Positions 1 through 32,822 of a stretch of DNA of 32,822 bases are shown piece after piece. A model generated the notes under the pieces. It saw only the letters and a program-made list of their open reading frames with translations, was not told where the DNA came from and searched no databases. This stretch comes from Betaproteobacteria bacterium (GTDB lineage: Bacteria; Pseudomonadota; Gammaproteobacteria; Burkholderiales; JACQAP01), in contig JANXVW010000258.1 of NCBI GenBank assembly GCA_025351455.1, positions 1 to 32,822 on the forward strand, given 5' to 3'. Every line of letters starts with the position of its first letter. Position 1 is the stretch's first letter. Both the position numbers and the translations under genes were made by a program.

Positions 1-4
1 CGTC

Positions 5-50
5 GCGTCAGGCGCGGCGCCAGGACGCAGATTGGCACCACCAGCGCCAA
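5..50 (-). promoter_or_regulatory. Tandem hairpins over the Trp leader (putative attenuator, partial)
   Basis: Read on the minus strand, TTGGCGC (50-44) pairs with GTGCCAA (38-32) across a 5-base loop, with one G-U pair. This stem contains the clustered Trp codons, as expected for segments 1 and 2 of an attenuator. A second hairpin follows at 28-5, with GCGTC pairing GACGC outside and GGCG pairing CGCC inside. Any terminator stem with its U-run would lie left of base 1, so the attenuator cannot be completed here. Confidence 0.42.
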
Positions 51-73
51 CCGGCCCGAATTTCCATTCCCAT
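8..73 (-). CDS. trpL: Candidate trp leader peptide (21 aa)
   Basis: A 21-codon ORF begins 21 bases after the gph stop codon. It has four Trp codons, three of them in a Trp-Arg-Trp-Trp cluster (residues 9-12) and one at residue 18, which is far above chance. Trp-rich leader peptides regulate trp operons by ribosome-mediated attenuation, and gph is commonly followed by trpE in Betaproteobacteria. The trpE gene itself would lie beyond base 1 and is not seen. An in-frame ATG at 97, overlapping the gph stop as ATGA, would give a 29-residue version; a third ATG is at 67. No strong Shine-Dalgarno precedes any of them. The role is inferred from composition, position and the adjacent hairpins. Confidence 0.5.
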   Translation of the reverse strand: MGMEIRAGWRWWCQSASWRRA

Positions 74-93
74 GTTTTCAAGTTTCGACGAGT

Positions 94-780
94 TCATGAA
101 CGCGCAAGTTTGATCAGATCCAGCAAGTCGGGAAGCGTGGGTACTATAGCATCGCAATCAAGCTCTTGCACCGCCAGCGTGCCGCGGTAGCCGTAGGGCA
201 CGCAGAACACGGGGCAACCGGCCGCCCGGGCTGCCGCAGTATCGACCGGCGAATCCCCGACCATTAACAGTTGTCCCGGCTCGATGCCGAACGCGCTGGC
301 GACATGCAAAAGCGGCAACGGGTCGGGCTTCTTGCGGGGCAGGCTGTCCCCGCTCAATACCAGGTCCAGATTGCCCGTCAGGGCCAGCCGTTCCAGCAAC
401 GGATCCGTGAAGCGGGTGGGTTTGTTCGTCACGCAGGCAAGCTTGAACCCGCGCTGCCGCAGGATTTGGAGTGTGAAAGTGGCACCGGCAAACGGGCGGG
501 ATGCGCGCGTCAGCACGGCTGCGTAATGGTTGCGAAAATTCTCGGCGGCTTTTTCGAACGACGCGGCATCGGGCTCGCCACCGGGGGTTCCGGTCAGCAG
601 CCGCTTGACCAGGCGGTCGACACCGTCGCCGACATAAGCCCTCACCACCGATTCAGGTACGGGGGGCCGGCCGATTTGCGCGAGCATGCGAACCGCGGAT
701 TCGTGCAAGTCCGGCAAGGTCTCGACCAGCGTGCCGTCCAGGTCGAAGGCTATCGCCTTAATCTCGATCGGAAAGTTCAA
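94..780 (-). CDS. gph: Phosphoglycolate phosphatase (HAD superfamily)
   Basis: Hydrolyses 2-phosphoglycolate to glycolate in the cytoplasm, salvaging the product of DNA 3'-end repair or Rubisco oxygenation. The 228-residue length fits the family. HAD motifs are in order: DLDGT at 13-17 (nucleophile Asp13, acid/base Asp15), Thr118 as motif II, Lys150/Lys151 as motif III, and GDSPVD at 175-180 as motif IV; residues 20-95 form the helical cap. It lies downstream of rpe on the same strand, and a Trp-rich leader follows. The only workable start is TTG at 780, because an in-frame TGA lies a few codons upstream. That TGA and the likely ribosome-binding sequence GGTGAG both belong to the end of the repeat element at 790-956. 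Related HAD phosphatases cannot be fully excluded, but the context favours Gph. Confidence 0.93.
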   Translation of the reverse strand: MNFPIEIKAIAFDLDGTLVETLPDLHESAVRMLAQIGRPPVPESVVRAYVGDGVDRLVKRLLTGTPGGEPDAASFEKAAENFRNHYAAVLTRASRPFAGATFTLQILRQRGFKLACVTNKPTRFTDPLLERLALTGNLDLVLSGDSLPRKKPDPLPLLHVASAFGIEPGQLLMVGDSPVDTAAARAAGCPVFCVPYGYRGTLAVQELDCDAIVPTLPDLLDLIKLARS

Positions 781-789
781 ACGGCACGC

Positions 790-956
790 TCACCGCAAAG
801 GACGCGAAGGACGCGAAGGAAGCCCATAGAAAAGAAAATAAGTTTGGGGACACAGCAGGCCTGCGAGACAATATTAACCACCAATCGCAGGTTTTTTCGC
901 GGGAATGTTCTTATGCTTTTGTTTTTCCTTCGCGTCCTTGGCGTCCTTTGCGGTGA
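790..956. repeat. Family A inverted-repeat element, copy 1
   Basis: Two arms of about 32 bases (790-822 and 925-956) are reverse complements with a single mismatch, separated by about 100 bases with no ORF. Each arm contains near-repeats of a 10-base unit related to AAAGGACGCG and ends outward in GCGGTGA. The same arms recur at 12471-12632, 18506-18651 and 22303-22450. This copy separates rpe from gph, two genes of one transcription unit, and ends about 9 bases before the gph start codon. The structure is MITE- or REP-like, and no transposase is present in the window. Confidence 0.8.
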
Positions 957-974
957 AAGGGTTGTCCTGCAGGG

Positions 975-1640
975 TTAGGATCTTGTCTTCGACAACTCGG
1001 TGCGCATGGCGGTAATGGTGGCCTTGTAGTCCTTGGTGCCGAAAATTGCAGTGCCGGCAACGAAAGTGTCCGCGCCAGCGTGGGCGATCTCGGCGATGTT
1101 GTCGACCTTGACGCCGCCGTCGACTTCGAGCCAGACCTCGCGGCCGGATTTCTGGATGCGTTCGCGCACCGCACGCAATTTGCCGAGTGCCGCCGGGATG
1201 AATTTCTGTCCGCCGAAGCCGGGATTGACGGACATGATCAGGACCAGGTCGAGTTTATCCAGCGTGTAATCCAGCCAGGACAAGGGTGTGGCCGGATTGA
1301 ACACCATGCCGGCCTTGCAACCGCATTCCTTGATCAGCCCGATCGTGCGGTCGACGTGGTCGGATGCCTCAGGATGGAAGCTGATGATGTTGGCTCCGGC
1401 CCTGGCGAAATCCGGAATGATGCGATCGACCGGTTTGACCATCAGGTGCACGTCGATTACCGCTTTTGTCAGCGGCCGGATCGCTTCGCACACCATCGGA
1501 CCGATCGTGAGATTCGGCACGTAGTGGTTGTCCATCACGTCGAAGTGCACCATGTCCGCCCCTGCGGCGATGACGGACTGCACCTCCTCCCCCAGTCTGG
1601 CGAAGTCAGCGGAAAGGATGCTCGGTGCAATGCGATACAT
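975..1640 (-). CDS. rpe: Ribulose-phosphate 3-epimerase
   Basis: Interconverts D-ribulose 5-phosphate and D-xylulose 5-phosphate in the pentose phosphate (and Calvin) pathway. It is a cytosolic TIM-barrel enzyme. From the start chosen here it has 221 residues, the usual size. Metal and catalytic residues are visible: Ser8 in APSILSAD, His32 and Asp34 in VHFDVMD, His65 in DVHLM, the [10 protein letters not shown] loop at 136-145, and Asp174 in EVDGG. The start at 1640 gives the canonical [10 protein letters not shown]-terminus. A 27-base perfect tandem duplication places a second in-frame ATG at 1667, which would add the nine residues MYRTDGNPN. Neither has an obvious Shine-Dalgarno. Divergent from apaG; gph lies downstream, separated by a repeat element. 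Confidence 0.95.
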
Positions 1641-1685
1641 GTTCGGGTTGCCGTCGGTGCGATACATGTTCGGGTTGCCGTCGGT
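1632..1685. repeat. 27-bp perfect tandem duplication at the rpe start
   Basis: Bases 1632-1658 and 1659-1685 are identical. The unit contains the rpe ATG and the bases just upstream of it. Because 27 is a multiple of three, both start codons (1640 and 1667) are in frame with rpe. Confidence 0.9.
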
Positions 1686-1750
1686 AAGGACCGCGGCATT
1701 GTACCGTTTTCGGCCTTGCCGCCTGCCCGGTATTCAGGTCAAATGCGGCG

Positions 1751-2134
1751 GTGGCCGAACGAAAGAAATACGACATCACGGTGACGGTAAAGACGACCCA
1801 TATTCCCGGGCAGTCCGACGAAGCCAACAACCGCTACGTTTTCGCGTACACCGTCACGATCGTCAATTCGGGCAGCGTCGCCGCCCGGCTGGTCTCGCGC
1901 CACTGGATCGTAACCGATGCCGAAAACCGGGCCCAGGAAATACGCGGGCTCGGCGTGGTCGGCGAACAACCGCTGCTCAAGCCGCAGCAAAGCTACGAAT
2001 ACACCAGCGCCACCGCGATACCGACGCCGGTGGGCACCATGCGCGGCAGCTACCAGATGATGGCTGAAGACGGGACAGCTTTCGATGCGCCGATACCGGA
2101 GTTCACGCTGACCGCGCCGCGCGTGCTGCACTGA
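1751..2134 (+). CDS. apaG: ApaG domain protein
   Basis: A 127-residue single-domain ApaG protein, the standard length. ApaG has a fibronectin-III-like beta fold and has been linked to Co2+ resistance and Ap4A levels, but its biochemical role is not settled. Seen here are the N-terminal strand ending in the YDITVTVKTTHIPGQS region, the central VTIVNSG and SRHWIVTD segments, and the conserved GVVGEQPLL and PTPVGTMRGSYQM blocks. The start is GTG at 1751, since the nearby ATG at 1743 is out of frame. No clear Shine-Dalgarno is visible. The gene is divergent from rpe with about 65 bases between the GTG and the tandem duplication. Confidence 0.93.
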   Translation: MAERKKYDITVTVKTTHIPGQSDEANNRYVFAYTVTIVNSGSVAARLVSRHWIVTDAENRAQEIRGLGVVGEQPLLKPQQSYEYTSATAIPTPVGTMRGSYQMMAEDGTAFDAPIPEFTLTAPRVLH

Positions 2135-2176
2135 CATTGCCGTCCCGCCCACCGCAGCGCCGTTTGATCCCCCGTC

Positions 2177-2284
2177 TTATTTTTTTTTGCCGTGGTCCTG
2201 ATCGCGCTTGCGCGGCAGCGTCCACCAGATGATGAGGCCGAACAGGATCAGGGATAACACCGCCTCGAGTGCAAGCCAGATCAT
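2177..2284 (-). CDS. Small single-pass membrane protein (35 aa)
   Basis: A 35-codon ORF in the apaG-mltA gap, below the usual gene-calling cutoff. It encodes one hydrophobic helix (about residues 2-23, including the LILFGLIIWW stretch) followed by a strongly charged tail with RKRDQD and a terminal KKK. The pattern predicts a bitopic inner-membrane peptide with a cytoplasmic basic tail. The lysine run is encoded by nine consecutive A residues just before the TAA stop, a slippage-prone tract. It lies between convergently facing apaG and the divergent mltA promoter. I recall similar short membrane ORFs in this neighbourhood in other Betaproteobacteria, but cannot verify this and assign no function. 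Confidence 0.55.
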   Translation of the reverse strand: MIWLALEAVLSLILFGLIIWWTLPRKRDQDHGKKK

Positions 2285-2315
2285 CGAGGCAAGCCCGAAA
2301 CCACGGGTGTCGCTT

Positions 2316-2324
2316 TGTTATACT
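2316..2324 (+). promoter_or_regulatory. Extended -10 promoter for mltA
   Basis: TGTTATACT is a good extended -10 element (TG-N-TATACT) about 33 bases before the preferred mltA start. No convincing -35 box lies 17 bases upstream, as is common for extended -10 promoters. Transcription would begin near 2331, which makes the ATG at 2357 more comfortable than the one at 2342. Confidence 0.4.
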
Positions 2325-2356
2325 CGTCGCGCTGAAACTTCATGCACTGTCACCTT

Positions 2357-3610
2357 ATGCTGAGAGGAAAATGGCTGGCGCTCGCGTTTTGCGCGGCAGT
2401 CGCCGGCGGTTGCGCGAGTGTAACCAATCCCAACACCGCGCCACCAGCGCAGACTTTCCCCGAACCCGCCCCGTCGCCGTCCTCGCCGCCGCCGCCCGAG
2501 CCTCACCCCGCATCTGTGCCCGAGCCGGTGATCGTCGCTTCACCGGAGCCGGCGCAGTCGCGCAACTATGAGCTGCAGGACTGGGTGGCATTGCCGGAAT
2601 GGAACAACGACAATCTGGCCGAGGCCCTGCCTGCCTTCCTGCTTTCCTGCGATGTCCTGAAGGCCGCGACCGACTGGATTTCGGCTTGCACCGCGGCGGC
2701 GCAAATCCGCAAAGGCGATGCCATGGCCGCGCGGCAGTTCTTCGAATCCGCTTTCGCGCCCTGGCTGGTGCACAACGCGGACGGCGGCACTGAAGGCCTG
2801 GTGACCGGTTATTACGAACCGCTTCTGCATGGCAGCCGCATGTTCGGTCGCGGTTACCGTTTTCCGATCTACAGCGTTCCCCCCGACCTCCTGGCGATCG
2901 ATTTGGCCGGGAGCAATCCCGACCTCAAGGGAATCCGCCTGCGGGGACGCATGCAGGACAAGAAAATCGTCCCGTATTACACCCGCGCGGAAATCGAACG
3001 CGGCCTGGCGCCGGTGCGCGGCCGGGAAATCCTCTGGGTTGACGATCCGGTCGAACTGTTTTTCCTGCACGTGCAGGGCTCGGGACGCGTCAGGCTACCG
3101 GGGGGCGAGACCGTCCGTGTCGGCTTCGCCGACCATAACGGCCATCCCTACAAATCAATCGGCAAGATTCTGGTCGAACGCGGCGAACTCAGCGTGGACA
3201 GGGCTTCGATGCAGGGAATCAAACTGTGGGCCGCGAAGAACCCGACCAGACTGGCGGCGTTACTGCAACAGAATCCGGCCTACGTGTTCTTCCGCGAGCT
3301 GCCGGCCTCGCCGCTCGGTCCGATCGGCGCGCAGGGCGTGCCGCTGACGCCCGGGCGCAGCATTGCGGTCGATGCCATGGCGACCCCGCTCGGCGCGCCG
3401 GTATTCCTGTCCACGACCGTACCCTTGTCGACGCGTCCGCTGAACCGCCTCGTCGTTGCCCAGGACACCGGCACGGCCATCAAGGGTGCGGTGCGTGCGG
3501 ATTTTTTCTGGGGGTTCGGCGATGAGGCGGGACAGTCGGCCGGACGCATGCGCCAAAGCGGCAGGATGTGGATCCTGTATCCACGCGGATTACCGCCAAA
3601 ACCGCCTTGA
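2357..3610 (+). CDS. mltA: Membrane-bound lytic murein transglycosylase A
   Basis: Outer-membrane lipoprotein that cleaves peptidoglycan glycan strands to 1,6-anhydromuropeptides. The precursor starts with a basic n-region (MLRGKW), a hydrophobic stretch and the lipobox AGGC, followed by a Pro-rich linker of about 50 residues that would span from the lipid anchor to the catalytic part. The MltA domain follows (VTGYYEP, then LFFLHVQGSGR), then the C-terminal 3D domain with QDTGTAIKG and ADFFWG; the Asp in the last motif matches the catalytic Asp of E. coli MltA. ATG 2342 in the same frame would add five residues. The stop abuts the stop of the convergent tonB-like gene without any spacer. Confidence 0.93.
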   Translation: MLRGKWLALAFCAAVAGGCASVTNPNTAPPAQTFPEPAPSPSSPPPPEPHPASVPEPVIVASPEPAQSRNYELQDWVALPEWNNDNLAEALPAFLLSCDVLKAATDWISACTAAAQIRKGDAMAARQFFESAFAPWLVHNADGGTEGLVTGYYEPLLHGSRMFGRGYRFPIYSVPPDLLAIDLAGSNPDLKGIRLRGRMQDKKIVPYYTRAEIERGLAPVRGREILWVDDPVELFFLHVQGSGRVRLPGGETVRVGFADHNGHPYKSIGKILVERGELSVDRASMQGIKLWAAKNPTRLAALLQQNPAYVFFRELPASPLGPIGAQGVPLTPGRSIAVDAMATPLGAPVFLSTTVPLSTRPLNRLVVAQDTGTAIKGAVRADFFWGFGDEAGQSAGRMRQSGRMWILYPRGLPPKPP

Positions 3611-4297
3611 TCATTGCGCGGCGTCCGCCACGGCAGGATCGAACTCGAGTTTGACCAAAATCCGGCTGCGCACTGCATGCCCGTCTTTCTGGGCCGGATA
3701 AAAGGCGGAACTCGCCACCGCCTGCTGCGCGGCCTGCTCGAAAACGCCGCCGGGCGCGGCATCCGCCACCGACGTGCCCAGGACGCGTCCGGCTTCGTCG
3801 ATCAACACCAACAGCGTCACCGAACCGGACACTTGCGCGTCACGTGCAGCCTGCGGATACACGGGACTGATCGGATTCAACGCGTGCGGATAGATATCGA
3901 GATCCCTGGCCGGGTAGTGAACCGGATCCGGAATAGTCGGAATCGCGGTGGCGTCGCTTGCAGCAACCACATTTTCAGGTTCGGCCGCGAGCGGCGCCGC
4001 CTTCGACGCCGCCAGAGGCTCCGCAACGTCAAGCGATACCGGCAACACGGCGCGCCGGACAGGTTCCGGCACGTGGCTACGTTCGGGTGCATTTGTTTGG
4101 CGCGGGGTTGCGGCGGGCGGCGACGGAGCCAGTCGCGCGTTGATGGCCGCTGCCCGCGCGGCGGGTCCGGATTGCGCCGGCAGCGAGAACCCGTAGATCA
4201 GATATACGTGAAGCGCAGCAGAAAGCGCAACAGCCGCCGGCATGCGGCTGTCCATCGCCCACGACAGACCAGTTGAAGATTGCCGGACTCTGCGCAC
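3611..4297 (-). CDS. TonB family protein (energy transducer-like)
   Basis: A 228-residue protein with TonB architecture: a short N-terminal tail, one membrane anchor at about residues 20-38, a Pro/Ala-rich periplasmic linker to about 140, and a C-terminal TonB domain with the YPQAARDAQVSGSV motif. Such proteins pass proton-motive force from ExbB/ExbD to outer-membrane receptors, but no exbB, exbD or receptor gene is nearby, so its partner is unknown. The GTG start at 4297 is chosen because GGAGG lies six bases before it; an ATG at 4255 has only a weak site. It follows dsbC on the same strand after 69 bases and may be co-transcribed with it. Confidence 0.82.
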   Translation of the reverse strand: MRRVRQSSTGLSWAMDSRMPAAVALSAALHVYLIYGFSLPAQSGPAARAAAINARLAPSPPAATPRQTNAPERSHVPEPVRRAVLPVSLDVAEPLAASKAAPLAAEPENVVAASDATAIPTIPDPVHYPARDLDIYPHALNPISPVYPQAARDAQVSGSVTLLVLIDEAGRVLGTSVADAAPGGVFEQAAQQAVASSAFYPAQKDGHAVRSRILVKLEFDPAVADAAQ

Positions 4298-4366
4298 GCA
4301 CCGCCTCCAAGCCGGTTACGCCGATGCCCCAATTCTAGAGCTTCGGCGTCGGCGCGCAACGCCGTT

Positions 4367-5113
4367 TTACGACTTGCCGGGGCCGCCGGCCTTACTGAGC
4401 AATTCTTCGAAACGCTCGGCGGGAATAGCCCCCGGCACGCGCTTGCCGTCGGCAAAGAAAATCGTCGGCGTGCCGTTGATTTTCTTAGACTGTCCGAAGG
4501 CAACCAGCTTGTCCACCGGGTTGTCGCATTTCGCGGATTTCGGCGCCACGCCTTTGAGCATGTACTCGTCCCACGCTTTCACGCGATCGGGCGCGCACCA
4601 GATCGCCCGCGACATCTCGGGGGCCTTCGGATGCAACTGCTCGATCGGGAACAGAAAGATGTAGATGGTCACGTCGGTGATCTTGTCGAGATCCTTTTCC
4701 AGCTTGCGGCAGAACGGGCAGTCGGGATCGGAGAACACGGCCACCTTGCGGCTGCCGTCACCCTTGACTTTCTTGATAGCCAGTTCGAACGGAAGCTGTT
4801 CGAAGGGAAAAGCGAGGCTCTTTAGTTTCTTGTCTTCGATCTCGCGCTGGCGGGCATCGGTGAGGTTGGTCTTCGTCTTGGTCTCGATGATGCTGCCTAC
4901 GACGAGGTAATTGAAGTCCGCATCGGCGTACAGCACTTCGCCGTCGACCAGCATTTCATACAGGCCGAGGAAAGGCATCTTGGTGATGCTCTCGATGTTG
5001 GCCTGGGGATATTTCTTGAGGAACTCGGCGCGGATAGAAGCTTCGTCGGCACAAGCGACACCGCTTAACAACGCCAGCATGCAAGACAGGACAGTCAGGA
5101 TACGAGTAACCAT
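4367..5113 (-). CDS. dsbC: Thiol:disulfide isomerase DsbC
   Basis: Periplasmic disulfide isomerase/reductase that reshuffles wrong disulfides and is normally kept reduced by DsbD. The signal peptide covers about residues 1-22. A DsbC-type N-terminal dimerisation domain follows (about 23-85), then a linker helix and a thioredoxin fold with the active site CPFC at 132-135 and the cis-Pro loop GTPT at 214-217. Cys173 and Cys196 match the structural disulfide of DsbC. The length of 248 residues is typical. It sits between a UbiH-family gene and a tonB-like gene, all on the minus strand. The dimerisation domain argues against the related DsbG or DsbA. Confidence 0.93.
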   Translation of the reverse strand: MVTRILTVLSCMLALLSGVACADEASIRAEFLKKYPQANIESITKMPFLGLYEMLVDGEVLYADADFNYLVVGSIIETKTKTNLTDARQREIEDKKLKSLAFPFEQLPFELAIKKVKGDGSRKVAVFSDPDCPFCRKLEKDLDKITDVTIYIFLFPIEQLHPKAPEMSRAIWCAPDRVKAWDEYMLKGVAPKSAKCDNPVDKLVAFGQSKKINGTPTIFFADGKRVPGAIPAERFEELLSKAGGPGKS

Positions 5114-5162
5114 GATTTACCGGCAAAACCTCTGTGGACGATGAATGGCATCGTTGGACCGC

Positions 5163-6323
5163 TTACCCCAAGGCTCGTTTCACGAGCAATCGCTTTAATG
5201 GAGAAATCCGGTTGGCGAGGCGCAGGCCCGCGTTGCGCAACCGCTCGACCCCGGGCAGGTTGCTCTCGAAAAGCGCCTTCAACCCGTCAGTTACCGCTTC
5301 CATGACCAGGAGATCTTCGCCTCTGCTGCGTTCAAAGCGCCGCAACAAGGAAACCGCGCCGACGTCTTTTTCCATGCCGCGCGCAGCCAGCACGTCCGCC
5401 AGCGCCTGAACATCGCCGAACCCTAGATTGAGCCCCTGCCCCGCGAGCGGATGCACATTATGGGCAGTGTCCCCTATCAGGGCAAGACGGGGTGCGATGA
5501 GCCGCGAGGCGCGCATGCGCCGCAGCGGAAAACCCGCAGTCGGGCTGACTGGCTGCAGCTTGCCGAATAGGCCGGAACTGGCCTGTGCCACCCTCTGCGC
5601 CAGTTCCTCGTCACTGGCACCCAGCAGTTCGCGTGCATCGGCGTCGGCTGCGGACCAGACCATGGATACGTGATTTCCGGGTAACGGCAGCAGGGCCAGT
5701 ACCCCGCTGTGCAGAAACCACTGGTAGGCCGTATCGCGATGCGCGCGCTCGGTCCTGAAATTCGCGACCACCCCGGTGTGGGCGTACTCGTGGACCCGGG
5801 CCGTAATGCCGGCTGCGTTGCGCAACGCAGAATCCGGCCCGTCCGCCGCAACCACCAGACGCGCGTCAATCCGCCTTCCGTCCGACAGCGAAAGCGCCAC
5901 GCCCCGGTCGCCCCATTGCGCGCCAACGCATTCGACGCCGGAGAATAAGGAGAGATTGAGTTGGGCTTTCAGCGCCGATTGCAATGCCTGCCGGAGATTG
6001 GCTTCCTCGACGATCGTGGCGAGTTCGGCAACGCCACTGCGATACGCGCTGAACTCGATTTTCGATGCGTCATCCCCGAACACCCGCATTTCGCGAACCG
6101 GCGCGATGCGTTCCAGCGACAAACCCTGCCAGATCCCGCAGCGTTCAAGGAAGCGGCGGCTATGGCCGTTCAGCGCGTACACCCGCTGATCAAATCCCGC
6201 GGCCGGCAAGGGCCGTGGGGTCTTCGGTTCCACCAATGCGAGGCTGAGCCCGGCCGTCGCCAATGCCCGCGCCAGGCTTGCGCCGACCGGTCCTCCTCCG
6301 ACAATCGCGATGTCGACATTCAT
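5163..6323 (-). CDS. UbiH/UbiF/VisC/COQ6-family FAD monooxygenase
   Basis: Class A flavoprotein hydroxylase, most likely acting on the ubiquinone ring during Q8 synthesis. Seen in the sequence are the N-terminal Rossmann motif IVGGGPVGAS (8-17), the DG motif near VVAADGPDSALR, and the GD motif IGDTAHNVHPLAGQGLNLG that binds the FAD pyrophosphate and marks the ubiquinone branch of the family. The 386-residue length is normal. The start is ATG 6323; TTG 6329 would add only two residues. Family members hydroxylate different ring positions and are not separable by eye, so I give no symbol. The dsbC neighbour is 49 bases downstream. Confidence 0.88.
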   Translation of the reverse strand: MNVDIAIVGGGPVGASLARALATAGLSLALVEPKTPRPLPAAGFDQRVYALNGHSRRFLERCGIWQGLSLERIAPVREMRVFGDDASKIEFSAYRSGVAELATIVEEANLRQALQSALKAQLNLSLFSGVECVGAQWGDRGVALSLSDGRRIDARLVVAADGPDSALRNAAGITARVHEYAHTGVVANFRTERAHRDTAYQWFLHSGVLALLPLPGNHVSMVWSAADADARELLGASDEELAQRVAQASSGLFGKLQPVSPTAGFPLRRMRASRLIAPRLALIGDTAHNVHPLAGQGLNLGFGDVQALADVLAARGMEKDVGAVSLLRRFERSRGEDLLVMEAVTDGLKALFESNLPGVERLRNAGLRLANRISPLKRLLVKRALG

Positions 6324-6352
6324 GTGCAAAGTCTACAGGTTGCGGCAACGCC

Positions 6353-6467
6353 GACGCCCCCGGCCTTGCCTTGACAAGGCGGGGGGGCGTCAGTAATCTT
6401 CCGCACCCTGTTGCAGGGGGTGGGAAGCCGCGCCGGTCCTAAGGAAAGCGCGGCTGGTTTCATTTTT
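6353..6467 (+). other. Three consecutive stem-loops between divergent genes
   Basis: Hairpin 1 (6353-6391) pairs GACGCCCCC with GGGGGCGTC, plus an inner GCCTTG/CAAGGC stem, giving about 15 base pairs. Hairpin 2 (6404-6422) is a short CACCC/GGGTG stem. Hairpin 3 (6426-6455) pairs AGCCGCGC with GCGCGGCT and is followed by a T-rich stretch to 6467, like an intrinsic terminator on the plus strand. No ORF explains them. No gene on the plus strand ends upstream, so they are either an untranslated structured RNA or remnants. Confidence 0.45.
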
Positions 6468-6552
6468 CAGCATTTCGCCGCCGGGTAACCGCAAGACTCC
6501 CCCGGTGTGCGCCATCCGCCCCTCTCCGCAAGGAACGAACATCCAGGTTTCC

Positions 6553-6629
6553 GGTGATATAGCTCAGTTGGTTAGAGCACAGCACTCATAATGCTGGGGT
6601 CGGTGGTTCAAGTCCACCTATCACCACCA
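6553..6629 (+). tRNA. tRNA-Met (CAT), elongator type
   Basis: A complete cloverleaf can be folded: acceptor GGTGATA pairing TATCACC, a D-arm with AGTTGG, an anticodon stem CAGCA/TGCTG with loop CTCATAA (anticodon CAT at the centre), a GGGTC variable region and a T-arm GGTGG-TTCAAGT-CCACC. The CCA end is encoded (6627-6629). The D-loop and anticodon-loop sequence closely resemble the E. coli elongator tRNA-Met and lack initiator features such as three G-C pairs in the anticodon stem. A CAT tRNA modified to read AUA (tRNA-Ile2) is the main alternative; the GGGGTC variable region favours Met. Confidence 0.93.
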
Positions 6630-6649
6630 CGCAAGCGCGCCGCGATGGA

Positions 6650-6685
6650 AAAGAGGGATTTGCAGCGATGCAGGCCCTCTTTTTT
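6650..6685 (+). terminator. Intrinsic terminator after tRNA-Met
   Basis: AAGAGGG pairs with CCCTCTT, with an inner TGCA-GCGA-TGCA stem, and the 3' side runs into consecutive T residues. It begins about 20 bases after the tRNA 3' end and would terminate its transcript before the next gene. Confidence 0.7.
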
Positions 6686-6773
6686 GTCGGCGCGATACAA
6701 TGCGTGCAACCCCTTTCCAGCAATCGTTCGGTCCGGCGCCGTCGGGTTGCCGTCGCATTGCGGAGCGTTGACC

Positions 6774-7133
6774 ATGAAAAAATTCCTGTTCGCCCTCCTC
6801 GCCTCGTTTCTGGCCCTGGCCTGCGTAACGCATGCCCGCGCGGAGCGCAACTTTCCGGCGCAGGCAACGCGCGGCGACATGAAGGCGTTTGAATATCCGG
6901 CGATGAAAATCGGCGACAAGATCGGCGACAAGGTCTTGCGCCTCTCACCGGGCAGCCGCATTTTCAACCAGCACAACCGGATCATCATGCCGGCGTCTCT
7001 GCAGACCCAGGCCGCACCGATCATGTACACCCTCGACACCAGGGGCGATTTGGCCAGTGTATGGCTGCTGAGCGACGAAGAAGCGGCGCAGCACCCGCTG
7101 CCGAAGCCCCCGCCGAAGCCGCAAACGAGATAG
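6774..7133 (+). CDS. Small secreted protein of unknown function
   Basis: A 119-residue protein with a clear signal peptide (MKKF, a hydrophobic core, and probable cleavage near ARA-ERNF at about 23). The mature part is short, with a DKIGDK duplication, an NQHNRIIMP segment and a Pro-rich end (PLPKPPPKP). I recognise no domain. The ATG at 6774 is preferred because GGAG lies eight bases before it; longer in-frame starts run through the tRNA and its terminator. The stop is 10 bases before the miaB start, so it is probably co-transcribed with miaB. A possible -10 element (TACAAT at 6696) precedes it. Confidence 0.72.
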
Positions 7134-7143
7134 ACGTCAGCGA

Positions 7144-8478
7144 ATGAAGAAGCTCTATATCCGCACTTACGGCTGCCAGATGAACGAGTACGACTCGGCC
7201 AAAATGGCCGACGTCATGGGAGCATCCGCGGCATTCGAAAAAACCGAGGATCCCGCGCAAGCCGACGTCATTCTGTTCAATACCTGCTCGGTGCGTGAAA
7301 ACGCGCAGGAACGCGTGTTTCACGCCCTTGGCCGCCTGCGTGAGCTGAAACAGGCGCGCCCGGACCTCATCATCGGCGTGGGGGGTTGCGTGGCAAGCCA
7401 GGAAGGGGCCGTCATCGTGGAGCGCGCGCCTTATGTGGATGTCGTGTTCGGTCCGCAGACCCTGCACCGCCTGCCGCAACTGATCGAGGCGCGGCAGCGC
7501 AGCGGCCGCTCGCAGGTCGACATCTCCTTCCCGGAAATTGAAAAATTCGACGCCATGCCGCCGGCGAAAGTCGACGGCTGCACCGCTTTCGTATCGATCA
7601 TGGAAGGCTGCAGCAAATACTGCAGTTTCTGCGTCGTGCCTTACACTCGAGGCGAGGAAGTTTCCCGGCCGTTCGACGATGTGCTCACGGAAATCGCCGG
7701 CCTGGCGGAACAAGGTGTTAGGGAGATCACGCTGCTGGGTCAGAATGTCAACGCGTACCGCGGCACGATGAACGACGGCGAAACGGCGGATTTCGCGTTG
7801 CTGCTGGAGTATCTAGCGGAAATGCCCGGCATCGAACGGCTGCGCTACACGACATCGCATCCGCGGGAATTTTCGCAACGCCTGGTCGACTCCTACCGGC
7901 GGCTGCCCCAACTGGTCGATCACGTGCACCTTCCCGTGCAATCGGGCTCCGACCGGATACTGGCGGCGATGAAGCGCGGCTATACCGCGCTCGAATACAG
8001 GTCAATCATCCGGCGCCTGCGCGCCGCCCGGCCCGGCGTTTCCATCGCATCGGATTTCATCGTCGGCTTTCCGGGAGAAACGGAACACGATTTCGAGCAG
8101 ACGATGAAACTTGTCGAGGACATCGGCTTCGACGACAGCTACAGTTTCATGTACAGCCCGCGCCCCGGGACGCCGGCTGCCAGCTTCGCCGACCCGGTGC
8201 CGCTGGAAATCAAGCAGGCGCGGCTGGCGCGGCTGCAGGTCGCCATCGACGCAAGCGCGAAAGGCATCAGCGCGCGCATGGTGGGTGGCATTGAACGCAT
8301 CCTTGTCGAAGGTGCTTCGCGCAAGAATCCCCGCGAACTGGCAGGCCGCACCAGCAACAACCGGACGGTCAACTTCTCCGGCCCGCGCCGGCTGGTCGGC
8401 CAGCTTGTCGACGTCCGCATCACCGCCGCGCTGGCCCATACGCTGCGCGGCGAAGTACTGGTGACAGAGCCCGCTTGA
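7144..8478 (+). CDS. miaB: tRNA-2-methylthio-N6-dimethylallyladenosine synthase MiaB
   Basis: Radical-SAM methylthiotransferase that converts i6A37 to ms2i6A37 in tRNAs reading UNN codons. The N-terminal UPF0004 domain carries three cysteines for the auxiliary 4Fe-4S cluster (Cys11 in YGCQMN, Cys48 in NTCSVRE, Cys82 in GGCVAS). The radical-SAM CxxxCxxC motif is Cys156-Cys160-Cys163 in GCSKYCSFC, followed by VPYTRG. A TRAM RNA-binding domain occupies about the last 65 residues. The 444-residue length is standard. The radical-SAM and TRAM arrangement with the NTCSVRENA motif separates it from RimO and MtaB. It overlaps phoH by four bases. Confidence 0.97.
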
Positions 8479-9428
8479 ATCCCCTGGAACTCTCCTTTAC
8501 GCCGGTCGACAACGAGCGGCTCGCCAATTTGTCCGGGGCGCTCGACGAGAATCTCAAGCAGATCGAAAGCGCATTCGACGTGTCGATCGCGCGCCGCGGC
8601 GAACATTTCAGCATTTCCGGCCAGCCCGAGCCGTCGCGGCTGGCAGCCGAAGCCTTGCAGCGTTTCTACCAGCAGGCCGGACAAAGCATCGGACTGGAGG
8701 AAATCCAGCTTGGGCTGATCGAGATCACCGGTGCCGCAACCCGTGCCGCGGGAGACGATTCGCTGGTACTGCAAACCCGGCGCCGCGATCTGCACGGCCG
8801 CACTCCGCGCCAGATCCAGTACATCCGCCAGATCAGGGAACACGACATTACTTTCGGCATCGGCCCGGCCGGCACTGGCAAGACTTATCTCGCCGTCGCC
8901 TGCGCCGTCGATGCGTTCGAGCGCGACACCGTCAAGCGCATCGTGCTCGTGCGCCCGGCCGTCGAGGCCGGAGAACGGCTTGGCTTCCTGCCGGGGGACA
9001 TGGCGCAGAAAGTCGATCCTTACCTGCGTCCGCTCTACGATGCGCTCTACGACCTCATGGGTTTCGAGAAGGTCGCCAAACTGTTCGAGCGCGCCGCAAT
9101 CGAGATCGCACCTCTGGCCTTCATGCGCGGGCGTACGCTGAATCATTCCTTCATCATCCTCGACGAGGCACAGAACACGACGCCGGAACAAATGAAAATG
9201 TTCCTGACGCGCATCGGCTTCGGCAGCCGCGCGGTCGTGACCGGTGACGTGACCCAGATCGACCTTGCGAAAAGCCAGAAAAGCGGCCTGGTGGAAGCCG
9301 CCATGATCCTCGGCGAAGTGCGCGGCATCGCGTTCACCCGGTTTCTTGCCGATGACGTGGTCCGCCACCCACTGGTCCAGCGCATCGTTCAGGCTTACGA
9401 ACGGCACCAGGCGAGCAAAGCGGACTGA
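8475..9428 (+). CDS. ybeZ: PhoH family ATPase (YbeZ)
   Basis: PhoH-like NTPase that in Proteobacteria is regularly encoded beside the endoribonuclease YbeY and is thought to work with it in RNA processing. The Walker A motif GPAGTGKT is at 130-137 and Walker B FIILDEAQ at 226-233; a GDVTQIDL segment follows in the C-terminal part. An N-terminal KH-like region (about 1-110) precedes the ATPase core. The start is TTG at 8475, overlapping the miaB stop (TTGA), which suggests translational coupling. The 317-residue length fits the family. It ends five bases before ybeY. Confidence 0.93.
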
Positions 9429-9433
9429 ACGCA

Positions 9434-9907
9434 ATGGCGCGAGCAGGTTTCAAACCCGTGCGCAAGCCACCTGCCGGGCTCGCGCTGTCGGTCCAATACG
9501 GCGTTGCCGCGAACGGCCTGCCATCGCGGCAGCGCATACGAACCTGGGCGAAAGCAACTTTGCTGACCGACGCGCAGGTCACACTCAGGTTGGTCGGTGC
9601 GCGGGAGGCCCGAAAACTCAATCGCGACTTTCGCGGCAGGGACTATGCAACCAACGTCCTGACGTTTGCCTACCCCGACATCGCGCCGCTGTCCGGCGAC
9701 ATCGTCCTTTGTGTGCCCGTGGTTGCGCAGGAGGCACGCAGGCAGCGCAAACCCGTCGAAGCCCATTACGCGCATCTGGTTGTGCACGGAATGCTGCATC
9801 TGCAGGGGTTTGACCATGAAAACAGCGACGATGCCGGAGTCATGGAAGCGCTCGAGGCAGAAATTGTCATGAAGCTCGGGTATGCTCATCCTTACGGTGA
9901 GCAGTAA
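9434..9907 (+). CDS. ybeY: Endoribonuclease YbeY (rRNA maturation factor)
   Basis: Zinc-dependent single-strand endoribonuclease involved in 16S rRNA 3' maturation and 70S quality control. The signature HGMLHLQGFDH is at 118-128, giving the three metal-binding histidines His118, His122 and His128. The substrate-side segments LNRDFRGRDYATNVLTF (62-78) and SGDI are also present. It has 157 residues and starts at ATG 9434, five bases after ybeZ. The last four codons and the stop lie inside the left arm of a family B repeat, so the extreme C-terminus (YGEQ) may be a product of that insertion. Confidence 0.95.
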   Translation: MARAGFKPVRKPPAGLALSVQYGVAANGLPSRQRIRTWAKATLLTDAQVTLRLVGAREARKLNRDFRGRDYATNVLTFAYPDIAPLSGDIVLCVPVVAQEARRQRKPVEAHYAHLVVHGMLHLQGFDHENSDDAGVMEALEAEIVMKLGYAHPYGEQ

Positions 9908-10012
9908 TCGGTGAACGGTGAACCGAATAATGCCGATCGCAACTGGGCATTCGCCATGACGGGCACGACGTGCCCGCTACCGATCGCTGTTCGCTGATTA
10001 CCGTTCACTGAA
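9896..10012. repeat. Family B inverted-repeat element, copy 1
   Basis: The left arm includes GTAATCGGTGAACGGTGAAC (9904-9923) and the right arm 9981-10001 is its imperfect reverse complement. The centre holds a short hairpin GGGCAC-GAC-GTGCCC (9961-9975). It fills the ybeY-corC gap, supplies the ybeY stop codon and ends seven bases before the corC ATG. A second element with the same GTGAACG units is at 16381-16470. Confidence 0.65.
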
Positions 10013-10018
10013 TTGAAA

Positions 10019-10858
10019 ATGGAAGAAGACGAACCGCATAAACCGACTTTGCTGGAACGGCTCGGCGCGCTGCTGATGCGCGAGCCGGAAGACCGCGAGC
10101 AGCTCATCGAACTGCTGCAGCGTTCCTACGAGCGCAATCTGCTGGACGCAGATGCGCTGGCGATGATCGAAGGCGTCATGCAGGTATCCGAAATGCAGGC
10201 GCGCGACATCATGATCCCGCGCGCACAGATGGACGTGATCGACATCGGCGATACCCCCGAGAAGTTCATCCCCTGGGTCATCGAAACCGGTCATTCGCGC
10301 TTTCCCGTCGTCGGCGAAAACAAGGACGACGTCATCGGCATCCTGCTCGCCAAGGATTTGCTGAGTTATTACGCCGGTGAGGAATTCAATGTGCGGGACC
10401 GTCTGCGGCCCGCGGTGTTCATCCCCGAATCGAAGCGGCTCAACGTGCTTCTCAAGGATTTCCGCAGCAACCGCAACCACATCGCGATCGTGGTGGACGA
10501 ATACGGCGGCGTGGCTGGCCTGGTTACGATCGAGGACGTGCTCGAACAGATCGTCGGCGAAATCGAGGACGAATTCGACTTCGACGAGACCGAGGCCAAC
10601 ATCATCCTCGACCGCAACGGCCAGTTCCGCGTCAAGGCGCAGACCGAGATCGACGATTTCAACCGGACCTTCGGCACCGATTTCAGCGACGAGGATTTCG
10701 ATACCGTGGGCGGTCTGGTGCTGTCCCACCTGGGCAGGCTGCCGAAACGCGGCGAACAGTTCCGCGTCGGCGACCTGAACATCAAGGTTGTGCGCGCCGA
10801 CAGCCGCAGGTTGCACGCGCTGCTGGTCGAGAAAGTCAGGACGGAGAGTGCGGCCTGA
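10019..10858 (+). CDS. corC: CorC/HlyC-family CBS-domain protein
   Basis: Soluble CBS-pair protein of the CorC type, often linked to Mg2+/Co2+ homeostasis; the molecular role is not well established. Two CBS domains cover about residues 55-185 (MIPRAQMDVID, then IVVDEYGGVAGLVTIEDVLEQIVGEI) and a CorC_HlyC domain fills about 200-275. There is no membrane domain, unlike the larger hemolysin-like transporters. The ATG at 10019 is taken as start; TTG at 10013 would add two residues, and neither has a good Shine-Dalgarno. It overlaps lnt by 11 bases, the linkage usual for corC (ybeX) in Proteobacteria. Confidence 0.92.
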   Translation: MEEDEPHKPTLLERLGALLMREPEDREQLIELLQRSYERNLLDADALAMIEGVMQVSEMQARDIMIPRAQMDVIDIGDTPEKFIPWVIETGHSRFPVVGENKDDVIGILLAKDLLSYYAGEEFNVRDRLRPAVFIPESKRLNVLLKDFRSNRNHIAIVVDEYGGVAGLVTIEDVLEQIVGEIEDEFDFDETEANIILDRNGQFRVKAQTEIDDFNRTFGTDFSDEDFDTVGGLVLSHLGRLPKRGEQFRVGDLNIKVVRADSRRLHALLVEKVRTESAA

Positions 10859-12407
10859 GTTATCCGCAGCCATCCGTTCCGGCCGCCCGCTGACTTTCCT
10901 GCGCCTTTTCCTCGCGACCTTCGCGCTCGGCGCAATTTGCGTACTCGGCTTCGCGCCGTTTGAGCTCTACATCATCCCACCCGTCGCGCTGGCGGCACTG
11001 CTGCTGATCTGGCTGCGCTGCCAGTCGACCACATCGGCGGCGGTGGTCGGCTTTGGCTTCGGCGCAGGGCTGTTCCTCACTGGCGTGAGCTGGGTCTATG
11101 TCAGCCTGCATGTTTATGGCGGCATGGAGGTGCCGGTCGCGGCTTTGTTCACCCTGCTCTTCTGCCTCATCCAGGCATGCTATCCGGCACTGGCTTGCGC
11201 GGTTCTGCAGCGCATGCGCGCGAGCATGCCGGTTACTCTGATGCTGTTGTTTCCCGCACTGTGGGCAGTGTCGGAGTGGCTGCGCAGCTGGATGCTCTCC
11301 GGCTTCCCCTGGCTCTCCCTGGGCTACTCGCAAGTTCCGTCGAGTCCGCTGGCGGGTTATGCGCCCTTGCTGGGCGTATTCGGCGTGTCTCTGGTCATCG
11401 CGGCGATCGCGGGTGCGATGGCCAGCACCATCGACGGTTTTATCCTGCGGCATGCTTCGCCGAAGCCACGCGGCTTCATCGTGGGCGTCTGCGTTGCCGC
11501 CGCGCTGGTGCTTGCCGGTGCCGCTCTGAAGATGCATCAATGGACGCAGCCGGTGCCGGGCGAGCCGACCAGCGTGACATTGCTGCAAGGAAACATTCCG
11601 CAGGAAATGAAATGGCGGCCCGAACGCGCCGTGGCCACGCTGGAAACCTATCTTGAACTGGCGCGACACGCCGAGAGCAAATTGATCGTCATGCCGGAGA
11701 CGGCGTTGCCCATGCTTAATGTCGAAGTTCCGCCGGAATACCTGAAGGCGCTAGCCGGCGTGGCGGCACGCAATGGAGGTGACATCCTGTATGGCGTCCC
11801 GGAGGCCGATCCGTCCGGAAATTACTACAACAGCGTGATGAGCATTGGCACGGCAGCATCGCAGACTTACCGCAAGCACCACCTGGTTCCGTTCGGCGAT
11901 TATTTTCCGCTGCGGCCGGTGCTGGGCTGGATCATGAACCTGCTGCGCATACCCATGTCGGATTTTTCGCACGGCGCGTCCGTACAGAAACCGATGCAGG
12001 TGGCCGGGCAGAAAGTCGCCGTCAATATCTGCTATGAAGACGCGTTCGGCGAAGAAATCATCCGCCAGCTGCCCGAAGCGACGATGCTGGCGAATTTCAC
12101 CAATGACGCGTGGTGGGGCGATACGATTGCGTCGCGCCAGCACCTGCAGATCGCGCAAATGCGCGCGCTGGAAACCGGGCGGCCGATGTTGCGCGCAACC
12201 AATACCGGCGTGACGGCCATCATCGATCCCGCCGGACGCATCGTTGCCTCGGCGCCAGAATTCAGCACGACGTCGGTCAGCGGCCAAGTCCGTGGTTATC
12301 AAGGCAGCACGCCTTACATCGTCATCGGCAACGCCGGCGTCCTCGTGCTGGCGCTGGCAATGCTCCTGATCCCGCTCGCTATTGCCCGCGCCGTTCGCGT
12401 CCGCTGA
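10848..12407 (+). CDS. lnt: Apolipoprotein N-acyltransferase
   Basis: Inner-membrane enzyme for the last step of lipoprotein maturation, transferring an acyl chain from phospholipid to the N-terminal cysteine. From GTG 10848 it has 519 residues: a membrane part with several helices in about the first 230 residues, then a periplasmic nitrilase-type domain with the catalytic triad Glu284 (MPETALP), Lys343 (YRKHHLVPFG) and Cys395 (NICYEDAF), and a final helix. These positions parallel E. coli Glu267, Lys335 and Cys387. GTG is chosen because AGGA lies seven bases upstream and upstream codons run into the corC reading region. Its substrates would include MltA and LptM encoded in this window. Confidence 0.96.
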   Translation: MRPELSAAIRSGRPLTFLRLFLATFALGAICVLGFAPFELYIIPPVALAALLLIWLRCQSTTSAAVVGFGFGAGLFLTGVSWVYVSLHVYGGMEVPVAALFTLLFCLIQACYPALACAVLQRMRASMPVTLMLLFPALWAVSEWLRSWMLSGFPWLSLGYSQVPSSPLAGYAPLLGVFGVSLVIAAIAGAMASTIDGFILRHASPKPRGFIVGVCVAAALVLAGAALKMHQWTQPVPGEPTSVTLLQGNIPQEMKWRPERAVATLETYLELARHAESKLIVMPETALPMLNVEVPPEYLKALAGVAARNGGDILYGVPEADPSGNYYNSVMSIGTAASQTYRKHHLVPFGDYFPLRPVLGWIMNLLRIPMSDFSHGASVQKPMQVAGQKVAVNICYEDAFGEEIIRQLPEATMLANFTNDAWWGDTIASRQHLQIAQMRALETGRPMLRATNTGVTAIIDPAGRIVASAPEFSTTSVSGQVRGYQGSTPYIVIGNAGVLVLALAMLLIPLAIARAVRVR

Positions 12408-12470
12408 TGCGGGCACCGCTGCCGGCGGATCGACCTAAATACGGCACTTGAACCACGAAGCAATAAAACG

Positions 12471-12632
12471 CACCGCCAGGGACGCCAGGGACGCGAAGGA
12501 AAACCGGACAAAACAAATCTCGACGGGAGACAATGCCTGCTGGCCCCAGGTCACGGAATTGTCCTTAGTGCCCTTACTATCCCTTGACGTTCCTTGACGT
12601 TCCTTCGCGTCCCTGGGGTCCTTGGCGGTGAG
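12471..12632. repeat. Family A inverted-repeat element, copy 2
   Basis: Left arm 12471-12503 and right arm 12601-12632 are near-perfect reverse complements, with CAGGGACGC variants of the family unit. The inner right side adds extra CCTTGACGTT repeats (12582-12601). It occupies most of the 292-base gap between lnt and the convergent DsrE-like gene. The rest of that gap (12633-12699) shows no recognisable feature. Confidence 0.75.
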
Positions 12633-12699
12633 TGCTTTTTGAACCTTGCGCCCAACTGCCTCCTCCTCACAGGACAATCTAATACACCTGATTGCAAGA

Positions 12700-13188
12700 T
12701 CACTGCATGTAGGCGAAGCCCTGCTTCTGCAGGTCGATGATTTCCGCGTCCGCCATCGGCACCATGGTGATGAAGCCGTGGATGTCGGTGGGCTCTAAAC
12801 CGCGGCGATGGGCCGATACCCGGCACATGCGGATGTCGATGATGCCGCCGACTGTCAAGCTTTGCGCACGCTGCATCAGCCCGCGGTATTTTTCGACATT
12901 GCGGACGGCGAAGAAATTGATCTCATCCCCGTGCAGGACGATGACGATCTTGCTGTCGAACGGATCGGCATCGTTGATTGCGGAAAGAAAACTGGCCCGG
13001 TCCAGCACATTTTCAAGTTGTGCCACGGTCTTGACCGCCACGTCGTAAACCACTTTCTGCCTGCTGTAGGTCTTTTCGACGACCTTCGCCGTTCCCCATG
13101 GCGCGGCCACTTCCCCGGATGCAGCGACGACGGGCAACCACAGAGGCAGTACCAGCGCAAACAGCGGGGCGAACAGTCGCGGCGTCAT
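12700..13188 (-). CDS. Secreted DsrE/DsrF-like protein
   Basis: A 162-residue protein with an N-terminal signal peptide (about residues 1-23) and a DsrE-type fold: VVYDVAVK strand, [10 protein letters not shown] (81-90), an NVEKYRGLM helix, and a single conserved cysteine, Cys122 in [12 protein letters not shown]. Cytoplasmic DsrE-family proteins carry sulfur on such a cysteine; this one is predicted to be periplasmic, so a role in persulfide or thiol handling outside the cytoplasm is only an inference. No other sulfur-oxidation genes are nearby. It is divergent from glyQ with a 91-base intergenic region. Confidence 0.8.
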
Positions 13189-13221
13189 TGGACCATCCTC
13201 GTTAATGCGGGCGGTTTTGAG

Positions 13222-13227
13222 TACAAT
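13222..13227 (+). promoter_or_regulatory. Possible -10 box for glyQ
   Basis: TACAAT lies 53 bases before the glyQ ATG and just before a strong hairpin. The matching -35 region (about 13199-13204) is weak. If used, transcription would start near 13234 and the hairpin would form the 5' end of the mRNA. Confidence 0.33.
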
Positions 13228-13238
13228 TCAGGCTTTCC

Positions 13239-13265
13239 TTCGGGACGCTCAAGTCCCGAATTTTT
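13239..13265 (+). promoter_or_regulatory. Terminator-like hairpin in the glyQ leader
   Basis: TTCGGGAC (13239-13246) pairs perfectly with GTCCCGAA (13253-13260) over a 6-base loop and is followed directly by five T residues. This is the form of an intrinsic terminator, placed 15 bases before the glyQ start. It could attenuate glyQS or act as a stabilising 5' stem. It cannot terminate an upstream gene, because the upstream gene is on the other strand. Confidence 0.6.
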
Positions 13266-13279
13266 CGCAGAATTCATCG

Positions 13280-14227
13280 ATGTTGAACTTCCAGGAAGTG
13301 ATTCTAACGCTGCAGCGCTACTGGGGTGAGCGTGGCTGCGCGATCCTGCAACCCTACGACATGGAAGTCGGCGCCGGGACTTCGCACACCGCGACGTTTC
13401 TGCGCGCCATCGGACCCGAACCCTGGCGTGCCGCCTATGTGCAGCCGTCGCGCCGTCCAAAGGACGGCCGTTATGGCGAGAACCCGAATCGCATGCAGCA
13501 CTACTACCAGTTCCAGGTGGTGCTGAAACCGTCGCCGCGCGACATCATCGACCTTTACCTGGATTCGCTGCGCGCGCTCGGCATCGATCCGCAGGTGCAC
13601 GACATCCGTTTCGTCGAAGACGACTGGGAGAATCCGACGCTCGGCGCATGGGGACTGGGCTGGGAGGTCTGGCTCGACGGCATGGAAGTCACGCAATTCA
13701 CCTACTTCCAGCAGGTCGGCGGCCTCGACTGCAAACCGATCACCGGCGAGATCACCTACGGCATTGAACGCCTGGCGATGTATCTGCAAGGCGTCGAGAA
13801 CGTATTCGACCTAGTCTGGACGCCGGGACTCACCTACCGCGACGTCTACCACCAGAATGAAGTCGAACAGTCGACGTACAACTTCGAGCAGTCCAATACG
13901 GCGGTGCTGTTCCAGCATTTCAACGATTATGAGTCCGAAGCCAAACGCCTGAGGGCCGCGCAACTGGCGCTCCCCGCCTACGAAATGGTGCTGAAAGCCG
14001 CACACACATTCAACCTGCTCGATGCACGCGGCGCGATTTCCGTTACCGAGCGCGCGGCCTACATCGGCCGCATCCGCAATCTCGCGCGCAGCGTGTCGCA
14101 GGCTTACTTCGATTCGCGGGTGCGCAACGGCTTCCCGATGAGCAAACCTGAGCAGCTGCAAAAACTCGGTGTCGACGTTGAAGCCATGAAGGCGGCCCTG
14201 GCGGAAAAAGAAAGGGGGGCGGCATGA
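13280..14227 (+). CDS. glyQ: Glycyl-tRNA synthetase alpha subunit
   Basis: Catalytic subunit of the bacterial alpha2beta2 glycyl-tRNA synthetase, a class II enzyme that activates glycine. The conserved N-terminus [14 protein letters not shown], the [22 protein letters not shown] block, the [16 protein letters not shown] region and the [21 protein letters not shown] motif are all intact. The start at 13280 gives 315 residues with the canonical MLNFQ beginning; an upstream in-frame start at 13205 would read through the hairpin leader. The stop overlaps the glyS start by four bases (ATGA), so the subunits are translationally coupled. Confidence 0.97.
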
Positions 14228-16374
14228 GCGCCAACCTCCTGGTCGAACTGTTCACCGAAGAACTGCCGCCGAAAGCGCTCAAGCGCCTGGGCGATGCTTT
14301 TGCCGGGGGCATTGTCGAAGGACTCAAGGGCAGCGGCCTGCTGGACGCCACTTCCAAGGCGAAAGCATTCGCGACACCGCGACGCCTCGCGGTTTACATC
14401 CACTCCGTCCTGCCCAAGGGAGTGGACCGCCCGCTCGAACAGAAACTCATGCCGGTCGCCGTCTCGCGCAAGGAAGACGGCGGATGGAGCGATGCCCTGC
14501 GCAAGAAGCTGGCGGGAATGGGGCGCGAACAACTTGCCGATGTGCCCGTCAATACGCGGGTCGGTACGGATTCGCTGGCGATCAAGCCGGACGGCAAGGC
14601 CGACAGCGTTTACTTGCGCACCGTGGCCGTGGGCCAATCGCTCGAACAGGCGCTGGCCAAGGCGATCGAAGAGGCGATCGCGAAACTGCCCATCCCGAAG
14701 GTCATGAGCTATCAGCTGGCCGATGGGACGACGACAGTCAAGTTTGTGCGGCCCGCGCACGGCCTTGTTGCCTTGCATGGCAACAAGGTGCTGAGCGTTT
14801 CGGCGTTGGGCCTGGCTGCCGGCCGCATGACCCACGGGCATCGCTTCAAAGGCACGAAGGACATTTCCCTGGAGCGTGCCGACGAGTACGAGGCGAGGCT
14901 CGAGAACGAGGGCGAGGTCATTGCCGATTTCGACAAGCGCAAGGCCGAGGTTGCCAGGCAGCTCTCGGAGAAGGCGCAGGCGCTCAATTCATCGCTCGGG
15001 CCGGATGCCGACTACACGCCGCTGCTCGATGAAGTCACCGCCCTGGTCGAATATCCCACGGTCTACATCGGCGAATTCGAACCCGGATTCCTGAGTGTCC
15101 CGCAGGAATGCCTGATCCTGACCATGCGCCAGAACCAGAAGTACTTTCCGTTGTTCGACGCGGGCGGCAAGCTGACGAACAATTTCCTGATCGTGTCCAA
15201 CATGCGCGTTGCCAACTCGAAGAACATCGTCGAGGGCAACCAGCGCGTGGTCAGGCCGCGGCTGGCCGACGCGCGGTTTTTCTTCGAAACCGACAAGAAG
15301 ACGAAGCTGGCCGACCGCGTCGCGCAACTGGGCGGCGTCGTCTATCACAACAAGCTGGGCAGCCAGCTCGACCGCGTTGAACGCGTCCGCACATTGGCCA
15401 GAATCGTCGCGCAGAAAATCGGCGCTGATGCCTCGCTGGCGGACCGCGCGGCGTTACTAGCAAAGGCGGACCTCGTCACCAACATGGTCGGCGAGTTTCC
15501 GGAGCTGCAGGGCATCATGGGCCGCTACTATGCGCTGGCTGACGGGGAGGATGCAAAGGTCGCCGACGCGATCGGGGACCAGTACCGGATTCGCATGGAT
15601 GAGCATTCGGATCCGGCAAACCTGGTGAGCATGTGCCTGTTCGTTGCAGATCGCACGGAAACGCTTGTCGGAATCTGGGGCATCGGCCTGCAACCTACCG
15701 GCGACAAAGATCCCTTCGGTTTGCGGCGTGCCGCGCTCGGACTGATCAGCGCGTTCGAATTACTCGGGTCCGTATCCAGAATCGAAGGCAAGCCTCTCGC
15801 GCTGCAATTGCCGGAGCTGATCGAAGAAGCCCTGAATCTGTATAAACCCGGCACGCTGGGCAAGGACATCACCCTTCCGATCACGGAATTTGTCTTTGAG
15901 CGCTATCGCAATCAACTGGCCCTCACCTTCGAACGCACTGCCGTGGATGCCGTCATTGCCCTGCAGCCGCCGCTGGACCAGATCGCGGCCCGCGTGAATG
16001 CCGTGATCGAATTCGGCGCCCTGCCGGAAGCCGCGTCATTGGCCGCGGCCAACAAACGCATCGGCAATATCCTGAAAAAGACGGATGATGCCGTCGTCAA
16101 GATCGATCCCAGTTTGCTCGTTGAGCCCGCCGAAAAAGCCCTCGCCAGCGTCGTCGAAAAAGTCCGGCCGGACGTCGCCGCGCGGTTCGCAGTAAACGAC
16201 TATGCCGGAAGCCTCAAGGTATTGGCGCAGGCGAAAGAGCCGGTTGATACCTTTTTCAACGACGTTATGGTCATGGCGGAAGACCCCAAGGTCCGTGGCA
16301 ACCGGGTAGCGCTCTTGCGGGAACTGCATGCCCTGATGAACCAGGTCGCCGACATCTCCAAGCTTGCCGCATGA
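14224..16374 (+). CDS. glyS: Glycyl-tRNA synthetase beta subunit
   Basis: Partner of GlyQ that binds and positions tRNA-Gly. It has 716 residues, the usual size. The N-terminus [15 protein letters not shown] and the internal [35 protein letters not shown] block are diagnostic; an HD-like region and an anticodon-binding DALR-type domain fill the C-terminal third. The start overlaps glyQ by four bases. Downstream, a family B repeat separates it from gmhB. Confidence 0.97.
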
Positions 16375-16380
16375 TGATGC

Positions 16381-16470
16381 GTGAACAGGAAACAGTGAAC
16401 GGTGAACGGCAAAATCATGACTAAAGTTGGTTCGGTTTTCCCGTTCGCCGTTCACCGTTCACCGTTCACC
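16381..16470. repeat. Family B inverted-repeat element, copy 2
   Basis: The left arm carries GTGAACGGTGAACGGC (about 16395-16410) and the right arm (16440-16470) carries the reverse complement extended to three GTTCACC units. About 30 bases lie between them. It occupies almost the whole glyS-gmhB gap and ends five bases before the gmhB start, replacing any normal ribosome-binding site there. Confidence 0.75.
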
Positions 16471-16475
16471 TTCCC

Positions 16476-17009
16476 ATGAAACTGGTCATCCTCGATCGCG
16501 ACGGCGTCATCAACCAGGATAGCGATCAGTTCATCAAGAACCCCTCGGAGTGGAAGCCCATCCCGGGCAGCCTGGAGTCGATCGCGAAGCTCAACCACGC
16601 GGGCTACCGGGTGGTGGTCGCTTCCAACCAGTCGGGCATCGGACGCGGGTTGCTCGACATGGGCGCGCTGAACGCGATCAACGACAAGATGTACCGCGTC
16701 CTCGCGCAGGTAGGCGGACGCATCGACGCCTTGTTTTACTGCCCGCATTCCGCAGAGGCGAATTGCGATTGCCGCAAGCCGAAGGCGGGCATGTTCATCG
16801 ACATATCGCAGCGCTTCAACGTCGATCTCGCCGGCGTGCCCAGCGTCGGCGATTCCCTGCGTGACCTGCAGGCCGCGGCGAGCGTGGGCGCGCAACCGAT
16901 GCTGGTGCTGACCGGCAAGGGCACCAAGACCCAGACAGCCGGCGGACTGCCCGAGGGAACACCGGTGTTCGCGGATCTGGCCGAGGCGGTACGCCACATC
17001 GTTGCATGA
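16476..17009 (+). CDS. gmhB: D-glycero-beta-D-manno-heptose 1,7-bisphosphate 7-phosphatase
   Basis: HAD phosphatase of the ADP-heptose pathway for LPS inner core. The nucleophile motif LDRDGVIN is at 6-13, the SNQSGIGRG motif at 50-58, the zinc-loop residues appear in CPHSAEANCDCRKPK (about 88-102), and the GDSLRDLQAA motif follows. The 177-residue length matches the family. The absence of a cap domain and the presence of the zinc loop distinguish it from Gph-type HAD enzymes. The context glyS-gmhB-plsC is common in Betaproteobacteria. Its stop overlaps the plsC start by four bases. Confidence 0.94.
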   Translation: MKLVILDRDGVINQDSDQFIKNPSEWKPIPGSLESIAKLNHAGYRVVVASNQSGIGRGLLDMGALNAINDKMYRVLAQVGGRIDALFYCPHSAEANCDCRKPKAGMFIDISQRFNVDLAGVPSVGDSLRDLQAAASVGAQPMLVLTGKGTKTQTAGGLPEGTPVFADLAEAVRHIVA

Positions 17010-17731
17010 AGGCGGCGGCATTCTTGCGCTCGGTCATCTACGAAGTCCTGCGCTTCGCCGTCACGGTGATTTTCGCCGTCATCTCGCTGCTCACTTTCCC
17101 CTTCAAGCCGATCACGCGCTATCGCATCATCACGGCCTGGTCGCATCTGGTCATCGGCATGGCATGGGCGATTTGCGGCGTGCGATACCGCGTGATCGGG
17201 CGCGAGAATTTTCCGCGCGACCCATGCATCGTCTTGTCCAAGCACCAGTCGGCCTGGGAAACGCTGGCGTATCAAGTTATTCTTCCGCCGCAGGTCTGGG
17301 TGCTCAAACGCGAATTGCTGCGCGTGCCGTTCTTCGGTTGGGGCCTGGCGATGATGAGTCCGATTGCGATCGACCGCGGCTCAGCCACGCGCGCGCTCAA
17401 GCAAACGCTGGAGCAGGGCCGAAGCCGTTTGTCCGACGGCTGGTGGATCGTCGTATTCCCCGAAGGCACGCGCATCGCGCCAGGCAAACGCGGCCGCTAT
17501 CATCTTGGCGGCGCATGGCTGGCCAGCAAGACCGGCGCGCCCGTGCTGCCGATCGCGCATAATGCGGGAACCGTCTGGGGCAGAAATTCCTTCGTAAAAT
17601 ATCCCGGGACCATCACCGTGAGCATCGGCCCGGTGATCGATCCGGCAGGCATGGCCCCGGACGACGTGAACCGGAAAGCAGAAGACTGGATAGAAAACGA
17701 AGTCACCCGCCTCGGGAACGCTCGCTTATAA
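17006..17731 (+). CDS. plsC: 1-acyl-sn-glycerol-3-phosphate acyltransferase (PlsC family)
   Basis: Membrane-associated acyltransferase making phosphatidic acid from lysophosphatidic acid. A hydrophobic N-terminal segment (about 10-35) precedes the acyltransferase core. Motif I reads KHQSAWE, giving His-x4-Glu where the textbook motif is His-x4-Asp. Motif III is VVFPEGTR and motif IV lies around GAPVLPIAHNAG. The 241-residue length is normal. I believe the HQSAWE variant recurs among betaproteobacterial homologues, so it probably defines a subfamily rather than an inactive enzyme; substrate is therefore less certain than the fold. Confidence 0.88.
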   Translation: MKAAAFLRSVIYEVLRFAVTVIFAVISLLTFPFKPITRYRIITAWSHLVIGMAWAICGVRYRVIGRENFPRDPCIVLSKHQSAWETLAYQVILPPQVWVLKRELLRVPFFGWGLAMMSPIAIDRGSATRALKQTLEQGRSRLSDGWWIVVFPEGTRIAPGKRGRYHLGGAWLASKTGAPVLPIAHNAGTVWGRNSFVKYPGTITVSIGPVIDPAGMAPDDVNRKAEDWIENEVTRLGNARL

Positions 17732-17835
17732 GCGATCTGTTCCCGGTCACCGCGGTTTCCGAGCCGAAGAGCATCCGGCTGCGCGACCGCGATGTCGCCT
17801 ACCGCCTGAAACGCAGCCAGCAGCGCCGCAGCATC

Positions 17836-18471
17836 GTGCTGACCGTGGACGAGCATGGCCTGACGGTCAGCGCGCCATGGCGCAGTTCGGAGCGGCGTAT
17901 CGTCGGCGTCATCCGCGACGCCGAAGACTGGGTACTGAAGAAGCTGGATGTCTGGAACGCATTTCCGGCGCGCAAACAGACCTGGACACAAGACGACCGG
18001 ATCAGGTACCTCGGCCGCGACCTGAGCCTGGAACTGACCCAGGACACGATTGCGAGCCTGGCCACTCTGCGGGACGGAGACCGCTTGCAAATCTCGCTCG
18101 CGGATCCCACCCACACGGATTCGGTAAAAGCCGCGGTGGTCAAATGGTACCGCCGCCATGCGCTGGCGAATTTCATCGACCGGATCGGCGCATTGGCGCC
18201 CAGGCTGGAGGTCCCCGTACCCCGTCTGTTCCTTTCCAGTGCGCGGACACGCTGGGGCAGTTGCAATGCCAGGCGCGAAGTCCGGCTGAACTGGCGGCTC
18301 ATCCAGGCCGCCCAGCCGACCATCGACTATGTCGTCGTCCATGAACTCGCCCACCTCCTCGAGATGAACCACTCGCGGCGCTTCTGGAAAATCGTCGCGT
18401 CCGTAGCGCCCCACTATCGCGAAGCCTGCGCTGAACTCAATCGCATGGGCCTCTACTACATGGACATCTAA
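17836..18471 (+). CDS. YgjP-like (DUF45) zinc metallopeptidase; true start uncertain
   Basis: Member of the YgjP/WLM-type metal-dependent hydrolase family. The zinc motif HELAH is followed by LLEMNHSRRFW, and the family block RTRWGSCNARREVRLNW precedes it. GTG 17836 is the first standard start and gives 211 residues, but the family's N-terminal segment is encoded in frame before it (from about 17731: LFPV, then VAYRLKRSQQRRSI). No ATG, GTG or TTG occurs in this frame between a TAA near 17560 and 17836. CTG at 17737 would give about 244 residues and is the most plausible alternative, unless the assembly has a frame error. It follows plsC directly. Substrate unknown. Confidence 0.8.
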   Translation: MLTVDEHGLTVSAPWRSSERRIVGVIRDAEDWVLKKLDVWNAFPARKQTWTQDDRIRYLGRDLSLELTQDTIASLATLRDGDRLQISLADPTHTDSVKAAVVKWYRRHALANFIDRIGALAPRLEVPVPRLFLSSARTRWGSCNARREVRLNWRLIQAAQPTIDYVVVHELAHLLEMNHSRRFWKIVASVAPHYREACAELNRMGLYYMDI

Positions 18472-18505
18472 CCTATCGCCTGCTGAACTACGAAAAAGCA
18501 GCTCC

Positions 18506-18651
18506 CACCGCAAAGACGCAAAGGACGCGAAGGAAAGCATCTAGTTGGGACAAATGGGCGTGATGCCAAAGTGGATGACCATGCAAAATTTCGCTTTCGA
18601 ATGTTTTTTTCCTTTGACCTTACTTCGCGTCCTTTGCGCCTTTGCGGTGAG
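18506..18651. repeat. Family A inverted-repeat element, copy 3
   Basis: Left arm 18506-18536 and right arm 18608-18651 share the family sequence, again ending outward in GCGGTGA. The right arm has a short insertion (TTGACCTTA). The element lies in the 244-base gap between the YgjP-like gene and lptM. The remainder of the gap (18652-18715) probably holds the lptM-lysA promoter; a weak extended -10 (TGCTAAACT, 18684-18692) is visible. Confidence 0.75.
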
Positions 18652-18715
18652 GGTTTGAGTTAGTCTGTTAAGACAATTCGCCGTGCTAAACTCAACCTCC
18701 GTCCCGGTGTCCTCC

Positions 18716-18859
18716 ATGCGCCGCTTCTGCATCCTGATCGTGCTTGCCTTGCTCGTGTCCGCTTGCGGGCAGAAGGGATCACTTTACCTGCCGAAGGACA
18801 GCGACAAGCCGAAGAAGCACGAGCCGAGAAAAACCGAAGAAGGAACCATCGAGAAGTGA
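18716..18859 (+). CDS. lptM: LPS translocon maturation lipoprotein LptM (YifL-like)
   Basis: A 47-residue lipoprotein. A short signal sequence ends in the lipobox VSAC, with the lipidated Cys17 followed by GQKGSLYLP, the hallmark of the LptM/YifL family (usually CGQKGPLYLP). The remainder is a Lys/Glu-rich charged tail. LptM assists oxidative maturation of the outer-membrane LptD/LptE translocon. Its stop overlaps the lysA start by four bases (GTGA), and the lptM-lysA pairing is widespread in Proteobacteria. Confidence 0.88.
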   Translation: MRRFCILIVLALLVSACGQKGSLYLPKDSDKPKKHEPRKTEEGTIEK

Positions 18860-20100
18860 ATGCTTTTTCCCTCCGCAACGGCGAACTTTTCGCCGAAGAC
18901 GTCGCGTTGTCGCAAATCGCCGCGCAATTCGGCACGCCCTGCTTCGTTTATTCACGCGCGATGCTCGAACGCGCTTACCGCAGCTATGACCAGGCTTTCG
19001 GAAGTCGTGCGCACCTGATCTGCTACGCGATGAAGGCGAATTCGAATCTTGCCATCCTGAATGTGTTCGCGCGGCTGGGCAGCGGCTTCGACATCGTCTC
19101 GGGGGGCGAGCTGGCGCGCGTGATCGCAGCCGGCGGCGATCCCGGCAAGGTCGTGTTCTCCGGCGTGGGCAAGTCCCGCGACGACATGCGCCAGGCACTC
19201 GCCGCCGGCGTCATGTGCTTCAACGTCGAGTCGGAAAGCGAGCTGGAAAGGCTCAACGACGTCGCGCGTGAATCAAACCGCAAGGCCCCGGTGAGCATTC
19301 GCGTCAACCCCGACGTCGACGCCAAAACGCATCCTTATATCTCGACGGGCATGAAGGAGAACAAGTTCGGCGTTGCCTTTGGCGAGGCGCTGCGCGTCTA
19401 TCGCAAGGCTCACGCGCTGCGCGATCTGGAAGTCGTCGGCATCGACTGCCACATCGGCTCGCAGTTGACCGAACTCGCACCTTTCATCGATGCATTCGGG
19501 AAAGTATTGGAGCTGGTGGACAGGCTCGCCGCCGAAGGCATCGAGCTCAAGCATCTGGATCTGGGCGGCGGGCTGGGCATCCGCTATCGCGACGAAATGC
19601 CGCCGCCGCCCGATGCGTACGTAAAGGCGCTGCTCGATTGCGTCGGCGAGCGCCGCCAGCAGATCCTGCTCGAACCCGGGCGCTCACTGGTCGGCAACGC
19701 CGGGTTGCTGTTGACGCGCGTGGAGTATCTCAAGCACGGCGACGCGCGCAACTTCGCAGTGGTCGACGCCGCCATGAACGACCTGATCCGCCCGGCGCTG
19801 TACGACGCTTACCACGACGTCCGCAAGGTCAGGCCATCAACCGCCCGACCCAGGCACTACGAGATCGTCGGCCCGGTATGCGAAACAGGCGATTTCCTGG
19901 CGCGCGACCGCGAACTCGCGTTGAACCAAGGCGACCTGCTTGCGGTCATGTCGGCCGGCGCCTATGGCATGACCATGAGCTCCAACTACAACAGCCGGGC
20001 ACGGGCCGCCGAAGTCATGGTCGACGGCGGCACAATGCATCTGATCCGGGAACGCGAACGCATCGAGCAATTGTTCGCCGGGGAGCGGCCGCTGCCCTGA
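18856..20100 (+). CDS. lysA: Diaminopimelate decarboxylase
   Basis: PLP enzyme of the alanine racemase-like fold III class that decarboxylates meso-diaminopimelate to L-lysine. PLP attaches to Lys60 in CYAMKANSN. Other family motifs seen are HIGSQL, the GGGLGI phosphate loop, EPGRSLVGNAG and the CETGDFLARD active-site motif contributed across the dimer. From GTG 18856 it has 414 residues, the usual length, and begins NAFSLRNGELF; the start overlaps the lptM stop. Longer in-frame starts would extend back through lptM and are rejected. Confidence 0.97.
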   Translation: MNAFSLRNGELFAEDVALSQIAAQFGTPCFVYSRAMLERAYRSYDQAFGSRAHLICYAMKANSNLAILNVFARLGSGFDIVSGGELARVIAAGGDPGKVVFSGVGKSRDDMRQALAAGVMCFNVESESELERLNDVARESNRKAPVSIRVNPDVDAKTHPYISTGMKENKFGVAFGEALRVYRKAHALRDLEVVGIDCHIGSQLTELAPFIDAFGKVLELVDRLAAEGIELKHLDLGGGLGIRYRDEMPPPPDAYVKALLDCVGERRQQILLEPGRSLVGNAGLLLTRVEYLKHGDARNFAVVDAAMNDLIRPALYDAYHDVRKVRPSTARPRHYEIVGPVCETGDFLARDRELALNQGDLLAVMSAGAYGMTMSSNYNSRARAAEVMVDGGTMHLIRERERIEQLFAGERPLP

Positions 20101-20277
20101 GCCTTGCGCCGTCATTCTTGCGGCTTGCGGATCGTTTATCGGGTCAGGCGCGGGGATTGGACCTCGAGTCCGTGATATCTGCCGGAACTATCAGGCGCTT
20201 GCGGCCTCTATCCAAGTGGATGCTGCCGTTACGGATGTTAAACTTCATGCCGCCGCGTATTTGCGGCTGGAGACAAC

Positions 20278-20715
20278 ATGATCGTTTTCGATCTGGCGTG
20301 CGACAACAACCATCCGTTTGAAGGGTGGTTCGGTTCTGCTGACGACTTCGACCTGCAGGCGAAGGCCGGTGATATCGCCTGCCCGGTCTGCGGTTCGGTC
20401 GGCGTCACGCGCCAGCTTTCGGCTCCCTATGTGAATACGCGCTCGGGCAACAGGCAGGCCGACGAATCGCAAATGGTCTCCGTCGCCAATGCCGCCCAGG
20501 CGCTCAAGAAGAAGTTCATCGAGCACGTGCTGAGCCACACCGAAGACGTCGGCCACCGCTTTCCCAAGGAAGCGCGCAGGATCTTCTACAAGGAATCGCC
20601 GGAGCGCGCGATCCGCGGCACGGCGTCGAATCAGGAAGTCGGCCAACTGAAGGAAGAGGGCATCGATGTAATGGCCATTCCGGGTACGCCGGCTTTTCCG
20701 GAAAAACTCCACTGA
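20278..20715 (+). CDS. DUF1178 family protein
   Basis: A 145-residue protein matching DUF1178 (MIVFDLACDNNHPFEGWF start). Cys8, His12, Cys35 and Cys38 (CPVC) could form a small zinc-binding knuckle; the C-terminal half holds the conserved RFPKEARRIFYKE and RAIRGTAS blocks. No biochemical function is established. The start is supported by GGAG seven bases upstream. The preceding 177 bases after lysA show no other ORF or clear terminator. Confidence 0.88.
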   Translation: MIVFDLACDNNHPFEGWFGSADDFDLQAKAGDIACPVCGSVGVTRQLSAPYVNTRSGNRQADESQMVSVANAAQALKKKFIEHVLSHTEDVGHRFPKEARRIFYKESPERAIRGTASNQEVGQLKEEGIDVMAIPGTPAFPEKLH

Positions 20716-20751
20716 ATCCTTGAGCGGCGGGCGCGCGTGATATAACGCGCC

Positions 20752-21663
20752 ATGCCCGCCCGCGCACTTCCCTTTCTCGTTCTCGGCTTCGGCGTCGTCA
20801 TTGTTTCGTTCGCCGCCATCGTGATTCGCTTCGCCCACGCAGAGGGTGCGTCTTCCTTGGCTATTGCCGCCGTCCGACTTGGCGCCGCCGCAGCCGTAAT
20901 CGCGCCTTTCGCCTGGTTGCGCGCCGGCGGCGAAATGCTGCGATTGGGCCGGCGCGAGTTGGGACTCTGCCTGCTGTCAGGCGCGTTGCTGGCAGTACAT
21001 TTCTGGGCCTGGATCACTTCTCTCGAACACACTTCGGTTGCCAGCAGTACCGCGCTGGTCACAACCAATCCGCTGTGGGTTGCGCTTGCCTCGGCTATCC
21101 TTTTGCGCGAACGCCCCGGCGGCACGGCGGTCGCCGGCATCGTGCTGACGTTCATTGGAAGCGTGCTGGTGTTTGCCGCCGATGCAGGCCGAGCCCCAGG
21201 CCCCGGCTCGGCGCCGATGCTCGGTAACGTTTTGGCCCTCGTGGGCGCAATAGCCGCCTCCGGTTATCTGCTGGCAGGAAGGGCAATACGGGCCCGCGTG
21301 TCGCTGCTCGCGTATATCTGGCTCGCCTATTCGACAGCCGCAATCCTGCTCGTGAGCGCGAGCATCGCAACCGGCATTTCCTTCAGATCACTGCCCGGAG
21401 CTGCCTGGATATTCATGATCGCGCTTGCGCTCGGTCCGCAGTTGATCGGTCACACCACGTTCAATTGGGCGCTGCGGCGGCTGACGGCGACTTTCGTCGC
21501 CATTGCAATCCTGGGTGAACCGGTCGGGTCGGCTCTGCTGGCTTATTTTTTCTTCGGCGAACAATTCAGCGCACTGCAGTTTGCCGGTTTCGTGCTGCTT
21601 CTGCTCGGCATATTCACCGCCGCGCGCGACGACCAGACGCTGCGGCAGGATCAGGCGACCTGA
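20752..21663 (+). CDS. EamA/DMT-family permease
   Basis: A 303-residue inner-membrane protein with about ten hydrophobic helices, arranged as two five-helix EamA repeats (about 10-145 and 158-297). The loop WITSLEHTSVASSTALVTTNPLWVA and the second-repeat LGEPVGSALLAYFFFGE are characteristic of drug/metabolite transporters. The substrate cannot be read from the sequence. Its 3' end overlaps that of the convergent msrQ by 13 bases. The gene is 36 bases after the DUF1178 gene and may be co-transcribed. Confidence 0.88.
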   Translation: MPARALPFLVLGFGVVIVSFAAIVIRFAHAEGASSLAIAAVRLGAAAAVIAPFAWLRAGGEMLRLGRRELGLCLLSGALLAVHFWAWITSLEHTSVASSTALVTTNPLWVALASAILLRERPGGTAVAGIVLTFIGSVLVFAADAGRAPGPGSAPMLGNVLALVGAIAASGYLLAGRAIRARVSLLAYIWLAYSTAAILLVSASIATGISFRSLPGAAWIFMIALALGPQLIGHTTFNWALRRLTATFVAIAILGEPVGSALLAYFFFGEQFSALQFAGFVLLLLGIFTAARDDQTLRQDQAT

Positions 21664-22286
21664 GAGTTCGCGGGTGCAAGCCGGGACTGCCGCTGCTGGC
21701 GCAACAGGTAAAGCAGCCGAACGATGAGCAGCGCGGCGAGCAGCACCGCAAAGGCAAACGGCTCGGTGGTATCTTTCTTGACCAGCCACCAGAAATGCGC
21801 CACGCCCAGCGCAGACAGCCCATAGATCAACCGATGCAGCCACTTCCAGCGTCTCGCGCCGAGGCGTTTCACCATCTTGTTGGTCGAAGTGACCGCCAGT
21901 GGAATGAGGAGTACGAACGCGGCAAATCCCAGCATGATGAACGGGCGCTTGCCGATGTCCTTGACGATGTCCTTCCAATCGAAGGCCTGGTCGAGCCAGA
22001 TGTAAGTGACGAAGTGCAAGGTGGCATAAAAAAACGCGAACAAACCCAGCATGCGCCGCAGACGTAACAGCCAAGGCTGTCCCGCGATCCGTCTCAACGG
22101 AGTCACGCACAGGGTGATCAGGACAAATGCCAGCGTCCACCAGCCGGTGGAGTGGGTGATGTATTCGACAGGGTTCGCGCCCAACCGGTTGCGAAATCCC
22201 TGCCAGACCAGATGCCCGAGTGGCACCAGGCAGGCTACGAATGCCGCAACCTTAATCCACTTTATCTGTTCCGATTTAGGTTGCAT
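21651..22286 (-). CDS. msrQ: Heme-binding subunit MsrQ of the periplasmic methionine sulfoxide reductase
   Basis: Inner-membrane b-type cytochrome that passes electrons from the quinone pool (or flavin reductase) to MsrP. The 211 residues hold about six membrane helices of the ferric-reductase-like domain, with conserved histidines in VPLGHLVW, ATLHFVTY and the RWKWLHRLIYG segment. ATG 22286 is preferred; a longer in-frame version would add 20 residues translated from the adjacent repeat element. It lies downstream of msrP but is separated from it by family A copy 4. Confidence 0.93.
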   Translation of the reverse strand: MQPKSEQIKWIKVAAFVACLVPLGHLVWQGFRNRLGANPVEYITHSTGWWTLAFVLITLCVTPLRRIAGQPWLLRLRRMLGLFAFFYATLHFVTYIWLDQAFDWKDIVKDIGKRPFIMLGFAAFVLLIPLAVTSTNKMVKRLGARRWKWLHRLIYGLSALGVAHFWWLVKKDTTEPFAFAVLLAALLIVRLLYLLRQQRQSRLAPANSQVA

Positions 22287-22302
22287 TTGGGCAAAAACAA
22301 TC

Positions 22303-22450
22303 TCACCGCGAAGACGCAAAGAGCGCAAAGGAAAAAGTACGTACAAGCAGGCATTACATGGTACCGGTCGCCACCTGGACGTTATTTGTCCTCATCCCAC
22401 TCTCATAATTTTTGGACTTTCCTTTGCGCCGCTTTGCGTCTTTGCGGTGA
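22303..22450. repeat. Family A inverted-repeat element, copy 4
   Basis: Left arm 22303-22334 and right arm 22418-22450 are close reverse complements (GCAAAGACGC/GCGTCTTTGC type). The inner 80 bases contain no ORF. The element sits 10 bases after the msrP stop and ends 16 bases before the msrQ ATG, filling the intercistronic gap of a normally tight operon. Confidence 0.78.
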
Positions 22451-22460
22451 ATATTTTGAA

Positions 22461-23438
22461 TTAGAAGTTTTTCTTGAGGTCCATGCCGGCGTAGAGCTGC
22501 GCGACCTGGTCGCCATAACCGTTGAACATCAGCGTGTCGCGCTTCTTGTCGAACAGCGAATCGAGTACGGAGCCTTTTTCGATGCGGCGTTCCTTGGCCT
22601 GGCTCCAGCGCGGATGGTCGACCGTGGGGTTGACGTTGGAATAGAAGCCGTATTCGCCCGGTCCGGCCAGTTCCCACGAGGTCTTCGGCTGCTGCTCGGT
22701 AAAGCGGATTTTCACGATCGCCTTGGCGCTCTTGAACCCGTATTTCCATGGCACCACCACCCGCACGGGCGCGCCGTTCTGGTTCGGCAGTGCTTCGCCG
22801 TAAAGTCCCAGTGTGAGCAGCGTCAACGGATGCATGGCTTCGTCCATGCGCAGGCCTTCCACATACGGCCACTGCAGCACGCGCACGCCTTGGCCCGGCA
22901 TTTGCGCAGGGTCGAGCAGCGTGACGAATTCGATGAACTTCGCATTGCCGGTCGGTTCGACGCGCTTGATCAGTTCCGCCAGCGGAAAACCGACCCAGGG
23001 AATCACCATCGACCAGCCTTCCACGCAACGCATGCGGTAGACGCGCTCTTCCAGAGGCGCGAGTTTCAGGAGTTCGTCGATGTCGTATACCTTCGGCTTT
23101 TTGATCTCGCCTTCCACCTTGACCTGCCACGGTCGGGTTTTCAGCTTGCCGGCCTGCCTGGCCGGGTCGTCCTTGTCGGTGCCGAACTCGTAGTAATTGT
23201 TGTAGCTGGTAATGGCTTCCAATGGCGTCAACGGGTCGTTCACGGTGTAAGCGCTCTTCGTCACTCCCGGCAACCTGGTCCCGGCGTGCGCTTTGCCGGA
23301 CATCACCATGCCGGCGCTGTAAAGTCCGCCGACGATGCCGAGGCCGGCGGCAGCGCGCATGAATTCGCGCCGCTTAAGAAACGCGTCGCGGTCGGTGATT
23401 TCGTAAGATTTGATCCCGGATGAACGTCGAATCAGCAT
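22461..23438 (-). CDS. msrP: Periplasmic methionine sulfoxide reductase catalytic subunit MsrP
   Basis: Molybdopterin enzyme that repairs oxidised methionines in periplasmic proteins, working with MsrQ. A Tat signal is visible (KRREFMR at 22-28, then a hydrophobic stretch ending AHA near 52). The Moco-ligating cysteine is Cys138 in [11 protein letters not shown]; the [21 protein letters not shown]-like ([10 protein letters not shown]) and PWKYGFKS motifs are typical of the sulfite-oxidase-like fold. The 325-residue length fits the family. It is followed by msrQ across a repeat element. Confidence 0.95.
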
Positions 23439-23568
23439 GATCGAACTCCTCGGTAACGGTGCCTGAGTCGTATCCGACTTTTGAACCTTAAAATAAGACG
23501 GCGGCCGACTTGAAATGTTGGAAGGCCTGGGACCAAATATATACGGGATGCGGCCGGCTACGGATGCG

Positions 23569-25014
23569 TCAGATCAGAAAGACGGTGGCCAGGCCGAGGA
23601 AAATGAAAAACCCCATGCTGTCCGTGGTGAAGGTCAGCAATACGCTGGAACCGATCGCCGGGTCCCTGCCCAATTTCTGCATCGCCAGCGGCACCATCAT
23701 GCCGACCAGCGCGCCCACCACCAGGTTAAGCAGCATTGCGCTGGTCATGACCAGGCTCAGTGGCATGCTGCGATAGAGAAGATAGGCGAATATCCCCGCC
23801 ACGCCACCCCACACCACTCCGTTGAGCAGGCTGATGGCCAGTTCCTTCCCGATCAGGCGGCGCGCGTTGTCCGGCGTCACCTGGCCGAGCGCCAGGGAGC
23901 GAATGATCAACGTCGTGGTCTGGTTGCCGGAGTTGCCGGCAATGCCCGCTACGATGGGCATCAACGTGGCCAGCGCCACCAGTTTCTCGATCGTTCCTTC
24001 AAAGGCGCCGATCACGCGGGAAGCAAAGAAAGCGGTGCCCAGATTGACCGCCAGCCACAACCAGCGGTTCTTGGCACTCTTCCACACCGAAGCGAAAATA
24101 TCTTCTTCCTCGAGCAAGCCGGCATGGCTGAGTTGCTCGGCCTCGTTTCGCTCGCGGATGAAGTCAACGACCACGTCCACGGTTACGCGCCCGACAAGCC
24201 GGTTGCTTTGGTCGACCACCGGAGCGGACACGAGGTCGTAGCGCTCGAACGATTGCGCCGCCTGCTGCGCCTTGTCGTCCGGTGTCAGCGTGATGTACCC
24301 GGTGTTCATCACGGAACCGACCAGCACCTCCGGATCGGTCACGATCAGGCGATTGATCGGCAGGACCCCCTTGATGACGTCGTCGCGATCCACCACGAAC
24401 ACCTGGTCGGTATGGTCGGGAAGCTCATCCATGCGGCGCAGGTAACGCAGAACCACTTCGAGGCTGACGTCATCGCGCACCGACACCATGTCGAAATCCA
24501 TTAGCGCGCCGACCGAGTCCTCCGCATAGGACATGGCGGCACGCAACTGCTCGCGCTCCTCGACGGACATCGAATGCAACACGTCATCGACCACGTCCTG
24601 CGGCAGGTCGGGAACCAGGTCGGCGATTTCATCGGTATCGAGCTGTTCCGCGGCGGCCACCAGCTCGTGCGCATCCATGTTCTCGATGAGTGTCTCGCGC
24701 ACCGAATCCGAGACCTCGAGCAGGATTTCGCCGTCGCGCTCGGCCTTGACCAGGTCCCAGATGACGAGGCGCTCTTCGAGCGGCAGCGCTTCCAGGATGT
24801 AGGCGACGTCGGCAGGATGGAGCTGGTCGAGCTTGTTTTGCAGCTCGGCGAGATTCTGTTTGTGGACGAGCGACTCCACCAGATCATGGCGGGGCATGTC
24901 CTGCTTGTGGACCATGTTCTCCACGATCGTGTGCTTCTGCAGCAGGGCCCTGACCTGCTCGAGGGCCTCCTGCACGCTTTGCGTTCGCTTCTTTTTCCTC
25001 GCGGACTTGGCCAT
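23569..25014 (-). CDS. mgtE: Magnesium transporter MgtE
   Basis: Mg2+ channel of the MgtE/SLC41 type. It has 481 residues: an acidic N domain (about 60-160) with [14 protein letters not shown], a tandem CBS domain (about 165-290), a plug helix, and a C-terminal membrane domain of about five helices (from about 315) with the pore motif [18 protein letters not shown]. The basic first 15 residues (ARKKKR) are an unremarkable extension. A terminator for the upstream DUF4440 gene lies between the two, so mgtE probably has its own promoter, which I could not identify with confidence. Confidence 0.95.
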
Positions 25015-25086
25015 CGCTCAAACCGGATCTAAAGATGCGGCAAAGGATACTGCATGTTTGCATTTCGCCCATGACGCAGCCGCAGA

Positions 25087-25117
25087 AAATAAAACGGGGC
25101 TTGGATGCCAAGCCCCG
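25087..25117 (-). terminator. Intrinsic terminator after the DUF4440 gene
   Basis: A perfect 10-base-pair stem, CGGGGCTTGG with CCAAGCCCCG, closes a 3-base loop. On the minus strand it is followed directly by TTTTATTTT. It lies 35 bases after the DUF4440 stop and separates that gene from mgtE. Confidence 0.88.
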
Positions 25118-25151
25118 CCCTGACTGCCGGGCGCCGTCCCGGCGCCGCCAA

Positions 25152-25616
25152 CTACTGCTTAACCGGCGTGCGTGTCGCCTCCCAGGAAATGAATTCCAGG
25201 CCGTTGTCGCGCTTGGCCCAGATGCTGTGGAATCGGATTTCCACCGCCATGTCCTGGCCCTTGACGGTCACGTCGAAATTTCCCAGGCCGGAGATGATCG
25301 CCACGCAGCCGTAGGTGCGCACCGTGACGTCGCTGCGCCGCATGACGCGATATTTGACCGTGCCGGACTTCATCGAATCGATGTAGCTCGCCTTGGTGTC
25401 CACCACGGCGGACGAATGGATGTAGACGAGATCATTGCCGAGCAGCTTTTGCAGCGCGCCGTAATCGTCGCCCATCTGGGCTGCGTAGCGCGCGTCCTCC
25501 GACGCCAGCGCCTCGTCGGCAGTCACCGGACCGCCACAGTCCCCGGCCAGCGCCGGCATGGCGCCGGTGACGCCCAGAATTGCAAAACCAAGAAGCAGAC
25601 CAGAAAGCCGTTTCAT
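25152..25616 (-). CDS. Secreted DUF4440/NTF2-like protein
   Basis: A 154-residue protein with a signal peptide (about 1-24, ending ALA-GDCGG) and an NTF2/SnoaL-like cone fold of the DUF4440 kind: an initial helix (ALASEDARYAAQMGDDYGALQKLL), then strands with DLVYIHSSAVVDTKASYI and a final WAKRDNGLEFISWEATR. Such domains bind small ligands or act as enzymes, and no function can be assigned from sequence. The start has a strong GGGAGG five to six bases upstream. It ends in a good terminator and follows an unknown secreted protein gene by 134 bases. Confidence 0.82.
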   Translation of the reverse strand: MKRLSGLLLGFAILGVTGAMPALAGDCGGPVTADEALASEDARYAAQMGDDYGALQKLLGNDLVYIHSSAVVDTKASYIDSMKSGTVKYRVMRRSDVTVRTYGCVAIISGLGNFDVTVKGQDMAVEIRFHSIWAKRDNGLEFISWEATRTPVKQ

Positions 25617-25750
25617 GATTCCTCCCTGTTATGGTTATTGGATGGTGATTGGTAAGTACCGGCGCCGCGACGCCGACCCCCTATTAAACGCCATTCCTTC
25701 ACGACGGTGTACAACGTCGATTGATTTACGGCAAAAAACGGCGGTTGGTG

Positions 25751-26578
25751 TTATTGCGGCGTCAACACGGCAAGCGGCTTGGCATCGCAAACCACCTTTT
25801 TCCCTGCCAGGCGCGCCGCAAAAATCGACAGCTTGCCGGCTTTCCAGCCGTAGCCGTAACGCTTCCTGTCGTCGCCCTTCTTGTCTGCCTCCCCTTTGGC
25901 CGCGCTTTCGCTTTGCAGGTAATCGCAACTGGCTCCCGGGTCGTTCAGGGACAATTCGTAATTGAACTTCTGTTCCGGCCACGTCGCTTCGCCGGCTTCG
26001 CTGAAGGTCCAGGTCCGGCCTTTTTCGTCGCCATATTTCCCGGCAATGACGAAGCGGTTCAACTGCGGGCTTAATTCGCCCGCCAGCGGTACATAATCTG
26101 CCCACTTGCCCTTCATGAAGTCAGGCTCGGCAAAGCGCAGCCGGTCGAGTTTGCCCTGGGCGTTCCTGGTCGCTTCGAAGCGGATGAATTTCACTTCGCT
26201 GCTCGAGACCGGCTTGTCGTCGGCACCGACCACCAGCCGGTAAGAGCCCGGCTTGCCATCGGGTTCCACGTCCAGCACTGCTTGCAGCGAGGCCTTGTTG
26301 AAATCGGTCACCACGATCGGATAGGCACGGCCGTCGCGCCGGATTGCAATGACCACCGGCGGCGTTTTTTTTGCGGCGGCATGCGGACTCTTCAGCGCCG
26401 CCAGCACGCTCAGGTAGGCTTCATTGATCCAGATGCCTTCGATGTCCTTGATGAATATCCGGTCTTTGCGCACCACAGGCTTCTGCGCCGGCGGATCCCC
26501 GGCAGACGAGGGGACGGCGGCAGCGGCGAGAAAAAATACGGCAAGGATGCCGGAGAAAAACATGAAACGAGGATGCAT
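25751..26578 (-). CDS. Secreted protein of unknown function (275 aa)
   Basis: A 275-residue protein with a signal peptide (about 1-26, SSA-GDPP). The mature part is mostly predicted beta structure; landmarks are RKDRIFIKDIEGIWINEAYL near the N-terminus, a KPGSYRLVVG segment, and a C-terminal region with two cysteines (SCDYL and KVVCDAK). The IEGIWINEAYL phrase is reminiscent of small-ligand or lipocalin-like modules, but I recognise no family. It starts 17 bases after the amidase stop, so the two are probably co-transcribed. The much longer in-frame ORF upstream is an antisense-style shadow of the amidase. Confidence 0.75.
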   Translation of the reverse strand: MHPRFMFFSGILAVFFLAAAAVPSSAGDPPAQKPVVRKDRIFIKDIEGIWINEAYLSVLAALKSPHAAAKKTPPVVIAIRRDGRAYPIVVTDFNKASLQAVLDVEPDGKPGSYRLVVGADDKPVSSSEVKFIRFEATRNAQGKLDRLRFAEPDFMKGKWADYVPLAGELSPQLNRFVIAGKYGDEKGRTWTFSEAGEATWPEQKFNYELSLNDPGASCDYLQSESAAKGEADKKGDDRKRYGYGWKAGKLSIFAARLAGKKVVCDAKPLAVLTPQ

Positions 26579-26595
26579 GGCTGATTTCCCGAAAG

Positions 26596-28050
26596 TCATG
26601 AATTGTTGTGGGCAACAGCGGGCCGCAATTTCCAGAGCGCAGTGGCCTGCTCGAAAGCGTGGGCGATTTGCAACACGCCGAAATCGTCCTGGAGGCGGCC
26701 GACGATCTGCAGGCCGACCGGTAGCCCTTTGCGGCTGAATCCGCAAGGCACGGACACCGCCGGTGCGCCGGTTACAGTGATGCGGGAACAGGAACGCATC
26801 CAGTCGATGTAAGTATCGAGCTTGACGCCGTTGATTTCGGTTGGGTAGGGCACCTCGACAGCGAACGGCAGGACCTGGACGACCGGTGCGACAAGGAAAT
26901 CGAATTTCCCCATGAACTCGCGCATGCGATGGAACAACTGCGTGCACTGTACTTCCGCCGCACCGACTTGCGGGCCGGTGAGCCGCGAACCCTGCTCGAT
27001 GTTCCAGATGACCGTGTCCTTCATCTGGTCGCGCTTGCTCTTGAGCAATTGGCCATACGACAACTCCATGTTCCACGCGCGCATGACGCCGAATATATTG
27101 TCCGCATCGCGCAGGTCCGGCGTGGCGTCTTCCACGACGCAGCCCAGTTCCGTGAAGATGCCGCGTTGCTTCTCGGTGATTTCGCTGACTTCGGGTTCGA
27201 ACGGCAGCCCGCCCAGGTCGCGGCTCCAGGCAATGCGCGCACCCTTGAAATCCCGGGCGAGCGGGCGATTGAACAGCACTGCCGGATCCTGCAGCGAGGT
27301 GGGCGCGCGCGGGTCCGGGCCCGCAATGGCCGACATCGTCAGCGCAATATCCTGCACCGTGCGCGCCATCGGGCCCACGACCCCCATGGGGAACCAGGCG
27401 GAAAGGCTGGGCCAGTTCGGCACGCGGCCCGGCGATGGACGCAGCCCGGCGACGTTGCAGAAACTGGCCGGGTTGCGCAGGCTGCCCCCCAGATCGGAGC
27501 CGTCGGCAATCGGTATCAGTCCGCATGCCAATGCGGCCGCGGCGCCGCCACTGCTGCCGCCGGGGGTCTTGTCCAGGTCATAAGGATTGCGGGTCGCGCC
27601 GAAAAGCGGATTGAAGGTCTGCGAACCGGCGCCGAATTCCGGAACATTGGTCTTGCCGATGGTGATCGCGCCGGCCTTCTTTAACCGTTCGACGACAATC
27701 GTATCGACGTCCGGCACGAAGTCCCTGTAAATCGGCGAGCCAAAGGTGGTGCGGATGCCCCTGGTCACGGCCAGGTCCTTGTGCGCCACCGGCAATCCCG
27801 CCAGCGGACCGGGGTCATCGCCGCGCGCAAGCGCCGCATCCACCGCCCTTGCACCGGTGCGCGCCAGGTCGGGCAGGAAGGTTACGATGGCATTGACTGC
27901 CGGATTCACCCGTTCGATCTGCGCGATATGCGCATCCATGACCTCGACGGCGGACAGTTCGCGCGAACGGATGCGGCGCACCAGTTCATGGGCCGGCAGG
28001 AAGCAGATCTCTTCGGAATTCATCGCTGGCGATTCGGGAAAGGCGCCCAT
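26596..28050 (-). CDS. Amidase-signature family hydrolase
   Basis: Cytoplasmic serine amidase of the amidase-signature superfamily. The Ser-cisSer-Lys triad is visible: Lys91 in GLPVAHKDL, Ser166 in PGGSSGGAAA, and nucleophile Ser190 in GSDLGGSLRNPASF. The 484-residue length is normal, and the C-terminal PAVSVPCGFSRKGLPVGLQIVG block is typical. No gatB or gatC is nearby and the region around the nucleophile differs from GatA, so a small-molecule amidase is more likely; the substrate is unknown. ATG 28050 has AAGGA about ten bases upstream; ATG 28023 would shorten it by nine residues. Confidence 0.9.
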   Translation of the reverse strand: MGAFPESPAMNSEEICFLPAHELVRRIRSRELSAVEVMDAHIAQIERVNPAVNAIVTFLPDLARTGARAVDAALARGDDPGPLAGLPVAHKDLAVTRGIRTTFGSPIYRDFVPDVDTIVVERLKKAGAITIGKTNVPEFGAGSQTFNPLFGATRNPYDLDKTPGGSSGGAAAALACGLIPIADGSDLGGSLRNPASFCNVAGLRPSPGRVPNWPSLSAWFPMGVVGPMARTVQDIALTMSAIAGPDPRAPTSLQDPAVLFNRPLARDFKGARIAWSRDLGGLPFEPEVSEITEKQRGIFTELGCVVEDATPDLRDADNIFGVMRAWNMELSYGQLLKSKRDQMKDTVIWNIEQGSRLTGPQVGAAEVQCTQLFHRMREFMGKFDFLVAPVVQVLPFAVEVPYPTEINGVKLDTYIDWMRSCSRITVTGAPAVSVPCGFSRKGLPVGLQIVGRLQDDFGVLQIAHAFEQATALWKLRPAVAHNNS

Positions 28051-28120
28051 GGTAGCCGAATCCTTCGCCCCTGATCGATCGGTACGATCGGAACGCTCGA
28101 AAGGGTGACGAGCCCAGCAC

Positions 28121-29548
28121 TCAACGCGGCGCGACGGCCGAAGAACGCATCAGCGCGTCACGTTCCGCCGCCCACGGCGCCGCCGCGTCGAACTCCACCT
28201 GCATGCCCTCGACCTTGATGCCCGCACGCTTGAAGACCGCCTCGTAGTCCGGGTAGCCGTTGCTTTCGAACTGCGCGCGGACGAGGTCGCCGAATATCGA
28301 GGTGCCGGTCAGTTCGTCGAGCCGCGCGATGATTTCCTGCGCGCTCCAGCGCCGCGCTTCCGCGGCGCAGCAGTACGACAGTTGTTCCAGCGCGCCGCCG
28401 AGCGACTGCTTGCCGCCGGTCTGTTCGCGCAACCGCAGGTCTGCGTCAAGCATCATCGCCGCTCCTGCCCAATACACGCGCAGATAGACGCCATTGGCCA
28501 CGCGTTCGTTGGCACGCGCAAGATTCAATTCCGGCGCGGTGCGCTCGCCGCTCTGAAACCCCGACCGCATGCGTTGCCAGGCCTGCTCCACGCTGATCGC
28601 GCCGCCGCGCGCCATCAACACGTTCTGCAGATACGTCGGGATGCCCTCGTAGAGCCAGGCGTCACGGGAAACGACATAGGGCAGAAAGAGGTGCGACATT
28701 TCGTGAGTCAGGCTCCAGTCGCGCTCGAAGTCCTCCGCCGGGCGGGCCATGTTGATGAACAGATGCACGGCGGGACCGCCGCCCCGTGCAACGTAGGCCC
28801 ACGGAACGGGCCCGCGGCCGCGCGGCGTCGGCGCCACCACGACCTGCAGCGACGCGACCGGAAAACGGCCATAAAGCAATGTCACGTTGCGGGCTGTGTT
28901 CTCGATCCACTTCTCGAGTTGCGCCTGCCTTGCTTCGGGCGCGTTGAGCACGGCCACGTGCAGAACAGCGCCCGGCACTTCGATATCCCGCGGGGTGAAA
29001 TGTCCGAAGGCCACTATGCCGGGCCAGTTATAGGGCGTAGCACCCGCAAGAAAGACCGGTCGCCCTTCGCTTCCCGTCTTACGTTGCCATGGCGCCGAGA
29101 CTTCCACACCTGATGGCAAGCGGAAAGTCAGTTCGATGGCCGCCCCCGGCTCCTGCGGACGCCATAGCCAGTCGCCGATCGAAGTCAGCATGTTGCGTCC
29201 AATCCGACGGGTCTCCGGTCCCCCTGCCTGCACGTTCGTTTGAGATGGTTGCAGCTTCACCTGATAGTCCAGGCAGGTGTTTACACCGGTTGCGCCGAGA
29301 ATCACCTTATCGCCCGCCGGTTCGATCAGCCGTTCACCGATGCGCATCGACTCCAGATAGAACCTGGCGCCATCGGACTCCGCGACCAGCGCTTCCGGCG
29401 CATTGCCATCGAAACATGCGCGCACCGCAACCCGCTCGAGCGACGGGTCCACACTGACTTCATAGCGGTGCACGGATGCCGCCTGGACTGGCGCGTAGAG
29501 CAGCGCCGCGGCCACCGTGACGAGCGACGCAAGAAGTAGCCGGGTCAC
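28121..29548 (-). CDS. Secreted HExxH metallopeptidase, M61-like (paralogue 2)
   Basis: A 475-residue protein with a signal peptide (about 1-23). A beta-rich N-terminal half is followed by a peptidase-like domain with His282-Glu283-x-x-His286 (THEMSH) and Glu301 (WLYEG) 15 residues later, a gluzincin arrangement resembling family M61. Cysteines at 45, 92 and a CC pair near 390 coincide with those of the paralogue at 30010-31491, suggesting disulfides in a periplasmic protein. The GTG start overlaps the DUF2214 stop (GTGA), so translation is coupled. Substrate unknown; the assignment to M61 is by motif and overall layout only. Confidence 0.8.
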   Translation of the reverse strand: MTRLLLASLVTVAAALLYAPVQAASVHRYEVSVDPSLERVAVRACFDGNAPEALVAESDGARFYLESMRIGERLIEPAGDKVILGATGVNTCLDYQVKLQPSQTNVQAGGPETRRIGRNMLTSIGDWLWRPQEPGAAIELTFRLPSGVEVSAPWQRKTGSEGRPVFLAGATPYNWPGIVAFGHFTPRDIEVPGAVLHVAVLNAPEARQAQLEKWIENTARNVTLLYGRFPVASLQVVVAPTPRGRGPVPWAYVARGGGPAVHLFINMARPAEDFERDWSLTHEMSHLFLPYVVSRDAWLYEGIPTYLQNVLMARGGAISVEQAWQRMRSGFQSGERTAPELNLARANERVANGVYLRVYWAGAAMMLDADLRLREQTGGKQSLGGALEQLSYCCAAEARRWSAQEIIARLDELTGTSIFGDLVRAQFESNGYPDYEAVFKRAGIKVEGMQVEFDAAAPWAAERDALMRSSAVAPR

Positions 29549-30009
29549 TGGATCACGGTCTGAATGCCGATGCCGCGCGCCATGAGCGTGGCCATCAGGG
29601 GAATGAAGGCGAACAGGACCAGTTCCACGAGGACAAGCCGGCGCACCCTCTGCACCTGGTAATCCGCCGCCACATTGGCTGCACCGGCTTTGACACCGCG
29701 CAGCCAGCGCAGATATTGCAGCGTGGGGGGAACGGATATCAGGCCCACTGCGACGAACAGCGCGAGTTTGACGTAGAACACCGGATTATGCAGATAGAAC
29801 GCCGCGCCCTTGCCGTACCAGACGACGCGTGCTGCGCCGCTGCCCAGTGCCAGTATCGCCGCGATCATGTAAAACAAATCGAGGCGCGCCAGTTGGCGAA
29901 TGCGAGCGCCGGTCATGCCCGGCATGCAGATCATGTACTCGACGACGAGAATGACGGCAATCGACATCATCGCGACGTAGTGCAGGTAAGCAATCAACGC
30001 ACTGGCCAT
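29545..30009 (-). CDS. DUF2214-family membrane protein
   Basis: A 154-residue protein with four hydrophobic helices (about 2-22, 43-62, 78-97 and 128-148) and a His in the first helix (YLHYVAMM), as in DUF2214. No enzymatic motif is seen. It lies between two paralogous secreted peptidases: its ATG directly abuts the stop of the upstream one, and its stop overlaps the GTG of the next. Such zero-gap packing suggests that the three are made together. A role as membrane partner or anchor is an inference. Confidence 0.82.
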   Translation of the reverse strand: MASALIAYLHYVAMMSIAVILVVEYMICMPGMTGARIRQLARLDLFYMIAAILALGSGAARVVWYGKGAAFYLHNPVFYVKLALFVAVGLISVPPTLQYLRWLRGVKAGAANVAADYQVQRVRRLVLVELVLFAFIPLMATLMARGIGIQTVIQ

Positions 30010-31491
30010 TCACTCCTCCTCGCTCGCAACCGCGGCGGCGCCCATGACCGCATCGCGCAGACGCGCTTCCCTTTCTTCAGCGGAAAATTCGATGCCGCCG
30101 GGACCGATCGAGATGCCAAGCGCCTTGTAAGTTTGCGTCAGGTCGGGAAAATTCTTCGACGCAACATGCTGGTCGTAGATCTCGCCGAAAATTCCCGTGC
30201 CCGTCACTTCGTCGAGTTTGTCGAACAATTGCCGCGCGCTCCAGGCACGATCGGCCGTCGTGCAGCATTCGTTCAACGCCGCCAGCGCGGTGTCCAGCGA
30301 CTGCTTGCCCGCCGTGATCTGCCGCAACCGCACGTCGGCGATCAGCAACATGGCTGCGCCTTCCCAGTAGACGCGCATGTAAGTGTCGTCCCGATACATG
30401 CTCTCGGTCGCCTGCGCAAGCGTCAGTCCATGTGCGCTGCCCATGCCGCGCACGAAGCCTGCATGCAGGCGGTGCCACGCTTCGGAGGCTGTCATGCGCC
30501 CGCCGCGCGCGCGCAATACGTTCTGGTAGTACGTCGCCACGCCCTCAGACAGCCAGATGTCGTCGGAATTTACATAAGGCAACAGCAGGTGCGAAAGCTC
30601 ATGCACCGCGGTCCAGTCTTCGAAAAATTCCTTCATGGGCCGCCGCTGGTTGATGAAGAAATGCGCGGCGGGACTGCCGCCGCGAACCACGTAGGCCCAC
30701 GGCGTCGGCTCGTTGCCGCGCGCGCCGGGCACGACCAGAATCTGCGCCTGGGATTGCGGAAAATGTCCATAAAGTTCCGCCACCATGCGCGCGGAATCCT
30801 GAATCCAGGCTTGCATTTTCTCGACGTCCGCGGCCGGCGTTGCGTCCAGCACCGCCAGCCGCAATCGCGCGCCACCGACGTGGATTTCCCTTTCCTTGAA
30901 GCGGCCGAACGCCACCGAGGCCGGCCAGTCGTAAGGACTGCGCCCGGTACGGAATACGGCGCGATCGCCGTGCGGCGCGACCGGCGCCCAGGGCACCGAA
31001 ACGGCGATGCCTTCGGGAAGAACAAACGTGATGTCGATGTCTTCATCCACGTCGAGTTTTTCCGGACGCCAGAACCAGATGCCGACCGAAGTCAAAAGGT
31101 CTTTGCCGAGGTGATGGATCTTGTCTCCGGTGCGGTCGTGCTGCCTGATCGGCCGGGAAACGTCGACCCGATAAACGACACACCCATTCTCGGGCACGGA
31201 CTTCAGGCTGATCGAGCCGCTGGGCTCGATGGATTTCCGGCTGCGCTCCACGCGAAATTCGGTCAGCGCCAGCGTGGCATCCAGGGATTCGGCCGAAAGG
31301 GTGGCAGGCGCGGCGCCGTCGAAACAGGCGCGAACGTTCAGCGTGGACAGGTCGGCATCGATGGCGACGGTGTACTTGTGCAGCCGCTCCGCGCTCGCCG
31401 CGCCGGCAGCAAGCAGGAGCATGGCCAGTGACACCCGCGCCACCGATACGACCCTGCCCGATGCCGCTGAATCTGATCGCCGCATTTTCAC
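30010..31491 (-). CDS. Secreted HExxH metallopeptidase, M61-like (paralogue 1)
   Basis: A 493-residue protein with a signal peptide (basic MKMRRS, hydrophobic stretch, probable cut near ASA-ERLH at 34). The metal motif is His297-Glu298-x-x-His301 (VHELSH) with Glu316 in WLSEG, the same 15-residue spacing as in the paralogue. Both share RACFDG, PWAYVVRGG/PWAYVARGG, the TYYQNVL-type segment, ARGG, a CC pair and GIFG, so they arose by duplication. GTG 31491 overlaps the stop of a 10-codon ORF; ATG 31485 is an alternative start. The metH stop lies 85 bases upstream. No substrate can be predicted. Confidence 0.8.
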   Translation of the reverse strand: MKMRRSDSAASGRVVSVARVSLAMLLLAAGAASAERLHKYTVAIDADLSTLNVRACFDGAAPATLSAESLDATLALTEFRVERSRKSIEPSGSISLKSVPENGCVVYRVDVSRPIRQHDRTGDKIHHLGKDLLTSVGIWFWRPEKLDVDEDIDITFVLPEGIAVSVPWAPVAPHGDRAVFRTGRSPYDWPASVAFGRFKEREIHVGGARLRLAVLDATPAADVEKMQAWIQDSARMVAELYGHFPQSQAQILVVPGARGNEPTPWAYVVRGGSPAAHFFINQRRPMKEFFEDWTAVHELSHLLLPYVNSDDIWLSEGVATYYQNVLRARGGRMTASEAWHRLHAGFVRGMGSAHGLTLAQATESMYRDDTYMRVYWEGAAMLLIADVRLRQITAGKQSLDTALAALNECCTTADRAWSARQLFDKLDEVTGTGIFGEIYDQHVASKNFPDLTQTYKALGISIGPGGIEFSAEEREARLRDAVMGAAAVASEEE

Positions 31492-31520
31492 CTGCTTCCG
31501 CCGGATCTACCGGGTGTCAT
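31488..31520 (-). CDS. 10-codon leader ORF upstream of the M61-like gene
   Basis: ATG at 31520 is preceded by a perfect GGAGGT with five-base spacing, the best ribosome-binding site in this region. The ORF encodes MTPGRSGGSR and its TGA overlaps the GTG start of the peptidase gene at 31491. The layout suggests that ribosomes load here and reinitiate on the peptidase gene. Whether the peptide itself matters is unknown. Confidence 0.4.
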   Translation of the reverse strand: MTPGRSGGSR

Positions 31521-31576
31521 GTTACCTCCGGACTCTGCATCCGTGGCGACTGCGGAAGGTCCCGCACACGGCCCGG

Positions 31577-32822
31577 CTACGCCGCAAGCTTTGCGTCCGG
31601 CTCGTAGGATAGGTTGGGCGCGAGCCAGCGCTCTATTTCCTGCACGCTCACGCCTTTGCGACGCGCATAGTCTTCGACCTGATCGCGATCGATCTTGGCC
31701 ACCGCGAAGTACTGCGCCTCGGGATGGGAGAAATAAAATCCGCTCACCGCCGCAGTCGGCAGCATGGCAAACGATTCCGTCAACGTGATGCCCACCTCGG
31801 CGGGGGCGTTCAGCAAGGCGAACAGCAGGCCTTTCTCGGTATGTTCCGGGCAGGCTGGATAGCCGGGCGCGGGGCGGATGCCGCGATATTTTTCGCCCAC
31901 TAACTCCTCGACGCTCAACGCCTCGTCGCGGGCGTAACCCCAGAATTCGCGGCGCACGCGCAGGTGCATGAGCTCCGCAAAGGCCTCCGCCAGGCGGTCG
32001 GCCAGCGCCTTGAGCATGATCGCGTTGTAGTCGTCGTGCTTCTTCTCGTACCCGGCGACGCGCTCGTCGATGCCGATCCCGGCTGTGACGGCAAAGGCGC
32101 CGATGTAGTCGCGTACGCCACTGGCCTTTGGCGCCACCAGGTCGGCCAGGCATTGGTTCGGTTTGTCCAGCGGTTTGACCATTTGCTGCCGCAGGAAATG
32201 GAAGGACGTGACGATCTGGTCGCGCGATTCATCCGCGTAAACCTTGACATCGTCGCCGACGCTATTGGCTGGAAACAAGCCGATCACAGCCGCGGCGCCG
32301 AGCCATTTCTCGGCAATGATCCGCGCCAGCATTTTTTTCGCGTCATCGAAAAGGTTGCGCGCGGCTTCGCCAACGACCTTGTCCTGCAGGATGGCCGGAT
32401 AACGCCCCGCCAGTTCCCAGGTCTGGAAGAACGGTGTCCAGTCGATCACCTCCGCGATCTGTGCGAGCGGATAGTCGCGGAACACCTTTACGCCGGTCAT
32501 CGCCGGCACCGGCGGCACGTAGGTTTTCCAGTCCGTTTTCAGGCCGTGCCGGCGCGCCTCGGCGATCGGGTAGTGTGGCCCTTGTCCCTTCTTGCCCTTG
32601 TGCTGGCTGCGTGTCTTTTCCGCCTCGTCCTTGACCTTGCGCATGAAGTCATCGCGCAACTCCTTTGACAGGAGGCTGGTACATACGCCGACGCTGCGCG
32701 ACGCATCGGGCACCCACACGGTCGTACCGGAATAGTTCGGTTCGATTTTCACCGCAGTATGCACGCGCGAAGTCGTCGCCCCGCCGATCAGCAAAGGCAC
32801 ATGGAAACCCTGGCGCTCCATC
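31577..32822 (-). CDS. metH: Cobalamin-dependent methionine synthase, C-terminal part (5' end outside window)
   Basis: Makes methionine from homocysteine and 5-methyltetrahydrofolate using cobalamin. Only about the last 415 residues are present. They begin at the end of the B12-binding Rossmann domain (VPLLIGGATTSRVHTAVKIEP) and continue through the AdoMet-dependent reactivation domain, with RPAPGYPACPEHTEK and the GFYFSHPEAQYFAV segment intact. The coding frame stays open to the right edge, and Met at 32821 is internal. No frameshift is seen. It is followed by a short ORF and the M61-like genes on the same strand. Confidence 0.96.
   Translation of the reverse strand, partial: MERQGFHVPLLIGGATTSRVHTAVKIEPNYSGTTVWVPDASRSVGVCTSLLSKELRDDFMRKVKDEAEKTRSQHKGKKGQGPHYPIAEARRHGLKTDWKTYVPPVPAMTGVKVFRDYPLAQIAEVIDWTPFFQTWELAGRYPAILQDKVVGEAARNLFDDAKKMLARIIAEKWLGAAAVIGLFPANSVGDDVKVYADESRDQIVTSFHFLRQQMVKPLDKPNQCLADLVAPKASGVRDYIGAFAVTAGIGIDERVAGYEKKHDDYNAIMLKALADRLAEAFAELMHLRVRREFWGYARDEALSVEELVGEKYRGIRPAPGYPACPEHTEKGLLFALLNAPAEVGITLTESFAMLPTAAVSGFYFSHPEAQYFAVAKIDRDQVEDYARRKGVSVQEIERWLAPNLSYEPDAKLAA

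Follow-up and report, generated by a model that had tools for sequence, protein, structure and literature searches.

The question raised by this locus is whether a short Trp-rich open reading frame, lying directly downstream of gph at the end of a contig, is the leader peptide of a trp attenuator, and on which step of trpE expression such an attenuator would act. The window, meaning the whole stretch of 32,822 nucleotides analyzed here, ends exactly where trpE would begin, as had been predicted from the sequence, because contig C62 stops at its base 1. A TrpE profile search of the window assembly returns only one match, below the cut-off, in a frame of 600 aa that lies on a different contig and was taken for PabB, and a TrpE protein query finds no match in this assembly at E ≤ 1e-15. 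The gph-trpE junction therefore cannot be read in the window genome itself, and relatives were used in its place. We consider it probable, at roughly 0.6, that the reading frame is the leader of a ribosome-mediated Trp attenuator of trpE, usually acting on translation.

The leader reading frame and its distribution

The features at this end of the window, all on the minus strand, are as follows.

97-8, minus: predicted trp leader peptide ORF, MNSSKLENMGMEIRAGWRWWCQSASWRRA, with stop TGA at 10-8 (direct reading)
38..49, minus: Trp cluster TGG CGC TGG TGG (W-R-W-W; direct reading)
32..50, minus: Trp-codon hairpin of 7 bp including one G-U, the tip of a long hairpin in relative L004
5..28, minus: second small hairpin, spanning the leader stop (minimum-energy fold)
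74..95, minus: predicted 5′ arm of the long hairpin, GAACTCGTCGAAACTTGAAAAC, its partner 3′ arm lying beyond the contig end
94..780, minus: gph, phosphoglycolate phosphatase, with a TTG start in the ORF list; NF009695 and TIGR01449 both above cut-off

Direct reading of 97-8 confirms the ORF that the original prediction placed immediately 3′ of gph. Counted from the ATG at 97-95, which shares the sequence ATGA with the gph stop, it has 29 codons; two internal ATGs are in frame, one at 73-71, which would give 21 codons, and one at 67-65. The four Trp codons are present as described (49-47, 43-41, 40-38 and 22-20), the first three clustered, and minimum-energy folding of 97-1 yields both hairpins proposed, 50-32 and 28-5, at a stability that is ordinary for so short a piece (z −1.46; 15 of 200 shuffles equally good). 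Among 4000 random 150-nt pieces of the window, taken from either strand, 0.13% hold an ORF with three Trp in four residues, and none holds such an ORF with an ATG start; conservation is stronger evidence than this estimate. The peptide matches no NCBIfam or Pfam family at E up to 1. Between rpe and gph the window carries a short repeat of type CGCAAAGGACGCGAAGG (786-830), and akin repeats form hairpin arms in the gph-trpE spacers of L009, L012, L147 and L256, as though the stem there derived from a dispersed repeat.

In the closest relative (genome G002, locus L004) gph is 84% identical to that of the window and the spacer is nearly the same DNA: 27 of 29 leader residues and nearly all nucleotides are shared. 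Here trpE, identified by TIGR00564 (528.1 bits versus a cut-off of 517.7), starts 48 nt past the leader stop. In G001, which belongs to the same genus as the window and has a gph identity of 70%, the leader ends in ...MEIPRQKTWTGWRWWRPHAFWRRIQA and trpE starts 40 nt past it; the leader of L033 is the same as that of G001. The window genome presumably has the same 3′ arm and trpE as these relatives.

Conservation was assessed at gph-trpE junctions across the order, where 147 genomes have trpE matches (G135, G092 and G053, with trpE at a contig start, were left out). The set with organism names comprises the best 80 of 281 TrpE relatives and is skewed to Rhodocyclales. A trpE start could be parsed in 225 of 227 loci, two being unparsable. 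At 155 of these 225 junctions gph lies upstream with a spacer of at least 60 nt, so the prediction that trpE follows gph holds in most sampled relatives. A further 22 have gph with a spacer shorter than 60 nt or none (e.g., L010, L021, L022 and L026), into which no leader fits, and control at the gph-trpE site seems to be absent in these lineages. The remaining 48 have gph further off, another gene, or no recognized gene upstream of trpE; because ORF detection favors the longest start, a few apparent cases of another upstream gene, such as L185, L191 and L209, are probably spurious. In the assembly of G093, two overlapping TrpE match pieces at G093:C1:1512434-1512948 make trpE look frameshifted.

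Removal of near-identical spacers before counting reduced the 155 to 119. A Trp-rich mini-ORF, defined as 8–60 codons with two Trp in six residues, is present in 93 of the 119, versus 3 reverse complements and 5.3 dinucleotide shuffles, and a rule of three Trp in six selects 24 spacers versus 0 and 0.2, respectively. At least one Trp-rich leader is found in 34 of the 49 families of the order sampled, counted by family code. The leader start codon lies −10 to +30 nt from the gph end in 69 of the 93 and overlaps the gph stop in 23. For other orders of the class, 60 of 82 genomes with matches were fetched; of their 60 junctions, gph is followed by 60 nt of spacer or more in 36, half of which (18/36) have a Trp-rich ORF, and by a shorter spacer or none in 18. 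The original prediction had named the lack of a downstream trp gene, or of conservation in relatives, as evidence against it; trpE does lie downstream in the relatives and the Trp codons are conserved.

Pairing between the leader start and the trpE SD region

In L004 an arm identical to window 95-74 pairs with GTTTTCGAAGTTTCAGGAGTTC, which contains the trpE Shine-Dalgarno (SD) sequence. The leader start arm in this pairing reads GAACTC..GAAACTT.AAAAC, and the fold of the whole piece (−77.4 kcal/mol, z −5.9) is equaled by 0 of 200 shuffles. Among 119 leaders, 88 have at least four expected pairs between the leader start and the SD region, versus 22% of shuffles, and 44 beat all 25 of their own shuffles in this measure. 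Covariation was examined in 151 non-redundant spacers by exchanging arms between genomes, a design that keeps the SD core shared by all of them from producing the signal. Arms of the same genome pair more strongly than swapped arms by 5.57 kcal/mol (P = 1.6e-18), an advantage that amounts to 7.06 kcal/mol in the 101 spacers of 80–170 nt and to 2.12 in the 50 spacers above this length, and the control segments, two from gph and one from trpE coding sequence, give −0.84, −0.55 and −0.50. Leaders ending more than 105 nt before trpE have no excess in the leader swap test (n = 24, P = 0.55). The SD is covered by own arms in 127 of 151 spacers versus 73% with swapped arms; because swapped arms often cover the SD too, the signal is one of pairing strength and not of SD contact alone. 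The probability that the SD is unpaired drops modestly, to 0.22 in real spacers from 0.31 in shuffles.

The SD partner usually lies 15–60 nt before the first clustered Trp codon, and in 77 short spacers the TGG of the Arg-Trp pair stands at a median 0.45 of the distance that separates the gph stop from the SD. The outer stem of one Rhodocyclales group, AAATGAC:GTCATTT with CCTC:GAGG, is nearly invariant and thus adds no covariation within the group. The 298-nt spacer of L006 has a palindromic insert of ∼170 nt in the leader hairpin, between leader stop and trpE, and its outer leader-start/SD pairing is still predicted despite the insert. The expected covariation of gph-trpE spacers is thus found, and it resides in the leader-start/SD pairing; it is this pairing, and not the two small hairpins that the original prediction had emphasized, that is conserved. 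This pairing points to control of translation initiation.

On this basis the transcript between gph stop and trpE start would fold as one long hairpin, its outer 5′ arm being the leader start region, its outer 3′ arm holding the trpE SD, and the Trp codons lying near its tip. With ample Trp-tRNA, ribosomes would leave the leader fast, the hairpin would close and trpE would be initiated poorly. With scarce Trp-tRNA, a ribosome would wait on the Arg-Trp codons and later ones would queue over the leader start, and together they would keep the hairpin open and allow trpE to be translated. Ribosomes arriving from gph could load the leader start, because it lies near or overlaps the gph stop. The response to Trp and the hairpin-opening step are what we infer from this arrangement. 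In equilibrium calculations on 95 spacers with the pairing, masking one ribosome on the first clustered Trp raises the unpaired probability of the SD from 0.21 to 0.25; removal of all upstream RNA gives 0.39–0.42, whether the ribosome is placed on that Trp or on the stop codon. Since SD access hardly changes, occlusion by a single ribosome at equilibrium is unsupported, and the switch has to be kinetic or to depend on a queue of ribosomes. A kinetic switch is most likely: the hairpin must zip up starting at its tip, and a ribosome parked near there would delay its closing.

Codons preceding Trp in the leaders

An Arg-Trp dipeptide is encoded in the ORF in 122 of 151 spacers versus 7 reverse complements, and one Trp persists in this form (e.g., ...TRW-stop) in several spacers that fall short of the two-Trp rule. 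The Arg codon before Trp, scored in 144 cases, is CGA in 75, CGC in 42, CGT in 22, AGA in 3, AGG in 2 and CGG in none. Among the Arg codons of gph and trpE at the leader loci, CGA accounts for 70 of 1983 (4%) and CGG for 345 of 1983, in a comparison that omits leaders ending more than 170 nt before trpE. The excess of CGA before Trp is unexpected. It is seen in each of four G+C bins, with CGA at 92, 67, 58 and 36% in Arg-Trp leaders versus 9, 8, 4 and 2% of gene Arg codons, and it is stronger in leaders with one Trp (19/23) than in those with several (49/99; P = 0.005). The window leader uses CGC (46-44). An inosine-containing tRNA-Arg is common to CGA, CGC and CGT, and CGG is not among its codons; alternatively, the absence of CGG might be avoidance of an SD-like GGUGG. 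A role of CGATGG as an internal AUG start was rejected, as only 3 of 76 such AUGs are in frame and open into trpE and as non-Arg codons before TGG end in A in only 13 of 155 cases. The Arg codon site is mostly paired in predicted folds, and since pairing alone would not favor A over C, codon choice is tentatively preferred over base pairing as the explanation for CGA.

The sensor might be conceived as a codon pair and not as a run of Trp, in which view CGA in the P site, read by inosine tRNA-Arg through an I-A wobble, would slow decoding of UGG in the A site, so that a single Trp would suffice, sometimes as R-W-stop, and the SD-hiding hairpin would be held open by an ancient, class-wide device. 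This proposal is tentative and, taken as a whole, rather doubtful.

Competing explanations and known attenuators

The expectation of a GC-rich stem and U-run followed by trpE leads to the alternative of classic transcription attenuation, in which an antiterminator would compete with an intrinsic terminator before trpE and the SD pairing would be a by-product of a stable hairpin. In L004 a 10-bp GC-rich stem does form over the leader stop, with a weak U-tail (TTTCCGTT), and L217 and L223, both of family f4, have bulged hairpins with T5–T6 tails after the leader, the one in L217 having been missed by the terminator scan of L004 and L217. A lenient rule detects terminator-like hairpins in 18 of the 122 leader spacers versus 9.6 in shuffles, and a compact rule in 15 of 122; strong-stem sites are in excess (8/122 versus 0.8), as are U-tailed hairpins of any size (45/111 versus 25). 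However, 104 of 122 leader spacers lack any such site under the lenient rule and 107 under the compact rule, T-runs preceding the SD do not exceed those of shuffles in length, and the covarying partner is the SD region itself. A terminator as the general rule was therefore rejected, three ways of searching and the scan of L004 and L217 having found them in a minority only; of the attenuator layout first proposed, the trp leader peptide and its Trp codons are supported, together with a conserved long-range pairing, and the terminator with U-run is not supported as a general rule. Transcription attenuation as the principal mode is unlikely, if still the most serious competitor. Lineages may differ in terminator use, and in the genus of the window both layers may operate.

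A combination, in which stalled translation would open the SD and also prevent Rho-dependent or intrinsic termination of untranslated mRNA, would follow from the coupling between translation and Rho polarity, and some spacers, L004 among them, carry both features; yet nothing sets such dual control apart from purely translational control, and as a separate explanation we regard it as distinctly improbable. Least credible, at very long odds, is that the ORF arose by chance or that the mRNA hairpin has no part in Trp control and serves, for instance, in processing or stability at the gph-trpE junction. This could accommodate the 26 of 119 order spacers without two Trp in six residues, some of which keep a long hairpin, but it is contradicted by the excess of Trp-rich ORFs and of Arg-Trp dipeptides over their controls given above, and by the single terminal Arg-Trp retained in several spacers where the two-Trp rule fails. 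Translational attenuation by the Trp leader thus remains the preferred reading.

Ribosome-mediated trp attenuation is textbook knowledge, and in the ermC translational attenuator drug-induced stalling switches alternative hairpins. Like ermC-type attenuators, the present leaders would let translation of a leader peptide govern access to the SD of the next gene; they differ in that Trp-tRNA would serve as the signal and that no alternative structure was found. In another gammaproteobacterium, Pseudomonas, both trpE and trpGDC reportedly have attenuators, and attenuation is said, in work by Olekhnovich and Gussin from 2001, to be sensitive to miaA; there too a Trp leader peptide precedes trpE, possibly at the same ancestral site. 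The enterobacterial trp leader (Rfam RF00513, trpL) likewise has a short Trp-codon ORF just upstream of trpE with ribosome stalling as the presumed sensor, whereas the present leaders lie behind gph, have their conserved pairing with the trpE SD region and not in a terminator, and place Arg, encoded mostly by CGA, CGC or CGT, ahead of Trp. RF00513 matches neither the window, searched at gathering score, nor 8 loci searched up to E = 10 and 20 loci searched up to E = 1, and no other Rfam leader reaches gathering score in the window. Rfam miRNA-family matches in L005, L006 and L012 fall on long hairpins and were taken as chance. In Sinorhizobium meliloti, trpL/rnTrpL is a Trp leader ORF before trpE(G) that acts by transcription attenuation releasing an sRNA (PMC7298713). 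One further article suggests that Rfam amino-acid attenuators may have arisen in gammaproteobacteria (PMC3766115), and another refers to a study of bacterial attenuation by Lopatovskaya et al. (2010; PMC4833913). Either that study or one by Vitreschak and colleagues from 2004 may already predict some of these leaders. In searches of the open-access literature, no title or abstract was found to report a Trp leader at gph-trpE or in Betaproteobacteria. The SD-hiding architecture and the codon signature thus appear to be new within an otherwise known form of control.

If this reading is correct, many Betaproteobacteria, as judged by the organism names of the relatives, and further gammaproteobacterial orders would possess a trp attenuator not covered by Rfam. 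A Trp leader peptide sensor would also be seen joined to a translational switch and not to a terminator, with terminators in some lineages. Finally, the CGA-UGG signature makes it testable whether slowing by a P-site codon pair tunes amino-acid sensing in bacteria.
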